Assembly: GCF_014652695.1 (NCBI RefSeq)
Contig: NZ_BMZH01000002.1
Span: forward strand, 176,656 to 240,655
Direction of reading: 5' to 3'
DNA: 64,000 nucleotides
DNA from: Algimonas arctica
Lineage (GTDB): Bacteria > Pseudomonadota > Alphaproteobacteria > Caulobacterales > Maricaulaceae
Shown: one piece after another, positions 1-64,000 of the stretch
Position numbering within the stretch: position 1 is the stretch's first letter
How the letters are laid out: every line of letters starts with the position of its first letter
Made by a program: the position numbers and the translations under genes
Notes under the pieces: model-generated
Seen by the model: the letters and a program-made list of their open reading frames with translations, nothing else
What the model was told of the DNA's origin: nothing
Databases searched by the model: none

Positions 1-17
1 CAACACCGCTCGCCGGA

Positions 18-1127
18 ATGACAGCCGATGGCCGTGTGCGCCTGCCCGGTCTGGATCGCACGGAAATTGCCGCTCACTTAACCGCGATGGGCATTGAGAC
101 AAAAAAAGTCCGCATGCGCGCCAACCAGATTTTCAACTGGCTCTACCATTGGGGTGTGACGGACTTCGATCAAATGACAAACATCGCCAAGGGCGTTCGC
201 GCTCAACTGGCTGAAAAATTCACGCTGGACCGTCCTGAAATTGTTGAGCGCCTGATTTCAGAAGACGGCACCCGTAAATATCTCATTCGCATGGCGCCGG
301 GCATCGAAGTGGAAAGCGTGTTCATTCCCGACGTGTCGCGATCCGGCGCGCTCTGCGTCAGTTCACAAGTCGGCTGCACCCTGACCTGCACGTTTTGCCA
401 TACAGGCACGCAACGTTTGGTCCGCAATCTAACGCCCGCTGAAATCGTGCTGCAAGTCATGATTTGCCGCGATGATCTGGGCGAATGGCCCTCCGCGTTT
501 GAGCCGCGCAGCCTTGTTAACATTGTCTTCATGGGCATGGGGGAACCGCTTTATAACACGGACAATGTGATCAAATCGATCGACCTTATGAGCGACGATC
601 AAGGCATTGCCATTGGGCGTCGCCGCATCACCGTCAGCACATCAGGCGTGGTCCCCGATATCGCGCGCGTTGGCGAAGCGAACCCGATGCTCGCGATCAG
701 CTTGCACGCGGCGGACGACGCAACTCGTACGCAAATCATGCCAATCAATAAGAAATATCCGCTCGATACGCTGCTCCAAGCCTGTCGCGATTATCCCGGG
801 CTGTCGAACGCCAAACGGATCACATTTGAATATGTCATGCTCAAAGGCATTAATGACAGTCCGCAGCACGCCCGTAACCTCATCACTAAATTACAAGGCA
901 TTCCTGCCAAAGTGAATTTGATCCCGTTCAACCCGTGGCCGGGGACGGATTATGTTTGTTCCGACATGGACGTCATCGAGGATTTCGCCGCGCGCCTCAA
1001 AAAAGCCGGACTCGCCGCGCCCGTCCGCAAGACCCGCGGCGAAGACATTATGGCGGCCTGCGGGCAACTAAAATCCGAGAGCGAAAAGAAACGCGCGAGC
1101 GCGGTCCGTCGGGACGCTAAAGTTTAA
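18..1127 (+). CDS. rlmN: 23S rRNA (adenine2503-C2)-methyltransferase RlmN
   Basis: Radical-SAM enzyme that methylates C2 of A2503 in 23S rRNA, and in many bacteria also A37 of some tRNAs; cytoplasmic. The radical-SAM cluster motif CxxxCxxC is seen at C120, C124 and C127 ([12 protein letters not shown]). The two mechanistic cysteines of the family are also present, in CVSSQVGC (C113) and near the C-terminus in [11 protein letters not shown] (C348). The 369 residues are close to the family length. The ATG at 18 is the first start visible, but no in-frame stop lies upstream within the window, so the true start could lie before position 1. The basic C-terminal tail is not part of the catalytic fold. 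Function is secure from the motifs; only the N-terminus is uncertain. Confidence 0.96.
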
Positions 1128-1150
1128 TCGCCCCGTTTAATGGTTCTGAA

Positions 1151-1582
1151 CTAGTGGCTCTGAGCGATTCGCCGTACACTGGCAATAATTTCCGCATGTT
1201 CACGCGCTTCCGCGTCCGTCGGTAGCGTCTTCGGATAGGCTTTGGCCATTAATCGGAATGACAAGGTCAGCCCGTTGAGATGAAAGCCCCAGTCAATCTG
1301 TGTCCGGTCTCGATCATACGCGCCCGAGCGGACCGCTGGAATACCGTTTTGACTAAATTGTTTTAGACCCGGCTCACCGGCATCAAAGGCGGCGCGACTA
1401 ATCTCCGTGAGATCCCGTGTCGCACTCAGATGGGCGGTTAATTCAAACCGTTCTAACGCCACGCGCCATTGCGTGGTCACGCGCGAATCCGGAAACAGCG
1501 GATTAGGCGACGCCGTCACCGCCGCAATGGTGGCGTGATCCGGCAGATCAAATTGAAACCAAGCAAGCTCGACGGTAAACAT
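1151..1582 (-). CDS. hypothetical protein, 143 aa
   Basis: Unrecognised protein of 143 residues with no signal peptide, membrane segment or metal motif that I can see. The sequence is mixed and soluble in character, with a mid-part rich in Asp and Arg. It converges with rlmN and is followed upstream (39 bases away) by a TPR-like secreted protein on the same strand, so the two may be co-transcribed. The evidence that it is real is an uninterrupted reading frame with alphaproteobacterial codon use and no better overlapping frame. I do not assign a function. Confidence 0.6.
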   Translation of the reverse strand: MFTVELAWFQFDLPDHATIAAVTASPNPLFPDSRVTTQWRVALERFELTAHLSATRDLTEISRAAFDAGEPGLKQFSQNGIPAVRSGAYDRDRTQIDWGFHLNGLTLSFRLMAKAYPKTLPTDAEAREHAEIIASVRRIAQSH

Positions 1583-1621
1583 GGGCGCAGCCTATCATAG
1601 GCAAAACCGGAAATGCAGCGC

Positions 1622-2383
1622 CTATTTACCGTCGATTTCTTCGGAATTGAGCAACCCCTCAGAGCGTTCCCGCAAAGCGTCCGGGTCGTCGATCACCGCC
1701 AGTAGGCTTAGCATGCGGGCGCGCGTCTCTTCCTCGGTGGCCCCGTCAGGCGAGGTCGCATCGATTTGCTGCAACAGGGCTGTCGCGCGCGGCAGGAGCG
1801 ACGGATCATCCAGCACAATCAGCGAAAAGGCGTAATTGCCCATCACCACAATATCCGCCGGCATAGCCGCAACCGCGCGGTCGTAATGCGCGAGGCCCTC
1901 ACTTAATGACGCCCCAAATTTACCGTCACCCGCTGCCCGGACAATACCCAGATGCCACGCCCCATAGAGCGCATCCGCACGTGGATCGTTCGGCGCGGCG
2001 GCTTCAAACGCTTCAATCGCCGCATAGGTATCGCCGATCAGCCCCTTCATCACGATCGCAAAGGCTGAGCTACTACGCGTGCGAAAGCCCGTGTGTAGCG
2101 CGCGCAGAAACAGGGCTTCGACATTGCCAGGATCGCGTTTTAACGCGCGGTTCGCCAGTTTGATCGCAGCTTTGGCGTGATCTTTGGAGTTCTCGACGCG
2201 CATCAGCATAATCTCGGCGGCCATGACTTCGGCCGCTGCGTTCAGCCCCTCAACCGTATCCGCGGCCAAAGCCGTCGCGCGCGCGTCTTCATACCGGCCC
2301 TGATAAAGGAGATCGCAAGCCGGATCGGACGCAAAAGCGGGACCGGCGAGGAGGATCAGCATGAGCGAGAGGCCGTATTTCAT
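1622..2383 (-). CDS. secreted TPR-like repeat protein
   Basis: Predicted periplasmic protein of 253 residues. I start it at the internal ATG at 2383 because this gives a standard signal peptide (MKYGLSLMLILLAGPAFA); the longer frame back to 2428 only adds a hydrophilic stretch before it. The mature part is helical, with TPR-like character: Ala-rich helix pairs, a clear unit around ANRALKRDPGNVEALFLRAL and another around DRAVAAMPADIVVMGNYAF. Such proteins usually act as scaffolds, but no partner can be named from context. Downstream lies the 143-residue hypothetical gene; upstream, lysS on the same strand ends at 2441. Confidence 0.7.
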   Translation of the reverse strand: MKYGLSLMLILLAGPAFASDPACDLLYQGRYEDARATALAADTVEGLNAAAEVMAAEIMLMRVENSKDHAKAAIKLANRALKRDPGNVEALFLRALHTGFRTRSSSAFAIVMKGLIGDTYAAIEAFEAAAPNDPRADALYGAWHLGIVRAAGDGKFGASLSEGLAHYDRAVAAMPADIVVMGNYAFSLIVLDDPSLLPRATALLQQIDATSPDGATEEETRARMLSLLAVIDDPDALRERSEGLLNSEEIDGK

Positions 2384-2440
2384 CTCGCCCACCCTAGCAC
2401 AGGCGCGTGAGCTGTGCGTGAGGGACACGCAATTGTGACC

Positions 2441-4054
2441 TTAACCCAACCGCACGTCAATCATATCCGCCGTTTCTGCCGGCCCGTAAATCGCCACGAA
2501 AGACCCGAAGCGCGGGCCTTGGCTTTGGCCCATTGTGACTTCGTAAATCGCGGTGAACCAATCGCGCAGGTTCTCAAATTCATGGTCCTTTCCGACCGAG
2601 AACGTAATCGTCTGCAGCGCTTCGCCGTCCGTAACCTCGCTGGCATCGATTGCGCGCAGGCGGTTTGCCAGATCGCAGAGCGCCGTACGTTCTTGTTCCG
2701 TCGGCTCGCGATAAGCTTTCGTGGGCGCGACAAAATCCCGGTAATAACGCACGGCATAATCGCACAGACGGTCCAATTCAGGGTTCGCTTCTGGCGTCGC
2801 ATCCGGCGCATAGCGCGTGATGAAACCCCAAAGAATATCCTTGCTCGACGCGTTCGCCGCACTGACCAAATTGAGCAGCAGTTGATAGGTGAGCGGCGGA
2901 ATATAGCGTGGCGGTTTGCCGGAATGAATGTGCCAGACGGGATTGTTCAACCGGGCTTTTTCGTCCTGCCCCTCATAGGCGGCCAAGTGCTGATAATATT
3001 CGTCGACCATTTTCGGAATGACGTCGAAATAAAGTTTTTTCGCCACGCGGGGACGGAGAAATTGGAACAGCGACAGCGATTCCTGCGGCGCGTACTTCAA
3101 CCAGTCTTCGACCGAAATGCCATTGCCTTTGGTCTTCGATATCTTCTCGCCTTTTTCATCGAGGAACAGCTCATAAACATATTGCACCGGTGGTTCGCCG
3201 CCAAGAATTTTACAAATCTTGGAATAGATCGGCGCATTATCCTGATGGTCCTTGCCAAACATTTCAAAGTCGACGCCGAGCGCCGCCCAGCGCATGCCGA
3301 AATCGGGTTTCCATTGCAGTTTGACGTTACCGCCTGTGACAGGAAGCGTGACCTCCGTGCCGTCATCATCAGCAAAAGTAATCGTGCCCGCTTTGGCATC
3401 GACAGACGTCATCGGCACGTAGAGCACGCGGCCAGAGGTTGGACTTATCGGGAGGAACGGCGAATAGGTTGCTCGGCGTTCTTCGCCGAGTGTCGGCAAC
3501 ATGACCGCCATAATGTCGTCGAACTTGTCCAGCGCGCGTAGTAAATACTCGTCAAAGGCGCCGGATTTGTAGAGCGCCGTCGCGGAGCGGAATTCATAAT
3601 CAAAGCCAAACCCGTCGAGAAAGGATTTAAGCCGCGCGTTCATATGATCGCCATAGCTCGCGTGCGTGCCGAACGGGTCCGGCACGGTCGTGAGCGGCTT
3701 TTGCATATGGGCTTCCAACATCTGCGCGTCGGGCACAGTCGCGGGGATTTTGCGCATCCCGTCCATGTCGTCAGACACGCAGAGGATCACCGTCGGGATT
3801 TGCCCGTCCGTGATCGCTTCGAACGCATGGCGCACCATGGTCGTACGTACGACTTCGCCAAACGTGCCGATATGCGGCAGGCCAGACGGACCATAGCCGG
3901 TTTCGAAAACTACGGGGCCGTCGCGCTTTATGCCGCGTTTGCTCTCAATAAACAGCCGCTTGAGGATATTGCGCGCTTCCTCAATCGGCCAAGCTTTGGC
4001 TTTGATATGCTCAGGATCGAGGTCTTTGAGGTTGATATTGTTCGGGTCAATCAT
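2441..4054 (-). CDS. lysS: lysyl-tRNA synthetase, class I
   Basis: Charges tRNA-Lys with lysine. This is the class I (archaeal-type) enzyme found in many alphaproteobacteria, unrelated to the class II LysRS of E. coli. The HIGH-type signature is visible in [14 protein letters not shown] (about residues 56-68) and the KMSKS-type loop as [10 protein letters not shown] (about 303-312), both typical of class I LysRS. I choose the ATG at 4054, giving 537 residues beginning MIDPNNINL; the frame is open to 4174 but the extra 40 residues are not family-like. It is divergent from argG, with 276 bases between the two starts. Some databases use lysK for this class. Confidence 0.94.
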
Positions 4055-4272
4055 GGGGGTGCACATACGAGGTTGAGGGGGGGAAGTATAGCCAGCCAAA
4101 CGGCGCATTCCATGCACCTGCTTTTCACCGCACATCACCGGGCCGGATAAAGTCTCGTGAGGCCAAATGACCAATATTTACGCGTCTAAATCCTATCGAT
4201 TTGCGCGCCGAAGCCTATTAAGGGAATGCGTTCATATCGAAACGGTTCTGCAACCTCGTTCCACCATACCCC

Positions 4273-4300
4273 TTGAACCGTTTGCGTGTCGCGCTATGTC
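4273..4300 (+). promoter_or_regulatory. candidate sigma70-type promoter of argG
   Basis: TTGAAC at 4273-4278 and TATGTC at 4295-4300 are separated by 16 bases and sit 31 bases before the argG ATG. Match to the general consensus is moderate. The rest of the 276-base gap between lysS and argG shows no gene or clear RNA structure. Confidence 0.35.
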
Positions 4301-4330
4301 CCGCCCTAATACTCGCCTCGAAAGCCCATC

Positions 4331-5554
4331 ATGTCCAAGCGTAAAAAAGTTGTTCTCGCCTATTCTGGCGGTCTTGATACCTCGATCATCCTGAAATGGT
4401 TGCAAGAGGAAAAAGGCTATGAGGTCGTCACCTTTACGGCGGACCTGGGTCAGGGCGAAGAACTGGAGCCTGCGCGCCGCAAGGCTGAGGCCGCTGGTGT
4501 CAAAGAAATCTACATTGATGACCTGCGCGAAGAATTTGTGCGCGATTTCGTCTTCCCGATGTTCCGCGCCAATACGGTTTATGAAGGGCTTTACCTGCTC
4601 GGCACGTCCATTGCGCGGCCGCTGATTTCCAAACGCCAGATCGAAATTGCGCATGAAGTCGGGGCCGACGCGGTCTGTCACGGCGCAACGGGCAAGGGCA
4701 ATGATCAGGTCCGGTTTGAACTGGCTTACTATGCGCTCGATCCAGAAATTAAAGTCATCGCCCCGTGGCGCGAATGGGAATTGAACTCCCGCACCTCACT
4801 GCTGGACTATGCCGAGAAACATGGCATTGAAATCGCGGCCGACAAGCGCGGCGAAGCGCCGTTTTCCGTCGATGCGAACCTGCTGCACACCTCCTCCGAA
4901 GGTAAAGTTCTGGAAGATCCGAATGAGGATGCGCCGGAATATGTTTATCAACGCACCGTATCCCCTGAGGCCGCACCGGACAAAGCCACCGTCATTGAGA
5001 TCGGATTTGAGCGCGGTGACGCCGTGTCGATTGATGGCGTCGCAATGTCGCCCGCCACCTTGCTGACTAAACTCAATGAGCTAGGCGGCGCGAACGGCAT
5101 TGGCCGTCTCGACCTGTTAGAAAACCGTTTTGTCGGCATGAAGTCACGCGGCGTCTATGAAACTCCGGGCGGGACAATTCTGTTGATGGCGCACCGCGGT
5201 ATTGAGCAGATTACGATGGATAAGGGCGCTGCGCACCTCAAAGATGAGCTGATGCCGAAATATGCCGAACTGATATACAATGGCTTCTGGTATTCACCTG
5301 AACGCGAAATGCTCCAAGCCGCTATCGATGCCAGCCAAGAGATGGTGACAGGCACGGTTCGCTTGAAACTCTACAAAGGCAATTGCGACGTCGTCGGCCG
5401 CGCCTCACCTTACTCGCTCTATAGCCAAGAACATGTCACTTTTGAAGAAGACGATGTTTATGATCAGGCCGATGCCGGCGGGTTCATCAAAATCAACGCC
5501 CTGCGTCTGCGCCTGCTAAAAGCGCGGGATCGTAAGGCGGGGAAGAATAACTAG
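4331..5554 (+). CDS. argG: argininosuccinate synthase
   Basis: Joins citrulline and aspartate with ATP to give argininosuccinate, the penultimate step of arginine synthesis; argH, the next enzyme, is at 56604 in this same window. The N-terminal PP-loop ATP-binding motif AYSGGLDTS is at residues 10-18, and the conserved [14 protein letters not shown] segment (citrulline/ATP site) follows near residue 117. The length of 407 is standard. There is no strong Shine-Dalgarno sequence before the ATG. It stands alone, not in an operon with other arg genes. Confidence 0.97.
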
Positions 5555-5610
5555 CGCCTTTACAGCCGCAGTCTAGCGCTTCACGGTCTTCCCATAAGGG
5601 GAGACTGGTC

Positions 5611-7440
5611 ATGATATCACGACGCGATTTTTTGAATGGGGCGCCGATTGCGATAGGGGCGGCGCTATCTCCGGCCTTACTGAATGCCTGTGCGGAGACC
5701 GGGACGGTCGACCCCTTCGCGCTCCCGAGTGGTTACTACCCGCCCGCGAAAACAGGCCTTCGGGGCAGCCACGACGGGTCGTGGGAACCGATGCACGGCG
5801 TCGTATCCGGCGAAACGATTGAGCACGGCGCACCCGGAGAAACTTATGATTTGGTCGTGATTGGTGCGGGCATGAGCGGGCTGGCGGCGGCGTGGTATTT
5901 CCGCGAAGCCAAGCCCGACGCGCGCATCCTGATCCTGGATAATCACGACGATTTCGGGGGCCACGCCAAGCGTAACGAATTTGATGTGAACGGCACATTC
6001 CGCATGGGTTATGGCGGCACGGAAGCCATTGATACGCCGAGTGGATATGACCCGGATGCGATGCGTCTTTTACGCGGGGTCGGGATCGAGGTAGATCGAT
6101 TCTTTGAATATTTCGACCAAGAGTTCTGGGACCGCGAAGGCCTGTCCAAATCCATCCTGTTCGACGCCGAGACGTTTGGCGAAACCAAACTCGTGCCCGG
6201 TTATGGATCGCGTCCGTGGGCCGAGTTCGCCGCCGACATGCCCGTTAGCGATAGCGCCAAAGCAGAGTTTGTGCGGCTGCAAACCTCGACCGAGGATTAC
6301 CTGCCGGGTCTCACATTTGATGAGAAATACGCGTTGCTGCGCAAGACCTCCTATGAAGACTTCTTGCGCGACTATGCCCGGGCCCCCGAAGAGGTCATCA
6401 ATATTTATAAACGCTGGGGCATGAGTTTTTGGTGCGTCGGCATGGACGAAGTGCCGACGACCCTGATCCAAAATTATGATGGCGGCCTGCCCGGCGTCGC
6501 CCATACGCTACCGCGCACCGGATCACGCAATGATGATCCGTATATTTTCCACTTTCCAGACGGCAACGCGTCAATCGCGCGGCTGATGGTGCGCAGCCTG
6601 ATCCCCGACGCGATGCCCGGATCAACCATGGAAGATGTGGTCTTGGCCAAAGCCGACTATACTGCACTGGATCGTCCCGATCAGCCCGTGCGGTTGCGTC
6701 TGAACAGTACGGCGGTGAAGCTCAACAATTTACGCGACGGCGTGGCTGTGACCTATTCGCGGGCCGGGAACACGCACACGGTGCGCGCCGGACACACGAT
6801 CATGGCTGGCTATAATATGGCGCTGCCCTATCTCTGTGATGAGCTGCCAGAGGCCCAAGTCGCGGCCCTGGGGTCCGTGCCGAAAATCCCGCTTGTTTAT
6901 ACTAAAGTCGCCGTCCCTGACTGGCAGCGATTCAAGGATATCGGCACAGATTTCGTCTATTACCCCGACGGATTTTATAAGCAGGTCGAGTTCGCCTATC
7001 CCGTCTCTATCGGCGGTTATAGCGCCGTGACCACGCCGGATGAACCGATGGTCCTACATATGTGTCATGTGCCGTGGGTGCCGGACACGCAGGGGCCCGC
7101 ACAATGGCGTGAAGGACGGATGCGCATTTTGAGCACGCCGTTTGAGACATTCGAGCGCCATGTGAAAGCGCAACTCAGCCAAGCCTTAGCGGGCCATGAC
7201 TTTGATCCGGAGCGCGATATTAGCGCGATCACGGTCAACCGCTGGCCGCATGGTTATGCCTATTCGTCCGAGTTAATTTGGGAGCCGGATTACGCCAGCG
7301 AGGCTGACAAACCGTGGGTGATTGGACGGCAAGCAATCGGGCGCATCCATGTGGCCAATTCAGACGCAGGGGCAAAAGCCGATACGGGCGTTGCGATGGC
7401 GCAAGCCCACCGCGCGGTCATGGAAATCCTCGCGGCTTAG
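5611..7440 (+). CDS. Tat-exported FAD-dependent oxidoreductase, spermidine dehydrogenase-like
   Basis: Predicted periplasmic flavoprotein of 609 residues. The N-terminus SRRDFLNG followed by a hydrophobic stretch is a twin-arginine signal; a cysteine at 27 (LLNAC) could make it a lipoprotein, though the lipobox is poor. A Rossmann FAD site is clear as VVIGAGMSGLAAAW (GxGxxG at 85-90), followed by the ILDNHDDFGGHAKRNEF segment characteristic of the SpdH-type spermidine dehydrogenases. These oxidise spermidine and pass electrons to an acceptor other than oxygen; the substrate here is inferred from family only. The stop codon overlaps that of the opposite-strand gene (TTAG at 7437-7440). A ribosome site (ggggag) precedes the ATG. 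Confidence 0.8.
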   Translation: MISRRDFLNGAPIAIGAALSPALLNACAETGTVDPFALPSGYYPPAKTGLRGSHDGSWEPMHGVVSGETIEHGAPGETYDLVVIGAGMSGLAAAWYFREAKPDARILILDNHDDFGGHAKRNEFDVNGTFRMGYGGTEAIDTPSGYDPDAMRLLRGVGIEVDRFFEYFDQEFWDREGLSKSILFDAETFGETKLVPGYGSRPWAEFAADMPVSDSAKAEFVRLQTSTEDYLPGLTFDEKYALLRKTSYEDFLRDYARAPEEVINIYKRWGMSFWCVGMDEVPTTLIQNYDGGLPGVAHTLPRTGSRNDDPYIFHFPDGNASIARLMVRSLIPDAMPGSTMEDVVLAKADYTALDRPDQPVRLRLNSTAVKLNNLRDGVAVTYSRAGNTHTVRAGHTIMAGYNMALPYLCDELPEAQVAALGSVPKIPLVYTKVAVPDWQRFKDIGTDFVYYPDGFYKQVEFAYPVSIGGYSAVTTPDEPMVLHMCHVPWVPDTQGPAQWREGRMRILSTPFETFERHVKAQLSQALAGHDFDPERDISAITVNRWPHGYAYSSELIWEPDYASEADKPWVIGRQAIGRIHVANSDAGAKADTGVAMAQAHRAVMEILAA

Positions 7441-8273
7441 TTCAGTCCTTCGACCGTCTCCAAAAAGGCGAGCACCTCGGGCTCGCCAGCAACAGGATCG
7501 CTCGTCACCGTCTTGGTCAGTGGGAATTGCGCTTGGGCGTAATCCGGTGACGGTTGTGCAGCACGAAAAATCTGCCCCAGAATAAGCATGATCACCACCC
7601 CGGTCAGAAGCCCCATCAAGAAGGGCTTACGGGCACTGGCTGTAACCGGTCCGGTTTCGGGTTGCGGATCGGGATAGGGCGCGTGACTTGGGGGGAGCTT
7701 CCCCCGACCTGTGAGCCGCGACAATAAAGACGCGCGAGCGCCCGCAGGCTCTATGACCGCGCTAGGCACAGTCGCTTGCGGGTAGGCATAGGCGGGCTGC
7801 CCCGCATAATTTGGGTCATAAGGCCCATTTTGATCAAATTGCCGTGGCGCGTAGGCTGGGTTTTGGGTGTCCATGCCGGGATAAACGTCCGCATCGGTGT
7901 ATTGCGCCGGATATGGCGGCGCGGCCTGTTGCGCGGGAGGCGTGGCTGCGTGGCCCGGATAGGGCGCGCCAGTCTGATAGGGGGGCGCTGCATACGGGTC
8001 GCCCTGATAAGGCGCAGAGTGATGGGACGGCGGATCATAAGGCCGGGGGGCCGCGTGTGGCAGGTTATCTTGCACCAAGGGGGGCGGCGTTGTCACAGCG
8101 GGCGTTGCGGAGCGGGCTGAATGGGCTGCCAGTCCACCCGCAGCGCGTCGGGGATCAAATGCAGGAGCTTGCGGCCCTGTTTGGGGCGCGCTCCCGCCTT
8201 GTCCCGCGCTGCTGTCAGGATTCCGCCAAACTTGGGGCGTGTGGCCATCAGAGGGCGGGACGGAATCAGTCAT
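7437..8273 (-). CDS. proline/tyrosine-rich single-pass membrane protein
   Basis: Unrecognised protein of 278 residues, started at the ATG at 8273 (MTDSVPPS); a longer frame to 8333 exists. About two thirds of it is low-complexity, rich in Pro, Tyr, Ala and Gln, with irregular repeats such as PPYQTGAPYPG and PPYPAQY. A single strongly hydrophobic helix (FLMGLLTGVVIMLILGQIF) lies near residues 216-236, followed by about 42 residues. With no signal peptide, the Pro-rich part is probably cytoplasmic and the short C-terminal part periplasmic. It is an orphan between two oxidoreductases. Function unknown. Confidence 0.65.
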   Translation of the reverse strand: MTDSVPPSDGHTPQVWRNPDSSAGQGGSAPQTGPQAPAFDPRRAAGGLAAHSARSATPAVTTPPPLVQDNLPHAAPRPYDPPSHHSAPYQGDPYAAPPYQTGAPYPGHAATPPAQQAAPPYPAQYTDADVYPGMDTQNPAYAPRQFDQNGPYDPNYAGQPAYAYPQATVPSAVIEPAGARASLLSRLTGRGKLPPSHAPYPDPQPETGPVTASARKPFLMGLLTGVVIMLILGQIFRAAQPSPDYAQAQFPLTKTVTSDPVAGEPEVLAFLETVEGLN

Positions 8274-8438
8274 CAAGTGAGCCTTGTCAGCGGACCGATG
8301 CGCGCTCGGCCGTGCGTGACGCGGTTGAACCATGCCGAGGCTAAGACGGTGTTAAAAACCCGCCTTCCAGCCAAAATTATTTCGTAAGCGAGACAATCGC
8401 CATCGTCAGTCGCGGACGGCATCGGCAGGAAAGCGGCG

Positions 8439-9725
8439 CTATGTATGGGAGTTCCTGTCTAACCACGCCTTGTAACGCTTCGTTTGCACGGCTTGATTTT
8501 TCTGCTGCACGAGCGACGCGACGACCGGATTGACCTTGTTTTTCGGCGCTTTTCCGTGGCTCATCCGGCGCAGGTTCGCTTTGGCGATGGCCATATTGGC
8601 GAGGCTTCGGATGGCAGGAATTTTCCAATTTACCGTCTGCACGGGGCCGGCGATATTTTCGCCCGCTTTCCAGCGATTGGGCAAATCCGGCGTAATAATC
8701 AGGGCCCGCGCCATGCCGACCATCGCGATTCCGGCGGTGCCGAGTACGCGGTCGGCCGTATCGCGCTGTGTCACGCCGCCGGTCACTATTAAGGGCATCG
8801 TCGCCGCCGTGGCAATTTGCTCTGCAAATTCGAGGAAAAACGCTTCGCGTCGAAGTGTGCTTTGACTGACGCGCCCATCCGCACTTTCGCCCATCATGGC
8901 GGAGCTTTCATACGTCCCGCCGGAAATTTCGACAAAATCAATCGCTTCTTTTCCGAGCCATTCGACGACTTGGGTTGCGTCCTTCACCTCAAACCCGCCT
9001 TTTTGGAAATCAGCTGAATTGAGCTTCACACCGACGATAAAGTTTGGGCCGACCCGATCACGGATCGAGCGGACAATCTCAAGCAAAAGCCGTGCGCGAT
9101 TTTTCAAGGACCCGCCCCATCCATCTTCGCGGCGATTGGTCAGGGGTGAGAGAAATTGCGCCAGCAGGTAGCCATGCGCCGCGTGGACTTGCACGCCGTC
9201 AAACCCGCACGCTTGCGCGGCCACTGCCGTCTCCCCGAAATGCCGGATCAGGCCACGGATTTCACCGTCAGTCATGGCGCGGGCGGAGGCGAACATATTA
9301 TTAATCGCGTCCGAACCCATATCGAGTTTCGAATCTGATGCGCTCACCGCCTCTTGGCCTTGCGCCGCATAGAGCTGCCGTCCCGGATGGCTGATCTGCA
9401 TGACCAATTTCGTATCATTCGCTTGGCCCGCTTGCGCCCAGCGTTCGAACCGCGCGCGCACGTCCGGATTATCTAGCGTGTCGCGTTTTAACACCACCGC
9501 GCCCGGACCAGTCAGAGCGGTTTCATCAACCATGACATTGCCCGTTAACAGCAGGCCTGCGCCGCCTGCCGCCCACGCCGAATAAAGATTGACCAATTGT
9601 TCGCCCGGCACTTGGCCCAGGCCCGAAACCTGGTCCGCCATGTTTTCTTCCATCGCGCCTTTGGCAATCCGGTTCGACAGGACGTGCCCACAAGCAAGCG
9701 TCAGGGGAGAGAAGAGTTCGGTCAT
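8439..9725 (-). CDS. old yellow enzyme family NADH:flavin oxidoreductase
   Basis: FMN-dependent ene-reductase-type enzyme of 428 residues with a TIM-barrel fold. Visible family landmarks are the HAAHGYLLAQFLSP motif (substrate/hydride site with the paired His and the Tyr), RREDGWGGSLKNRARL directly after it, and the phosphate-binding region LIVTGGVTQRDTADRVL. It lacks the C-terminal FAD/NAD domains of the 2,4-dienoyl-CoA reductases, so it is the single-domain form. The C-terminal 70 residues are basic and less conserved. The natural substrate cannot be told from sequence. Confidence 0.9.
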   Translation of the reverse strand: MTELFSPLTLACGHVLSNRIAKGAMEENMADQVSGLGQVPGEQLVNLYSAWAAGGAGLLLTGNVMVDETALTGPGAVVLKRDTLDNPDVRARFERWAQAGQANDTKLVMQISHPGRQLYAAQGQEAVSASDSKLDMGSDAINNMFASARAMTDGEIRGLIRHFGETAVAAQACGFDGVQVHAAHGYLLAQFLSPLTNRREDGWGGSLKNRARLLLEIVRSIRDRVGPNFIVGVKLNSADFQKGGFEVKDATQVVEWLGKEAIDFVEISGGTYESSAMMGESADGRVSQSTLRREAFFLEFAEQIATAATMPLIVTGGVTQRDTADRVLGTAGIAMVGMARALIITPDLPNRWKAGENIAGPVQTVNWKIPAIRSLANMAIAKANLRRMSHGKAPKNKVNPVVASLVQQKNQAVQTKRYKAWLDRNSHT

Positions 9726-9755
9726 ACCATCGCCCCTAGGGCATCTTGGATCAAA

Positions 9756-9782
9756 GAAAAAGGCTCCGCCAAAGCGAAGCCT
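9756..9782 (-). terminator. Rho-independent terminator
   Basis: On the minus strand GGCTTCGC pairs with GCGGAGCC around a short loop and is followed by TTTTTC. It lies downstream of the pyridoxamine-phosphate-oxidase-like gene and before the old yellow enzyme gene, so the two are probably separate transcripts. Confidence 0.7.
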
Positions 9783-9824
9783 GTATTCATATCTGGCGGT
9801 CTTGCCGCCACCGCAGCGTCCAGA

Positions 9825-10352
9825 TTAAGCGGCTATGATCTTGCTACTCCCAACGTCAGGCAGCGTGTCCGTTATATTGGCCTTGGCCGTTTCATAGGCA
9901 AATTTGAACGGATTTCCGGTCGAGGCCCAAACGGCCGCCGTGATCGGCACGAATTTCAACATCAGCATCTTCGGATCGCCTTTACCGTCCGGGTACCAGC
10001 TCGCGGCAATCGGATTCCAGAACCGCTCAATTAGGGTTGGATCATTCAACACAGGATAAATCGCGCCTTCGACGCACGCCTGATAATCACTCCCAATATG
10101 AGTTGCCATCACGCGGGCGCCCGGATTTTTCATGATGGCTTTGCCGAGGTCGGACGTGTTATCCGAGAAGAAATAGATCACGGAATCGCCGCCCTCTTCG
10201 ACCGTTTTGACCGTTTGCTTATCAATTTGCGGGGCCATCGGCTGCATATGTTCACTCGCAACGGGTGAACCCAGCATAACGCAGCGCGCGCCTTTAATTT
10301 CTTTGAGCAGCTGGAGTTTAGGTTCAGTTTCGAATTTCGATAGATCGGCCAT
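9825..10352 (-). CDS. pyridoxamine 5'-phosphate oxidase-like general stress protein
   Basis: Small FMN-binding split-barrel protein of 175 residues, resembling the general stress protein 26 group. Supporting features are the N-terminal barrel strand around GARCVMLGSPV, the DSVIYFFSDNTSDLGKAI segment and the C-terminal ASWYPDGKGDPKMLMLKFVP, a signature of this subfamily in which the protein binds FMN or FAD and is induced by stress. True PNPOx activity is unlikely because the substrate residues of PdxH are not apparent. It is a single gene with its own terminator downstream. Confidence 0.82.
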   Translation of the reverse strand: MADLSKFETEPKLQLLKEIKGARCVMLGSPVASEHMQPMAPQIDKQTVKTVEEGGDSVIYFFSDNTSDLGKAIMKNPGARVMATHIGSDYQACVEGAIYPVLNDPTLIERFWNPIAASWYPDGKGDPKMLMLKFVPITAAVWASTGNPFKFAYETAKANITDTLPDVGSSKIIAA

Positions 10353-10493
10353 TTGGCGGTTGCTCCATTGAGTGTGTTGAACCCAAACAACGCGTTCATA
10401 GTAAACGCAGTTCCCTTATGAGTTTACCGCCAGCAAATTTCGTCGAATGTATTGACCTTGGCCTATGAGTGAATTCACCCTAAACATTTGGTC

Positions 10494-11090
10494 GTGCGCA
10501 GACTCACACTCTTACTAATAATACTGAGCGCCGCTTGTGCGCCAACGCCACGTGAGAATCCGTTCGAACATTCGCCCGCAACATTTATGGCCGTTATTGC
10601 AGAGCCTGTTTCAACGCGGCCGGATGATAATTGGAACCCTGTCACAAGAATTCCCGGCACCGAAGAGAACGAGTACGTGGACACAATAATCGTCAGCAAT
10701 GGACAACCCTATTACCGTGAGTTCCGTGTCATTGATGACCTCGATAGCGGCTACCGTGGCCGCATAATTAACGCCGTTATTAAAACTGAATTTGAGTACA
10801 AGCTTTTAACAGACGTAGACAGGGTCCTTCTTTTTTTGAAGCGAGGTGGCGATAGTTTTTCTCAAGTTGAAGAATATGAAGTCTTTCCAACCAAACGGCG
10901 CGGGTGGGCAATATGTACAGGCACGCAACCCGAGCTCATACTAGAAACAGTGACATCACAACCGATCATGTTCGTTGATAGTCCCGCCATTGAACAAGAT
11001 CGTGAATCGACTCTGTGTACATATGGGGTTCCCATAGAGACGATAATTGAAATCCAAACCAGCTACTTTAACGAACGTCACGTTGATTGA
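10494..11090 (+). CDS. putative lipoprotein, unknown function
   Basis: Protein of about 198 residues with an N-terminal lipoprotein signal: basic start (MRRL), hydrophobic LTLLLIILSA and the lipobox SAAC. I prefer the GTG at 10494; a TTG at 10488 is also possible and no ATG is available. The mature part has alternating strands, few repeats and three further cysteines. Its base composition is visibly richer in A and T than the flanking genes, which may mark a recently acquired or fast-changing gene. The neighbours do not suggest a role. Confidence 0.6.
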   Translation: MRRLTLLLIILSAACAPTPRENPFEHSPATFMAVIAEPVSTRPDDNWNPVTRIPGTEENEYVDTIIVSNGQPYYREFRVIDDLDSGYRGRIINAVIKTEFEYKLLTDVDRVLLFLKRGGDSFSQVEEYEVFPTKRRGWAICTGTQPELILETVTSQPIMFVDSPAIEQDRESTLCTYGVPIETIIEIQTSYFNERHVD

Positions 11091-11326
11091 CGTCGCCGCC
11101 AAGCCTTCCAAAGCCCGTAACCGCTAATCAGCAACCAAAACACTTCGATCACGAAGCTGGCGAGATTAAAGGTGAAATAGAGCGACACCATAATCAGCAG
11201 CGCCCCGCTGCCATTGACCGCGGAAAAGCGCCAGTCCTGCGCCGGGAGGCGGTCCGTCTGAACACCCCAATAAGCGCATAAGATCAAGGACACGCCTATC
11301 AGGCCAATGAGGTCGGGAAGAGTCAT
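11078..11326 (-). CDS. small membrane protein, CBU_0592-like
   Basis: Protein of 82 residues with three hydrophobic helices: a first around DLIGLIGVSLILCAYWGV, then GSGALLIMVSLYF and a third, FVIEVFWLLISGYGLW, followed by a basic tail. The pattern NLASFVIEVFW matches the small family known from CBU_0592. The start at 11326 overlaps the stop of alkB by four bases (ATGA), so it is probably translated by coupling after alkB. It also overlaps the 3' end of the opposite-strand lipoprotein gene by 13 bases. Function unknown. Confidence 0.72.
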   Translation of the reverse strand: MTLPDLIGLIGVSLILCAYWGVQTDRLPAQDWRFSAVNGSGALLIMVSLYFTFNLASFVIEVFWLLISGYGLWKAWRRRQST

Positions 11327-11967
11327 ATCATGGCTTTCTTCGTGGTCACACCGCAAGCAGGCGCGCCAACAAACCGCATCGTTAAGTTAATCCGCCCGCC
11401 CTTGGGCACAAGCGCGCTTTGCCCGTAATAGACGCGGCTAACCCCGTGATAGCAACGGCGCGCGGGGCCGGACAGGACGACGACGTCGCCGGAGAAGAGT
11501 TTAATTCCCGCCGTCTTTCCGCCGCGCGCATCCCCGCCAATTCGAAACATCGCCGGATCGCCGAGGCTCACGGAGACGACGGGCGCATTCATGTCAAATT
11601 CGTCTCGGTCGATATGCATCCCCATTTTCGCGCCGTCACGATACCAATTGATCAGGCAGGCTTCCGGCGGCTCGGGCCAATCCGTGACCTCCCGCCATAA
11701 ATTTGAGAGTAAGTCCGGCAAGTCAGGCCATTGTACGCCTGTGTTCGGATGGGTTGCCTCATAACGATATCCCCCCTCACGATCCGTCACCCAGCCCAGC
11801 GGACCAAAATTACTCATGACGACAGAGAGCGGCGCGCCTGTGCGCGGCATGGTCGGTTGATAGAATGGGGCCTGCGCGGTTCCCGCCTTGACTGCATCAA
11901 TCAAGGCCACCTGTTGGTCGGGCGAGAAGTAGAGCGGATAGTGGGCGAAACCGTCGGGATAAGTCAT
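11323..11967 (-). CDS. alkB: alkylated DNA repair dioxygenase AlkB
   Basis: Fe(II)/2-oxoglutarate dioxygenase that removes 1-methyladenine and 3-methylcytosine from DNA by oxidation. The iron ligands are visible: H118 and D120 in MHIDRDE and H174 in RRCYHGVSR. The 2-oxoglutarate arginines are in RINLTMR (R192 and R198). The length of 214 is normal. There is no ada gene beside it; instead a small membrane gene overlaps its stop. It is divergent from dnaK, with 266 bases between. Confidence 0.93.
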   Translation of the reverse strand: MTYPDGFAHYPLYFSPDQQVALIDAVKAGTAQAPFYQPTMPRTGAPLSVVMSNFGPLGWVTDREGGYRYEATHPNTGVQWPDLPDLLSNLWREVTDWPEPPEACLINWYRDGAKMGMHIDRDEFDMNAPVVSVSLGDPAMFRIGGDARGGKTAGIKLFSGDVVVLSGPARRCYHGVSRVYYGQSALVPKGGRINLTMRFVGAPACGVTTKKAMI

Positions 11968-12101
11968 TTGTGCGCCCCTATATCATCCGGGCGAGCGAGC
12001 TAAAGAGACGATCGCGAGCGGATAACACCCGGTCTCGCTTCCCAAATTCGCCTAAATCCCATGAAACACCCACAGAGAGTGGATTTTCTCCCGCATGCCC
12101 C

Positions 12102-12129
12102 CTTGCGAGTTGCGTATCCCCTCCCATAT
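12102..12129 (+). promoter_or_regulatory. heat-shock sigma32-type promoter of dnaK
   Basis: CTTG at 12102-12105 and CCCATAT at 12123-12129 are spaced by 17 bases. This matches the alphaproteobacterial RpoH pattern (CTTG, 17-18 bases, CYTATNT-like). It lies 104 bases before the dnaK ATG. Inferred transcription start is near 12136. A strong AGGAG ribosome site is at 12221-12225. Confidence 0.7.
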
Positions 12130-12233
12130 CGGCTGGGAATGCTTCCATTGGGCCCGAAACGGGACGTGTGGGGGCTCGCATCATATTGATTTTATTGGGC
12201 GCTGGGATCAGGCCCATATGAGGAGCAGACATC

Positions 12234-14159
12234 ATGTCGAAAGTAATCGGGATCGATCTTGGGACCACCAACTCGTGTGTGGCCGTAATGGACGGCGACA
12301 AGCCCAAAGTGATTGAAAATTCAGAAGGCGCGCGCACGACCCCGTCCGTTGTTGCCTTTACCGAAGGCGGCGAACGTTTGATCGGGCAGACAGCCCGTCG
12401 ACAGGCCGTCACCAACCCAGAAAACACTTATTACGCTGTCAAACGGCTGATCGGTCGTCCGTTCACGGATAAAGCGGTCAAAAAAGACGCCAAACTCGTT
12501 CCGTTTGAAATCGTCAAAGGCCCCGGCGGCGACGCCTACGTCCAAGGCCGTGACAAGGCTTACAGCCCGGCTGAAATCTCCGCCATGATCTTGACGAAGA
12601 TGAAAGAAACAGCGGAAGACTATCTCGGCACACCCGTCACACAGGCCGTTATCACGGTTCCAGCCTACTTTAATGACGCCCAACGCCAAGCCACAAAAGA
12701 TGCCGGTAAAATCGCAGGCCTCGAAGTCCTCCGCATCATCAACGAGCCAACAGCGGCGGCGCTGGCCTACGGCCTTGCCAAAGATGAAGGCAAAACCATC
12801 GCAGTTTACGATCTGGGCGGCGGCACATTCGATGTCTCCGTGCTGGAAATTGGCGACGGCGTCTTTGAAGTCAAAGCGACCAATGGCGACACGTTCTTGG
12901 GCGGTGAAGATTTCGACATGCGCATCGTTGAATATCTCGCCGACGAATTCAAAAAAGAACAAGGCATTGAGCTGAAGACCGACAAGTTGGCCCTGCAGCG
13001 CCTGCGCGAAGAGGCCGAGAAAGCCAAAAAGGAACTCTCCTCCGCGTCGAGCTATGAGGTCAACCTCCCGTTCATCACCGCCGATGCCACAGGGCCAAAG
13101 CACCTGAACATGAAGCTGACCCGCGCGAAGCTGGAAAGCTTGGTCGATGACCTCATCAAACGCACAATCACGCCGATCAAAAAAGCGCTCGCCGATGCGG
13201 GTCTTAAAGCGTCCGACGTTGATGATGTTGTCCTCGTGGGCGGCATGACTCGGATGCCCGCCGTTCAAGCCGCTGTGAGCAAGTTCTTCGGTAAAGAGCC
13301 CCACAAAGGCGTGAACCCGGACGAAGTTGTCGCGATGGGCGCGGCCATTCAAGCTGGCGTGCTGCAAGGCGACGTCAAAGACGTGCTCCTGCTCGACGTG
13401 ACACCCTTGTCTCTCGGTATCGAAACTGAAGGCGGTGTCTTCACTCGCATGATCGACCGCAACACAACGATCCCGACCAAGAAAAGCCAAGTCTACTCAA
13501 CCGCGACCGACAATCAGTCCGCTGTGACCATTAAGGTCAGCCAAGGCGAACGCGAAATGGCGGCGGATAATAAGCTGCTGGGTCAATTTGATCTGGTTGG
13601 TATTCCGCCGTCTCCGCGCGGCATGCCGCAAATTGAGGTGACGTTTGACATTGATGCCAACGGTATCGTCAACGTCACGGCCAAGGATGTCGCCACCGGC
13701 AAAGAACAACAGATCCGTATCCAAGCGTCTGGTGGTCTTAACGATGACGACATTGCCAACATGATCAAAGACGCCGAAGCTAACGCCGAGGACGACAAAA
13801 AGCGTCGTGATATGGCCGAAGCGACCAATCAGGCCGAAGCCATTGTCCATAAGGCTGAATCGGATTTGGCCGAACATGGCGATAAGATCGACGAAGAAAC
13901 CAAAGCGACGATCGAAACCGCTTTGGAAGAAATGAAAGCCATCATGGGCGACGGAGAGGCTGACGCCGCCGGGATCACCGATAAGGTTCAGGTCCTGACA
14001 TCCGCTCTCATGAAAATGGGTGAAGCGATTTACGCTAGCGCAGCGGCTGACGAAGAAGCCAAAGCCAAGAATGCGACCAAGCCCGGCGATGATGTCGAAG
14101 AAGATGACGACATTGAAGATGCTGAGTTTGAAGACGTCGATGACGAAAAGTCGGCGTAA
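12234..14159 (+). CDS. dnaK: molecular chaperone DnaK (Hsp70)
   Basis: ATP-driven chaperone that binds exposed hydrophobic peptides and works with DnaJ and GrpE. The Hsp70 signatures are all present: [17 protein letters not shown] at the N-terminus, [15 protein letters not shown] near residue 196 and [14 protein letters not shown] near 335. The substrate-binding domain follows and the tail is acidic, ending [14 protein letters not shown], as in other DnaKs. At 641 residues it is full length. An RpoH-type promoter lies upstream and a terminator directly downstream. dnaJ follows one gene later, separated by an FkbM methyltransferase gene. grpE is not in the window. Confidence 0.98.
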
Positions 14160-14171
14160 CACTCGCGAACA

Positions 14172-14199
14172 GGCCTCGCTGGCAACGGCGGGGCCTTTT
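14172..14199 (+). terminator. Rho-independent terminator after dnaK
   Basis: GGCCTCGC (14172-14179) pairs with GCGGGGCC (14188-14195), followed by TTTT. It would separate dnaK transcription from the FkbM and dnaJ genes, at least in part. Confidence 0.8.
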
Positions 14200-14232
14200 G
14201 CTTTACGGCCAAATTGAGGTCTTAAGCAAATT

Positions 14233-15075
14233 ATGGGGACGACACACCACATAGACCCGTTCGGCACATTTTCTTTGCCGCCGACACGCGAGCGCATTCG
14301 CGCGCGCGCGGACGGCTGCGCGGATACGCAGTGGGGTCATTGGATGATTAGTCTGCACCGGAAACGGGCGATACGCGGTCTCTCTGAGCCGTTTGATGTG
14401 ACCGTCGCGCCCGGTGTGAACGCGCGGCTTTACCCGTCTGGTAACCGGTGTGAAAAACGGGCGCTCGCGGGCGTGCAAATTTGGGATGCCCAAGAACGGG
14501 CTGCGCTGCGCGACGCCGTGCAGCAGACCGAAGGGCGCTTTACCTTCCTTGATATCGGCGCCAATGCCGGGCTCTATTCCTTGTTCGTCAATGCCTATGC
14601 CAAAGCGTCCAAGCGGAATGTACGATTAATTGCTGTCGAGCCAAGTACGGAAATGTCCGAACGGTTGACGGTCAACGCCCAAGCCTCTGACGCCACAATT
14701 GAGTTGATCCGCTCTGCGATTTCCGATGCCCCCGGCAAAGCCAACCTAAGCGATGGCGACGGTAATCGCGGCGAGGCGCAGCTCTCAAAGACCGGTGAGA
14801 GTGACATAGGTGAAACCGTGACTGTCGAAACGCTCACGAGCCTGTGCGGCCGTTTGGGCATCACCCATATTGATGCGATGAAGCTTGATATTGAAGGCCA
14901 TGACGAACGGGCCTTACGCGCTTTTTTCGACCAAGCGCCGGAAACACTCCATCCCCGACTTTTGATTGTCGAAACCTCTGCGGAAAACGGGGCCACCTTG
15001 ATTGAACTTGCCCAAGCGCAAAACTATCTCGTGTCGGACTCAACCGCCCTCAACGCCATTTTGAAGAAACGCTAA
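14233..15075 (+). CDS. FkbM family SAM-dependent methyltransferase
   Basis: Predicted methyltransferase of 280 residues. The SAM-binding motif I is FLDIGANAGLYSLFVNAYA (about residues 98-116), with the acidic end of strand 2 in IAVEPSTEMSERL and the FkbM-type DAMKLDIEGHDERALRAF further on. FkbM proteins methylate hydroxyls of sugars, polyketides or peptidic products; the substrate here is unknown. It sits between dnaK and dnaJ, 73 bases after dnaK and only one base before the dnaJ ATG (TAA, C, ATG), so dnaJ is very likely expressed from the same message. This is not the usual dnaKJ arrangement. Confidence 0.85.
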   Translation: MGTTHHIDPFGTFSLPPTRERIRARADGCADTQWGHWMISLHRKRAIRGLSEPFDVTVAPGVNARLYPSGNRCEKRALAGVQIWDAQERAALRDAVQQTEGRFTFLDIGANAGLYSLFVNAYAKASKRNVRLIAVEPSTEMSERLTVNAQASDATIELIRSAISDAPGKANLSDGDGNRGEAQLSKTGESDIGETVTVETLTSLCGRLGITHIDAMKLDIEGHDERALRAFFDQAPETLHPRLLIVETSAENGATLIELAQAQNYLVSDSTALNAILKKR

Positions 15076-15076
15076 C

Positions 15077-16243
15077 ATGTCAAAACGCGACTATTACGAG
15101 GTTTTAGGTGTGGCGAAAAACGCCGACGCCAAACAACTCAAATCGGCCTTTCGTAAGGCCGCCATGGATTGTCATCCGGATCGTCATCCCAACGATCCAG
15201 ATGCCGAAGGCCGATTCAAAGAACTCAACGAAGCCTATGGTATCCTCTCGGATGAGCAAAAACGTGCGGCCTATGACCGGATGGGCCATGCGGCCTTCCA
15301 AGGCGGCGGCAGTGGCGGTGCGGCCGGTTTCCAAGACTTTGGCGACATTTTCAGCCAGATTTTTGGCGGCGCTGGCGGTGCTGGCGGAGGCTTTGCCGAT
15401 ATGTTTGGTGGCGGCCGGGGCGGACGACGCGCCCAAACCGTCGCGCGCGGCTCAGACCTGCGCTATGAAATGGAAATCACGCTCGAAGAGGCGTTTCACG
15501 GCAAAGACATCGAGATTGAAGTGCCGATTGCTGAGGATTGTGAGCGTTGTGACGGTATGGGCGCAGAACCCGGCGCGTCTATTGAGAGCTGTGACACGTG
15601 CGGTGGGGCCGGACGAGTGCGGACGCAACAGGGCATGTTCACGATGGAACGCCCGTGCCCAACCTGCGGCGGACAGGGCGAATATGTCACTGACCCCTGT
15701 CATGAATGCGACGGCCAAGGCCAAGTGCGCCAGTCCACTGAATTAGACGTCTCTATTCCAGCCGGTGTCGAGGACGGCACACGCATTCGCCTGTCCGGAC
15801 AAGGCGACCAAGCGGCCAAGCGCGGGGCCACCAATCGCCAACGCGGGGACCTCTATCTTTTCATCTCGGTTAAACCCCATGAGATGTTCGAGCGCGAAGG
15901 CGCGAACCTGTTCATGCGCGCCCCCGTTCCGATGACGGTTGCGGCCTTAGGCGGCGACATTGAAATCCCGACGATTGATGGTGGACGGTCCAAAATCAAA
16001 GTGGATGTAGGCAGCCAATCCGGCAAACGCATGCGCCTTCGGGGCAAAGGCATGACCGTCCTGCGCAGTGCCAGCCGAGGCGATATGTATGTCGATCTGG
16101 CGGTTGAGACGCCAAGCCGCATGAGCGCGCGTCAAAGAGAGCTGCTCGAAGAATTCGCCCGTGAGGGCGGCGACGAAATTAGCCCGGAGAGCAAAGGCTT
16201 TTTCGATAAGGCCAAACGTTTCTGGGACGAATTGGTCGATTAG
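15077..16243 (+). CDS. dnaJ: molecular chaperone DnaJ (Hsp40)
   Basis: Co-chaperone that delivers substrates to DnaK and stimulates its ATPase. The J domain carries the HPD tripeptide at 33-35, then comes a Gly/Phe-rich linker (about 75-118) and four zinc-binding CxxCxGxG repeats with cysteine pairs at 155/158, 172/175, 194/197 and 208/211. The C-terminal client-binding domains complete a normal 388-residue type I DnaJ. Its ATG follows the stop of the FkbM methyltransferase gene by one base. Confidence 0.97.
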   Translation: MSKRDYYEVLGVAKNADAKQLKSAFRKAAMDCHPDRHPNDPDAEGRFKELNEAYGILSDEQKRAAYDRMGHAAFQGGGSGGAAGFQDFGDIFSQIFGGAGGAGGGFADMFGGGRGGRRAQTVARGSDLRYEMEITLEEAFHGKDIEIEVPIAEDCERCDGMGAEPGASIESCDTCGGAGRVRTQQGMFTMERPCPTCGGQGEYVTDPCHECDGQGQVRQSTELDVSIPAGVEDGTRIRLSGQGDQAAKRGATNRQRGDLYLFISVKPHEMFEREGANLFMRAPVPMTVAALGGDIEIPTIDGGRSKIKVDVGSQSGKRMRLRGKGMTVLRSASRGDMYVDLAVETPSRMSARQRELLEEFAREGGDEISPESKGFFDKAKRFWDELVD

Positions 16244-16266
16244 ATTTAAACGTTGGTCATCGCCTG

Positions 16267-16764
16267 ATGCGTCGTCTCAACACGATTTCCCAAAGATTAC
16301 TTTTCACAGGCTTAATGTCTGCTCTCGCCACGCTGTTTGGGAGTTACACGGCCGCACGGCGCATTTTCGGACAAGCCGACGTCCTGACGGATGTATTAAA
16401 AACCGCCGTGATCATCGCGGTCGGGACCGCTATGCTGAGTTTCTTCTTCTGGACGCTGACCCATTTGAAAAAGGCCTCGCCAGCTCGCGGAGCGGTCGCG
16501 GGGCTCCTGAGCGCCCTATGCGTCATTCCCCTGCCCGTGTTCGCGTGGAAACTTAAAACAGAGCTTCTGGCCGCCTATACCCGAGATCCGAGCCATCTTC
16601 TGGGCACTTTTTTCGAGACGGTTCCATCCGCCATCGGGACGGGTTTGCTGACGTACCAGACAGTAACCAAAGCCTCTCTTATCGCTGTGGTTCTAAGCTC
16701 GGCTCTGGGGTATGCGGTATCACGCTGGCATCTGCCCGCCGGAACGTCGCGGCGCCGGCCGTAA
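16267..16764 (+). CDS. hypothetical membrane protein, 165 aa
   Basis: Unrecognised protein with four likely membrane helices: around LLFTGLMSALATLFGSY, KTAVIIAVGTAMLSFFFW, GAVAGLLSALCVIPLPVF and ASLIAVVLSSALGYAV. It begins 23 bases after dnaJ, so it may be the last gene of that transcript. Its last 86 bases overlap the 3' end of the opposite-strand avidin-like gene. Function unknown. Confidence 0.6.
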   Translation: MRRLNTISQRLLFTGLMSALATLFGSYTAARRIFGQADVLTDVLKTAVIIAVGTAMLSFFFWTLTHLKKASPARGAVAGLLSALCVIPLPVFAWKLKTELLAAYTRDPSHLLGTFFETVPSAIGTGLLTYQTVTKASLIAVVLSSALGYAVSRWHLPAGTSRRRP

Positions 16765-17146
16765 TTGAGCGCCACAGGTCCTCGACCTCATCTTCCTCTG
16801 CAATGTCGCGCGTATGCTGCCAGAGCGTACGAATGAAGTCGCCCTGATCGTCTTGCGCAAGTTGACCGGACCAGCTGGTAATCGAGCCATAGTCCGTGAA
16901 ACTGACAGAGAACGCGACAACATCGCCTTGCGCCCATCCGGTAAGAGCGAACTGGCTGTCTGCATCTGGTTTGCCGAGCTCGGTCCGGTAGTGACCTGTG
17001 AGCGAGCCATCATCCTTGACGGATAATTCTACGGCGGATCCGGTTTCGTTGACCCACAGACCGTCGAGGTCATGCGCGGATGCGGTATTCGCCGACACGG
17101 TTTGGCATCCGGCCAGTATGGTGGCCATGAGAACAAGCTTACGCAT
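16679..17146 (-). CDS. avidin/streptavidin-like lipoprotein
   Basis: A 155-residue protein whose mature part reads as an avidin-fold eight-stranded barrel. The streptavidin landmarks line up in order: GLWVNETGS (TW.N..GS strand), DGSLTGHYRTELG, FALTGW, then SITSWSGQL, IRTLWQHT, EEDEVEDLWRS and GAATF. Of the biotin-contact residues, counterparts of N23, S27, Y43, S88, T90, W92, W108 and W120 are present (here N33, S37, Y53, S88, T90, W92, W109, W125); the loop before W92 is short, as in avidin. W79 is replaced by F83, and the ureido-binding D128 by alanine (A133). The N-terminus is a signal with lipobox LAGC at 11-14. The start at 17146 overlaps the end of the NhaC-type gene, so it is probably coupled to it. 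Biotin binding is inferred and may be weakened. Confidence 0.78.
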   Translation of the reverse strand: MRKLVLMATILAGCQTVSANTASAHDLDGLWVNETGSAVELSVKDDGSLTGHYRTELGKPDADSQFALTGWAQGDVVAFSVSFTDYGSITSWSGQLAQDDQGDFIRTLWQHTRDIAEEDEVEDLWRSITAGAATFRRADASVIPHTPEPSLEPQR

Positions 17147-18593
17147 AGTAAAATCCAAGCCCGAGATAGGTTGCAACGGTCAGCCCGCCTGCCACCAGCG
17201 CATAGGGCAATTGTGTGCGAATATGGTCGATATGATCCGAGCCTGTCGCCATCGACGCGATGATTGATGTGTCTGATATAGGGCTGCAGTGATCGCCGAA
17301 CACGCCGCCCCCAATTGCGGCCGCGATAGCGAGTGAGGGGTCCATGCCGTAGCTCGTGGCCAAAGGCACAGCGATCGGGATCATGATCGCGAACGTCCCC
17401 CAACTCGTTCCGGTCGAAAAGGCGACGAAACAGCTAATCAAGAAAACCAGCGCGGGCATCAGCGCGGGCGAGAGGAATTGTGACGTAACGTCGGCTGTGA
17501 ACACACCCGTCCCGAGCGTCCGGCATAAGGCCCCCAGAGCGAAGGCGAGCAACATCAGGATCGCCAGCGGCACCATGCCCGCCATCCCTTTCAGGGCGGT
17601 CTCGACACTGTCCCGGACCCCCAAAAGACCTTGGGCTTTATACATGAGAATTGCGAGCGCGGTCGCGATGGAGGTCGCGTAAAGCACAGCGGATGAGCCT
17701 GAGCCGTCCTGTAACCGCGCGAACCAGCCCTCGCCCGCCCCTGTCATAATCAGGAATGTCGGCACCAACACAACCATGGTTAGGATCGGCACAATCATAT
17801 TGACCGCGCGGGGCGTGGCGCCGGGGGCGGGCTGAATATCGGAGGCTTCGTCTGCAATCATCGGCACAGCGCCGTCGCGCAAAATTGTACCGCGTGCTTC
17901 GGCCGTTTTCATTTCACCTATGTCCCGACGCGTCAGGATCACGATCAGTAAGATCACAATGATGAGCATAGGATAGATATTGAACAGGGTGGCTTGGATC
18001 AATTGCGAAAAGGGCTGGCTCAGCCCTTGCGCCGCAATCAACCCCATCAAATACGCGCCCCACGCGTTAAACGGGATCAGCACGCAAGATGGCGCCGAGC
18101 CCGTATCGGCGATCAGGGCGAGCTTCTCTCGCGGCATGCCGAGCTTATCTGTTACGGGCCGAAACAATGTGCCTACGGTAAGAATGGAAATATTGCTCTC
18201 AATAAAGATCAGCATCCCGGTCCCGAGCGCGAGCAATTCGACCAACACGCGTTGATCCTTGGCGCCCGCCGACTGTGTGCGTTTATCCAGCCAAGCCAAT
18301 AGGCGTGCGATAAATCCGGCAACACCGCCTGAGCGTTGAATTAGCGCGATGAGCGCCCCAACAACGAGGGTGAACAGTATAATCCGGGTGTTGCCCGCAT
18401 CACCAAACACGGCAACGGCCGCATCAATCGTATCAAAGGTCGCGGCCACAGGATTTCCGCCCGCGAGGATAAGGTAGCCCGCCACGATACCGAGACCGAG
18501 GCTCAGGAAAACCTGCCGCGTCAGCAGCGCCAGGCCAATGGCAAGAACAGGCGGTAGCAATGACCACCACCCGGCTGTTTGAGAAATATCCAT
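17139..18593 (-). CDS. Na+/H+ antiporter, NhaC family
   Basis: Integral membrane protein of 484 residues with about eleven or twelve hydrophobic helices. The intramembrane segments TGSAPSCVLIPFNAWGAYLMG and FSTGTSWGTFAIMIPIAVPLA, and the later GGGVFGDHCSPISDTSIIAS, are characteristic of the NhaC group, which exchange sodium for protons or, in some members, carry organic acids or amino acids. The stop overlaps the start of the avidin-like gene by eight bases. Divergent from the 63-residue HlyD-like gene, with 88 bases between. The substrate cannot be settled from sequence. Confidence 0.85.
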   Translation of the reverse strand: MDISQTAGWWSLLPPVLAIGLALLTRQVFLSLGLGIVAGYLILAGGNPVAATFDTIDAAVAVFGDAGNTRIILFTLVVGALIALIQRSGGVAGFIARLLAWLDKRTQSAGAKDQRVLVELLALGTGMLIFIESNISILTVGTLFRPVTDKLGMPREKLALIADTGSAPSCVLIPFNAWGAYLMGLIAAQGLSQPFSQLIQATLFNIYPMLIIVILLIVILTRRDIGEMKTAEARGTILRDGAVPMIADEASDIQPAPGATPRAVNMIVPILTMVVLVPTFLIMTGAGEGWFARLQDGSGSSAVLYATSIATALAILMYKAQGLLGVRDSVETALKGMAGMVPLAILMLLAFALGALCRTLGTGVFTADVTSQFLSPALMPALVFLISCFVAFSTGTSWGTFAIMIPIAVPLATSYGMDPSLAIAAAIGGGVFGDHCSPISDTSIIASMATGSDHIDHIRTQLPYALVAGGLTVATYLGLGFYYA

Positions 18594-18681
18594 ACGGGCG
18601 CTTTGCCTTTGATGCGCGCGCTTTACAAGACGGGCCGGAACGCTAGGCGGGACCTATGTCGTTTTTTGGGAAGGACAGGTT

Positions 18682-18873
18682 ATGGGTCAGTTATTCCGCA
18701 AAGAAGCGATGGAGCGACGGTCACGCGCTTTGTTTGGCGAGGTTATACTTCGTGGTCCTTTACCCGCATGGGTCGTTGTCGGGCTACTTTTTATAACGAT
18801 CGGGCTCATCGGGTTTGTGCTGTTTGGCATCAATGTCGGGGATCAAACGGTTTGGAGCTGGCTACGTGATTAG
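18682..18873 (+). CDS. 63-residue HlyD N-terminal-like membrane protein
   Basis: Small membrane protein with a cytoplasmic segment LFRKEAMERRSRALFGEVIL, one membrane helix (about 28-50, WVVVGLLFITIGLIGFVLFG) and a short outer tail ending WSWLRD. The cytoplasmic part is the N-terminal signature of HlyD-family adaptors that work with C39-peptidase exporters (LFR.EA....R...GEV.L). A normal adaptor continues for over 300 residues of periplasmic coiled coil and lipoyl/barrel domains; here the frame simply ends in TAG. The GTG start of the exporter lies within its last codons (8-base overlap), so the two are translationally coupled. It may be a minimal partner for the exporter or a truncated adaptor; the clean overlap favours a functional gene. 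Confidence 0.75.
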   Translation: MGQLFRKEAMERRSRALFGEVILRGPLPAWVVVGLLFITIGLIGFVLFGINVGDQTVWSWLRD

Positions 18874-20947
18874 TCGGTTCACCTCCAAAACACCCGTTAT
18901 TTTACAAACAGAAATGACGGAATGTGGCCTCGCCTGCTTGGCGATGGTCTCGCGCTTTCACGGCCATGATGTCGATTTGAACAGCCTGCGGGAAAAATAT
19001 CTTCTGTCCATGCGCGGCACGTCGCTCAAACAAATCATCAAAATTTCGGGCGAGTTGTCCCTGTCACCGCGTGCGCTCAAGGTGGATCTGGATCAGCTAC
19101 ACAAGCTGGCGCTACCCGCGATATTGCATTGGGATCTCAACCATTTTGTTGTGCTGACCCGTGTCCGCAACGACCATATCGAAATTATTGACCCCGGGAT
19201 TGGCCGCAGGACCTTAAAACTGTCCAAAGTTTCGGATCATTTTACGGGCATTGCGCTCGAACTTACCCCGGCGGCAGATTTCCAACCTGTCACCGACCGC
19301 ATCCGCCCGAAACTCTCTGATCTTTGGTCATCCCTTGTCGGGGCCAAACGCGCCGTCGCGCAAACGCTCGCCCTCTCCGTAGCCCTGCTCGCGACACTTC
19401 TCCTCGCGCCATTCTTCTTTCAACTGATTGTCGATGCGGTCCTGCCGAGCCCAGGGCAGCCCGGAGGGGATCGTGGCTTGCTCATCGCGTTGGCCGTTGG
19501 GTTTGGCGGATTAGCTGTGTTGCGCGCCGTGGTCGAAGCGGCGCGGGGCTATACGATTATCACCTTTGGCGCACAGCTATCGCGGCAAATGGTCGGAAAT
19601 ATTTTCCGCCATTTGATCCGTCTACCCGCACGCTATTTCGAACGTCGCCATGTCGGCGACATTATCAGCCGGATGAATTCAACGCAGCCGATCCAAGAAG
19701 CCCTCTCGCATTCGGTTGTCTCGGTCCTGATTGACGGGATTATGGCCGTCTTAATGCTGGTCATTATGTTCATGTTCTCGCCGCTCTTGGCGTTAATCGT
19801 GGTCGCCACGACGGCTTTGCTCGTTCTCGCGACCCTACTCATCTATCCACGCCTGCGCGCCACCCAAGAAGAGGCGATCTATGCGCGTGCGCTGGAGAAC
19901 AGCCACGTTATTGAGAGCATTCGCGCGTCAACGACTGTTAAATTGTTCGGGCGCGAAGCCGAACGCGAAGCAAGTTGGGCCAATCTATTCACGGATTTCG
20001 TCAACGCCGATGTTGGACACCAACGCTGGAATGTGGCGCAAACCTTCGTGCAAACGCTCATCATTGGCTTACAAGTTGTGGGCGTTGTTGTGGCCGCTGC
20101 TTGGGGCATGACGCAGCCAGGGTCGACGTTTACAGTCGGCATGCTTGTCGCCTTTTTGATCTACCGCCAGTATTTTTCCGACGCCGTGGTGCAGCTTGTT
20201 ACCAAGGGCAATGAGTTTCGCCTGCTTTCGCTTCACCTCGACCGACTGGCCGATATTGTTCATGCTCGCACAGAGACGGATCAAGCGGGATATGAGCCCT
20301 TAGGGGACGTCAAAGGTCGGATCACATTGGATGCGGTGACCTTCGCTTATTCGTCTGAGGATCCCAATGTCGTCACAGACTTTACGCTCGACGTTTCCGC
20401 TGGCGAAATGGTGACTCTGACAGGCCCAAGCGGGGGCGGGAAAACCACCTTAATGAAGCTCATGTTGGGGCTTTATGCGCCGATCGACGGTCATGTGAAA
20501 ATTGATGGCCGCGACCTATCTACCATTGATCCCTCCGCCTGGCGTAACCGTGTTGGCGTTGTCATGCAGGACGACCGCCTTCTCTCTGGGACTATTGCGG
20601 ATAATATCGCGTTCTTCGATCCTGAAATTGACATGCAGCGGGTCACGCGCGCCGCGAGCGCCGCCCGCATCCACGACACAATCGTTGCGATTCCTATGAA
20701 TTACCTCGCCATGATCGGTGATATGGGATCAATTCTGTCAGGCGGACAGAAACAACGCTTGCTGCTGGCGCGCGCGCTCTATCAAGAACCCGATGTGCTT
20801 TTCCTTGATGAAGGAACAGCGAACCTTGATGTCGAAACAGAGGCAGAAATCGTCAGCCTTGTAGCAGGATTGGCAATAACGCGGGTTATTGTCGCCCACC
20901 GCCCTGCCTTCCTTGAGGCCAGCGACCGAATTATCCAGATACCGTAG
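18866..20947 (+). CDS. C39-peptidase-containing ABC exporter for double-glycine peptides
   Basis: A 693-residue peptidase-containing ABC transporter that cuts double-glycine leaders and exports the released peptide across the inner membrane. The N-terminal C39 domain has oxyanion Q14, catalytic C20 (TECGLACLAM), H93 (HWDLNHFVVL) and D109 (IIDPGIGRR). Six membrane helices follow. The nucleotide-binding domain has Walker A GPSGGGKTT, signature LSGGQKQRLLLARAL, Walker B VLFLDEGTANLD and H-loop VIVAHRP, so all catalytic parts look intact. The GTG at 18866 is chosen because it overlaps the upstream gene and places the peptidase at the N-terminus; the frame is open a little further upstream. A GG-leader gene lies 211 bases downstream and is the obvious substrate. 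Confidence 0.93.
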   Translation: MISRFTSKTPVILQTEMTECGLACLAMVSRFHGHDVDLNSLREKYLLSMRGTSLKQIIKISGELSLSPRALKVDLDQLHKLALPAILHWDLNHFVVLTRVRNDHIEIIDPGIGRRTLKLSKVSDHFTGIALELTPAADFQPVTDRIRPKLSDLWSSLVGAKRAVAQTLALSVALLATLLLAPFFFQLIVDAVLPSPGQPGGDRGLLIALAVGFGGLAVLRAVVEAARGYTIITFGAQLSRQMVGNIFRHLIRLPARYFERRHVGDIISRMNSTQPIQEALSHSVVSVLIDGIMAVLMLVIMFMFSPLLALIVVATTALLVLATLLIYPRLRATQEEAIYARALENSHVIESIRASTTVKLFGREAEREASWANLFTDFVNADVGHQRWNVAQTFVQTLIIGLQVVGVVVAAAWGMTQPGSTFTVGMLVAFLIYRQYFSDAVVQLVTKGNEFRLLSLHLDRLADIVHARTETDQAGYEPLGDVKGRITLDAVTFAYSSEDPNVVTDFTLDVSAGEMVTLTGPSGGGKTTLMKLMLGLYAPIDGHVKIDGRDLSTIDPSAWRNRVGVVMQDDRLLSGTIADNIAFFDPEIDMQRVTRAASAARIHDTIVAIPMNYLAMIGDMGSILSGGQKQRLLLARALYQEPDVLFLDEGTANLDVETEAEIVSLVAGLAITRVIVAHRPAFLEASDRIIQIP

Positions 20948-21158
20948 AGCGGGATTTATACATTTACACCCCACTATTGCGTGAAATTTATAATTATACC
21001 TCCTTTACGTGTATAAAATACCGCGTTTTAACAGTCTGTTAACCATAATTGTCCCGATTTAGCGACTTAGCGCTTGTTAACGATGACTGAGTCTTGTCTA
21101 AATTGGTACTCACGAGTGGTATCCTCCGCTCGTGTCACATCTAGAGGGATCAACTCAC
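20948..21158 (+). promoter_or_regulatory. AT-rich regulatory region before the GG-peptide gene
   Basis: This 211-base stretch is markedly AT-rich compared with its neighbours and holds no convincing gene. It contains the CtrA-type box at 21028-21043, a second half-site TGTTAACGAT at 21075-21084 that repeats TGTTAACCAT at 21037-21046, and a GANTC methylation site (GAGTC) at 21089-21093. A loose promoter is TTGTTA (21074-21079), 17 bases, TCTAAA (21097-21102). The ribosome site GAGGGA is at 21144-21149. Confidence 0.55.
21028..21043 (+). promoter_or_regulatory. CtrA-type binding box
   Basis: The sequence TTAACAGTCTGTTAAC is an exact TTAA-N7-TTAAC, the consensus for the alphaproteobacterial cell-cycle regulator CtrA. 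It is also a palindrome (TTAACAG-T-CTGTTAA). It lies 116 bases before the GG-peptide start. Binding by CtrA is inferred from the match and from the likely lineage. Confidence 0.6.
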
Positions 21159-21227
21159 ATGCGTGAACTTACAGTTGAAGAACTTGACGTCGTAACCGGT
21201 GGCGCACCGATTATCGTCGACTTTTAG
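21159..21227 (+). CDS. 22-residue double-glycine precursor with a seven-residue core
   Basis: Tiny gene that I read by hand. It has GAGGGA nine bases before an ATG, a leader MRELTVEELDVVTGG and a core APIIVDF, then TAG. The leader fits the Gram-negative GG-leader consensus (MRELT..EL..V.GG, as in microcin V). The cut after the second Gly would release a heptapeptide with two acidic-side features only (one Asp, free C-terminus) and a hydrophobic centre. The upstream C39 exporter is the natural processing enzyme. Directly after the stop, a strong terminator ends the transcript. Such a short core is more like a signalling peptide than a pore-forming bacteriocin, but that is inference. An alternative is a gene shortened by a nonsense mutation: the frame stays open for 24 codons past the TAG. 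Confidence 0.72.
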   Translation: MRELTVEELDVVTGGAPIIVDF

Positions 21228-21266
21228 TCAAACGATAGCGCGAGCTATCAATACTATGTGGACTAC

Positions 21267-21292
21267 AACCCGCTCTTTGAGCGGGTTTTTTC
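21267..21292 (+). terminator. Rho-independent terminator after the GG-peptide gene
   Basis: AACCCGCTC and GAGCGGGTT form a perfect nine-pair stem with a TTT loop, followed by a run of T. It begins 39 bases after the TAG of the peptide gene. It marks the end of a real, short transcript and supports the 22-codon gene. Confidence 0.9.
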
Positions 21293-21362
21293 TTGCACCT
21301 GAACACGCTTCCTTAAGGTCATTTGTGTAAATTGAAGCGAAACTGGAACCTATTTTATTCAG

Positions 21363-23615
21363 ATGCTTAGAAGTCTGCTTGTAATTTTTTGTGCATCCCT
21401 TTGCTCATTCACTGTAGCATTGGCCGCTGATGCACGCCCAATTAATGAGTCAATTGTCGAGTTTCTCAATCAAAAAGAATGGACCCCGCTAGAACTCTTA
21501 TCATCGACAAACACTGAAAAAATGACGGTTAAGCTCATTCAAGAGGCCTCAGAAGCACTTTATACATTTGATTCAGACCGGCTTGGAAAATCGATCACAG
21601 ACGCCAAGAATGCCGACATCGTCGGCGATATACATTGGGATCGAACGCTCCTCTTTGTCGAAGGTATTTCGGATATCATTGCGCAAAGTGATGACGCCAC
21701 GCGCACAGAAAACTTGATCCAGTATTTGGATGGTTTCGGTTTCGCAGATGATTGGTTTTTAAATTCAGTCTCTCAAAGCCTCTCGGCCTTCTTATACGTG
21801 TCCCGAAACCAACTTCTCGTCGGCACAGAACGTATTGATTCCGCGATGAAAGTCATCCCGAGTGAGCTGTCCCCACAGGTGACGTCGGCCCGTATTCTGG
21901 CCTCTGACATCGCGATGGTCTTGCATGGCTTGCAAGGGAAACCCGACTTTATGCTTGAAGCCGCTAGGCTGCAAAGTCAGGCCAAGGCGAGTATTGGGGA
22001 AACCATTGATCGTTATGAGCTCATGACAAACTTTGTGTATGCCCTGAATCGCGCGCGTGAGTACGAAAGCGCCGCACAGGTCGCCGAGTTACTTATTGTA
22101 GAGCCTCACTCTGAGACAACTGCGTCTGGCGTTGCAGAAGCCTATATGGCGGCGACGTTTAATGAGATTGGCGATTATAATCGTGCCGAAAGATTGTCTC
22201 TCACCGCCTTGGAGAGCACAACGCACGCCGCGATTGAATCCCGCGCGACCCTCGAACGTTTGGTTGCATTGGCCGGGCAAGGTAAAGTTGCTGACGCTGA
22301 AAGTCTCATGACAACACGGGGCTGGAAACATAGTCCCGGTGAATTACTCAAAGACATTGATAACCAGTCGATCCTACACGCCGAAGCGCTTCTCGCGATG
22401 CACCGCGACGAATCCCCTTATGCGCTCGCGCTGATGAAGCGCCGGGCCGATCTCCTGATCAATCAAGTTCAGTCCGCAAATTCAGCTGATATTAGCGCCA
22501 TGCTGTCTAATTTGGAAAACACACGGGACCGACAGGTCGAACGCGAAGGCGCGCTGCAACGCGAAACGGAGATGAGAGCCGTACAGCTTGAGCAAAAGAC
22601 CAAGCTGAACCGCTTGCTCTGGGTTCTGATTGGCGGGCTAACGATTGCCTTTAACTTCTTGCTCGCTTTCCTGCGCTACCGCGAAAAACTCAGTGTGAAA
22701 GTTCAAAGCTTGCAAGAAGATGCGCTCTCGGCTGAAAAAATGAAGACTGAATTTCTCGGCCTTATTAATCACGAAATCCGCACCCCTCTCAACGGTATTA
22801 TCGGGATAAGTGACGCGATGATCCATCATGCGCCCAACCCAACAATGCGCGCACAAGCCGAAATCGTACAAGAAAGCGGGCAGCTCCTCTTTGACCTGCT
22901 GGATAGTCTGATCACCATGTCGACGATTGAGGGCAATCGCCTGTCTTTAGACAAAGAAGAGGACGTCCTCGCGAAAACCATTCGGCGTGAAGTAGCCGAA
23001 TGGGACAATGCCGCGGCCAAAAAAGATCTCATCTTCACTCACTTCATTGGCGCAGAGTTAGAAGACGCGGTCATTACCGATCACAAGCGCATTCGCCAAA
23101 GCCTGCACTATTTATTGTCCAATGCTATCCGCTTTACCCAAGTGGGGCGCGTGCATCTCCATGCGACAGCGATACAAGACAGGAACGGCCATCTAGACGT
23201 AACCATCGTTGTTGCTGATACGGGTCAAGGGATCAGTGAAGATGTTCAATCGCGGCTGTTCCAGCCCTTCTTGCAAGCTGACGCGACTATGACACGCAAA
23301 TATGGCGGAGCCGGCCTCAGCTTGGCCATTGCGCGTAAGCTAGCGCGTATGATGCGGGGCGACTTAGTCGTTAAATCACGCGAAGGCCGCGGGACTGAGT
23401 TTACCTTTACGGCCCGGATTCCTCTGGCTGAACCCACGGCACACGCTTTGCCAGATGACCGCGCAGCCGCCGCAACGGCCCCTCTTCTTCTGACGCTGGA
23501 TGATGTCGAGGAACCGGAAGCAATTATTGATCTGATGCTCGGCGAGCAACTCCTCGGCGCGCGCCCAGTCGCTCTAGGTGAAACAAGCACGAGAAATTAT
23601 AAAGCCACCGGCTAA
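21363..23615 (+). CDS. sensor histidine kinase with TPR-like extracytoplasmic domain
   Basis: A 750-residue membrane kinase. It has a signal peptide (about 1-22), then some 360 residues of helical, TPR-like repeats predicted outside the cytoplasmic membrane, a coiled coil (about 380-415), one membrane helix (about 418-438), a HisKA domain with H470 (GLINHEIRTPLNGIIG) and a HATPase domain with N587 (YLLSNAIRFT), DTGQGIS near 619 and a GGAGLSLAI lid. There is no receiver domain; the last 60 residues are a tail ending RNYKATG. No response regulator gene is adjacent. It lies 136 bases after the GG-peptide stop, beyond the terminator, so it has its own promoter. By position and by the peptide-binding habit of TPR domains, it is a candidate receptor for the exported peptide; that is inference. 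No strong ribosome site precedes the ATG. Confidence 0.88.
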   Translation: MLRSLLVIFCASLCSFTVALAADARPINESIVEFLNQKEWTPLELLSSTNTEKMTVKLIQEASEALYTFDSDRLGKSITDAKNADIVGDIHWDRTLLFVEGISDIIAQSDDATRTENLIQYLDGFGFADDWFLNSVSQSLSAFLYVSRNQLLVGTERIDSAMKVIPSELSPQVTSARILASDIAMVLHGLQGKPDFMLEAARLQSQAKASIGETIDRYELMTNFVYALNRAREYESAAQVAELLIVEPHSETTASGVAEAYMAATFNEIGDYNRAERLSLTALESTTHAAIESRATLERLVALAGQGKVADAESLMTTRGWKHSPGELLKDIDNQSILHAEALLAMHRDESPYALALMKRRADLLINQVQSANSADISAMLSNLENTRDRQVEREGALQRETEMRAVQLEQKTKLNRLLWVLIGGLTIAFNFLLAFLRYREKLSVKVQSLQEDALSAEKMKTEFLGLINHEIRTPLNGIIGISDAMIHHAPNPTMRAQAEIVQESGQLLFDLLDSLITMSTIEGNRLSLDKEEDVLAKTIRREVAEWDNAAAKKDLIFTHFIGAELEDAVITDHKRIRQSLHYLLSNAIRFTQVGRVHLHATAIQDRNGHLDVTIVVADTGQGISEDVQSRLFQPFLQADATMTRKYGGAGLSLAIARKLARMMRGDLVVKSREGRGTEFTFTARIPLAEPTAHALPDDRAAAATAPLLLTLDDVEEPEAIIDLMLGEQLLGARPVALGETSTRNYKATG

Positions 23616-23663
23616 GCCGACGGCTTATTGATGACGGGTCTCGTGAGGCAAAGCCCTTTGCCT

Positions 23664-24128
23664 TTAGGAAGACGGACGAAAGCCTGACACTTTACGCGCC
23701 GTAAGCTGCGCAAAAATCAAACCGCCGATCGCGCCCGCGACCATTTGCAAACCAATGCCCAAACCGTCTCGTGCGCCCGCAATCATATGAATGCCAAAAA
23801 ACGCCTGTTTCATCAGCAATAACATCACCAGCATCGCCACGGCCCCGGCCACAGCAAAAACAATCGGTCGTCCAATTCCGGCGAAATAATAGACCAACAA
23901 ACCCAGCAAATAGGCAACAAACGTCCCAATGCTGACAAGAACGATATACATAGAGCCCAGATACATAAGGTCATAGATGGTCATGGAAAGGCGTTGCCCG
24001 ATCCCGACATCCGCACCGATATACGTTAGCCTAGCAATGACGTTTTGCGTTTGTAGCACGACCCCAACGATTGTTGTCGTCACCGCCCCCAAAAGCCAAC
24101 CCACTAGAAATTTTAGAAACGTCGCCAA
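23664..24128 (-). CDS. hypothetical membrane protein, 154 aa
   Basis: Unrecognised protein with four hydrophobic helices: FLVGWLLGAVTTTIVGVV, YIVLVSIGTFVAYLLGLLVYY, FAVAGAVAMLVMLLLM and GIGLQMVAGAIGGLIFAQL. The order and the Gly-rich last helix suggest a small bundle. It converges with the histidine kinase gene (48 bases apart) and is divergent from the sugar dehydrogenase gene. Function unknown. Confidence 0.65.
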   Translation of the reverse strand: MATFLKFLVGWLLGAVTTTIVGVVLQTQNVIARLTYIGADVGIGQRLSMTIYDLMYLGSMYIVLVSIGTFVAYLLGLLVYYFAGIGRPIVFAVAGAVAMLVMLLLMKQAFFGIHMIAGARDGLGIGLQMVAGAIGGLIFAQLTARKVSGFRPSS

Positions 24129-24201
24129 ATCGCTCTCCTTACCTTGCGCCCACCCACGCTAAGCCTAGTATGGGGCGCACGTCAAACCTGTGGAGATAAA
24201 G

Positions 24202-25368
24202 ATGAAGACAAGTTGGACAATTGGAACGGTAGGTCTTGCCGCAATACTCTCGCTATCGGCCTGTCAGGAACCGCAGCCCGCACCGGATCTGCCAGAACGC
24301 CCCGTTTCTGATTTCCAATTAGACACGGTAATTGATGGCCTGCCGTCTCCTTGGGCTGCCGCCGTGATGCCTGATGGGGCTTATTTGGTGACAGGTAAAT
24401 TGGGTCAGCTGTGGCGCATAGACGATGGTTCGAGCGTCGAAATCACGGGACTGCCAGAAATTTTGACTCAGTTCTCTGACAACCGTGTCGCAACGGGCGG
24501 CCAAGGCGGATTACTGGACGTGGCCCTCGCCCCTGACTTTGCGCAGAGCGGCACGATCTATCTCTCTTATTCCTATGGCGACTGGACCAATAACGGCACG
24601 GCGCTGTTGCGCGCGCAGTTAAACGGCAATCAAATCACCTCATCAGAGACAATTTTCCGCGCCAGCCCCGGTAAGGAAGCGGGTAGCCATTTTGGTGGCA
24701 AGATCGCCTTTCCCGGCGACGGCACATTGTTGCTGAGCCTAGGGGACGGTTTTTCTTTGCGCGAGGAAGCACAAAAGCCCACCTCACATCTCGGTTCGAT
24801 TGTTCGCCTGACCCTCGATGGCGGCACGCCTACGGATAATCCAGACTTTGGCGAAGATGCCAAGCCGCAGCTCTTTTCAATTGGGCACCGGAATGTGCAA
24901 GGGCTCGCCATTGATCCGGCGACAGGCGCAATCTGGGAGCATGAACACGGTCCGCGCGGCGGCGATGAGCTCAACCGATTAGAGTCGGGTGGCAATTACG
25001 GCTGGCCGATCGCGACATATGGGCGAGATTATCAAGGCGCGCGGATCAGCCCGATCGAAGATCACGCGGGCTATTCCGCGCCTGTGCATTATTGGGTCCC
25101 ATCTATCGCGCCATCAGGCCTCGCCATTTACCGCGGCGATGTGTTTGCGGACTGGAACGGCCATGCACTGATCGGCGGGCTCGCGTCCGGTGATCTCCGT
25201 CGGGTTGATCCAGAGACCGGCGAGGAAGAGATCCTGCTGAGCGATGCCAAGACAGAGGTTGACGCATTTCGAATCCGCGACGTTGATATTGATTCAGACG
25301 GGGCTGTTTTGCTTGTGGTCGAAGACAAAACCAATGGCCGGCTCATTCGTGTGAGCCCTAAAAAATAA
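24202..25368 (+). CDS. PQQ-dependent sugar dehydrogenase (Asd/YliI type) lipoprotein
   Basis: Predicted periplasmic soluble aldose dehydrogenase of 388 residues, six-bladed beta-propeller. The signal ends in the lipobox LSAC at about residue 20. Family landmarks include GGQGGLLDVALAPDF, SHFGGKIAFPGDGTLLLSLGDG, GHRNVQGLAIDPATG and WEHEHGPRGGDELN. Homologues oxidise aldoses or related sugars with PQQ and calcium; substrate here is unknown, and no pqq genes are in the window. I start at the ATG at 24202 because GGAG lies seven bases before it; the GTG at 24190 would place that site inside the gene. The M24 peptidase gene follows 11 bases later, so the two form an operon. Confidence 0.87.
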   Translation: MKTSWTIGTVGLAAILSLSACQEPQPAPDLPERPVSDFQLDTVIDGLPSPWAAAVMPDGAYLVTGKLGQLWRIDDGSSVEITGLPEILTQFSDNRVATGGQGGLLDVALAPDFAQSGTIYLSYSYGDWTNNGTALLRAQLNGNQITSSETIFRASPGKEAGSHFGGKIAFPGDGTLLLSLGDGFSLREEAQKPTSHLGSIVRLTLDGGTPTDNPDFGEDAKPQLFSIGHRNVQGLAIDPATGAIWEHEHGPRGGDELNRLESGGNYGWPIATYGRDYQGARISPIEDHAGYSAPVHYWVPSIAPSGLAIYRGDVFADWNGHALIGGLASGDLRRVDPETGEEEILLSDAKTEVDAFRIRDVDIDSDGAVLLVVEDKTNGRLIRVSPKK

Positions 25369-25379
25369 GGAATATCATT

Positions 25380-26588
25380 ATGACGAAAGGTGTCGGCGGT
25401 AAAACAGCCAAAGAGGCGTTAGCGAGCCTCGACGATATGACGGCAGGGGCCGTCCCTATTTCCCAAGATGAATATGCAATGCGTATAAAAAAGGCGCAAT
25501 CGCTGATGGCGACACAGGGGACGGACGCGCTTTATTTGCATGCTGGCACATCTCTGTATTATTTCACAGGTACCCGCTGGCCTGGTTCTGAGCGTATGGT
25601 GGGGGCGCTGCTCCTACCTACTGGCGCGCCAATCTATATTGCGCCGGCTTTTGAAGAAGGCACGCTCCAACAATATATGGCCGTTAAAGGGGACGTCCTG
25701 ACATGGGACGAGCATGAAAACCCCTATGGTTTAATCCGACAGCATCTCAGCTCACGGGGTGTCACTAAAGGCCAGCTTGGCATTGACGAAGCAACACCTT
25801 TCTTTGTGTCCGACGGCATTGCGCAAGTCAGCCCTGACTTAAAGCTGACCAATGGCGCTTCTATAACCGCGGCCTGTCGAATGATAAAATCATCGTCTGA
25901 GCTCGCGTTGATGCAACGTGCAAAAGATATGACATTGGCCGTCCATAAAGCGACAGCCTCTATGCTGCATCAGGGTATCACGACGGACGACGTCGGCGCT
26001 TTCATTGATGCGGCGCATCGAAAAACGGGCGCGGCCAAAGGGTCTTATTTCAAAATTATCCTATTTGGTCCGGACTCATCATTCCCCCATGGGGTAAAAG
26101 ATCCGAAGCCTCTGGAGCGTGGCGACATGGTCTTAATTGACACGGGCTGTCAGCTGCATGGTTATATTTCAGATATTACGCGGTCCTATGTTTTTGGCGA
26201 ACCCAATGACAAGCAAAGACAGGTTTGGAACGCGGAAAAAGCGGCTCAAGTCAAAGCGTTTGAGGCCGCACAAATCGGCGTCCGGTGTGGGGATGTGGAT
26301 CTGGCCGCGCGAAAAGAGTTGAGCGCGAGAGGCTTCGGGCCCGGATATGAAACACCGGGCTTACCCCATCGTACAGGGCACGGTATCGGTCTTGATATCC
26401 ATGAATGGCCCTATCTAAATTGGGGCGACGACACCCCTCTTGCACCAGGAATGTGCTTTTCCAACGAACCGATGATCTGTCTCTACGGCGAGTTTGGGGT
26501 TCGCCTAGAAGACCATTTTTATATGGGCAGTGACGGCCCTGTTTGGTTCACAGAACCCAGCAAGAGTGTTGATGATCCATTTGGATAA
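25380..26588 (+). CDS. Xaa-Pro aminopeptidase-like M24 metallopeptidase
   Basis: Two-domain 'pita-bread' peptidase of 402 residues that would remove an N-terminal residue before proline. The five metal ligands of the family are visible: D254 and D265 (IDTGCQLHGYISDITR), H334 (RTGHGIGLDIH), E363 (SNEP) and E377 (RLEDHF). The N-terminal creatinase-like domain covers about residues 30-170. There is no signal peptide, so it acts in the cytoplasm. The ATG is 11 bases after the sugar dehydrogenase stop. True prolidase or aminopeptidase specificity cannot be separated by eye. Confidence 0.9.
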   Translation: MTKGVGGKTAKEALASLDDMTAGAVPISQDEYAMRIKKAQSLMATQGTDALYLHAGTSLYYFTGTRWPGSERMVGALLLPTGAPIYIAPAFEEGTLQQYMAVKGDVLTWDEHENPYGLIRQHLSSRGVTKGQLGIDEATPFFVSDGIAQVSPDLKLTNGASITAACRMIKSSSELALMQRAKDMTLAVHKATASMLHQGITTDDVGAFIDAAHRKTGAAKGSYFKIILFGPDSSFPHGVKDPKPLERGDMVLIDTGCQLHGYISDITRSYVFGEPNDKQRQVWNAEKAAQVKAFEAAQIGVRCGDVDLAARKELSARGFGPGYETPGLPHRTGHGIGLDIHEWPYLNWGDDTPLAPGMCFSNEPMICLYGEFGVRLEDHFYMGSDGPVWFTEPSKSVDDPFG

Positions 26589-26649
26589 ACCCAGTGTGAC
26601 GTCACCGTTGCCGCCAAAGTCACCGTCGTGACGGACGAGCGGTCCTCAT

Positions 26650-26682
26650 AAAAAAACCCGCCCCACAGAGCCTGCGGGGCGG
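26650..26682 (-). terminator. Rho-independent terminator
   Basis: Minus strand: CCGCCCC pairs with GGGGCGG around an 11-base loop, followed by GTTTTTT. It serves the glycine-zipper gene that ends at 26711. Confidence 0.85.
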
Positions 26683-26710
26683 ACATTAAGGCAGCGTTCG
26701 CCGTCCGGTC

Positions 26711-27574
26711 TTAGCGGTAATTCCGATCATAATCCGATTGGCTGACATGGAAGACCGCGCCGCTGTGTGGATCTGTGACCCGTACAAGACCAGACGTTCC
26801 CCTGACCGGACTGGCTGTATAACGCGCCCCGGAATAGTGGCGTGTCGATGAGGCCGACGGTACCGTTTGGTAGCCTGAACGGTGGGTCGTTCCGCTCGAA
26901 TATGTCGGTTGGCTATAGCTCGACACGGTTGAATAATGCGGCTGACTATAGCTGGACCCTGTGTATGTTGATCCCGAATACGTCGTCGTAGGCTGGTACC
27001 CATTTGAATAAGTCGACCCCGTATATATCGTTGTCGGCGTGTAAGTCCGGCTATGGGTGACCGGGTAATGTGTGGCCTGATATGAGCGTGGCTGGGCGTA
27101 AGTCGTGGTCGGATAGGTTCGCGCATATGTCGTTGTCCGCTCACCATAGGAATAGGTCGTGCTCGGCGTATAGGTCGTTGTTGTCGACGGGTAGTAAGCT
27201 GTGCTTGTCGACGGGTATGAGTTTGTCGTCTGATAAGGCTGCGGTGTGCGGTAAGCCGCCGTATTATATTTAGCGCAGTTCCGATCGCCCAAACGCGCGC
27301 CAACAGCGGCGCCAGCGCCGACGCCTACGACAGTCCCGAACGTCCGGTCTCCGCTTTCAAGCTCATTGCCGAGCAATCCGCCCGCGATCCCGCCGAGCAC
27401 ACCGCCGATCACTTGGGTTGTGTTGTCACGGCGTTCGCACTGTTCGTACGCGTCCGTATTCCCTGAATAATATTGGGCCATGACAGGTGACGCTGCGAGC
27501 ATGGGTAGGGCAACAGCCCCCATTGCAACCCCCGTACGGGCGATGAAGCTTTGAGTTTTAAACGTCTTGGTCAT
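26711..27574 (-). CDS. secreted glycine-zipper protein with Thr/Tyr/Ser-rich repeats
   Basis: A 287-residue exported protein. A signal peptide ends near ASPVMA (about residue 33). A double glycine zipper follows, VIGGVLGGIAGGLLGNEL and VVGVGAGAAVGARLG, as in YmgG-like or 17-kDa-antigen-like envelope proteins. From about 105 to 250 the sequence is low-complexity, built of short units such as TTTYTPS, TTYSYGE, YTGSSYS and PTTYS. A short ordered tail (VTDPHSGAVFHVSQSDYDRNYR in part) closes it. It is probably anchored in an envelope membrane by the zipper with the repeat region exposed. It is a single gene with its own terminator. Confidence 0.75.
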   Translation of the reverse strand: MTKTFKTQSFIARTGVAMGAVALPMLAASPVMAQYYSGNTDAYEQCERRDNTTQVIGGVLGGIAGGLLGNELESGDRTFGTVVGVGAGAAVGARLGDRNCAKYNTAAYRTPQPYQTTNSYPSTSTAYYPSTTTTYTPSTTYSYGERTTTYARTYPTTTYAQPRSYQATHYPVTHSRTYTPTTIYTGSTYSNGYQPTTTYSGSTYTGSSYSQPHYSTVSSYSQPTYSSGTTHRSGYQTVPSASSTRHYSGARYTASPVRGTSGLVRVTDPHSGAVFHVSQSDYDRNYR

Positions 27575-27665
27575 GTGGCTCTCCTGTCCATCATTGCGAT
27601 GACACAGTTTTGCCCGTTCTGACCCGAACGGGTGCTGAGCACCGCGTTCAGATTTCGTTCACCAT

Positions 27666-27694
27666 AAAAAAAGCCCGGTCACTGACCGGGCTTT
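27666..27694 (-). terminator. Rho-independent terminator after pnp
   Basis: GCCCGGTC and GACCGGGC form a stem with a three-base loop, flanked by AAA/TTT pairs; on the minus strand it is followed by seven T. It ends the rpsO-pnp transcript. Confidence 0.9.
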
Positions 27695-27720
27695 CTATTC
27701 TTCGGTTTAGGGCGTGAGCC

Positions 27721-29931
27721 TTAGCCGTCATCGCGGGCCGGACGGCGGCGACGCGGACGCTTTGGCTTATCGTCACTGTCTGCATCGTCATCGTCACGCT
27801 TGGCGCGTGGCTTTTCTTCAACTTCGATTTCTTCGCCAGTTTCCTGATCAACGTGCTTCATCGACAGGCGGACTTTACCGCGATCATCGAAGCCCATCAA
27901 TTTGACCCAGACTTCTTGGCCTTCCTTGAGGAAATCAGACGGGTGATTGACCCGCTCTGGTTTGATCATGGAAACATGCACAAGGCCGTCTTTTTTGCCA
28001 AAGAAGTTCACGAATGCGCCGAAATCGACAACCTTCACGACTGTACCTTTGTAGACTTTTCCAGCTTCCGGCTCTTCTGTCAGGCTGGAGATCCAGGCTT
28101 TCGCAGCATCGATCGATTTTTGATCGTTGGACGCGATTTTGATCGTACCATCATCTTCAACAGAGACGCGAGCGCCTGTGGTGTCGACGATTTCGCGGAT
28201 GACCTTGCCGCCTGACCCGATAACGTCACGGATCTTATCGACGGGGATTTGCATCTGCTCGATACGCGGCGCGAATTCACCGACGCTGTCACGGCTTTCT
28301 GTCAACGCATCATTCATGCGGTCCAGAATGTGAAGGCGACCCGCATGGGCTTGGGCCAAGGCCGTTTCCATAATGTCTTCGGAGATACCCGCAATTTTTA
28401 TGTCCATCTGCAAAGACGTGATGCCTTCGGATGTCCCTGCGACTTTAAAGTCCATGTCACCGAGGTGATCTTCGTCACCCAAAATATCGGACAAGACAGC
28501 AATACCGGCATCATCTTTGATGAGGCCCATAGCGATACCAGAGACGGGACGCTTGAGCGGTACACCGGCATCCATCATCGCTAATGAACAGCCACAGACA
28601 GTCGCCATAGAGGACGAGCCGTTTGATTCTGTGATCTCCGAGACGAGGCGGATGGTGTAAGGAAAGTCCTCAGCCGTTGGCAGGACCGCTTGCAGCGCGC
28701 GCCATGCGAGCTTGCCGTGGCCATGTTCGCGGCGTGATGTTCCGCCCATGCGACCTGTTTCCCCAACCGAGTATGGCGGGAAGTTATAGTGCAACATGAA
28801 CTTGTTCTTCATCGTGCCTGTCAATTGATCAACGAACTGCTCGTCATCGGATGTGCCCAATGTGGCAACACAGATGGCCTGTGTTTCACCGCGGGTGAAC
28901 AAAGCCGAACCGTGTGTACGCGGCAAAAGACCCGCCATCGCTTCGATTGGACGAACTTCATCCAGCTTACGACCGTCGATCCGTTTCTTGGTTTTGATAA
29001 CCGAACTACGGACTGTTTCGGACTCAACTGCTTTGAAGGCGTCACTAAAGACGGAGTCAGACATGCCGTCCGGATTCTCATCAGACGCAACCAATTCAGC
29101 TTTCGCCGCTGTCTTCGTTGTGCGGAGCGCGTCTTGGCGATCCATCTTGTCTTTCATCTTATAAGCCGCCTTGATGCCTTTTTCGGCAGACTTCTTCACA
29201 AGCTTCTTCTCAGCGGAATGATCGGGTGCGTTATACTCGACCATTGGCTTGCCGGCTTTTTCGACCAACTCATTGATGGCTTCAATCACGTCTTGGCAAG
29301 CTTCGTGGGCGAACATGACCGCGCCGAGCATTTGCTCTTCAGTCAGTTCTTTGGCTTGGCTCTCAACCATCATGACGGCGTCATGTGTACCGGCAACAAC
29401 GAGGTCGAGCTCACTGTCTTCCATTTCGTCGAGCATTGGGTTGAGGACATAGTCGCCATCAATCAGACCAACGCGGGCGGCGCCAATTGGGCCTGCAAAC
29501 GGAGCGCCGGAGAGCGCGAGCGCGGCAGACGCGGCAACGATGCCGATGATGTCTGGTTCGTTTTCAAGATCGTGTTGCAAAACAGTGATGACGATTTGTA
29601 CTTCGTTCTTGTAGCCCTTTGGGAAGAGCGGGCGGATCGGACGGTCTGTCAGACGAGAGATCAGTGTCTCACGCTCTGTTGGGCGTCCTTCGCGTTTAAA
29701 GTAACCACCGGGGACTTTACCCGCAGCATAGAACTTTTCCATGTAGTTGACGGTCAGCGGGAAAAAGTTTTGACCGGGGCGTTCGCTCTTGGCGAAACAG
29801 GCCGTGGCCAGCAATTTTGTGTCGCCGTAGGTCGCGTAAACCGCGCCATCAGCTTGGCGGGCGATGCGGCCCGTTTCTAGGGTAAGCGGACGTCCCGCCC
29901 AGTCAATCGTTACAGATTGCGTGTTAAACAT
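27721..29931 (-). CDS. pnp: polyribonucleotide nucleotidyltransferase (PNPase)
   Basis: Phosphorolytic 3'-5' exoribonuclease of the degradosome. Two RNase PH-like domains are followed by a KH domain ([20 protein letters not shown], near residue 560) and an S1 domain ([20 protein letters not shown]), then a charged tail rich in Asp, Arg and Lys that may bind RNase E or RNA. I start at the ATG at 29931 (MFNTQSV), giving 736 residues; the frame is open to 29970. The order rpsO-pnp is the common bacterial one, and a hairpin lies between the two genes. Confidence 0.97.
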
Positions 29932-30019
29932 TATAATTCGTCTTTCATTTCGTACGTCTGCCCCTGCCATCAGGAGCGCGTCGTGTGGCCATATAGCCGG
30001 TGCGCGTAAATGCGCGAAA

Positions 30020-30043
30020 GCCGCCGAACCCCTGTCCGGCGGC
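30020..30043 (-). terminator. hairpin between rpsO and pnp
   Basis: GCCGCCG and CGGCGGC form a seven-pair stem with a ten-base loop; the minus strand continues TTTCGCG. The T run is short, so it may be a partial terminator or an RNase III-type processing hairpin as known in the rpsO-pnp region of E. coli. Confidence 0.6.
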
Positions 30044-30056
30044 CTATTCGTGTCAG

Positions 30057-30326
30057 TTAGCGGCGGAGTTCCAACCGCTTGATCAAGTCCTGATAGCGCT
30101 CTTCGCTTTTGGCCTTGAGGTAATCCAGCAAACGGCGGCGTTTATTGACCATAGTCAGCAAACCGCGACGCGAGTGGTTATCTTTTTTATTGGTTTTGAA
30201 GTGTTCAGTCAGGGCCTTGATGCGGTGCGTCAGGATTGCGACTTGGACTTCAGGGGAACCGGTATCACCCGGTTTTGTTGCAAACTCAGTGATGAGTTCG
30301 GCTTTACGTTCGGCAGTAATCGACAT
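30057..30326 (-). CDS. rpsO: 30S ribosomal protein S15
   Basis: Binds the central domain of 16S rRNA early in 30S assembly. The 89-residue sequence is typical throughout ([37 protein letters not shown]). A good ribosome site (GGAGAAG) precedes the ATG. truB ends 17 bases upstream and pnp follows downstream, a conserved arrangement. Confidence 0.98.
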
Positions 30327-30343
30327 CGGGCTTCTCCATTAGG

Positions 30344-31258
30344 TTAGATGTTAAACACGCGCTTCGGAAGCAATTCCGAACCCCGCGGTTGGCATAACGC
30401 GACCGGTTGTCCATTACTCTCGACCAAGACCCAATCTGTGTCATGGTAAGGAGAAACGGCAGCGATCGCGCGGCCCTGCCTCAATGCGGTTAGTTGCGGG
30501 TCGGTCACGGCCAGCACCGGGATGTCGTCCAGTGCGGTCGAGAGCGGCAACAACCCCTCTTCGGCGCGCGCGCCATCGCACATCTGCTCAAGCGCGTCTA
30601 GCGTTATTGACCGCGACAGGTCGAATGGACCGACCCGCGTGCGGCGCAATCGGGATACATGCCCCTCCGCCCCGACGGCCTCACAAATGTCGCGCGCGAG
30701 GGAGCGCACATAGGTTCCTTTGCCGCAATCCACCGTCAGGGACGCGACGTCGCCGCTCAGCGTGATCAACTGCACGGCATCAATCTGTACAATCCGTGTT
30801 TTCATCTCGACGGGCGTGCCGGCGCGGGCCAGATCATAGGCGCGTTTGCCGTCTATTTTTATGGCGGAATATTTGGGCGGAATTTGGTTCACGGCCCCGA
30901 CAAAGCGCGGCAGCACAGCTTCAACTTGAGCGCGCGTTGGCCGGACGTCAGACCGACCAATGATTTCGCCTTCCGCGTCCAGCGTGTCTGTACTGGTTCC
31001 GAAAGTAATATCGAACTCATAAGCTTTAGCCGCATCCACGAGAAACGGCACCGTTTTCGTCGCTTCGCCCAGCGCGATCGGCAATATCCCGGTTGCCAGC
31101 GGGTCAAGCGTGCCAGCATGGCCCGCCTTCTGCGCTTGGAACAGCCACCGCACCCGCCCAACAGCCTTCGTGCTGCCCAGCTCCAGCGGCTTATCCAGCA
31201 CAACCCAGCCATGCACGGGGTTGCCTTTTTTGCGTCGATTGCGTCCGTTCGGGTCCAT
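30344..31258 (-). CDS. truB: tRNA pseudouridine(55) synthase
   Basis: Makes pseudouridine 55 in the T loop of nearly all tRNAs. The catalytic motif GHAGTLDPLATGIL is at about 46-59 and carries the essential Asp. The partner motif YEFDITFGTSTDTLDAEG and the KRAYDLARAG segment follow. At 304 residues with a small C-terminal PUA-like part, it is normal. It leads rpsO and pnp; upstream, where rbfA would usually abut, a lipoprotein gene on the other strand intervenes. Confidence 0.96.
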   Translation of the reverse strand: MDPNGRNRRKKGNPVHGWVVLDKPLELGSTKAVGRVRWLFQAQKAGHAGTLDPLATGILPIALGEATKTVPFLVDAAKAYEFDITFGTSTDTLDAEGEIIGRSDVRPTRAQVEAVLPRFVGAVNQIPPKYSAIKIDGKRAYDLARAGTPVEMKTRIVQIDAVQLITLSGDVASLTVDCGKGTYVRSLARDICEAVGAEGHVSRLRRTRVGPFDLSRSITLDALEQMCDGARAEEGLLPLSTALDDIPVLAVTDPQLTALRQGRAIAAVSPYHDTDWVLVESNGQPVALCQPRGSELLPKRVFNI

Positions 31259-31474
31259 GGGAGCGGCTATTAGGCGGGATTGACCCCGCTGTCACAGAGT
31301 TAAGCCAGAGGTTATGTGATCCTCGCCGCAATATATAAGAGTCATTTTAGCATCAAAAATTCCGTAAAAATTACGGCTAGCATTTCTTTTCGCGGACTAA
31401 ATCTATGGTTGCCGTTATCAAATATCAACACCATGGCGGCTTATTGAAAAAACATCATCACTTCTGGGGATATT

Positions 31475-31900
31475 ATGAATACCAAACTATTTTTGCTTGC
31501 GGCTGCGGCCATAGCAATGACGGGCTGTTCGACGATCGTTAACGGTTCAAATCAAACGCTCAGCTTCAAAACTGGATCAGTTGAAGGCGCGAACTGCGAC
31601 CTAACAGGCGGGAGCGAGTTTGCCGTTCAAGAAAGCTTTATGACACCCGCTTCCATTGAAATTCCGCGCAGCAAAAAAGCGCTCCAACTCGAATGTTCGA
31701 AAGACGGATATTTGACAGCGTCAAAGACCGTATATTCTAAAGTAGAAGCCACAACCGGCGGCAATCTTTTGTTTGGTGGTTTCGTTGGGGCTGGTGTTGA
31801 TGCCGCAACAGGCGCTCTCTATAAATACCCTGAGACTGTGAACCTTCCATTGGAAGCCATTGGTGATACACCGACGGTCACTGGCGAACCGATCTCTTAA
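31475..31900 (+). CDS. small lipoprotein, unknown function
   Basis: A 141-residue exported lipoprotein with signal MNTKLFLLAAAAIAMTGC (lipobox MTGC). The mature part starts STIVNGSNQTLSFKT, a start shared by a group of small alphaproteobacterial lipoproteins whose role is not known. Two cysteines (in GANCDL and LQLECSKDG) could form a disulfide. A Gly-rich stretch GGNLLFGGFVGAGVDAATGA lies near residues 95-115 and may insert into a membrane. Upstream 216 bases are AT-rich and hold only a small CCGTAA/TTACGG hairpin (31361-31377). It has its own terminator. Confidence 0.75.
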   Translation: MNTKLFLLAAAAIAMTGCSTIVNGSNQTLSFKTGSVEGANCDLTGGSEFAVQESFMTPASIEIPRSKKALQLECSKDGYLTASKTVYSKVEATTGGNLLFGGFVGAGVDAATGALYKYPETVNLPLEAIGDTPTVTGEPIS

Positions 31901-31926
31901 TCGGAGTCTCGAGGCTCTAAAATTTC

Positions 31927-31952
31927 ACCCTCTCCCATTGGAGAGGGTTTTT
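31927..31952 (+). terminator. Rho-independent terminator
   Basis: ACCCTCTCC pairs with GGAGAGGGT around CATT and is followed by TTTT. It ends the small lipoprotein gene. Confidence 0.88.
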
Positions 31953-31996
31953 ATATGCGAAAAGTTGGTTCGAATATGGTGACACGGAGATGCACC

Positions 31997-32860
31997 TTAG
32001 AGGACTAAGAAAATTTGTCTGTCTCGTAACTCGATACGCGGCGGCTGTTTCATGGCGCTGCACTGCCCGTCCATATTCTTCCCCGATTCCACGTCGAACC
32101 GATAGCCGTGCCATGGGCAGGTAATCGTGCCGTCGGGGGCAATTTCTTCCTCGTCCAAAGGGCCGAGCAAATGCGGACAGATGGCGCTGTGGACGATCCA
32201 TTGATCTTTCCAAAACCGCACCGCGTAACGATGGCCGCGCCATTCAAGGGAATGAATACGGGTTTTATCAAGCGCGTCTTCGGGGCCGACACACAGCGGC
32301 GCATCTTGCGCGGTCTGATCAACCTGTCGCCAGCGCTGTCGATCATCTAGCGCGGATTGACGGCCCTGCATCAGTCCCGCATCTTCATCGTAAAGCTGGC
32401 CATATTGCCCCTGTAAATATTGGAGGGCGACGGCGCTGATCGCCGGATTGGCGGGTGTTTCCGGCAGATAAAAGCGAACATCAATGTCAATTTCATTCAC
32501 ATTGACACGGCTGGCTTGGGTATGAATTTCAGTCCCTTGCCCCATGCCGGAGATGACGGTCGAAACCCAGTATTGACGATCCATATCCACGATCAGGTCG
32601 ATCAATTGATGGCCGCCGGACGGAACGCCTATTTTCGCCCGCCATCCCCACGGCCCGCTCTCAATCAGGTCGATGGATGAAAAGGACGCAGCATGCACAT
32701 GCGGGAGATGTTCCCAATCATGGGCATTTTCCATCATCCGCGTCAGGTTGACCGGAAGGCGGCGCGTATAGTTGCCGAGATAATGCAGTCCGGGCAGGCG
32801 ATCATAATCCACGGTATTTGACCGGACGTTACAGGCTGTCTTCTCCTCAGCGGTCAGCAA
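31997..32860 (-). CDS. Rieske non-heme iron oxygenase-like protein with inverted domain order
   Basis: A 287-residue protein with the parts of a Rieske oxygenase in the opposite order from the usual one. The mononuclear iron motif is N-terminal (ENAHDWEHLPHVH, residues 44-56, with H51 and H54 or H56), and a possible third ligand is in YDEDAGLMQGRQ (about 157-168). The Rieske [2Fe-2S] motif is C-terminal: C228-P-H230, 17 residues, C248-PW-H251. In classical alpha subunits the Rieske domain comes first. The substrate is unknown. It starts three bases after the rbfA stop, so it is probably co-translated with rbfA. Confidence 0.8.
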   Translation of the reverse strand: MLTAEEKTACNVRSNTVDYDRLPGLHYLGNYTRRLPVNLTRMMENAHDWEHLPHVHAASFSSIDLIESGPWGWRAKIGVPSGGHQLIDLIVDMDRQYWVSTVISGMGQGTEIHTQASRVNVNEIDIDVRFYLPETPANPAISAVALQYLQGQYGQLYDEDAGLMQGRQSALDDRQRWRQVDQTAQDAPLCVGPEDALDKTRIHSLEWRGHRYAVRFWKDQWIVHSAICPHLLGPLDEEEIAPDGTITCPWHGYRFDVESGKNMDGQCSAMKQPPRIELRDRQIFLVL

Positions 32861-32863
32861 AGC

Positions 32864-33256
32864 CTATTCCTCTTCGCCGCCCAAATCACGTACGACCTCT
32901 GGACGGGCAAGCAATCGCGCCATGTCGTCAGCTGTCTCAAAGGTCGTATCGAGCTTGAACACCAAGCGTGGCGTGCTTTTCATTTCCAGCTCCTTCCCCA
33001 ACCGTCCGCGTAAAAATCGCGCACAGCGCTGTAAACCCTCGATCACCTCTGGGCCATTACCGCCCCGACCCAGTGGCGCGGCAAAAACAGTCGCGACACG
33101 CAGGTCCGGCGCGGCGCGCACTTCGGCGATCGTGACGCTCACGCCTTTTAAGGCGGGATCACGCAAATCTTCTTTATTGATAATTTCCGCCAGCGCGCGG
33201 CGAATGACTTCGCCCGCTTTGAGTTGACGTTGGGACGGGGGACGATTTCGGCTCAT
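32864..33256 (-). CDS. rbfA: 30S ribosome-binding factor A
   Basis: Assembly factor that binds the 30S subunit and helps 16S 5' end maturation. The KH-like fold is indicated by RQLKAGEVIRRALAEIINKEDLRDP, VSVTIAEVRAAPDLRVATVFAA and RGRLGKELEMKSTPRLVFKLDTTFE. At 130 residues it is normal. It is separated from infB by an MFS gene and a terminator, and is followed at once by the Rieske gene, which is an unusual setting. Confidence 0.95.
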   Translation of the reverse strand: MSRNRPPSQRQLKAGEVIRRALAEIINKEDLRDPALKGVSVTIAEVRAAPDLRVATVFAAPLGRGGNGPEVIEGLQRCARFLRGRLGKELEMKSTPRLVFKLDTTFETADDMARLLARPEVVRDLGGEEE

Positions 33257-33364
33257 GAGGATTCAATCTTTACGAAAATATATCAGCAGGGTTCAGGTCT
33301 ATGTGGAGGCGCGACAGGCAAATGTGAAGAACCTGCCGTTCAACACCGTCTCATTAGGGGTATT

Positions 33365-34630
33365 TCAAACATCTTTTTTCTGTTTCGGTCCAGACGGTGT
33401 CCGGAATTTGTGAAGGCGCGCACCCATTAACCCGACGGGGGCTGGCATGGCCGGATGCCAACGGCTTCGCATCACTGTCGCGGGTCGTGCGCTGCGACGG
33501 GCCATCATGGCCACCGCTAAGAGGGTAAGCCCCCCGGCCGTAAAGAAGAAGAGCGCTGTCCCTGCTGCAAACAGACTAACGACAAGACCCGCCAGAATTG
33601 GCCCGACAACCGACCCTGTGGCCCAGCATATGATGAGCACACCCATAAGTTCGGTCACGCGCCCATCCGTCATCCGGTCAATGCCATGGGCGACGCTAAT
33701 ACTGTAAAAGGTCAGCGACCCGACACCCCAGACCGCCAGCAGGCCTAAAATGGCCGCGCGTGGCAAAGTCTGGCCATATAACGCTAACGCAAACACTGCG
33801 ACGGCCGAGAGCAAACATTGGCCCGCAATGGTGGTGCGCCGGTCTAGCCGGTCAGACAGCCGCCCTAACGGCCATTGCGCGATCAACGCGCCGCCATTGG
33901 CCGCCGCAAAGGCCAAAGCGGCCGCCGTAATCGGGTTCATCTCTGGCATGACGCCGGTCGCGTAAATTGGCAAAAATGCAAATGTGCCCGTGTTGATTAC
34001 CCCTGCCATAAAACACCCGACCATCGCGGACGGCGCCATACGGGCGACATATCGGATGGGCAGGCCTTTTGTCTTCTGGCGGGTCGGTTCAATCTGTTTT
34101 GTGAGGCAGACCGGGATCAAAGCACACGCGAGAAACAAGCCGGTCAGAACAAAAGTATGCGGCGCGAGTGGAGCCGCCCCGGCAATGAGAAAAGGTCCCG
34201 TCATGATGGCCGCTTTGGCCGCAACATTATAGACGCTAAGAATACTGCCGCGTTGATCCTCTGGCGCCGCTTGGCCGAGCCACGCTTCGGCCGACGCAAA
34301 CATCGCCGCAAACCCGACCCCTTGTATGATCCGGATTGGCGCCCAGGCCCAAATTGGCAGAACGAAACTTAACGCCAGAGAGCCGACTACGGTTAAGCTG
34401 ACGGCGGCACTAAAGGTCCGTATATTTCCCGTACGAGCAACGATCTGAGGCGCGAGATAGGCTCCCAACATCATACCCGCCGCGTATAAGGCCGCGACAA
34501 AGCCAATCATTTTGGCATCCGCGCCCAATGCGGCCAAACCCAATGGCACAATAATGCCCAGCGTTCCGCCTGCGAGCTGGAGGAACCAGACAGCAACAAT
34601 TAAGACAAAAACGGAGCGAAATGCATGCAT
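33365..34630 (-). CDS. MFS transporter
   Basis: Predicted twelve-helix major facilitator of about 421 residues, started at the ATG at 34630 (MHAFRSVFVLIVAVW); the frame is open to 34669. The loop 2-3 motif is loosely present and GRLSDRLDRRTTIAG near the middle is the equivalent loop in the second half. The sequence resembles the YcaD/quinolone-resistance-like group of small-molecule exporters, but the substrate is not known. It sits between infB (with its terminator) and rbfA, interrupting the normal infB-rbfA pairing. Confidence 0.85.
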   Translation of the reverse strand: MHAFRSVFVLIVAVWFLQLAGGTLGIIVPLGLAALGADAKMIGFVAALYAAGMMLGAYLAPQIVARTGNIRTFSAAVSLTVVGSLALSFVLPIWAWAPIRIIQGVGFAAMFASAEAWLGQAAPEDQRGSILSVYNVAAKAAIMTGPFLIAGAAPLAPHTFVLTGLFLACALIPVCLTKQIEPTRQKTKGLPIRYVARMAPSAMVGCFMAGVINTGTFAFLPIYATGVMPEMNPITAAALAFAAANGGALIAQWPLGRLSDRLDRRTTIAGQCLLSAVAVFALALYGQTLPRAAILGLLAVWGVGSLTFYSISVAHGIDRMTDGRVTELMGVLIICWATGSVVGPILAGLVVSLFAAGTALFFFTAGGLTLLAVAMMARRSARPATVMRSRWHPAMPAPVGLMGARLHKFRTPSGPKQKKDV

Positions 34631-34711
34631 GATTACGCCTAGCCTTTCACGGCCGATCCGATTGGGCACGCCGTGTGGCGATGGCGAAAACCGGATGAAT
34701 ATATTTCATCG

Positions 34712-34737
34712 AAAAAGGGAGGCCGGAGCCTCCCTTT
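34712..34737 (-). terminator. Rho-independent terminator after infB
   Basis: GGGAGGC (34717-34723) pairs with GCCTCCC (34728-34734) around a four-base loop; on the minus strand it is followed by TTTTTC. It ends the rimP-nusA-ylxR-infB operon. Confidence 0.9.
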
Positions 34738-34772
34738 CATTATTTGGTCCTGAGAACGAAAGCGAAACCGCG

Positions 34773-37655
34773 TTATTCGCTCTCGGCTTCCATGTCGGAC
34801 AGGGCCACATCGTCGAGCGAACGGTCGATCATTTCGACCGTGAAACATTCGATCTGGTCACCCTTGCGAAGATCTTCGTATTTTTCGAAGGCCATACCAC
34901 ATTCCATGCCACTCTGGACCTTTTCGACTTCGTCCTTGAAGCGTTTGAGGGTCTTGAGCGTGCCTTCATGAATGACGACATCGTCACGCAGCAGACGCAC
35001 ACCGGAGCCCCGTTCGACACGGCCATCGGTCACGCGGCAACCCGCGATCTTGCCGAGCTTGGAGATGTTGAACACTTCCAGAATTTCGGCGTAACCGATG
35101 AAGGTTTCGCGACGTTCAGGTTTGATCATGCCGGTCAGCACGCCTTCGACCATTTCGATCAATTCATAGATGATCGAATAGTAGCGAATTTCGACACCTT
35201 CACGCGCCGCCATCTCTTTGGCTTGCTTGTTCGGGCGGACGTTAAACGCAATGATCGGTGCGCCCGCTGTCATGGCCATCTGAACGTCGCTCTCTGAAAT
35301 CCCGCCGGCTTCGGCGTAAATAACATTGGCGCGAACTTCTGAGTTGCTTAGCCCTTCGAGCGACGCTTTGATCGCTTCGGCAGACCCTTGAACATCGGCT
35401 TTGACCAGCAGAGGCAGCTCGTTGACTTCCTTGTTCTGCAATTTCGCCATCATCTGTTCCATCGACGCGAGAGCAGACGGCTGTGAGGCCGTGACTTTGC
35501 GTTTCAGGCCTTGACGATATTCGACGATTTCACGGGCCTTTTGTTCGCCTTCGACAACCGCAAACGGTTCGCCTGGCATTGGTGCACCGTCCAGACCCAT
35601 GACTTCGATCGCCATACTTGGTCCGGCGGTTTTGAGTTGCTTGCCGCGCTCATCCATCATGGCTTTGACCTTGCCCATATACTCATCGGCCACGATCATA
35701 TCGCCACGTTTCAGCGTCCCGCGTTTGACCAACAAAGTCGTGACAGCGCCGCGACCTTTTTCAAACCGCGATTCAATCACAAGGCCATCCGGATTGCGTT
35801 TCGGATTGGCTTTCAGCTCCATCAGTTCGGCTTGCAGCGTGATCGCTTCGGCCAGCTCTTTTAGACCTGTTTTTTTCTTGGCAGAGACAGGAATGGCTTG
35901 CACGTCACCCGACATATTTTCTGTCACAATATTATATTGAAGCAGGTCGGTTTCGACTTTAAGTGCGTTCGCCTCATAGGTATCCATCTTATTGATGGCG
36001 ACGATAATCGGCTTATTGGCGTCTAGCGCATAGCGGATCGACTCGATCGTTTGTGGCTTAACGCCATCATCCGCCGCGACGACAAGGACAACAATGTCGA
36101 CCGCTTCCGCGCCGCGGGTTCGCATTTGTGCGAACGCCGCGTGGCCCGGCGTATCTAGCACGGTGATTTTATCGCCTGTCGCCAATTGCAACTGATAGGC
36201 ACCGATATGCTGCGTAATCCCGCCCGCTTCGCCAGAGGCGACATCGGTGGAGCGCAAAGCATCGAGCAAAGATGTTTTACCGTGATCGACGTGACCCATG
36301 ATCGCAATCACAGGCGCACGAGGTTTACGGTCTTTTTCAGCTGACGGTTCATCATCGATAAGGAAGTTATCTTCGACATCGGCGTCCGAGACACGTTTGA
36401 CCGTGTGACCAAAATCTTCGACGATCAGCTGTGCCGTATCGGCATCAAGCACGTCGTTCATAGTCGACATGGTGCCTTGCTGCATGAGGTATTTCACCAC
36501 ATCCGCGCCCCGTTCCGCCATCCGGTTGGCCAAATCAGCGATCGTGATCGTTTCCGGCACAACGACTTCGCGCTGAACTTTTTCACGGGATCCAGATCCA
36601 CCCATACGGCGCTGGCGTTCACGTTCGCGCTTCCGCTTAACCGCGGCGAGCGACCGTTGACGTTCATCATTGCCCGAAAGGGCTGACACGATGGTAAGCT
36701 TACCGCGACGCCGTTTTTGCTCACCCTTAGACCGGGTTGGCGGCGGCGTGTTGCGCTTCTTCTTGATGCGTCCGCCCGCTTTTTCGATCTCGGAAAGCTC
36801 TTCGCCTTCCGTGCGTTCGAGCGGAGAGCCGACACTTTTACGTTGCAGGCGCTCTTGGTTTTCTTTTTCTTTTTCGCGCTTCGCTGTCTCTTCTTCTTCG
36901 ATGCGTTTCAATTCGGCTTCTTCTTCGGCCTTTTTCTTGGCTTCCAATTGGGCCTGCTCATCGCGCATCCGAGCCTGACGGGCTTCGGCTTCGGCGGCTT
37001 TCTTGATAGCCCGTTCAGCGGATTGAGCTTGTGCTTTCATCAAGGCGGCTTGACGCGCCTTATATTCAGCCACGGACAAGCCAAGACCGCGTGCCGCAGC
37101 CGCAATATCCGCATCACTCACTTTTGGGGCAGCCGGTTTCGGTTTAGGGGTCGGCTTGGGAATTGGTTTCGCTTCCGCTGCCGAGATAATTGGCGGTGCC
37201 AAAGTCGGCCCTTTCGGGGCCGCGCCTGTCTTTATCGTCGCGGCTTGCGGGCCTGTTGCAGGGCGCGCGTCGTCAGCGTCCGGCTTTGGAATATCCACGG
37301 CTTTTGCCGCCGGGCTCTCAACCGGCGCTGTTGGCGCTGGCGTAGGCGCTTCAGCCACAGGGGCCGCAGGCGCTGGCGCGGGCGTCGCGGTCACGGGCGT
37401 TGGCTTTGGGGCAACCGGTGCTGGCGTCGGAACGGGCGCCGGAGGCGGCGTCGGCGTATTTTTCGGTGTCAGCTGAATCTTTGGTTTCACCCCGGCCGAG
37501 CCTGTTGCGCCGGCTCCCGGTTTGATCAAACGCTTCTTTTTCTTTTCAACGACGACGGCCGATGGGCGCGCGCCTGTCCGGCGCGGTCCCCGGGTCGGGC
37601 CACCTGGGCGTCCCCCAATTGGGCCGCGCGGTCGGTTGTTATTATTGTCGCTCAT
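34773..37655 (-). CDS. infB: translation initiation factor IF-2
   Basis: GTPase that places initiator tRNA on the 30S subunit and promotes 50S joining. The G motifs are [12 protein letters not shown] (G1), DTPGHAAF (G3) and NKMD (G4). The N-terminal 390 residues are long and low-complexity: a Pro/Ala-rich segment (about 55-190) and a highly charged Glu/Lys/Arg helix region (about 210-345), as in other alphaproteobacterial IF-2 proteins. Total length 960. It is the last gene of the rimP operon and is followed by a terminator. Confidence 0.97.
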
Positions 37656-37807
37656 TCTATTCTTTCAAATCATCATATCGGCGGGCAAATCATCATGCCA
37701 TCGGTGCGATCGCTCCGGCTTATCAGACCGGGTCCATCGCGTTTTGGGTCGCCGGGTCGCGGCCCCTCTTGACGACGGGCCACAACCTAGCGGGAAACCA
37801 TAGTTTT

Positions 37808-38539
37808 TCAACCGCTGTTGGGCGGTGGTTCTTCGGGTGGCGGTTCCAGCGAAATTTCGTGCTGAAAATCGTCCCAGTGATCCGGAATAAGCGGTTCAAA
37901 ACCCGAAAGCTTTTTTGCACTGCGTCGGATGGCTTTGACCATCTTGCCGGTTGTTAGAGCGGCGTGGACCACGGGGCTTCGCCCCAGGGCGAGACCAATG
38001 TCTTCCGCGCTAAAACAGCCAATAACGGGCGGATCAACGCGTCCTAATTCTCGGGCGGTTGCGACGCTAAGCGTCCGCAATTTTCCGCGCCCATCAGAGG
38101 CGCCATCAGACGCTTCGATGCGGATTGCCACCTCACCTTTGGCCGCGACTTCGCGAACGCCCGTTTGACCATAGGCCAGACGACCCGCTTTGCGCGCCAT
38201 TGTTAACTGACCCATTAAACGGCGCCGCAATTGCTGATGCGTTTGCGTGATCAGCGTGTCCGCGTCAATTTTGACTTTTGCTTTAAACCCGCGGTTAAAA
38301 CCGCCGCGTTTGACCGCGTCGCGAAGATCATCGGCATTGGCCGTTACCCACACGCCGCGACCCGGCAGTTTTTCATAAACGTCAGCGACAACTTCTTGGT
38401 CGGGCGACAGAACAAACCGTACCATCAGATTAGGGTCGCGCACCTCTCCGCTTGCCACGCAGCGGCGTTCCCGCGGCTTATGGCCCCGACGATCTTCCCC
38501 GATTAGGTCGGGGTGCGAGATGGCGGACTCCGCGCTCAA
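37808..38539 (-). CDS. YlxR-L7Ae fusion RNA-binding protein
   Basis: A 243-residue RNA-binding protein. The N-terminal YlxR (DUF448) domain shows RRCVASGEVRDPNLMVRFV and LPGRGVWVTAN. The middle is an L7Ae/YlxQ-like domain (MGQLTMARKAGRLAYGQTGV, IGLALGRSPVVHAALTTG), and the end is an acidic, Pro-rich tail. Most bacteria have these as separate genes; alphaproteobacteria often fuse them. It lies between nusA and infB in the usual place and may modulate transcription or ribosome assembly. Confidence 0.9.
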   Translation of the reverse strand: MSAESAISHPDLIGEDRRGHKPRERRCVASGEVRDPNLMVRFVLSPDQEVVADVYEKLPGRGVWVTANADDLRDAVKRGGFNRGFKAKVKIDADTLITQTHQQLRRRLMGQLTMARKAGRLAYGQTGVREVAAKGEVAIRIEASDGASDGRGKLRTLSVATARELGRVDPPVIGCFSAEDIGLALGRSPVVHAALTTGKMVKAIRRSAKKLSGFEPLIPDHWDDFQHEISLEPPPEEPPPNSG

Positions 38540-38560
38540 GCGGTCCGGTCTACAGGCGCA

Positions 38561-40258
38561 TTAAGCGCCTGTTCCTTTGTTTTGGCCCGGTTCAGTTTTG
38601 AACAAGGCTTCAGCGGCGTCAATGGCCCGTTCCGGCGCTTTATAAGCTCCCGGATTTTCGGCTTCCTCGCCGTCATCCGCCTCATCAGCAGACTGGAGAT
38701 CTTCCTCACTAATCCACCCGGCGTGAACACGCGCGCGCATGATCAGGTCCGACGCTTCTTCGTTGCTAAACTTCATGCCTTCAAACAGGCCGGGTTCGCG
38801 AACTTTCGCCCCATCCTTATATTCAACATAACCCGTCAGATCATCCGGCACGAGACCCGCAACATCTTCAACGGTGAAGACTTCGTTCTCGCCGAAAATG
38901 ACGGTCATTGGCAACGTGACACCTTCGATTTCCAGAACGCCGTCTTCGACACCCAGTTCAACCCGTTTGGCATCCTGCTCTTGCGCAATCTTTTCAAGAT
39001 ATTCGCGCGCCCGCGTTTGCAGCTCTGTGGCCGTTTCTTCGTCGAAACCTTCGATAGAGGTCAGCTCGTCCAATTCGACATAACCGACTTCTTCCATTGT
39101 CTCAAAACCTTCCGAGACAAGCAGTTGCGCGACCATTTCATCGACATCCAAGCCTTCCATGAAGAGCGCAGAACGCTCACGGAATTCTTGCTGACGACGT
39201 TCTGACTCTTGCTCTTCCGTTAAGATGTCCAACGCCCAACCGGAGAGTTGCGACGCCAAACGCACATTCTGGCCACGACGGCCAATCGCGAGAGACAATT
39301 GATCTTCAGCAACAACAACTTCGATACGTTCGTCTTCTTCGTGAATGACGACCTTGCTGACGGTTGCAGGCTGCAACGCATTGACGATGAACGTGCCGAG
39401 GTCCTCGGTATAAGGAATGATGTCAATTCGTTCGCCTTGCAGCTCGTTGACAACCGCTTGAACGCGCGAACCGCGCATACCGACACAAGCCCCAACCGGA
39501 TCGATTGAGCTGTCATTGGAATAAACGGCGATCTTCGCACGGGATCCGGGATCACGGGCGACGGCAACAATCTGGATTGTACCTTCATAAACTTCCGGCA
39601 CTTCTTGCGCGAACAATTGCGCCATGAATTGCGGATGCGCGCGAGACAAGAAGATCTGTGAGCCGCGCTGCTCTTCACGAACATCCATGATGTAGGCGCG
39701 AATGCGGTCGCCCGGCTTAACATTTTCACGCGGCAAGGCCTGATCGCGACGGATCACAGCTTCGGCGCGGCCCAGGTCCACAATGATGTGACCATATTCG
39801 ACGCGTTTGACGATACCGTTGATGATTTCGCCGATACGGTCTTTGAATTCTTCGTATTGACGTGCACGTTCTGCTTCGCGAGTCTTTTGCGTGATGACCT
39901 GTTTGGCCATATGCGTCTGCACCCGTGACGGCTCGATCATCGGCAAAGATGTTGAGATCTTTGCACCAAGCACGACATCAGGGTCATCCAACTGGGCTGT
40001 GGCCAAACTGATTTCCGTATATTCGTTTGTGACTTCTTCCACGACCGTCATGTCGCGGCGCAGGCTCATCTCACCCGTTTCAGGATGTAAGAAAGCGCGG
40101 ATATCCAGCTCAGCGCCGTAACGCATCTTGGCGGCGCGTTCGAACGCCTCTTCAATCGCGCCCAGCACGATCTGTTTATCAATGGATTTCTCTTCAGCGA
40201 CCGCTTTCGCGATTTGAAGCCATTCCAATTTATTTGCGGAAACGCCGGCGATGCCCAT
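38561..40258 (-). CDS. nusA: transcription termination/antitermination factor NusA
   Basis: Binds RNA polymerase and nascent RNA to control pausing, termination and antitermination. Domains in order: N-terminal polymerase-binding domain (LEWLQIAKAVAEEKSIDKQ), S1 domain (near 130-200), two KH domains (near 230-345, including VGACVGMRGSRVQAV and SLAIGRRGQNVRLAS) and acidic repeats with helix-hairpin-helix units at the C-terminus. I start at the ATG at 40258 (MGIAGVSANKL), giving 565 residues; the frame is open to 40351. It is four bases after the rimP stop. Confidence 0.96.
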   Translation of the reverse strand: MGIAGVSANKLEWLQIAKAVAEEKSIDKQIVLGAIEEAFERAAKMRYGAELDIRAFLHPETGEMSLRRDMTVVEEVTNEYTEISLATAQLDDPDVVLGAKISTSLPMIEPSRVQTHMAKQVITQKTREAERARQYEEFKDRIGEIINGIVKRVEYGHIIVDLGRAEAVIRRDQALPRENVKPGDRIRAYIMDVREEQRGSQIFLSRAHPQFMAQLFAQEVPEVYEGTIQIVAVARDPGSRAKIAVYSNDSSIDPVGACVGMRGSRVQAVVNELQGERIDIIPYTEDLGTFIVNALQPATVSKVVIHEEDERIEVVVAEDQLSLAIGRRGQNVRLASQLSGWALDILTEEQESERRQQEFRERSALFMEGLDVDEMVAQLLVSEGFETMEEVGYVELDELTSIEGFDEETATELQTRAREYLEKIAQEQDAKRVELGVEDGVLEIEGVTLPMTVIFGENEVFTVEDVAGLVPDDLTGYVEYKDGAKVREPGLFEGMKFSNEEASDLIMRARVHAGWISEEDLQSADEADDGEEAENPGAYKAPERAIDAAEALFKTEPGQNKGTGA

Positions 40259-40262
40259 GACG

Positions 40263-40823
40263 CTATTCCTCTTCTTCGTTGGCGGGAGCGGCGGCCAAAA
40301 TTGCGTCTTGGACCGCGTCTTTCTTGCGTTGGCCTTCGGCGACCAACTCATCAGTAATCAGTAATTTTGCTTCAACGATCCAATCGAACGGAATGGACGC
40401 TGTACTATCTTCGTCCCCGTCCAGATTAATATCAACATGACCATCATCAACGCCCGCAAGAACACCGCGGAAACGTTTACGACCTTCGACCAACCGATCC
40501 AGCTCTAGCCGCGCCAGATAGCCCTCATAGGCCGTGAAATCTTCATAAGCCGTCAGCGGACGATCCATGCCCGGGCTGCTAACTTCCAAAACATAGGCAT
40601 CATCAAGCGGGTCTTCCACTTCCATGATGGCCGACAACTCACGCGACAGCGCTTGGCAATTTTCGATGCCCATCATGCCATCCGACAGACGCTCAGCCAT
40701 AATTTGGACTGTCCGGCGCTTGCCGGCCATGACGCGAACGCGCACAATTCGCAGGCCCAGATCGGCAGCGATCGGGTCAGCGAGTTCTAAAATACGCTCG
40801 TCAGTATGAGTCTTCGTTTTCAG
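40263..40823 (-). CDS. rimP: ribosome maturation factor RimP, apparent CTG start
   Basis: Needed for 30S subunit maturation. Family landmarks are LADPIAADLGLRIVRVRV, GIENCQALSRELSAIMEVEDPLDDAYVLEVSSPGMDRPL and a C-terminal SH3-like part (FRGVLAGVDDGHVDI). The start is a puzzle. The frame is open to an ATG at 40925, but the intervening part contains a strong terminator hairpin and is not family-like. Alignment by eye to usual starts (M-x-x-K-T-x-T-D) puts the first codon at a CTG at 40823, with GAGAG eight bases before it; an ATT at 40838 is another option. The entry uses the CTG. It heads the rimP-nusA-ylxR-infB operon. Confidence 0.88.
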   Translation of the reverse strand: MKTKTHTDERILELADPIAADLGLRIVRVRVMAGKRRTVQIMAERLSDGMMGIENCQALSRELSAIMEVEDPLDDAYVLEVSSPGMDRPLTAYEDFTAYEGYLARLELDRLVEGRKRFRGVLAGVDDGHVDINLDGDEDSTASIPFDWIVEAKLLITDELVAEGQRKKDAVQDAILAAAPANEEEE

Positions 40824-40853
40824 TGTGCGTCTCTCAATTGTGGTTTGACCAAT

Positions 40854-40884
40854 AAAAAAAGCGGCCCCCGGAACGGTGGGCCGC
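40854..40884 (-). terminator. terminator/attenuator hairpin in the rimP leader
   Basis: On the minus strand GCGGCCC pairs with GGGCCGC; an inner CCG/CGG pair extends the stem around a GAA loop, and seven T follow. It lies about 30 bases before the likely rimP start. As nothing but leader lies upstream, it probably attenuates the operon. Confidence 0.78.
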
Positions 40885-40960
40885 CTGGCTGGCAACGTGC
40901 CAGTTCCGGCGATGTTGCAGTGCATTTAGAGGGTCTCACTTAATCTTTCAAGTGAGGATG
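40885..40960 (-). promoter_or_regulatory. structured leader RNA upstream of rimP
   Basis: Two further hairpins precede the terminator: CTGGCA/TGCCAG with a three-base loop (40889-40903) and CTCACTT/AAGTGAG (40935-40956). Together with the terminator they form an array typical of a regulated leader. No known riboswitch class could be assigned by eye. Confidence 0.5.
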
Positions 40961-41046
40961 ACACGGAAAAACCGGCTCTCCTTGGCACACCCTCGCCCCA
41001 GCTGTCGTGTCTATTTGACAAAGAAACAGTTTGGTGACAGTTTTAA

Positions 41047-41058
41047 GACATATATGTC
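41047..41058. promoter_or_regulatory. palindrome and TGACA repeats before the 197-residue gene
   Basis: GACATATATGTC is a perfect 12-base palindrome in the 190-base gap before the gene at 41116. TTGACA occurs at 41016-41021 and again at 41065-41070, and GTGACA at 41030 and 41081. It looks like an operator; the binding protein is unknown. Confidence 0.35.
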
Positions 41059-41115
41059 ATATTGTTGACACGCAACACTGGTGACACACAGAATATTTGA
41101 GGAATAGACAATATC

Positions 41116-41709
41116 ATGACTGACACAATTACACTTTTGCAATTCAAATCACCGTGGCAAGGCCGTTCAGGGTTCGCCCGCTACAATCAGAACACCGTCA
41201 CAGGTGAGCTGACCCCAGCGCGCAAAGCGAAAACGAAGAAACTTCTCCGTAAGGGGCAAAAAAATACCGACGGATTGATTTTGTTTCCGACATGGCCGAC
41301 CCGTAAAGGGCTCGTCGTGACTGCGGATGAAACCGGTCTGCAACTGACGCAGGTCGTCCGCGGTCGTCCCGATCAGTCAAGCGCCCCGATTAGCACGGCA
41401 GATCCTGCGTTCCGTAGCGAGATTGCCGAACGCCTTCTCTATCGGAGTTTCACATTTAGTGATGGAACAACAGAGATGAACTTCTCTGATTTGTCCGCGC
41501 GCTTAGTCGGCGCTCAGCGGACCGCCTATGAAGTGTTCCCGACTCCGGACTTTTCGCCCTTTGCCCGGTTGATTGGGATCATTAACAACCCGGACGCGCA
41601 CGCAAAATTAGTCAGCGACCTGAATGCGGGGCGCTTTGATTATCCTCGCTGGGGTGAAACGAAGGCGCGGTCATGGCGCAACGGACGTTCTGCGGCTCTT
41701 AAAGGCTAA
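41116..41709 (+). CDS. hypothetical protein, 197 aa
   Basis: Unrecognised soluble protein, starting MTDTITLLQFKSPWQG. It is basic in its first half (ARKAKTKKLLRKGQK) and has a short, Arg-rich C-terminus. No catalytic motif or membrane segment is visible. It is the only plus-strand gene in this stretch and has a palindromic, possibly regulated upstream region. It converges with trmB with overlapping ends (four bases). Function unknown. Confidence 0.65.
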   Translation: MTDTITLLQFKSPWQGRSGFARYNQNTVTGELTPARKAKTKKLLRKGQKNTDGLILFPTWPTRKGLVVTADETGLQLTQVVRGRPDQSSAPISTADPAFRSEIAERLLYRSFTFSDGTTEMNFSDLSARLVGAQRTAYEVFPTPDFSPFARLIGIINNPDAHAKLVSDLNAGRFDYPRWGETKARSWRNGRSAALKG

Positions 41710-42395
41710 CTCGACACGTCATTCGACTGTCGCGTAAACTCAAACCAACGCGGCGTTCGACCTTCACGCCGCGCTTTCGCCTCATATTTCGTACCGGGCC
41801 AAAGATCCGGCGGGTGGACTGGATCATTGCCTGTCCACTCAAAGCCCGCACCTGTCGCGCGTGCATGCGACCGGAATCGAGTAAGCGCCCAATCGACGTA
41901 ATGGGGAATGTCTGACGCAAAGGTCAGGCGTCCGCCCGGTTCTATGACGCGGGCCAGCTCTTGGATAAATGCGGTGCGAATGAGGCGGCGCTTATTATGG
42001 CGCGACTTTGGCCATGGGTCGGGAAATAAAATATAGATGCGCGCCAAACAGGCGTCCGGCATTTCAACCAACATTTTACGAACATCGCCCTGAAACAGGC
42101 GGACATTCGTAAGCCCCTCTTCGGCAACACCGCGGACGACCTTGGCCGTACCGTTCAAGAATGGCTCCGCCCCGATAATCGACACATCAGGATAGGTTCG
42201 CCCTAAATGCAGAACATGCGACCCCATGCCGTAACCGATTTCCAGCCACACCGGCTCAGGCGGAAGCGGATCGCCGGGTCCAATCGACAACCGTGGCCAA
42301 TGTTCAGCCATGATTTCGGCTTGTGATGTCGTCAGCGTGCGACCCTTGGCGCGGCCAAAGGTTCGAAACTGGTCTTTATTGGGGTCGAAACTCAT
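41706..42395 (-). CDS. trmB: tRNA (guanine-N7-)-methyltransferase
   Basis: SAM-dependent enzyme that makes 7-methylguanosine 46 in tRNA variable loops. The SAM motif is LEIGYGMGSHVLHLGR and the family signature IYILFPDPWPKSRHNKRRL is complete. I start at the ATG at 42395 (MSFDPNKDQFRTFGRAKG), 229 residues; a GTG at 42407 is also possible. In related genomes this gene lies near rimP and an XRE regulator, as here. Confidence 0.95.
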   Translation of the reverse strand: MSFDPNKDQFRTFGRAKGRTLTTSQAEIMAEHWPRLSIGPGDPLPPEPVWLEIGYGMGSHVLHLGRTYPDVSIIGAEPFLNGTAKVVRGVAEEGLTNVRLFQGDVRKMLVEMPDACLARIYILFPDPWPKSRHNKRRLIRTAFIQELARVIEPGGRLTFASDIPHYVDWALTRFRSHARATGAGFEWTGNDPVHPPDLWPGTKYEAKARREGRTPRWFEFTRQSNDVSS

Positions 42396-42437
42396 ATCGC
42401 GGGCCACTAAACATCCGCGCCGCGCAAGACAAGTCGG

Positions 42438-42863
42438 CTAGTCGGTCTTCTCAGCACTATCCTTGGCCAGACTGCGCGCCAATTCGAGGATTTGACGGCG
42501 TACCGCCTTATTCGTGATCTGCGAGACCGCTTTGGCCAAAGCCACACCGTCAGAACTATTGATGAAATCATAGACGATCGGCATCTGGTCATTCTCAGAA
42601 AACTCGCCCGCTTCAATTTGGTTCGTCATCCCTTCGAAGAAAAAACTTACCGGCACTTCGAGGACTTGGCTCAGACGCCACAGACGAGACGCGCCGACCC
42701 GATTGGTCCCGCGCTCATACTTTTGCACTTGCTGAAATGTCACACCCAGCTGATCGCCGAGTTTTTCTTGACTCATTTTCATGATTTGGCGTCGGAGTCG
42801 GACGCGTGCACCAACATGAACATCAACTGGATTGGCTGAACGCGGCGCGTGTTTACTTGTCAT
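42438..42863 (-). CDS. XRE-type helix-turn-helix regulator
   Basis: A 141-residue DNA-binding protein. The helix-turn-helix domain covers about residues 15-75, with MSQEKLGDQLGVTFQQVQKYERGTNRVGASRLWRL in the classic pattern. A C-terminal helical part follows (SDGVALAKAVSQITNKAVRRQILELARSL). This form is widespread in alphaproteobacteria and is commonly found near lnt and trmB. Targets are unknown; self-regulation is likely for the family. Confidence 0.9.
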   Translation of the reverse strand: MTSKHAPRSANPVDVHVGARVRLRRQIMKMSQEKLGDQLGVTFQQVQKYERGTNRVGASRLWRLSQVLEVPVSFFFEGMTNQIEAGEFSENDQMPIVYDFINSSDGVALAKAVSQITNKAVRRQILELARSLAKDSAEKTD

Positions 42864-42916
42864 TCGTCATGTCTCCTCTTGAGGCTACCCACTCAACAGA
42901 TCACTTTGAATCATCC

Positions 42917-44530
42917 TTAAAACCGCCGTAAATCCGTCACACCTAGTAGTATCAAACATAGATTTAGCAAGGCTAGGACTGCATTGACGACGGTGATTTC
43001 AACGGTTTGACCGATGGAAACAGGCAAAACGGCATCCAGATACCCGACGCGTTTTCCACTCAACACACGCTCTGCGCGACCATAGGAATCAAAAACGCCG
43101 CTGACACCATTGGCCGCCGATCGAATAAGCGGCAATCCTTCTTCAATCGCGCGGTAGCGCGCGATGGCGGCATGTTGCGCCGGACCGACCGTCGACCCGA
43201 ACCAGGCATCGTTAGATTGATTGAGGATGGCTTGAGGGGCGGGCGACCCCTCGGATGATCCGGGTGTGAGGCCGGGGAAGATGACTTCGTAGCAAATTTG
43301 CGGTGAAATCGGTGGCAGTCCGGGAAATTCCGAGACAAGCTTTTCCGGCGCAGATGAAATTGACGCGATCGCCGTGGAGACAAGACGGGCCCCGATACGT
43401 TCAACGAGCTCTCCGCCCGGAATGAACTCTCCGAAGGGCACAAGTTTCTTCTTGTCATTCGATCCCGCAATCGCCGGATTCCCAAGCGGATCAAAGGTAA
43501 TCGCGACGGCGCTATTATAATATCGGGTCTTAGGCACACCCCGGCGATCCAGCACAACCTCTTGTCTGAGCGAGTTCATCAGCCAGACAGGCGGCGTTGA
43601 CGTTCTCTGCGACAGCAATCCCCCCAGATAACGCAGCAGCCCGTCATCTTCGGTCACAAGCCCGTTCACGGCCCCTTCGGGCCACACGAGATGGGTTACA
43701 TCCTCGATGCCCGGCTCGACACTGACCGCCAGATAGCTATTGACGATATCGAGCGACGTGGTGGGGTTAATTTTTTCTGATTGCCGAAACGGAACCGCGA
43801 CCAAACGCAAAACGACGCCGGGATGAATATCCTGTGTGGCATGCGCCAGACGGTGCGCGCCGAAACTAAACAATGCGGCCAGTGTCACGCCCACGCCCAG
43901 CGCGGGACGCCAATCGCGGGTCAACACAGCCCCTCCAATCAGGGCGGCTATGACGTAGATCACCATGGTCAGCCCATAGACGCCGAATAGGCTGGTTGAT
44001 TGGCTAATCGCGCCGCCAGGTTCCAACGCATAAGCGGCCATATTCCACGGAAAGCCGGACAAAACATGGCCGCGCGCGAGCTCCGCCAGCGTAAATGCCG
44101 CAACGAAGAGCATAGCTTTCCGCCATATCGCGCCCTGTCTTCTGCCTTGCCGCGCAACGACAGCCCCGGCCACGCCCCAGAATAAAGACAAAACGATGGC
44201 CAGCCCGCCAACCAAAGGCGGGATCATGGGAATGAACTCAGGGCCCCGCTCAATAAAAGCGGACGCGATCCAAAAACAACTGGCCGAAAACCAACCAAGA
44301 CCAAACAATAATCCGGTCCAGAACCCTGCCCGCGCGGGTCTGTCCCGGCGCGACACGCCGACAAGACGGATGAACAGCAATGTTAGCGAAAGAAGAGTAA
44401 CCCCCCAGAGATGAAACGGCGCAAATCCAAAAGCCGCGATAGCCCCAGAGGCGATCACAGCAATACGGGATAGCCACCCGGACTGAGACCAACCCCCGCC
44501 GTGCCGCAAAGGCGCGTTTAATCGGGTCAT
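42917..44530 (-). CDS. lnt: apolipoprotein N-acyltransferase
   Basis: Adds the third acyl chain to the N-terminal cysteine of lipoproteins; inner-membrane enzyme with a periplasmic nitrilase-like domain. Several membrane helices span about residues 20-225. The catalytic triad is visible as E285 (LVWPEGAVNG), K360 (NDKKKLVPFGEFIP) and C413 (ISPQICYEVIFPG). The length of 537 is normal. It overlaps the corC stop by four bases (ATGA). Several lipoproteins in this window would be its substrates. Confidence 0.96.
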   Translation of the reverse strand: MTRLNAPLRHGGGWSQSGWLSRIAVIASGAIAAFGFAPFHLWGVTLLSLTLLFIRLVGVSRRDRPARAGFWTGLLFGLGWFSASCFWIASAFIERGPEFIPMIPPLVGGLAIVLSLFWGVAGAVVARQGRRQGAIWRKAMLFVAAFTLAELARGHVLSGFPWNMAAYALEPGGAISQSTSLFGVYGLTMVIYVIAALIGGAVLTRDWRPALGVGVTLAALFSFGAHRLAHATQDIHPGVVLRLVAVPFRQSEKINPTTSLDIVNSYLAVSVEPGIEDVTHLVWPEGAVNGLVTEDDGLLRYLGGLLSQRTSTPPVWLMNSLRQEVVLDRRGVPKTRYYNSAVAITFDPLGNPAIAGSNDKKKLVPFGEFIPGGELVERIGARLVSTAIASISSAPEKLVSEFPGLPPISPQICYEVIFPGLTPGSSEGSPAPQAILNQSNDAWFGSTVGPAQHAAIARYRAIEEGLPLIRSAANGVSGVFDSYGRAERVLSGKRVGYLDAVLPVSIGQTVEITVVNAVLALLNLCLILLGVTDLRRF

Positions 44531-45459
44531 GTCAGTGGTAGGGTTTGCGTCATCGCTCCGACCAGATCGCTCTCTGCCACAGGCAAGGTGACTCGTAAGC
44601 GTTTCACGCGGCGGGGATCCGCATCAATGACTTCCATTTCCACCCCTTGAGGGTGAACGACAATTTCACCCCGTTCCGGAACGCGACCGACCAAGGTAAA
44701 GACGAGGCCGCCTAATGTGTCGACCTCTTCCTCTTCATCCAGCGTCGCAAAGTCCCGTCCAATCGCTTCTTCAAAATCGTCAATACTCATCCGCGCATCG
44801 GCATCCCAACAGACTTTACCGCCTTCCAGCACGACTTTCTTGAACGCATCTTGGAGCTCATCATGTTCGTCTTCAATATCGCCGACAATCGGTTCGATCA
44901 GGTCTTCAATCGTCACGAGACCGTCTGTGCCGCCATATTCGTCAACGACGATAGCCATGTGGATGCGCCGCGCCTGCATGCGCCGCAACAAATCTGGGGC
45001 GAGCATGGACGGCGGAACATAAAGGACTTGCCGCTTAATCGTGCGAATTACTTTGCGATCCGGATATGTCTTGGCCGTCCGCCCACGCGCATCGAACATG
45101 AGGTAGGGGAGCAAGTCCTTAATGTGAACCATCGCGATGGGGTTATCGAGCGTGTCCTCGAACACAGGGAGGCGCGAATGTCCGGCATCCCGAAAGGCTT
45201 TGGATAATTCTTTTAAAGTTGCGGTCTTCTCAATGGCAACAATGTTCGCCCGCGGCACCATAACATCATCAACACGCAAAAGATGAAAGCGCTCCGCCGC
45301 ATCCATCATCCGTTCTTGCGCCGCTACTTTTTCTGTCGGTGAGACAGATTCAGCCCCGTTCAGCCCATTCGCGTTACGGCGACGAAAGACCTTAGCGAAA
45401 AATGAGGGTTTTGGAGGCTCGGCGGCCGGATCGGATTGCGGCACAGGATCGGTTATCAT
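44527..45459 (-). CDS. HlyC/CorC-type CBS-domain protein (TlyC-like)
   Basis: A 310-residue protein with a tandem CBS pair ([20 protein letters not shown] through [29 protein letters not shown]) and a C-terminal CorC/HlyC domain ([21 protein letters not shown]). It lacks the DUF21 membrane domain of the larger relatives. Proposed roles in the family are magnesium/cobalt efflux support; the old 'hemolysin' name is misleading. It lies between ybeY and lnt, the common order. Confidence 0.9.
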
Positions 45460-45465
45460 AACGGC

Positions 45466-45921
45466 CTAGCGCTTAAAGCCCATGTAGGGATTGTCAATCG
45501 ACAGCCGCGCTAAGGCGCGCACTTCGCGCGCCTCCATATCATCGGCATCCGCATCGGTCTGATGATCAAAACCCTGCAAATGCAGGACGCCGTGGATCAA
45601 CAGATGGACGAAGTGATCGGCAAAATCTTTGCCTTGCGCCGTCGCCTCACGCGCAATCGTTTGTCGCGCAAACACGACATCTCCCATCAACCCCGTGTCC
45701 GGCGTCATTGGAAAAGAGAGCACATTGGTCGGCGTGTCTTTGTGGCGGTAGTCGCGATTGAGCTGCTGCACTTGCGCATCATCCGAAAGGACGACGGACA
45801 ATTCACCCTCATTCGGGCTGTCGACCTCTGTCAAGGCGGCTTGCACGGCGGGCTCTATCCGCGACTGTATGTCCGGCCAATCCGCGTAAGGTTGGGCGAT
45901 ATCAATGACGAGATCGCCCAA
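45466..45921 (-). CDS. ybeY: endoribonuclease YbeY
   Basis: Zinc endoribonuclease involved in 16S rRNA 3' processing and ribosome quality control. The metal motif HxxxHxxxxxH is clear in HLLIHGVLHLQGFDHQTD, and LNRDYRHKDTPTNVLSFP is the usual N-terminal signature. The length of 151 is normal. phoH, its usual upstream neighbour, is absent here; fba takes its place, nine bases away. Confidence 0.95.
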   Translation of the reverse strand: MGDLVIDIAQPYADWPDIQSRIEPAVQAALTEVDSPNEGELSVVLSDDAQVQQLNRDYRHKDTPTNVLSFPMTPDTGLMGDVVFARQTIAREATAQGKDFADHFVHLLIHGVLHLQGFDHQTDADADDMEAREVRALARLSIDNPYMGFKR

Positions 45922-45930
45922 AACAACGGC

Positions 45931-46980
45931 TTACGCGTCGACTTCGGCATCGACCTCGGGCGACCACTGCCCTTTGGACGCGAGACCGTTCATTTTCGCG
46001 CGGTGTGCGAAAGCCGTTTGAGCCGCGTCATAATTCGCCGCTTTACCCTGCCAAGCAAACAAGGCGGACTGCTGCAAAGCGCGACCATAAGAATAAGTGA
46101 GTTTCCATGGGAAACCGCCGATCTTGTTCATCATGTCGAGATTGCGGGTGGCTTCTTCATTCTCCTGCCCACCGGACAGAAAGGCGATCCCGGGAACGGC
46201 TGACGGAACCGTGTCTTTGAGCACTTTAATTGTACGTGTGGCGATTTCTTCGCGCGTCGGCTGTTGCGCACATTGCTTGCCCGCGACGACCATATTCGGC
46301 TTCAAGATCGTCGCTTCCAGCGCAACACCTTGTTCATACAGCTCTGTGAACAGCGAATTAAGCGCGCGTTCTGTGACTTCGTGACAGCGCTCAACACTAT
46401 GCGCGCCGCCCATTAGCACTTCAGGTTCGACAATGGGGACAATGCCTGCTTCTTGGCAAAGCGCGGCGTAGCGACCCAGCGCGTGCGTATTGGCTTTAAT
46501 TCCACCCTCTGTTGGCGTCCGACCGACGGCCACATCCGGGTGAGAAATCTCAATCACGGCGCGCCATTTCGCAAACCGGGCGCCGAGTTCATAATATTCT
46601 GCTAAACGCTCGCGCAAGCCGTCGAGGCCCTGCGTGATGGTTTCGCCCGGTCGACCCGCAAGCGGGGTGATGCCCATATCCACTTTAATCCCTGGGATAG
46701 CGCCCGTCGCTTTGATGAGATCAACCATCGACGTGCCGTCCGCCGCGCTTTGGCGCAGCGTTTCATCATAAAGGATCACACCGCTAATATGGTCATCCAT
46801 CGCGGGACGGGTGCGAAACAGCATGTCGCGCCAGTCACGGCGGTTCGTTTCCAAGTTTTCTGTGCCGATTGAGGCAAAGCGTTTGCCGATTGTTCCGGTG
46901 GATTCATCCGCCGCCAGAATGCCCTTTCCGGGCGTGACCATCGCGTTCGCGACGGCGACCATGTCGTCCATCTTGCTCAT
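45931..46980 (-). CDS. fructose-bisphosphate aldolase, class I
   Basis: Splits fructose 1,6-bisphosphate in glycolysis through a Schiff base. The class I signature GKGILAADESTGTIGKRF is at about 20-37, and the Schiff-base lysine is in the LEATILKPNMV segment. No class II metal motif is present. I choose the ATG at 46980 because GGGAG lies eight bases before it; that leaves one base between the pgk stop and this start. An ATG at 46995 would overlap pgk. Length 349. It ends a gap-pgk-fba run. Confidence 0.93.
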   Translation of the reverse strand: MSKMDDMVAVANAMVTPGKGILAADESTGTIGKRFASIGTENLETNRRDWRDMLFRTRPAMDDHISGVILYDETLRQSAADGTSMVDLIKATGAIPGIKVDMGITPLAGRPGETITQGLDGLRERLAEYYELGARFAKWRAVIEISHPDVAVGRTPTEGGIKANTHALGRYAALCQEAGIVPIVEPEVLMGGAHSVERCHEVTERALNSLFTELYEQGVALEATILKPNMVVAGKQCAQQPTREEIATRTIKVLKDTVPSAVPGIAFLSGGQENEEATRNLDMMNKIGGFPWKLTYSYGRALQQSALFAWQGKAANYDAAQTAFAHRAKMNGLASKGQWSPEVDAEVDA

Positions 46981-46981
46981 T

Positions 46982-48202
46982 TTATGCGCTCCCATTTTGT
47001 CTATTCGTCTGTGTTACAATTTTTACGCCCGGAAGGTCTTTGCCTTCCATCCACTCTAAAAACGCCCCGCCTGCCGTTGAGACGAAGGTGAAGTCATCCA
47101 CGACATTGGCTGCGTTGAGCGCGGCGACCGTGTCGCCACCGCCGGCCACAGCGACAATCTTGCCCGCGCGGACGCGTTTAGCGGCATATTTCGCGGCTTC
47201 TATTGTCGAGGTATCGAACGGGGGCGTTTCAAACGCGCCCAGCGGGCCATTCCAAATCAGGGTATTGGATTTATCCATCGCGTCCATCAGTTCGGTCACC
47301 GTGTCGGGCCCGACGTCGAGGATCATTTCATTCGCTTTAACCGCGTCCATTGAGCCGTCTGCAAGCGACACGACGCGGGTCTTCGCCCCGACTTTGAATT
47401 CTGTCGCGACAACGCCGTCAACGGGCAGGATAATTTCACAGCCTGCCTTGCGCGCCGCTTTAAGAATATCGTTGGCTTTGCCCAGCAGGTCCAGTTCAGC
47501 GAGAGATTTGCCGACGTCGATCCCTTTGGCGAGTAAGAAGGTGTTGGCCATACCGCCGCCAATCGCGAGACGGTCGAGCTTGGTGACGAGGTTTTCGAGA
47601 AGATCGATCTTGGAGGACACTTTCGCGCCGCCGACAATCGCCATGACCGGTTGTTTCGGGTGGTCCAGCGCTTGCGCCAAATGGTCGAGCTCACGCGCCA
47701 TGGCGAGCCCCGCATAGGTCGGGAGGTAATCGGCGATCCCAGCAGAAGACGCATGCGCCCGGTGCGCGGCGGAAAACGCGTCCATCACGAACAGATCGCC
47801 AAACTGCGCCAGTTCTTTGCTTAATTCGGGATCGTTTGTGGTTTCCCCTGGCAAAAACCGCGTGTTTTCCAGCACCAGCACATCGCCTGCACCTAAATCC
47901 TTAAGCGCGTTAATATTGAGCGAGGTTAGAAACCGGACAGGGGCGTTTAGCGCTGCTGCCAGCGGTTCAGCGACGAATGAAAGCGATAAGGCCGGATCTG
48001 GCTCACCCTTGGGACGACCAAAATGCGACAGCAGAACCACAGCCGCCCCGTGGTCACGCAAATATTCAATCGTCGGCAAAGCTGATTGCAGCCGCGTATC
48101 ATCCGTAATCGCACCCGTTTCGTCGCGCGGCAGATTAAAGTCGACCCGCACAAGGGCGGTTTTGCCGGATAAATCAGCCTGTTCGAGACGGCGAATATCC
48201 AT
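46982..48202 (-). CDS. pgk: phosphoglycerate kinase
   Basis: Transfers phosphate from 1,3-bisphosphoglycerate to ADP. Visible landmarks are GKTALVRVDFNLPRDE near the N-terminus, LLSHFGRPKG, the hinge segment VMAIVGGAKVSSKIDLL and the nucleotide site IVAVAGGGDTVAALN near the end. Normal length (406). It lies just after gap (one base between) and just before fba. Confidence 0.97.
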   Translation of the reverse strand: MDIRRLEQADLSGKTALVRVDFNLPRDETGAITDDTRLQSALPTIEYLRDHGAAVVLLSHFGRPKGEPDPALSLSFVAEPLAAALNAPVRFLTSLNINALKDLGAGDVLVLENTRFLPGETTNDPELSKELAQFGDLFVMDAFSAAHRAHASSAGIADYLPTYAGLAMARELDHLAQALDHPKQPVMAIVGGAKVSSKIDLLENLVTKLDRLAIGGGMANTFLLAKGIDVGKSLAELDLLGKANDILKAARKAGCEIILPVDGVVATEFKVGAKTRVVSLADGSMDAVKANEMILDVGPDTVTELMDAMDKSNTLIWNGPLGAFETPPFDTSTIEAAKYAAKRVRAGKIVAVAGGGDTVAALNAANVVDDFTFVSTAGGAFLEWMEGKDLPGVKIVTQTNRQNGSA

Positions 48203-48203
48203 T

Positions 48204-49214
48204 TTATGCGATCCCTAATCGTTGACCCATGACGCGAGCGACATCAATCATTCGATTCGCAAAGCCCCATTCATTATCATACCAAGCAATAACCTTGACG
48301 AGATCGCCGTCCATCGACTTGGTCAGGGGCGCAGCATAAATCGCGCTATGCGGGTCATGATTGAGATCAGAGCTGACCAGCGCATTCCGTGAATAGCAAA
48401 TAATGCCCTTCATCGAGCCTTCCGCCGCTTCTTGCATCGCCGCATTAAGGTCTTCCGCTGTCGTTTTCATGGCAGGCTGGAACGCCAGATCGATCATAGA
48501 CACATTGGCGGTCGGCACGCGAACGGCAGCGCCTGCGAGCCGGCCTGTGAGTTCTGGAATTACCATGCCGACCGCTTTGGCCGCGCCCGTGCTGGTCGGG
48601 ATCATGTTGAGGCCTGCCGCGCGGGCCCGGTAGAGGTCTTTGTGTGAGTTATCGAGAATTCGCTGATCCTGCGTATAGCTATGCACGGTCGTCATAAAGC
48701 CGCGTTTGATACCGACCGCATCAAGGATCACTTTGGCAATCGGTGCGAGACAGTTGGTCGTGCAAGAGGCGCAAGACACGAGGCGGTCATTCGCGCCGAG
48801 CTTGTCATGATTGACCCCATAAACAATCGTCTGGTCCACATCCTCGCCGGGCGCGGAAATCAGGACCGCTTTGGCGCCGCCGTCAAAATGTGGCTGGCAC
48901 CGCTCTCGCGTGCGAAACAGACCCGTGCATTCCATAACCAGATCCGCGTCGCCCCAGGCCACATCCGCTGGATTACGTTCATGGCTCATCGCCACACGTC
49001 CGCGGCCAAAGTCGATCCAATCCTCTCCTTCGGTTACCGTTGCGCCGAACCGGCCATGCACAGAATCATAGCGCAGCAGATGCGCCGACGTTTCAATATT
49101 GCCAGGTGAATTGATGAGGACGAGCTCGACATCAGTGATATCATACTCATACAAGGCACGAGTGACGAGACGGCCGATCCGTCCAAAACCATTAATGGCG
49201 ATCTTAAGAGTCAT
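48204..49214 (-). CDS. gap: glyceraldehyde-3-phosphate dehydrogenase
   Basis: Oxidises glyceraldehyde 3-phosphate to 1,3-bisphosphoglycerate with NAD(P). The catalytic Cys is in VSCASCTTNCLAPI, and the Rossmann motif is IAINGFGRIGRLVTRAL. I start at the ATG at 49214 (MTLKIAING), giving 336 residues; the open frame to 49319 adds a non-family stretch. It is the first gene of the gap-pgk-fba run. Confidence 0.97.
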   Translation of the reverse strand: MTLKIAINGFGRIGRLVTRALYEYDITDVELVLINSPGNIETSAHLLRYDSVHGRFGATVTEGEDWIDFGRGRVAMSHERNPADVAWGDADLVMECTGLFRTRERCQPHFDGGAKAVLISAPGEDVDQTIVYGVNHDKLGANDRLVSCASCTTNCLAPIAKVILDAVGIKRGFMTTVHSYTQDQRILDNSHKDLYRARAAGLNMIPTSTGAAKAVGMVIPELTGRLAGAAVRVPTANVSMIDLAFQPAMKTTAEDLNAAMQEAAEGSMKGIICYSRNALVSSDLNHDPHSAIYAAPLTKSMDGDLVKVIAWYDNEWGFANRMIDVARVMGQRLGIA

Positions 49215-49403
49215 AGCGAGAAGGTGACTTCCTGAGAGTTTGTGCGCTCTGGATAGATAAACCTCGGACATGAGATCGACTATCACAGGTGGAATTGCAT
49301 GCGCGGTTACGCGGAACATTCCGCAAGAGCAATAAAATACCCTTGGCGTGGAGCAAATCTTACGTCATTCAGGTCAGATAATGAGGACTTTAACTAACAC
49401 GCG

Positions 49404-49715
49404 ATGAATGACAGCGCTGACATGAAACAACCCACCCTCAAGGACGCCGCCCTCGCCCTGCAAACGGCTGTGGCCGCACTTGAGAAATCACTTGATCCAA
49501 TGTTGGGTAAACTCGCCCAGTTAGAGACCAAAGCGCGTGAGGCCGAGGGATTTTCAGAAGACCGCGTCCGCATGGCCGCAGAGTTAGACGAAGCCCTTGA
49601 AGCCCGGCGGCGGCGTGAAGCCGAGTTCGACACCTTATCCAAACAGACGCGCGCGGAACTGGATATGACAATTGCGGCGCTTCAGCAGGCGCTAGGAGGA
49701 AATACTGATGGGTAA
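49404..49715 (+). CDS. small coiled-coil protein, DUF4164-like
   Basis: A 103-residue helical protein, rich in Ala, Glu, Leu and Arg, predicted to form one long coiled coil (LQTAVAALEKSLDPMLGKLAQLE, then EDRVRMAAELDEALEARRRRE). It overlaps zapA by eight bases and is likely translated with it. This pairing with zapA is common in alphaproteobacteria and suggests a link to the division ring, but the function is not established. Confidence 0.78.
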   Translation: MNDSADMKQPTLKDAALALQTAVAALEKSLDPMLGKLAQLETKAREAEGFSEDRVRMAAELDEALEARRRREAEFDTLSKQTRAELDMTIAALQQALGGNTDG

Positions 49716-50076
49716 AGTCAGCCTGAACATTAATGGTCGGGCCTACGGATTGGGCTGTGAAGCGGGCGAAGAAGAACGACTCACCCGCCTCGGTCAACGG
49801 CTTGATGCGCGCGTCGCACAGATGGCGGATCAATTTGGCCAAATCGGTGATCTTCGCTTGCTCGTCATGGCAGGCATCACCTTGATCGACGAAATCGAAG
49901 ACCCTGAGAGCACCGTTGAACTGCAAATTGAAGAACGCCTCGGCGATATGACGAAAAAACTCGACGCCGCGACCAAGGCCCGCGAATCAACGGAAGTCGA
50001 AGCCGTTGAAGGCCTCATGACGGCCGCGCGGCGCATTGAACGGCTCGCCGAGCGTTTGGCAGAAACCGGTCACTAA
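49708..50076 (+). CDS. zapA: cell division protein ZapA
   Basis: Stabilises FtsZ filaments at the division site. The N-terminal part KVSLNINGRAYGLGCEAGEEERL is the family signature, and a long helix for tetramer formation follows (about 65-120). The 122 residues are normal. A ribosome site (AGGAGG) precedes the ATG within the upstream gene. A probable 6S RNA lies downstream. Confidence 0.92.
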   Translation: MGKVSLNINGRAYGLGCEAGEEERLTRLGQRLDARVAQMADQFGQIGDLRLLVMAGITLIDEIEDPESTVELQIEERLGDMTKKLDAATKARESTEVEAVEGLMTAARRIERLAERLAETGH

Positions 50077-50174
50077 TCCGCGGTGTGTCACGCTTGCGTG
50101 GGCTGCTAATTCCGGCTTGCGCCCGATTGCGACAACGCCCAAATAGCCTGAGACGGTTTCTGCGGGTTGCGTGA

Positions 50175-50204
50175 TTGCACTAATCCACCGGACCTTACTA
50201 TATC
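50175..50204 (+). promoter_or_regulatory. promoter of the probable 6S RNA
   Basis: TTGCAC (50175-50180), 18 bases, TATATC (50199-50204). This is a good sigma70-type match for a noncoding stretch and would start transcription near 50211. Confidence 0.5.
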
Positions 50205-50207
50205 ACT

Positions 50208-50360
50208 CGGGAGCTGGCTCTGTTCGAACCGTGGTTCGTTTAATTCCGGCACCCACCTCAAACTGAGGTCACGAGGATACAGAACGCCTTCACGGACTTT
50301 GTGGGGCCGTCACCCTTTCTTCAACAGAACAACCGTTTTGAGCCCCGCGAGGGGCTGTCG
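50208..50360 (+). ncRNA. ssrS: probable 6S RNA
   Basis: The 319-base gap after zapA (50077-50395) has no credible gene. In many proteobacteria zapA is followed by ssrS, whose product binds RNA polymerase. The stretch shows a promoter at 50175-50204 and several stems: CGAACC/GGTTCG (50222-50235), ACCTCA/TGAGGT with an AAC loop, ACGG/CCGT, and AGCCCC/GGGGCT at 50341-50356 near the likely 3' end. Ends are approximate. The fau gene that often follows is missing. The call rests mainly on position and structure. Confidence 0.55.
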
Positions 50361-50395
50361 GTTAATCTGTTGCCCCCGTAGATGCGTGCGCTGGG

Positions 50396-51640
50396 TTAAA
50401 TCCGCTCTATAATGATCGCCGGAGCCATGCCCCCTGCCGCACACATGGTGACGAGCGCGTAGCGACCGCCACTTCGCTCCAGCTCATCAAGCGCTGTGCC
50501 AATTAAGATCGATCCCGTCGCACCGATCGGATGACCCAGCGCCATCGCGCCACCATTGATGTTGACTTTCTCGCGATCCAGATCGAGGTCACGGATGAAT
50601 TTTTCGGCCACCACGGCGAAAGCTTCGTTGATTTCCCAGACGTCAATATCGTCCTTTGACAGTCCGGCCCGCGCCAAGGCTTTCTGGGCGGCAGGCACAG
50701 GGGCGTTGAGCATGAGCGTCGGGTCATCCCCCATATTGATCGCGGTCACGATACGCGCCCGCGGCTTAAACCCATGTTCGTCCGCAAACTCTTTTGACGT
50801 CAGCAGCAGCGCCGCCGCGCCGTCAACAACGCCCGAGCTATTGCCGGCATGGTGAACATGCTCCCAATTGTCTTTGAGTTGCGGATAGCGTTGTTCGACC
50901 AAATCACCATAAGTTGTGCCCTGTTCATCGACGGGAATATCTCTCCACATCGCAAACACTGTCTTGAGCTGCCCCAAACCTTCTTTCGTTGTTTGCGGAC
51001 GGGGAAACTCTTCGTGGTCAAGCGCGAGGGTTCCGTCCTCATTATGAACGGGGATCAGCGAGCCAGAGAACCGGTTTTCAGCAATCGCCCGTGCGGCCCG
51101 CGCTTGGCTGGTGAGCGCCAACTCATCCAGCGCGTCGCGGTCAATGCCGTCCAGCTTCGCAATGGCATCCGCCGCGACGCCTTGCTGCGTCTGTGGATGT
51201 TTCGCACGCAGAGATAAATTGCCTGCATCCATCATAGGCGGCACTTTTGGATCCATGATCGAGGCGGTGTAGCTCATCATTTCGCAGCCCCCCGCGATCA
51301 CGCAATCTTCCATCCCGGCCATAATCTGCGACGCGGCCAGTGAAACCGATGTGATGCCGGACCCACAGAAACGGTCCAACGTCATACCCGACGCCCGGAC
51401 ATCATAGCCCGCATCAAGCGCGGCCATACGGCCAAGATCTGTGCCCTGCTTGCCAACTTGCGTGCTGGTGGCCCAGATCACATCATCGACTTTCGCCGTG
51501 TCCAGATCATTGCGCGCGGCAAGGGCTTTCAAAACAGTTGCAGAGAGATGTTGCGGATGGAGGTGGGCGAGCGCGCCCTTACCGATTTTTCCGATCCCGC
51601 GCGGGGTACGAACTGCGTCAATAATATAAGCATCAGCCAT
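50396..51640 (-). CDS. acetyl-CoA C-acyltransferase (thiolase)
   Basis: Thiolase of 414 residues that either condenses two acetyl-CoA or cleaves 3-ketoacyl-CoA. The acylated Cys is C92 (LDRFCGSGITSV); the His motif GHPIGATGS and the second Cys in MCAAGGMAPA are intact. A GGAG site precedes the ATG. It follows the IclR regulator gene by 34 bases on the same strand. Biosynthetic versus degradative role cannot be settled from sequence alone. Confidence 0.93.
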   Translation of the reverse strand: MADAYIIDAVRTPRGIGKIGKGALAHLHPQHLSATVLKALAARNDLDTAKVDDVIWATSTQVGKQGTDLGRMAALDAGYDVRASGMTLDRFCGSGITSVSLAASQIMAGMEDCVIAGGCEMMSYTASIMDPKVPPMMDAGNLSLRAKHPQTQQGVAADAIAKLDGIDRDALDELALTSQARAARAIAENRFSGSLIPVHNEDGTLALDHEEFPRPQTTKEGLGQLKTVFAMWRDIPVDEQGTTYGDLVEQRYPQLKDNWEHVHHAGNSSGVVDGAAALLLTSKEFADEHGFKPRARIVTAINMGDDPTLMLNAPVPAAQKALARAGLSKDDIDVWEINEAFAVVAEKFIRDLDLDREKVNINGGAMALGHPIGATGSILIGTALDELERSGGRYALVTMCAAGGMAPAIIIERI

Positions 51641-51674
51641 GAGAAGTCTCCGGGATCATTAAGTCCCGCACAAC

Positions 51675-52577
51675 CTACGTGGGCGTGATGGCGCGTGCCA
51701 AGGCGGCGCGTCCCATAATCGCATCTTCGATGGAGCGCGGAAGACCCGCGACAAATCCGCGAAGCACAGGCGCAATTTCCAACTCCCGCTCAGCGAGGGC
51801 ATCCGTTGGGCCCACCACACCGACACAAAGTTGTCGGCGCACACCGCGCGAGGGCAGCGCGACAGCAATCCCACCCGTTCCGTTTCCAGACGGGTGATAG
51901 GTGACCGCATAGCCGCGCGTCCGTGCAGCCTGGACGCCTTCAAGCGCGGCAGGCGCGTTGTCTTTCCAGAACGGCTTATCGACCTCGTGAATCGTGCGCC
52001 GTATCAGCTTGCCAACGTCTGCGTCCGTGTCACCTGTTAGCATCGAGTAGCCCGTCGCCGCGCAAACCAGAGGCCGCACTGATCCTGTTTCGACATGCGC
52101 CCGCACAGGCCCCGGCTTATGATGGGTGTAGATATATTGGCTGTAGATCCCATTGCGCATGGCCAGGAACACTGTTTCGCCCAGCGTCTCGGACAGGCGC
52201 GAGAGATTATCAGCAAATCCATCCGGAAGACCTGACATTTTGATCAACCAATCGCCGAGAAAGGCGATTCGTAGCGTTGGGTAGAACGCCCGGCTTTCAA
52301 CTTCGCGTTCCAAATAACCCGAATCTTGCAGAGATTTTGTTAGGGCCGACGCAGAAGATTGCGGCATGTTGAGATTGTCTGCGATTTCGCCAATCGAGGC
52401 GGGGCGCTTCACATCCGCAAAAAATTCAAACAAGGCCATCGTACGAAAGCTCGACTTGAGCATGTTCTCAGCATCATCCAAGCGCAGCGCTTGTCCGGGT
52501 ATCTGACTGCCGCCCACACCCGCAAGGGCGGCCACCGAAAGGCCCAGATCGTCTTCACCATCATCCATAGCATTCAT
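51675..52577 (-). CDS. IclR family transcriptional regulator
   Basis: A 300-residue regulator with an N-terminal winged helix (about 40-100, SIGEIADNLNMPQSSASALTKSLQDSGYLER) and a C-terminal IclR ligand domain (RLSETLGETVFLAMRNG, VCAATGYSMLTG). The thiolase gene is directly downstream and is the first candidate target. The ligand is unknown. Confidence 0.9.
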   Translation of the reverse strand: MNAMDDGEDDLGLSVAALAGVGGSQIPGQALRLDDAENMLKSSFRTMALFEFFADVKRPASIGEIADNLNMPQSSASALTKSLQDSGYLEREVESRAFYPTLRIAFLGDWLIKMSGLPDGFADNLSRLSETLGETVFLAMRNGIYSQYIYTHHKPGPVRAHVETGSVRPLVCAATGYSMLTGDTDADVGKLIRRTIHEVDKPFWKDNAPAALEGVQAARTRGYAVTYHPSGNGTGGIAVALPSRGVRRQLCVGVVGPTDALAERELEIAPVLRGFVAGLPRSIEDAIMGRAALARAITPT

Positions 52578-52631
52578 GAAGCGTAGTTTGACACGCTTGA
52601 CTGAATTTCACCAGCATCATCGGTGAATAGA

Positions 52632-52661
52632 TAAAAGCTGCCTGTGCAGAACACAGGCGGC
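52632..52661 (-). terminator. Rho-independent terminator
   Basis: GCCGCCTGTG pairs with CACAGGCAGC on the minus strand with one mismatch, around a five-base loop, and TTTTA follows. It serves the ferritin-like gene that ends at 52688. Confidence 0.8.
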
Positions 52662-52687
52662 TTGAAATCAGACGTCTCTGGTCTCTA

Positions 52688-53188
52688 TTATGCGGCCCTT
52701 GCGGCTTCGTTGATGGAGCCTTGCGCGAGTTTCGTGAATTCGAGGTCCCCTTCCATCGTTTGCTCCTTGCAGGTTTCCAGCTTTTGCGCGTCTTCTAATG
52801 CGCCGAGGCGTTTGGCAAAGGCCTCAACCGAGCCGTATCCTGTGATGGCATAGTGAGCCATCCGTTGGTATTGGCTGATCAGCATGGCATCGCGAACACT
52901 GTCATCGCCATATTTCTCTTTTAGTACGTGTTTTTCAGCTTCTTTGGTCAGGCCTTTCATGCCTTGGCACGTGACATTGCCGACACCTTCACCGTGGCTG
53001 TCGAGGATGGCTTTGATTTGCGCATTCCCCTCTTTCGTCCCGTCGATGGAGCGTTCGAGCGCCGCTTTGAGGTCCGTATCGGTGGCCGCATCGATCAGTT
53101 TCTCGACAGTGTCGTTGGCCTGTTGGTTCGCGTCGTACAGGTCTTTCAATTCTTCGATATAGAGGTCTTTGAGATTATTAATCGCCAT
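52688..53188 (-). CDS. ferritin-like DUF892 protein (YciE/YciF type)
   Basis: A 166-residue four-helix protein of the DUF892 group, often induced under stress. The start MAINNLKDLYIEELKDLYDANQQ is typical; the ATG at 53188 has AGGAG before it, while the longer frame to 53245 adds nothing familiar. Later helices (EGNAQIKAILDSHGEG, MAHYAITGYGSVEAF) carry the Glu and His residues expected at a di-metal site. Its role is not well defined. Confidence 0.88.
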   Translation of the reverse strand: MAINNLKDLYIEELKDLYDANQQANDTVEKLIDAATDTDLKAALERSIDGTKEGNAQIKAILDSHGEGVGNVTCQGMKGLTKEAEKHVLKEKYGDDSVRDAMLISQYQRMAHYAITGYGSVEAFAKRLGALEDAQKLETCKEQTMEGDLEFTKLAQGSINEAARAA

Positions 53189-53340
53189 GGGGGTCTCCTT
53201 GAATGTGGCGCGGTCTGTCGGCGAGACAGTCGCGGGTGGGTTCACAGGAGCAACGAAAACCTAAGAGAAAACGTTCCAAAACTTTGTAATAATGGCGCAT
53301 TCGTTGCATCTCCTCCTCAAGAGAGAAGGAGTTGCACGCT

Positions 53341-54945
53341 CTATTTTCCGATTAATGTGTCCATAATTTCAAGCCGATCAGCCTCATGCGCGGGCTTGTC
53401 CCAGCGAATCCGACTAATACGCGGAAAACGCAGAGCGTAGCCGGATTTATGCCGGGGGCTTTCATGGGCGCTATCAAAGGCCACTTCAAAAACGAGCTCC
53501 TTGTCCACTTCTTGAACCGGGCCATAGCGCGCGACTTTGTGATTTCGGATCCAACTATCGAGCTGTTTTAATTCCTCATCCGTAAAGCCGAAATAGGCTT
53601 TGCCAATTGGCAGGAGTTTCGCCTCGCCCTCAACATTCGCCCACAGTCCAAACGTGTAATCGGAATAATAAGAAGAACGTTTTCCTGTCCCACGTTGCGC
53701 ATACATCAGCACGGCATCCAGCAAAAATGGATCGCGTTTCCATTTATACCACGCATGTTTAGGGCGGCCGGAGACATAGGGTGTATCGCGCCGCTTCACC
53801 ATCAGACCTTCTTTGAGGCCCTCACTGTCCGCCGCCTCTTGCCGTAACCCGCGCAGATCATCGACCGTAGTCCACTCAAGAATCTCACTAATCGTATAAT
53901 GATCTGGGTGACGCTCTGCGATGAAGGCTTCAAGTGTCTTGCGGCGTGCGTCTAAGGTCTGGTCGCGAAAGCTGACGCCGTTCTCACTAATTATATCATA
54001 GGCAATGAGGTGGGCGGGCAATCGCTTCATCAAAGCCCCGGACGGTTTCTTCTTGCCGAGCCGTTGTTGAAGGTCGTTGAAGGACCCGATCTGTCCGTCG
54101 GGGCGCACAAGCAATTCGCCATCAATCACCGCGTCCCAATTGACCGTCGCTGCCAAGTCCGGAAAGCTGTGCGAAATATCATCGCCTGTGCGCGAATAAA
54201 TCCGGGCTTCGCCATTCATCCCCGCGACTTGCACGCGAATGCCATCCCATTTCCATTCAGCGTGGTGGGTTTCGGGGGAGAGGCGATCTAAATCAGCGGC
54301 TTCATCAATTGGATGGGACAGCATGACGGGAGAATAGGTCAGCACGTTTGAGATGTCCGGCATCTCAGCATTGCCGTCGATCCAAGCGAAAAGCGACGTG
54401 TAAGGCGGCGTGATTCCGTGCCAGAGCTTTTCCAAAACGCCAACATCTACGCCCGCCATATTGGCGAGAGTCTTCTTGACTGTGCGTGCACTCATCCCAA
54501 TCCGAAGGCCGCGTGTTCCGAGCTTAAGCAAAGCCCAGCGTTGCGGCGGAGACATATTATCAAGCAGGGTGACTAAATAGGCGCGAATGCCGGGCTTATC
54601 GCGACGGGTGAATTCATCGATCACTTCATGCAAGTCCGGCAAGCGGTTCAGGCGCACAGGCTCAGAACTTTGCGGCCAGGCCAGCGCCACCGTCTCGCTC
54701 AGCTCACCAACATAATGACGCGACAATTGGAATAGATAGGGGTCCATCCGTTCTTCCATCAGCGTCTTAACAAGATTGCGCTTGAACAGATCGAACGACA
54801 ATGTTCCACCAATCGCAGCCAGCGCCCAACCCCGATCTGGGTCAGGCGTGCGGCGTAAATAGTCGCTCAGGATCGCTTCTTTCGCGAGGGTCGAGTTCGT
54901 AAAATAGAGATCATCGAGCAGATCGGCAAAGGCAGCAAAACTCAT
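53341..54945 (-). CDS. ATP-dependent DNA ligase
   Basis: Joins nicks by AMP transfer; 534 residues. The adenylated lysine is K232 (HAEWKWDGIRVQV). Later nucleotidyltransferase motifs include FNDLQQRLGKK, AYDIISENG and EGLMVKRRDTPY; an OB-fold and a basic tail follow. An N-terminal helical domain (1-200) is present, as in bacterial LigB/LigD-independent forms. The neighbouring exonuclease gene overlaps its start by four bases (ATGA), matching the 'ligase-associated' repair pair. The helicase and phosphoesterase genes that often complete the set are absent. Confidence 0.93.
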   Translation of the reverse strand: MSFAAFADLLDDLYFTNSTLAKEAILSDYLRRTPDPDRGWALAAIGGTLSFDLFKRNLVKTLMEERMDPYLFQLSRHYVGELSETVALAWPQSSEPVRLNRLPDLHEVIDEFTRRDKPGIRAYLVTLLDNMSPPQRWALLKLGTRGLRIGMSARTVKKTLANMAGVDVGVLEKLWHGITPPYTSLFAWIDGNAEMPDISNVLTYSPVMLSHPIDEAADLDRLSPETHHAEWKWDGIRVQVAGMNGEARIYSRTGDDISHSFPDLAATVNWDAVIDGELLVRPDGQIGSFNDLQQRLGKKKPSGALMKRLPAHLIAYDIISENGVSFRDQTLDARRKTLEAFIAERHPDHYTISEILEWTTVDDLRGLRQEAADSEGLKEGLMVKRRDTPYVSGRPKHAWYKWKRDPFLLDAVLMYAQRGTGKRSSYYSDYTFGLWANVEGEAKLLPIGKAYFGFTDEELKQLDSWIRNHKVARYGPVQEVDKELVFEVAFDSAHESPRHKSGYALRFPRISRIRWDKPAHEADRLEIMDTLIGK

Positions 54946-55964
54946 TCCCCCGCCGCCTCTTCTATCCCGATCAGATGAAGCCCCTTGGCGTTGATCCCCT
55001 CTTTCTTGAGGGCATATTCCAGCGCCTCAACGCGACCGTGGGTGATCCAGACCATGCCTGCGCCTGTTTCGCGACAGGTGCGAAGCAAATCATTCCAATC
55101 GGCGTGATCCGACACAACCAACCCTAATTCGGCACGCTTCTGTCGTGCTCGGGCCCGAATCTGCATCCAGCCTGACGCCACTGTCGGCAGCGGATCCGCA
55201 AACCGACGCGACCAACGATCATTAATTTGCGCGGGCGGGCAGAGCACAATTTTGCCGCGAAAGCGGTCTTTATCATTGCGGTCGATTTCACTGACCAACT
55301 GCCAGACCCCGAAATCCTGCCCGTAGCTTTCATACAGCTCTGTCAGCCGTTTTAACGCGCCGTGAATATAAAACGGATGTTCATACCCCGCGAGCCGCAA
55401 GGTTTTCATCACCCGCTGGCATTTACCGAGCGCATAGACGCCAACAATATGGGTGCGGTCCGGAAGCGTCCGCATTGAGCGCATCAGCTTTTCAACTTCA
55501 TCCTCCAGTGGCGGGTGCTGGAAAACGGGTAGAGCGAAAGTCGCCTCCGTAATGAAAACATCGCATGGCACGACCTCAAACGGGGCGCAGGTTGGGTCGG
55601 GATGACGTTTAAAATCACCGGCCGCGACAATACGTTGACCCTGATATTCGAACACCGCTTGCGCGCTGCCCAAAATATGGCCTGCGCTGGCAAACCATAG
55701 GGTCACACCACCGCCTAAGTCATGACGCTGGCCATAAGGCAGTCCCGTGGTCTGCGTTTCATCCGCCACATAGTTGCGCGTCCGCATAATATCGATGGTT
55801 TCGGGTGTGGCCCAGACCCGGCCATGACCACGGCTCGCATGGTCTGCATGACCATGGGTGACGACTGCGCGCGTGACCGGCACCATTGGATCGACATAAC
55901 ATTCCGCCGGCACACAATAAAACCCGCCTTCGCGAATTTCCATCCATGTTTCCGGATTAATCAT
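54942..55964 (-). CDS. ligase-associated DNA exonuclease (metallo-beta-lactamase fold)
   Basis: A 340-residue MBL-fold nuclease of the SNM1-like group. The zinc motif is VVTHGHADHAS (H37, H39, D41, H42), and the second and later ligands are in AGHILGSAQAVFEY and VVSDHADWNDLL. The partner ligase gene overlaps its stop. The pair probably trims and seals DNA ends. Specificity is inferred from the family. Confidence 0.92.
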   Translation of the reverse strand: MINPETWMEIREGGFYCVPAECYVDPMVPVTRAVVTHGHADHASRGHGRVWATPETIDIMRTRNYVADETQTTGLPYGQRHDLGGGVTLWFASAGHILGSAQAVFEYQGQRIVAAGDFKRHPDPTCAPFEVVPCDVFITEATFALPVFQHPPLEDEVEKLMRSMRTLPDRTHIVGVYALGKCQRVMKTLRLAGYEHPFYIHGALKRLTELYESYGQDFGVWQLVSEIDRNDKDRFRGKIVLCPPAQINDRWSRRFADPLPTVASGWMQIRARARQKRAELGLVVSDHADWNDLLRTCRETGAGMVWITHGRVEALEYALKKEGINAKGLHLIGIEEAAGE

Positions 55965-56020
55965 GGGAGCTTAGCGGACAAAGCGGCGATTCGTTCCGTC
56001 GGCAGGACAATCGGTCGCGG

Positions 56021-56605
56021 CTACTGACCCATCAAATAGTCGACCAGCGCGAGGGCTTCATCGCTCGCCCAATCGGCCTCACCGGGCAGGCGCGCCAATT
56101 CTCGGCCATATTCATCATAGAATATTGACGTGGGGAGGCCCGGCAACGCGAGGCGAGAACTGATGGCGAACGTCCCGTCATGGATCAGCGGGAGGTCGCT
56201 CAAGCCTGTCCGGTCATAAAAGTCCTGCGCGGCCGCCATTTGACGGTCGAGGCTAATCGGAACGACGGCAAAATTATCCCCCCCGCGCAAACGCTGCAAC
56301 GCGTCCAAGCTCGGCATTTCCACGACACACGGCGCGCACCACGTCGCCCAGACATTGACCAAAACCACTTTGCCGTGGAAATCCGCCAGGCTCACCTCGC
56401 CGTCTGGTGTCGTCAAACGAAGGTTGGGCTGTGTTGGCGGGGCCTCCAGTGAGGTCAGTTTGGACAAAGACTCTACCGCAAAGCGGTCCAATGCGCCCGC
56501 TGGCGCTTGGCAGGCCTTCACGGCGACGACGCTAAAGGCTAGGAGGCCGCCAAAGATCATCAGTTTGATCGCATTGGCCAGAGAGAAGTGGGACGCAGAG
56601 AACAT
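56021..56605 (-). CDS. TlpA-like thiol:disulfide oxidoreductase
   Basis: Membrane-anchored thioredoxin of 194 residues. A membrane helix or signal ([17 protein letters not shown]) lies at about 13-29, and the thioredoxin fold outside carries the CxxC at 90-93 ([15 protein letters not shown]). Such proteins keep periplasmic cysteines reduced, for example for cytochrome c maturation. I start at the ATG at 56605; this codon overlaps the divergent argH ATG within the tetramer CATG (56603-56606). The frame is open to 56707, so an earlier start is not excluded but would run into argH. Confidence 0.87.
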
Positions 56606-58016
56606 GAGTAGTGAAATAGGTGATAACGCCCCTAAAGGCCAGAGCATGTGGGGCGGACGTTTTAGCGCACGGCCATCAGACATTATGCAGGCCATCAATG
56701 CCTCCATCGGGTTTGATCAAAAACTCGCCGAAGAAGACATTACCGGCTCAAAAGCCCATGCCACCATGCTCGCCAAGCAAGGCATTATCACCGACGCGGA
56801 TCGCGACGCAATTTTAGGCGGGCTTGATGCGATACTGGCTGAAATCAACGCAGGCCAGTTTCCCTTCTCTGAAGAATTAGAAGACATTCACCTGAACGTC
56901 GAAGCCCGGTTGAAAGACCGCATCGGCGAAGCGGGCGGGCGGCTGCACACGGGGCGGTCACGCAATGACCAAGTGGCGACGGATTTCCGCCTCTGGACCC
57001 GCAAATCGCTTGACCTGTTCGACACGCTGCTGACAGATTTGATGGCCGCACTGTTAGATCAGGCGGATGAGCACGCCGCGACGATAATGCCCGGCTTCAC
57101 CCACCTCCAAAGCGCGCAGCCCGTCACCTTCGGTCATCACATGCTGGCCTATCTGGAGATGTTTGCGCGCGACCGAGGTCGGATGCGCGATTGTCGCGTG
57201 CGCATGAACGAAAGCCCGCTTGGCGCAGCCGCGCTCGCCGGAACTCCCTATCCGATTGACCGCGACATGACGGCCGAAGCCCTCGGCTTTGATCGCCCGA
57301 TGGCGAACTCGCTGGATGCTGTGTCGGCGCGCGATTTCGCGCTCGAAGCGCTGGCCGCCGCCTCCATTTGCGCGACGCATTTATCGCGTCTGGCCGAAGA
57401 AATGGTGATTTGGACCAGTGCGCAATTCCGTTTCATTGCCCTCACGGACGCCTTTACGACGGGAAGCTCTATCATGCCGCAAAAGCGCAATCCGGACGCC
57501 GCCGAGCTGGTTCGCGCTAAAGTCGGACGGATTATGGGCAGCCTGACCGCGCTGATGATCGTCATGAAAGGTCTACCGCTCGCCTATTCCAAGGACATGC
57601 AAGAAGATAAAGAACCTGTGTTCGAGGCGTTCGAATCGCTCGAATTAGCCTTGCGCGCCATGGCGGGTATGGTGCGCGATATGACGCCCAATGAGGCTCG
57701 ATTAGCCGAGGCGGCGGGGGCTGCGTTTAGCACCGCAACCGATCTGGCTGACTGGTTGGTTATGACACTCAACATGCCGTTCCGCGATGCCCACCACGTC
57801 ACGGGCCGAATTGTCGCCATGGCAGAAAGCCAAGACCTGACCCTGTCAGAGCTTGATCTTGGCGATATGCAGGGCGTCGAGGCGGGCATTACGCAGGACA
57901 TTTTCTCCGTCCTCACCCCACTCGCGTCAGCTACCAGCCGCACCAGCTATGGCGGCACCTCGCCGATCCGGGTCCGCGAACAAGTGGCACGGTGGCGGGC
58001 GGCCTTGAGCAAATAA
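56604..58016 (+). CDS. argH: argininosuccinate lyase
   Basis: Cleaves argininosuccinate to arginine and fumarate, the last step of arginine synthesis. The family signature [12 protein letters not shown] is clear, together with MWGGRF at the start, [13 protein letters not shown] and [11 protein letters not shown]-like motifs ([17 protein letters not shown]). I start at the ATG at 56604 ([20 protein letters not shown]); the open frame back to 56355 crosses the opposite-strand tlpA gene. Length 470. The flavin reductase gene starts right at its stop. Confidence 0.97.
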
Positions 58017-58625
58017 ATGAAACGGTTTTCGGCCGCGGATATTTCGGCGTCGACAGCCTATCGGCTGCTTACATCGACCATCGTCCCGCGCCCTATTGCG
58101 TTCGTGACGACGGTTGATGCGCAGGGTCGGGTCAATGCAGCGCCGTTTAGCTTTTTCAACGCTGTCGGCAGCGCCCCGCCAACCGTGGTTCTCGGGTTTC
58201 AGCCGAATGCCGACGGCTCCCAGAAAGACACGCCTAATAATATTGTCGCCACGGGTGAATTTGTCGTCAATTTGGTCGATATGGCGTTGGCAGAAAAGAT
58301 GAGCGCGGCGTCCGCGTCTCTGCCGCCGGGTGTCAGCGAAGTTGAGCATGTTGGGCTGGACATAGCGCCGTCAGTCAATGTCATGCCGCCCCGATTATCC
58401 GACGCGCCCGTCGCGATGGAATGCCGCCTGACCCATGATAATCCGCTGTCCGGAGGCGGCCGCGTGATATTGGGCGAAGTCTTGGAGTTTCACATTCGCG
58501 ACGCAATCATCGAAAGCCTCGATCCTCTGCGCATTGATCTGAACAAGCTCGACACGATCTCCCGCCTCAATGGCCCGCATTATGGGCGCATTCGGGAGCA
58601 ATTTTCGATTCAGCGACCCCAATAG
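58017..58625 (+). CDS. flavin reductase family protein
   Basis: A 202-residue FMN-binding split-barrel protein. Landmarks are the RPIAFVTTVDAQGRVNAAPFSFFNAVGSAPP flavin segment near residues 24-54 and the later PNNIVATGEFVVNL. Relatives supply reduced flavin to a partner monooxygenase or act alone; no partner is seen here. The ATG follows the argH stop without a gap, so it is expressed with argH. Confidence 0.88.
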   Translation: MKRFSAADISASTAYRLLTSTIVPRPIAFVTTVDAQGRVNAAPFSFFNAVGSAPPTVVLGFQPNADGSQKDTPNNIVATGEFVVNLVDMALAEKMSAASASLPPGVSEVEHVGLDIAPSVNVMPPRLSDAPVAMECRLTHDNPLSGGGRVILGEVLEFHIRDAIIESLDPLRIDLNKLDTISRLNGPHYGRIREQFSIQRPQ

Positions 58626-58629
58626 GCGA

Positions 58630-60813
58630 TCAACTTTTCGGTGAAAACCACACCGTCGCCAGCGGTGGCAAATTTACCGGTAGGCTGTGCGGTTGGCCAT
58701 GACGCGGGTCTGCCACGGTGTGACGCGCGCCGAGGTTGCCTACACCGGACCCGCCATAGTGAGCCGCGTCCGTATTTAGGACTTCGGTCCATGTTCCTGC
58801 CATCGGGACGCCCAGTTTGTAATCGTGACGCGGCACAGGGGAGAAATTGCAAACGCAGAGGAGCGGCGATTGCTTCGCCGCGTCCCAACGCAGGAACGCG
58901 ATCACATTGTCGGCTTGTGCGCCGCCTTCGACCCATTCGAATCCGGATGGATCGAAATCCAACTCATGCAAGGCAGGGGTGGCGCGGTAGCCTGCATTTA
59001 AGTCGCCAACCAATGTCGCGACCCCCTTATGCGGGGCCCGTCCGGCTTGATCCCAGCTTAATTGATCGTCTGCACGCCATTCACCTGTTTGGCCAAATTC
59101 ACAGCCCATAAACAGGAGTTTTTTACCCGGGTGGGCCCACATAAATCCGTAATAGGCGCGAAGATTGGCGAATTTTTGCCACTCATCCCCCGGCATTTTA
59201 GCGATCAAGCTACCTTTGCCATGCACGACCTCATCATGGCTGAGCGGCAATATATAATTCTCTGAAAAGGCGTAATCGATGCCGAAGGTCATCTTGTGAT
59301 GATGATAGCGCCGATTGATCGGGTCCTCAGACATATATTCGAGCGTGTCATTCATCCAGCCCATGTTCCATTTATAACCGAATCCCAAACCATTATTATC
59401 TGTCGGTTGAGAGACGCCGGGCCAAGCTGTGCTTTCTTCCGCGACCGTCATAATGCCGTCGAGCGAGAGATAAGCATCGCGGTTCATGGCCTGCAGGAAC
59501 GCGACCGCTTCCCAGTTTTGGTTGCCCCCGTCTGCGTTCGGAATCCACTCTCCGTCTTCGCGCGAATAATCGCGGTACAGCATGGAGGCGACCGCATCCA
59601 CGCGCAGCCCATCCAAATGATATTCTTCTAACCAGAACCGTGCATTGGAAATGAGGTAATTAACGACTTCCTGCCGCCCGAAATTGAAAATTAATGTGTT
59701 CCAATCGGGATGAAAGCCCTGTTTGGGGTCGGCATGTTCATAGAGGTGCGTCCCGTCGAATTGCGCCAAACCATGTTCATCACTTGGGAAGTGCGCCGGA
59801 ACCCAATCGAGCAGCACGCCGATGCCCGCTTGATGAAACGCATCAATAAACGCACGGAAATCCGATGGTGTGCCAAAGCGCGCGGTCGGCGCAAACAGAC
59901 CAATCGGCTGATAGCCCCAACTGCCATCAAACGGGTGTTCTGTGATGGGCATCAACTCAATATGGGTGAAGCCAAGATTCTGGACATAAGGAATGAGGCG
60001 CTCTGCTATGTCGCGATAAGACAGGAAACAATGCGGGGCGTCCCGCTGCCAACTGGAGAGATGAACCTCGTAAATTGAAATTGGCGCATCCCGGCGTTGT
60101 TTGGGGGCGCGGCTTTGCATCCAGTCACTATCGCCCCAGTGTCGTGCAGGGAGCGCCCGCACAACCGAGGCGGAGTTCGGGCGGATTTCCGCGCCAAACC
60201 CGACGGGGTCGGCTTTATAGGGGCCGGTCGTCCCGCTTTGGTCCCGGATCACATATTTATAGGCTGCGCCGTCGGCGACGCCCGGAATGAAGACTTCCCA
60301 AATACCCGACCCCCCGCGCGTCGCCATCGGGTGCTGCACCGCGTTCCAGCCGTTAAAGTCCCCGACAACGGACACGCCTGTTGCGCTGGGCGCCCAGAGC
60401 GCAAAGCGCGTTCCAGAGACATCATCCCGGTCCATGATTTGCGCGCCCAGCACACGGTAGAGGTGACGATGACGCCCCTCTGTCAGTAAATGTAGATCCA
60501 GACCCCCAATATTCGGCGCAAAAGCATAAGGGTCGGCGGCGCGGTGTGGCGTGTCGCCATAATGCGTGATGAGGTCATAAGCGCCGTTGAGAGCAGACGT
60601 TTTAATCCGTCCCTCAAACAGACCGCTGTCGGTGACGCGGGTTAACTCCAACACCGGCTTGCGACCCTTGCGTTTGATGACGTCGACGCGGTCCGCTGCG
60701 GGCTTAAACGCACGGATAATCGTCTCCGCCCTGTCAGTATGCGGCCCCAGCAGCGCATAGGGATCGCTCAGTGTGCCAGTCTCAAGCCGGTGGATGAGCG
60801 CCCCGTCTGCCAC
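58630..60813 (-). CDS. glgB: 1,4-alpha-glucan branching enzyme
   Basis: Introduces alpha-1,6 branches into glycogen. GH13 catalytic residues are visible as Asp in DGLRVDAVASML and Glu in IMTVAEESTAWPGVS. Two N-terminal carbohydrate-binding-like regions precede the barrel (about 1-210) and the C-terminal domain starts near 615. At 727 residues it is full length. The start codon is GTG (60811-60813), directly after the glgP stop TAA. It converges with the flavin reductase gene. Confidence 0.96.
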   Translation of the reverse strand: MADGALIHRLETGTLSDPYALLGPHTDRAETIIRAFKPAADRVDVIKRKGRKPVLELTRVTDSGLFEGRIKTSALNGAYDLITHYGDTPHRAADPYAFAPNIGGLDLHLLTEGRHRHLYRVLGAQIMDRDDVSGTRFALWAPSATGVSVVGDFNGWNAVQHPMATRGGSGIWEVFIPGVADGAAYKYVIRDQSGTTGPYKADPVGFGAEIRPNSASVVRALPARHWGDSDWMQSRAPKQRRDAPISIYEVHLSSWQRDAPHCFLSYRDIAERLIPYVQNLGFTHIELMPITEHPFDGSWGYQPIGLFAPTARFGTPSDFRAFIDAFHQAGIGVLLDWVPAHFPSDEHGLAQFDGTHLYEHADPKQGFHPDWNTLIFNFGRQEVVNYLISNARFWLEEYHLDGLRVDAVASMLYRDYSREDGEWIPNADGGNQNWEAVAFLQAMNRDAYLSLDGIMTVAEESTAWPGVSQPTDNNGLGFGYKWNMGWMNDTLEYMSEDPINRRYHHHKMTFGIDYAFSENYILPLSHDEVVHGKGSLIAKMPGDEWQKFANLRAYYGFMWAHPGKKLLFMGCEFGQTGEWRADDQLSWDQAGRAPHKGVATLVGDLNAGYRATPALHELDFDPSGFEWVEGGAQADNVIAFLRWDAAKQSPLLCVCNFSPVPRHDYKLGVPMAGTWTEVLNTDAAHYGGSGVGNLGARHTVADPRHGQPHSLPVNLPPLATVWFSPKS

Positions 60814-63288
60814 TTATGTGCCAGACATTTTATGCGGGGCCCGCCAAATCTGATCCGCGTAACTCCGGATAGTGCGGTCGGAGCTAAACCAGCCCATGCG
60901 CGCCGTGTTTAAGATTGCTTTCTCAAACCAGGCCTCTGCGTTTTGGTACAAACCATCCAATTGCCGTTGCATATCCCAATAGGCTTGGAAATCCGGAATG
61001 ACTTGGAAATAGTCATGATCCCCGACATTTGTCAGGAAATCGCGATAACGCTCCGTTTCGCCGTCTGAGAATGTCCCGTCGCTCAGCTGGGACATGATTT
61101 GCTGCAACATGGGCGAGTTCTTGATGACTTCTGAAGGGCGTGCGCGCCGATGTTGGCGCTCGGCCACTTCGTCCGCCTTCAAGCCGAAGATGAAGATATT
61201 ATCCTCCCCGACATGGTCCAGCATTTCAACATTGGCCCCGTCAAGCGTGCCAATCGTCAACGCCCCGTTGAGCGCAAATTTCATATTGCCCGTACCGGAG
61301 GCTTCAAACCCGGCTGTCGAAATTTGTTCCGACAAATCAGACCCGGGAATCAGGACTTCCGCCATGGAAACATTGTAGTTCGGCAGGAATACGACCTTCA
61401 GCTTATCGCCAATATCCGGGTCATTATTGACGACAGCGGCAACATCATTGATCAGTTTGATGATCAGCTTGGCAAAGAAATAGCTTGGCGCAGCCTTGCC
61501 CGCAAAAATCTTCACACGCGGCTGCCAGGCAGCCCCCCGCTTCGTGCCCTCCGGATCGGCTTTGATCGCATTATAGAGCGCGATCGCTTCCATAATATTC
61601 ATATGCTGGCGCTTATATTCGTGAATGCGCTTAATCTGCGTATCGAAGATCGCGTCCGTGTTGAGCGTTATCCCGGTCCGCTCCTGCACCATATCGGCGA
61701 GACGCTGCTTATTCGCGGATTTCACCGCGCGATAGGCTTTCTGAAACGCCGCATCGGTCGCAAGCGGCGCGATCTTTTGTAACTGCTCGAGATCATCGAT
61801 CCAGCCATCGCCAATCTGTTCCGTTATCAACCCGGCTAAACCGGGATTACATTCGAGCAGCCAGCGACGCGGCGTAACGCCGTTAGTCTGGTTGATGATC
61901 TTGTCCGGGTACATAGTATGCAGATCGTGAAACACCGTTTGCTTCATCAGCTCTGTATGCAGCGCCGAGACGCCGTTGACTTTGCGCGAGCCAATGAAGG
62001 CCAAATTGCCCATCCGCACCCAATCCTGCTGATGCGGGTGGATGACCTGAATGCCGGCAATGATGTGGTGGTCGAGGCCCTTAGCCATCGCTTCCTGATA
62101 GAAATGACCGTCGATCATATTGATGATCTGCAAATGGCGCGGAAGGATGTGTTCGAACAGATCTTTGGGCCATTTTTCCAGCGCTTCAGGCAGCAGCGTG
62201 TGGTTCGTGTAGTGCAAAGTCTCGCGGGTAATTTCGAGCGCGCGCTCAAACGTATAACCATGCAGATCCATCAAAATCCGGATCAGTTCCGGCACGGCAA
62301 TGGCGGGATGCGTGTCATTCAACTGCACCGCGACATGATCGCCTAGATTATCGAGGTTATCATAGTTGGTGAAAAAGCGGCGCAACATGTCTTGCAGTGA
62401 CGCGGAGGTAAAGAAGACTTCTTGTTTCAAACGAAGCTCCCGACCCTGCGGCGTATGATCGCCCGGATAGAGAACCTTAGAGATCGTTTCTGCCAACACT
62501 TGCTGGCGCGCGGCGGCCATAAAGTCACCATCGTTGAACGTGTCGAGGTTCATCATGCCGGATTGACGCGCGCTCCAAAGACGCAGCGTATTAACGTGAT
62601 CGCCTTCCCAGCCCGCAATCGGCATATCAAACGCGACCGCTTGAACCGACTCTGCTGGCGTCCAGGTCGCTTTGCCGTCTGCGTCATGGGTCACATGTCC
62701 GCCAAAGCCGATTTCATAAACCACTTCAGGGCGGCGGAATTCCCAGCTATTGCCTTCGAACAACCAGTCTTCCGGCTCTTCCATCTGCCACCCGTCTTCG
62801 AGTGTTTGGCGGAAAATGCCGTGTTGGTAGCGGATGCCATAGCCCATGCCAGCCACGCCCGTCGTGGCCATACTATCCATAAAACAAGCCGCCAATCGTC
62901 CGAGCCCACCATTGCCCAGCGCCGCGTCTTGTTCGGCGTGCAGCACAGTCTCGACATCAAGACCTTGCGACGCGATGAACTCTTTCGCTTCGCTCAGCAG
63001 GCCCAGATTGGTCAGGTTATCTTCGAGCATTCGCCCGATCATGAATTCCATCGAGAGATAATAGACGCGCTTTTGCTGGCGCGCATAAACGTGCCGCGTC
63101 GTATCGATCCAGCCTTCGACCATACGGTCGCGTACGGCGAGAGACACAGCAACATTCCAATCGCGCGCTTCGGCGTGGGTTTTATCCTTGCCCACGGAAT
63201 ATATGAGGTGGCGCAACACAACATCACCAAAAGGCTCATCATGCAGGTCTTTGGCGTCGTCAATTTTGTGTTTTATCGTTGTCATCAT
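60814..63288 (-). CDS. glgP: glycogen/starch/alpha-glucan phosphorylase
   Basis: Releases glucose 1-phosphate from glycogen ends using PLP. The PLP lysine lies in EASGTGNMKFALNGALTIGTLDGANVEM-like sequence (written here as EASGTGNMKFALNG followed by TIGTLDGANVEM). Other landmarks are MEFMIGRMLEDNL and GNGGLGRLAACFMDSMAT. Full length at 824 residues. It is first in the glgP-glgB operon and divergent from glgC. The 209-base gap holds no other gene. Confidence 0.97.
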   Translation of the reverse strand: MMTTIKHKIDDAKDLHDEPFGDVVLRHLIYSVGKDKTHAEARDWNVAVSLAVRDRMVEGWIDTTRHVYARQQKRVYYLSMEFMIGRMLEDNLTNLGLLSEAKEFIASQGLDVETVLHAEQDAALGNGGLGRLAACFMDSMATTGVAGMGYGIRYQHGIFRQTLEDGWQMEEPEDWLFEGNSWEFRRPEVVYEIGFGGHVTHDADGKATWTPAESVQAVAFDMPIAGWEGDHVNTLRLWSARQSGMMNLDTFNDGDFMAAARQQVLAETISKVLYPGDHTPQGRELRLKQEVFFTSASLQDMLRRFFTNYDNLDNLGDHVAVQLNDTHPAIAVPELIRILMDLHGYTFERALEITRETLHYTNHTLLPEALEKWPKDLFEHILPRHLQIINMIDGHFYQEAMAKGLDHHIIAGIQVIHPHQQDWVRMGNLAFIGSRKVNGVSALHTELMKQTVFHDLHTMYPDKIINQTNGVTPRRWLLECNPGLAGLITEQIGDGWIDDLEQLQKIAPLATDAAFQKAYRAVKSANKQRLADMVQERTGITLNTDAIFDTQIKRIHEYKRQHMNIMEAIALYNAIKADPEGTKRGAAWQPRVKIFAGKAAPSYFFAKLIIKLINDVAAVVNNDPDIGDKLKVVFLPNYNVSMAEVLIPGSDLSEQISTAGFEASGTGNMKFALNGALTIGTLDGANVEMLDHVGEDNIFIFGLKADEVAERQHRRARPSEVIKNSPMLQQIMSQLSDGTFSDGETERYRDFLTNVGDHDYFQVIPDFQAYWDMQRQLDGLYQNAEAWFEKAILNTARMGWFSSDRTIRSYADQIWRAPHKMSGT

Positions 63289-63497
63289 CGATCCTTACGA
63301 TGATTTTGCGGCTCTGAATAGCGGAAGCGGCGAGAATCTGACAACGCTGTCATCAAGACTGCATAATTATCAGGCGATTGATGCAGTTTGAGGCGTTTTC
63401 GGCGGGATAATTTGTCAAACCAGCGAAAAAGCCTTTAGGCCAAGCCCGCCAATTATGCTTAAGTTACCCCATAAGATAAAAAGAACAGCGAGGGTGC

Positions 63498-64000
63498 ATG
63501 GTACAAACAAAGGCATTTGGGTCTAATCGCCGACTGGGCGAAAAGACATTGGCCATGGTTTTGGCGGGAGGACGCGGGTCACGCCTCAAGGACCTAACCG
63601 AAATTCGCGCCAAGCCCGCCGTCTATTTCGGCGGCAAGTTCCGCATCATCGATTTCGCTTTGTCGAACGCCATGAATAGCGGCATCAAACGTATCGCCGT
63701 CGCCACGCAGTATAAGCAACACAGCCTCATCCGCCATTTACAACGCGGCTGGAATTTCTACCGCGCCGAACGCAATGAGTCCTTTGATATTATGCCGGCC
63801 TCACAGACGATGTCTGATGACCGCTGGTATGAAGGCACCGCTGACGCGGTTTATCAAAACATTCCCATCATCGAAAGTTATGAAAACGTCGAATACATCG
63901 TCGTTCTTGCGGGCGATCATATCTATAAAATGGATTATGAGCTAATGCTGGAAGAGCATGTGACGTCTGGCGCAGATGTCACGGTCGGCTGTCTTGAAGT
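63498..64000 (+). CDS. glgC: glucose-1-phosphate adenylyltransferase, 3' end cut by the window
   Basis: Makes ADP-glucose for glycogen synthesis. The first 167 codons are in the window and the frame continues beyond it. The allosteric/nucleotide motif [22 protein letters not shown] is at about 22-43 (shown as [14 protein letters not shown]), followed by [14 protein letters not shown], the GTADAVYQN segment and GDHIYKMDY. The ATG at 63498 has GAGGG six bases before it. This is a typical glg cluster with glgB and glgP; glgA is not seen. Confidence 0.95.

Follow-up and report, generated by a model that had tools for sequence, protein, structure and literature searches.

A conserved gene cassette in marine Gram-negative bacteria that may link a tiny double-glycine peptide to a histidine kinase with a TPR outer domain

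In streptococci, the ComC/ComAB/ComD and BlpC/BlpAB/BlpH systems consist of a double-glycine pheromone, a C39 peptidase-containing ABC exporter (PCAT) and a histidine kinase. The cassette described here shares with them a pre-peptide with a double-glycine leader, a C39 exporter and a cognate membrane kinase, all encoded by linked genes, whereas a linked response regulator, also typical of those systems, is missing, and most relatives carry the receiver as part of the kinase. It further differs in its Gram-negative host, a core of only 5-9 residues, the presence of a mini-HlyD and a kinase, usually hybrid, that would sense with a periplasmic TPR domain. With the RRNPP receptors (Rap, NprR, AimR), which respond to pheromones of 5-10 residues, it has in common a TPR solenoid and a very short peptide gene; those receptors, however, are cytoplasmic and have been described from Bacillota and the phages of Bacillota, whereas the cassette TPR is the outer domain of a kinase in the membrane. 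Membership in RRNPP is therefore met in fold only and fails on the cytoplasmic receptor of an imported peptide. By analogy, the function of the cassette resembles the streptococcal systems and its receptor fold resembles RRNPP.

Class II microcin type I secretion (MchF/CvaB type, RaxB) likewise uses a C39 exporter, a GG leader and an HlyD-type N-terminus, but in the cassette the adaptor has no periplasmic part, the product is tiny, an immunity gene is absent and a sensor kinase has been added. Because the full adaptor is absent, we do not regard the cassette as class II microcin secretion. HetC of Nostoc is a C39 exporter without a linked membrane-fusion protein, for which periplasmic export in regulation has been suggested (PMC10986499), although no GG substrate has been identified for it and neither a mini-HlyD nor a TPR kinase has been described. 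FimS of Porphyromonas gingivalis is a sensor kinase with periplasmic TPR motifs and a suspected polypeptide binder (PMC11053733); in this member of the Bacteroidota, however, the signal is unknown and no linked peptide gene or exporter has been described. In reviews, peptide signals are the paradigm for Gram-positives, and Proteobacteria are said typically to use small molecules made by enzymes (PMC13220807, PMC10075063). No published description of the cassette was found in the open literature, subscription papers and preprints being outside the scope of the search, and it is probably an unrecognised mode of tiny-peptide signalling for Gram-negative cells.

The locus lies in a 64-kb stretch of Algimonas arctica DNA, referred to below as the window, and comprises the following features.

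18682-18873, plus strand: mini-HlyD of 63 aa, the N-terminus (cytoplasmic and transmembrane) of an HlyD-type adaptor with a short tail and no periplasmic part
18866-20947, plus strand: PCAT exporter; GTG start assumed, with a longer TTG ORF from 18815
21039-21046, plus strand: TTAACCAT, CtrA half-site sequence, 120 bases 5' of the peptide start
21111-21134, plus strand: hairpin with a stem of 9 pairs, 5' of the ribosome-binding site of the peptide gene
21159-21203, plus strand: double-glycine leader MRELTVEELDVVTGG, 15 residues, near-invariant among 16 aligned peptides
21204-21227, plus strand: core APIIVDF and TAG stop; xPIIVDF-like cores occur in relatives
21267-21287, plus strand: intrinsic terminator of 9 pairs, separating the peptide gene from the kinase
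21363-23615, plus strand: sensor histidine kinase of 750 aa (Pfam, hydropathy, AF2 model and structure comparison)
about 21420-22619, plus strand: TPR outer domain of the kinase (AF2 model, structure comparison), preceded by an N-terminal hydrophobic segment
within the kinase: transmembrane segment at residues 418-436 (hydropathy), HisKA at 460-524 and HATPase_c at 573-685 (Pfam)

A sequence-only reading of the window had proposed four linked elements in this order, and all four were found: an HlyD-anchor-like protein of 63 residues, which aligns to the N-termini of full-length HlyDs; a complete double-glycine exporter overlapping it by 8 bases, as the likely GTG start at 18866 requires; a peptide gene of 22 codons (21159-21227; product MRELTVEELDVVTGG-APIIVDF) followed by the 9-pair terminator; and a histidine kinase with a TPR-like outer domain. 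Within this genome the leader pattern has a single occurrence; it is present in 23 of 398 genomes of the order, while a reversed control pattern gave zero among the matches listed for the same 398 genomes. Since the pattern is rare, the control is empty and the full order recurs in relatives, the four-element observation is confirmed as real and far beyond chance.

The order of mini-HlyD, exporter, precursor and kinase, which the same reading had suggested searching for, is repeated in 31 genomes in which the stretch was read directly (by eye for the mini-HlyD of L090; the L088 contig stops before the kinase). Close exporters were found in the majority of genomes from the genus and also in several further genera of Robiginitomaculaceae, the family to which the organism is assigned by its named relatives (Algimonas, Litorimonas, Hellea and Robiginitomaculum). 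Across the 31 genomes, the gap from exporter to precursor is 134-277 bp, the kinase follows 54-188 bp further on and precursors typically span 20-26 codons, more where cores are tandem; by eye, a hairpin with a T-run resembling a terminator lies 3' of the peptide gene in most relatives. Neighbouring genes vary, the commonest flanking family occurring in just 8 of 30 loci, and among the flanking genes of these 30 loci there was no conserved fifth gene. As flanking genes differ between loci, the cassette itself is the conserved unit, in keeping with the expectation that leader and short core would be kept while flanks drift. Exporter-kinase loci without a GG gene, which would have spoken against the proposal, were not encountered in the exporter clade, nor were loci without a kinase, among those complete enough to judge. 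The cassette is kept in dozens of marine bacteria, and this conservation is legible directly in the sequences.

The window exporter, the sole C39 match found in the 3.25-Mb assembly, scored above the Pfam cut-off for Peptidase_C39, ABC_membrane and ABC_tran. Its catalytic-type positions C17, H90 and D106 do not vary across 16 relatives, and three domains in one chain together with catalytic Cys/His/Asp satisfy the definition of a PCAT. In a tree of 62 exporters, the 34 associated with a mini-HlyD formed a single clade (support 100/99, one change), whereas full-length HlyD is found in other exporter clades. Sister exporters mostly have full-length HlyD, lack the TPR kinase and go with GG peptides that are longer or undetected: an HlyD of 406-412 aa lies immediately upstream of the exporter at L048, L091, L093, L094 and L097, and one of 412 aa downstream at L092; long GG peptides were seen at L048, L091 and L092, and none at L093, L094, L096 and L097 by the pattern used. 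No TPR kinase was found near sister-group exporters in the DNA examined around them. From the exporter tree and the HlyD N-terminus retained in the mini-HlyD, it is likely that the cassette derives from a secretion system of the microcin type that gained a kinase and whose adaptor was cut back by loss of the periplasmic part.

Such an ancestry raises the possibility that the locus is still a microcin or bacteriocin system of the classical kind whose product happens to be unusually small, and in which the kinase would be a regulator or immunity sensor. Exporter and leader do descend from microcin-type systems, and the near sister exporters at L048, L091 and L092 serve longer GG peptides. A class II microcin, however, has tens of residues and an immunity gene, whereas products here have 5-9 residues in nearly all loci and no neighbour is shared; the absence of an immunity gene, which the sequence-only reading had held against a classical bacteriocin, extends to the relatives, among whose neighbours no conserved one was found. 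The adaptor channel part is missing everywhere, and the core outlasts leader and exporter (see below). We consider this explanation very unlikely.

A few other exporter loci were observed. At L096, an HlyD of 167 aa (9498-10001), between stub and full adaptor in length, lies directly 5' of a sister-group exporter; no Pfam domain was found in it, and the TPR kinase is absent there. A second type of C39 exporter (10001-12040, 44-45% identity) occurs in Algimonas and Hellea at L131 and L138, where the script found no HlyD directly upstream, TPR kinase or GG peptide. In a Pseudomonadales MAG (L102, 8537-9095), three distinct double-glycine peptides stand in a row 5' of a C39 exporter.

The mini-HlyD is a separate short ORF with an HlyD-like start in 31 of 31 cassette loci. 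It measures 63-105 aa by script (most 63-88), has a single hydrophobic segment, can be aligned to the N-terminus of full-length HlyDs and lacks the adaptor domain; the channel part is missing at every cassette locus, and no linked full-length membrane-fusion protein, required for tripartite microcin type I secretion, is present in the 31 loci. It is conceivable that the stub is a decaying remnant of a lost adaptor and that the exporter borrows a full-length one to carry the core across both membranes, in which case the same kinase would read an ordinary extracellular quorum signal. The genome does hold further type I secretion adaptors, and in another genome (G018) the only exporter accompanying precursor and kinase is a distant full-HlyD one. 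Unlike a decaying gene, though, the short ORF keeps a conserved N-terminus, transmembrane segment and tail in 31 genomes; because it is retained as an ORF of its own despite sequence drift, decay was judged unlikely, and we regard the borrowed adaptor as an unlikely, though not a negligible, explanation.

The 22-codon product is too short for a formal profile match; its best matches, all sub-threshold, were double-glycine bacteriocin leaders (NF038167, E 0.0027; TIGR01847, E 0.068). Among 16 aligned peptides the leader is near-invariant (consensus MREL[TS]xEExExVxGG), its codon changes in the closest pairs (Algimonas) being mostly synonymous, and the core is usually xPIIVDF-like among relatives. 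The consensus leader claimed for the window thus stands, as does the core of seven residues, but the latter length does not generalize: relatives vary from about 5 to 9 residues, sometimes with 2-4 tandem copies. A longer microcin hidden by an early TAG was considered and rejected, as in relatives the frame either ends after a few residues or carries further copies of the core; the early stop occurs in them too, and no full-length microcin with a TAG unique to this strain was found. One locus (L089, 12194-12367) has an atypical core of 31 residues (TKSAEKTEKQATESAIPEIDCLNRRRRACGA), with leader, mini-HlyD and kinase as usual.

Precursors of modified peptides (RiPPs) commonly have double-glycine leaders, and modification is invisible in DNA. 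The core could accordingly be such a peptide, with enzymes encoded elsewhere, that acts otherwise than via the kinase. We find this highly improbable: no modification enzyme common to the loci lies next to them, cores such as RSIKT, KRLKIKV and FPIIIG lack a fixed Cys/Ser/Thr pattern, and the constant partner is the kinase.

Tandem cores, with 2-4 copies each, were found in eight loci: FPIDIEV (two copies), FPIIIG, TPIDIEL, LPIDIEV and GPVIIET (three each) and IPVIDF, LPADIEW and RSIKT (four each). Pheromones repeated in tandem are already known from phage Rap-Phr systems (PMC11343458). In the five tandem loci tested, core copies vary in DNA while remaining identical in protein, and the spacers between cores are unrelated. 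The chance of all differences being synonymous, by a simple per-site estimate, was 0.014 for FPIIIG, 4e-4 for both RSIKT and FPIDIEV, 1e-5 for TPIDIEL and 6e-6 for IPVIDF. As far as can be judged from the sequences alone, the repeated cores are under selection at the amino-acid level.

In three family genomes (G004, G690, which is 73% complete, and G345), the kinase is present while no exporter exceeded the search threshold. In each, an ORF for a core without leader lies immediately 5' of the kinase, before a terminator-like hairpin; an ORF of this kind is expected in about 1/2000 shuffles of each region.

L167, 5406-5432, minus strand: MRGPIIIL
L170, 4315-4344: VTKNPIIIG (GTG start)
L171, upstream of the kinase at 5248, minus strand: MSIRKQPIVDF

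In G018, the kinase is preceded by a GG precursor that holds three GPVIIET cores, and the exporter is elsewhere, beside a full-length HlyD. Across these loci, then, the pairing of core and kinase endures although leader and local exporter may be gained or lost; that core and kinase are retained in the absence of leader and exporter is read from the genomes themselves.

A short ORF followed directly by a terminator before the kinase might also be a transcription attenuator that controls the kinase, an Ile/Val-codon-rich leader peptide whose product is irrelevant. Cores are often Ile/Val-rich, leaderless forms would suffice, and an Rfam scan, which gave sub-threshold matches only, included one to the Trp leader (25 bits vs. 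a gathering score of 41). On this account, however, neither the double-glycine leader nor the linked C39 exporter would have a role; the RSIKT and KRLKIKV cores have no Ile/Val run, and tandem cores, with unrelated spacers between them, preserve amino acids rather than codons. Attenuation is the least probable of the explanations weighed here.

The kinase matched HisKA and HATPase_c in Pfam. An N-terminal hydrophobic segment was predicted by hydropathy in nearly all kinases and a single transmembrane segment just 5' of HisKA in those read that far, which would place the TPR domain outside the inner membrane. An AF2 model of the outer domain, based on an alignment of 29 such domains (A4), was all helical with a mean pLDDT of 89. 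Its top structural matches in VIA-align 2 were Rap and NprR with peptides (Z 16.9-16.1), although generic TPR proteins were nearly equal (LGN, for example, at Z 15.0), and Foldseek E-values were weak; sequence profiles likewise retrieve TPR proteins. The TPR-like domain suspected in the sequence-only reading is accordingly supported, and the model shows a predicted TPR solenoid compatible with, rather than proof of, peptide binding. Of 137 family genomes, 43 have a match to the A4 profile; the rest of a 289-genome class sample gave one weak match. A C-terminal receiver ends the kinases of most relatives (by alignment, and by Pfam in L167, L079 and L086). It is absent from the window kinase and from L033, and in L032 it apparently lacks the phospho-acceptor Asp; by this comparison, the window kinase has lost its receiver. 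Three results, namely the tandem cores with synonymous differences, the leaderless cores and the modelled solenoid nearest to Rap and NprR, point to the short core as the putative active unit.

Cumulatively, these findings lead us to a reading that we hold to be likely, in the absence of binding or processing data: a hexa- or heptapeptide, matured by the exporter and delivered to the periplasm, would be read by the TPR kinase, making the locus a self-contained signalling cassette. The 22-codon gene would give a pre-peptide, from which the C39 domain would remove the 15-residue double-glycine leader (cleavage of this peptide is inferred), and the ABC transporter would export the core of 6-7 residues from the cytoplasm. 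Since the mini-HlyD keeps the cytoplasmic and inner-membrane parts without the periplasmic channel part, the core probably ends up in the periplasm rather than being piped through TolC. Being small, it may leave for other cells via porins, an outer-membrane route that is likewise inferred. It would then bind the periplasmic TPR domain of the adjacent kinase, again by inference, and the kinase, a hybrid in most relatives, would signal by phosphotransfer to an inferred output pathway. Against this mechanism, leaderless cores have no obvious route to the periplasm and would need another export route; no linked response regulator was conserved among locus neighbours; and co-divergence of core and TPR was not detected (partial Mantel, 24 loci, exporter and kinase divergence removed; partial r -0.17, p 0.92), nor did core net charge, judged by eye, show any clear general relation to the TPR. 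The microcin, attenuator and RiPP explanations nevertheless fit worse than an exported peptide read by a TPR kinase. A Gram-negative secreted short-peptide system with a periplasmic TPR kinase, itself offered as inference in the earlier reading, is supported in this way, while direct peptide recognition is still inferred. If true, dimorphic marine bacteria would offer a peptide signal of Proteobacteria for which a candidate receptor is at hand, and the single, tandem and leaderless cores would be a natural series for studying the evolution of such signals.

The sequence TTAACCAT is that of a CtrA half-site (PMC3692519). It occurs once in the window, as the copy 5' of the peptide gene, and is found in 15 of 37 upstream regions, where shuffles would give 0.6; CtrA control of the cassette is inferred from it. 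A fuller and more tentative reading, which we put at somewhat below even chances, sees in these Alphaproteobacteria a novel kind of peptide signalling, in which a hexapeptide passes to the periplasm through an adaptor-stripped microcin-type exporter to a TPR kinase under CtrA cell-cycle control, with tandem and leaderless offshoots, and possibly acts as an autocrine timer, that is, within the envelope, as much as a quorum signal. The statistics for TTAACCAT and for the hairpins are descriptive: other intergenic regions of these genomes did not serve as background, and the loci, being related, lack independence. Over the 75 bases preceding the start, hairpins reached 7.7 pairs vs. 6.46 +/- 0.20 in shuffles (37 loci), whereas in a control region they were not longer than in shuffles. 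Hairpin stems 5' of the start are seen in many relatives, with different sequences at similar positions.

Follow-up and report, generated by a model that had tools for sequence, protein, structure and literature searches.

A 63-residue HlyD-like protein without a recognizable periplasmic arm accompanies a C39 exporter in a candidate peptide-signaling module of Algimonas and related bacteria

The streptococcal ComA/ComB/ComC/ComD system combines a C39 exporter, an accessory HlyD-like protein, a double-glycine leader, and a membrane kinase. HlyD/CvaA-type adaptors also adjoin C39 exporters, and their chains run to 406 to 487 residues. HetC of Nostoc, in the portion of the source consulted here (PMC10986499), is described as a C39 peptidase ABC exporter (PCAT) without a neighboring membrane fusion protein. 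The receptors of the RRNPPA systems (Rap, NprR, and AimR) are presented in sections of another paper (PMC9765709) as cytoplasmic proteins of Firmicutes with HTH or three-helix-bundle output, which respond to re-imported peptides. Here we analyzed a window of 64,000 nucleotides, the whole stretch of DNA under study, from Algimonas arctica, in which a short HlyD-like gene (mini-HlyD), a C39 exporter, a tiny double-glycine precursor, and a histidine kinase are found together (Table 1).

Table 1. Features of the four-gene module and their positions in the window
Feature	Position	Strand	Evidence
Mini-HlyD, 63 aa	18682..18873	+	ORF and translation; profile match to HlyD
Mini-HlyD cytoplasmic start (residues 1-26) and membrane helix (residues 27-49)			AlphaFold limits
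Mini-HlyD tail (residues 50-63)	18829..18870	+	Profile test against 23 full-length HlyD
C39 peptidase ABC exporter (PCAT), 693 aa from GTG 18866	18866..20947	+	PF03412, PF00664, PF00005
TTAACAGTCTGTTAA, a perfect palindrome in the exporter-precursor interval	21028..21042	.	Palindrome scan
Precursor: leader MRELTVEELDVVTGG (21159-21203) and cargo APIIVDF (21204-21224)	21159..21227	+	Pattern scan
Terminator-like hairpin after precursor	21267..21287	+	Consensus scan
Histidine kinase, 750 aa	21363..23615	+	Pfam HisKA, HATPase_c; hydropathy; AlphaFold

The window exporter was the sole PF03412 match of its genome and contained the C39 catalytic Cys together with the ABC membrane and ATPase domains. 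Its presumed start codon, GTG at 18866, lies, as the earlier note on this DNA had described, inside the last codons of mini-HlyD; the overlap is 8 nt (GTGATTAG). The C39 cysteine motif was kept in all 41 exporters linked to a mini gene, and the Walker and signature motifs were present in all full-length exporter rows, four rows being cut by contig ends. A His pattern, which was too narrow to judge the remaining rows, matched 22 of the 41.

The short gene had been likened in the earlier note to the start of HlyD adaptors, and the profile check bore this out. The mini-HlyD profile (41 rows) was aligned by hhalign to a full-length HlyD profile (22 rows, with L072 and partial rows left out) with a probability of 98.8 and an E value of 4.4e-17, over the first 51 mini columns, which fell on residues 3 to 53 of the HlyD profile. 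At the level of sequence, this shows the homology of the N-terminal part of mini-HlyD with the HlyD-type cytoplasmic segment and membrane helix. The 63-residue sequence searched singly matched no Pfam family even at E ≤ 10 and no sequence in the PDB; single HlyD N-termini searched against the window matched the mini-HlyD site, down to 1.1e-9. The HlyD arm searched against the window gave no match near mini-HlyD in any frame, consistent with the claim that no adaptor remainder is encoded downstream, and its best match (3.5e-4) fell within the ORF at 34773-37655, which was read as initiation factor IF-2. These searches show that no recognizable periplasmic arm (barrel, lipoyl, and helical hairpin) is present in the 63 residues, and mini-HlyD is thus a derived relative rather than a working adaptor of the usual kind. 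AlphaFold predicted the helix at residues 27 to 49, a turn, and a short helix at residues 57 to 62, with block confidences of 88 to 97 in the helix and tail half and low values in the cytoplasmic start. By the AlphaFold limits, 14 residues rather than the 13 of the note follow the helix. Six columns were invariant in the alignment of 41 of the 42 minis (L117 was left out): L4, R6, R15, G19, L23, and W60. In many relatives (L037, L040, L041, L048, L050, L051, L052, L054, L061, L062, and L063), a CTTA[AG]C-like hexamer was located about 10 nt before the mini start codon; it perhaps marks a regulator site or, if the transcript is leaderless, its -10 element.

We examined the distribution of the short form, which was found in 33 of the 150 genomes searched (149 relatives and the window's own), including 15 of the 18 genomes of the genus. 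The 42 short genes obtained overall were about 63 to 106 residues long from the likely start, upstream of which some of the open frames run further. Named hosts of the mini loci were Hellea balneolensis, Litorimonas cladophorae, and Robiginitomaculum antarcticum, and further loci were found in Algimonas and uncultured Caulobacterales. A C39 exporter was visible directly downstream of 41 of the 42 short genes, and the stretch read at these 41 exporters held the short form only, with no full-length adaptor. The first tree also contained 27 exporters unaccompanied by a mini. An HlyD-like gene was located in the stretch read at 24 of them (mostly 406 to 487 aa, with one 274-aa frame and one 93-aa piece), and none was found there at the other three. 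In a careful tree of 47 exporters (22 of 69 were left out as far, partial, or near-duplicate rows), the 35 mini-linked rows formed one side of a branch with a support of 100/99, and all 200 bootstrap trees recovered this branch. For the mini gene, dN/dS was 0.04 to 0.32 in every pair with a computable dS, dS often being near saturation, and the gene is under purifying selection. The exporter tree and the gene comparisons show a conserved mini lineage of single origin, which agrees with the earlier suggestion of an evolved minimal subunit. A survey of other C39 exporters for a short upstream gene, which the note had proposed, placed it at the 41 exporters of one clade, and the interrupted full-length adaptor that would have spoken for recent decay was seen at none of these 41.

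The nearest clade to the mini exporters had full-length adaptors and one 167-aa form at L064 (G047:C92:185500-203500, positions 8485-8988), which was left out of the mini counts. This HlyD-like protein, encoded upstream of a C39 exporter, has an HlyD-like C-terminus and is intermediate between the full-length and mini forms, as if a second, partial shortening had occurred in the sister clade; neither a tiny precursor nor a TPR kinase was found near it. Mini forms were also sought outside the bacterial family, and the class and phylum samples, in which at most the best 15 candidates per genome were scored, gave nearly all long frames. The class sample (385 genomes) yielded one match outside the window's genome, a 420-aa frame. 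The phylum sample (398 genomes) yielded 31 such matches, with HlyD-type N-termini, in 27 of 397 other genomes; 27 of the 31 were frames of 413 to 565 aa and the other four were of 283 aa (G091) and of 229, 84, and 72 aa (G632). The 84- and 72-aa frames start at contig base 44 and are therefore probably cut by contig ends.

The precursor ORF is placed between the exporter and the kinase, and its leader has Leu-12, Glu-8, and Leu-7 before the double glycine when compared with the leader consensus as given in part of PMC8277102. A tiny precursor was found in all 32 mini loci whose contig extends 400 nt or more past the exporter (the contigs of the other nine of the 41 end too early), compared with none of 25 exporters that lack a mini and none of 6400 shuffles. 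A single stretch of 6 to 11 residues followed the double glycine in 25 of the 32 loci, and tandem units were found in six precursors (e.g., IPVIDF four times, FPIIIG three times, and LPADIEW four times); the cargo at L063 was atypical, with 31 residues. An x-P-[IV] core, counted by eye, stood at the cargo start in 27 of 32 loci. The tandem precursors (L037, L039, L042, L049, L062, and L065) carry two to four near-identical units with short spacers and are located about 2.4 to 2.6 kb downstream of the mini gene. Such multi-copy precursors would require a further protease if the signal consists of one unit. At 14 of 26 other C39 loci, cargos of 47 to 114 residues were judged to be credible double-glycine cargos, although the loose pattern also yielded a few implausible ORFs, one of them with five residues after the motif. 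The tiny precursors found with minis, set against the larger cargos elsewhere, suggest that a small adaptor and a small cargo go together. Cleavage after the double glycine would most likely be carried out by the neighboring C39 domain. As for regulation, the palindrome upstream of the precursor may speculatively be a regulator site; a search for a shared palindrome at this place found a similar one only in L034, and a sigma-70 scan detected no promoter above chance.

The kinase begins with a hydrophobic, signal-like segment, followed by a domain of about 400 residues, a membrane helix near residues 418 to 437, HisKA, and HATPase_c. Similarity identified its gene at 27 of the 32 loci. Of the other five, four show the start of a signal-like ORF at the kinase position ahead of the contig end, and the fifth is on a contig that reaches no further than 425 nt. 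The constant company of mini-HlyD, exporter, precursor, and kinase is thus shown by gene content across the loci compared. The ectodomain (window 21432-22697) was modeled by AlphaFold as an all-helical superhelix (pLDDT 88.9), and the top 11 VIA-align entries for it were Rap/NprR receptors, with Z scores of 15.3 to 16.9 over 286 to 317 aligned residues at an rmsd of 4.7 to 6.5. The next entry, at Z 15.2, was human LGN, an unrelated TPR protein, and Foldseek returned a designed TPR and then NprR and RapI. A TPR fold of the ectodomain is shown by these predictions, and the likeness to Rap/NprR is suggestive of peptide binding. The kinase is not a cytoplasmic receptor with HTH or three-helix-bundle output. 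A receiver domain was detected in four of five relatives' kinases scanned and was absent from the window kinase and that of L034, so that the downstream phosphorelay may differ in their subclade. Peptide and sensor distances showed no correlation when the kinase catalytic domain or the exporter was controlled for (n = 25, after two of the 27 kinase loci with a cut kinase were dropped from the coevolution and hydropathy sets; P = 0.58 and 0.78). In another family of the order, L143 (G132:C18:674000-688000, about 4034-11117) has a full-length HlyD on the opposite strand, adjoined by a C39 exporter and a kinase of the hybrid type, for which a helical domain in the periplasm is predicted. No convincing precursor was found at L143, which is perhaps a related signaling system that retained its adaptor.

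We next considered how the short form arose. The earlier note regarded mini-HlyD as an HlyD reduced to its anchor, and a simple truncation of this kind would have kept only the anchor, the aromatic tail arising anew as a membrane-interface cap; the function of mini-HlyD would be the same as in our preferred explanation. The tail is short, and Trp-rich caps arise easily at membrane interfaces. When tails were compared with a 412-column profile of 23 full-length HlyD, however, 33 of 42 minis had their best nine-residue match at the HlyD C-terminus, against a mean of 3.5 and a maximum of 10 of 42 for shuffled tails (100 rounds). The mean tail score was 12.9 at the C-terminus, 3.5 (sd 0.45) for same-composition shuffles, and 3.9 at the region directly after the helix, the place that truncation predicts; the rows are related, and both the count and the scores overstate their independence. 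The conserved C-terminal motif was thus detected in the minis, more weakly in nine rows, and these nine tails fit another HlyD region better, as truncation would allow. The nearest full-length HlyD proteins end in ..ILEDRKIWEWMFDPL.. and similar sequences, and the mini tails read, for example, ..DGQTVWSWLRG, ..ENIPIWRWIFG, and ..GPVRLLDWILS; the 167-aa form of the sister clade likewise ends HlyD-like. Because the tail matches the extreme C-terminus, an internal deletion of the arm is more likely than truncation, which we consider unlikely, and mini-HlyD is probably not an anchor alone. We infer with good support from these tail scores that the periplasmic arm, of about 345 residues, was deleted from the middle and that the C-terminal end was kept. 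A decaying remnant of a full adaptor would be a natural thought, since full-length adaptors are present in the same bacterial family. The mini genes, however, go back to one origin, occur at 42 loci under purifying selection with invariant residues, and have kept a tight coupling to the exporter gene, which makes this reading so improbable that it can practically be set aside; recent decay in particular is contradicted by the dN/dS values and the exporter clade.

The internal deletion would leave the cytoplasmic start, the membrane helix, and the C-terminal end of an HlyD/CvaA-type adaptor, and the reading that we somewhat favor is that of an armless HlyD bound to its exporter, with the peptide released to the periplasm and sensed there by the TPR kinase. 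HlyD without its N-terminal 45 residues gave no activation of the HlyB ATPase in the experiments covered by the available part of PMC4446572; mini-HlyD keeps this part, which suggests a bound regulator or stabilizer. The stub would then stay on the C39 exporter as a stabilizing or ATPase-regulating subunit without an outer-membrane conduit. The exporter would cut the precursor after the double glycine and free its cargo, a peptide about seven residues long (APIIVDF in the window), into the periplasm, where the TPR domain of the adjacent kinase would bind it. Porins pass molecules about as large as peptides of 6 to 11 residues. A trans-envelope tunnel would be unnecessary for such cargo, and without the arm the peptide would remain in the periplasm, from which it may also exit and enter cells via porins as a pheromone. 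Release only to the periplasm, as the note had proposed, is plausible and fits so small a cargo and a kinase with a periplasmic TPR domain; binding of the stub to the exporter, periplasmic release, and peptide sensing are all presumed steps. Alternatively, the stub might regulate or recruit, and the peptide might be sent to the medium by a TolC channel together with a different HlyD-type adaptor, both encoded elsewhere in the genome. HlyD_3 domains occur at 14 places and OEP domains (TolC-type channels) at 18 places in the window's genome, but no OEP place is on the window's contig, the genome has a single C39 exporter, and no other CvaA-type N-terminus was found in it (best other match, E 0.61). 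Moreover, at the cut-offs applied, 26 of the 33 mini genomes lacked any additional C39 exporter or HlyD-type N-terminus, and export through such a partner appears quite unlikely. Slightly less probable still is a bacteriocin-like or antimicrobial peptide, for which the kinase would be a regulator or self-immunity sensor rather than a pheromone receptor. Bacteriocins are common cargo of C39 exporters, and the double-glycine leaders weakly match bacteriocin signal models; the 6- to 11-residue cargos, some in exact tandem copies and most sharing the x-P-[IV] core, the lack of a constant immunity-like gene in the module (five loci), and the likeness of the TPR ectodomain to peptide receptors argue against it.

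Altogether, this four-gene module of a marine Caulobacterales lineage probably serves the production, export, and sensing of a peptide some seven residues long, its export route and signaling role being the presumptive parts. The fuller proposal of a Robiginitomaculaceae pheromone system, with an armless-adaptor PCAT, periplasmic peptides of 6 to 11 residues that are mostly of the x-P-[IV] type or come as multi-copy precursors, a kinase with a Rap/NprR-like TPR ectodomain, and no re-import, has in our view an even chance of being right. The module suggests that a C39 exporter can do without a trans-envelope conduit when its cargos are tiny. It offers a natural experiment that separates the roles of HlyD adaptors, as what remains after loss of the arm should equal the transporter's own need. 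For prosthecate Gram-negative bacteria, it also provides a peptide-signaling system open to testing, and the named hosts each come with a predicted synthetic ligand.

Compared with HlyD/CvaA-type adaptors, mini-HlyD shares the cytoplasmic start, the membrane helix, a WxW-like C-terminal end, and the adjoining C39 exporter, but it lacks the lipoyl, hairpin, and barrel regions. The module has the same set of parts as the ComA/ComB/ComC/ComD system, which differs in its longer pheromone, full-length accessory protein, and Gram-positive envelope, and whose ComD-type kinase is polytopic and without a TPR ectodomain. HetC resembles the module as a C39 exporter proposed to release a signaling substrate into the periplasm, and it differs from the window exporter in its cyclic-nucleotide-binding domain and, within the portion of PMC10986499 consulted, in having no reported adaptor stub. 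The RRNPPA systems, as presented in sections of PMC9765709, have a TPR superhelix similar in shape to the one predicted here and likewise a tiny peptide gene adjoining the receptor, whereas the window TPR domain is predicted to be periplasmic and is carried on a histidine kinase. Among the open-licence PMC papers searched, judged by title and the opening of the abstract, none described the four-gene module or an armless HlyD that accompanies a C39 exporter. The parts of the module are of known kinds, and the stub and the combination appear to be new.
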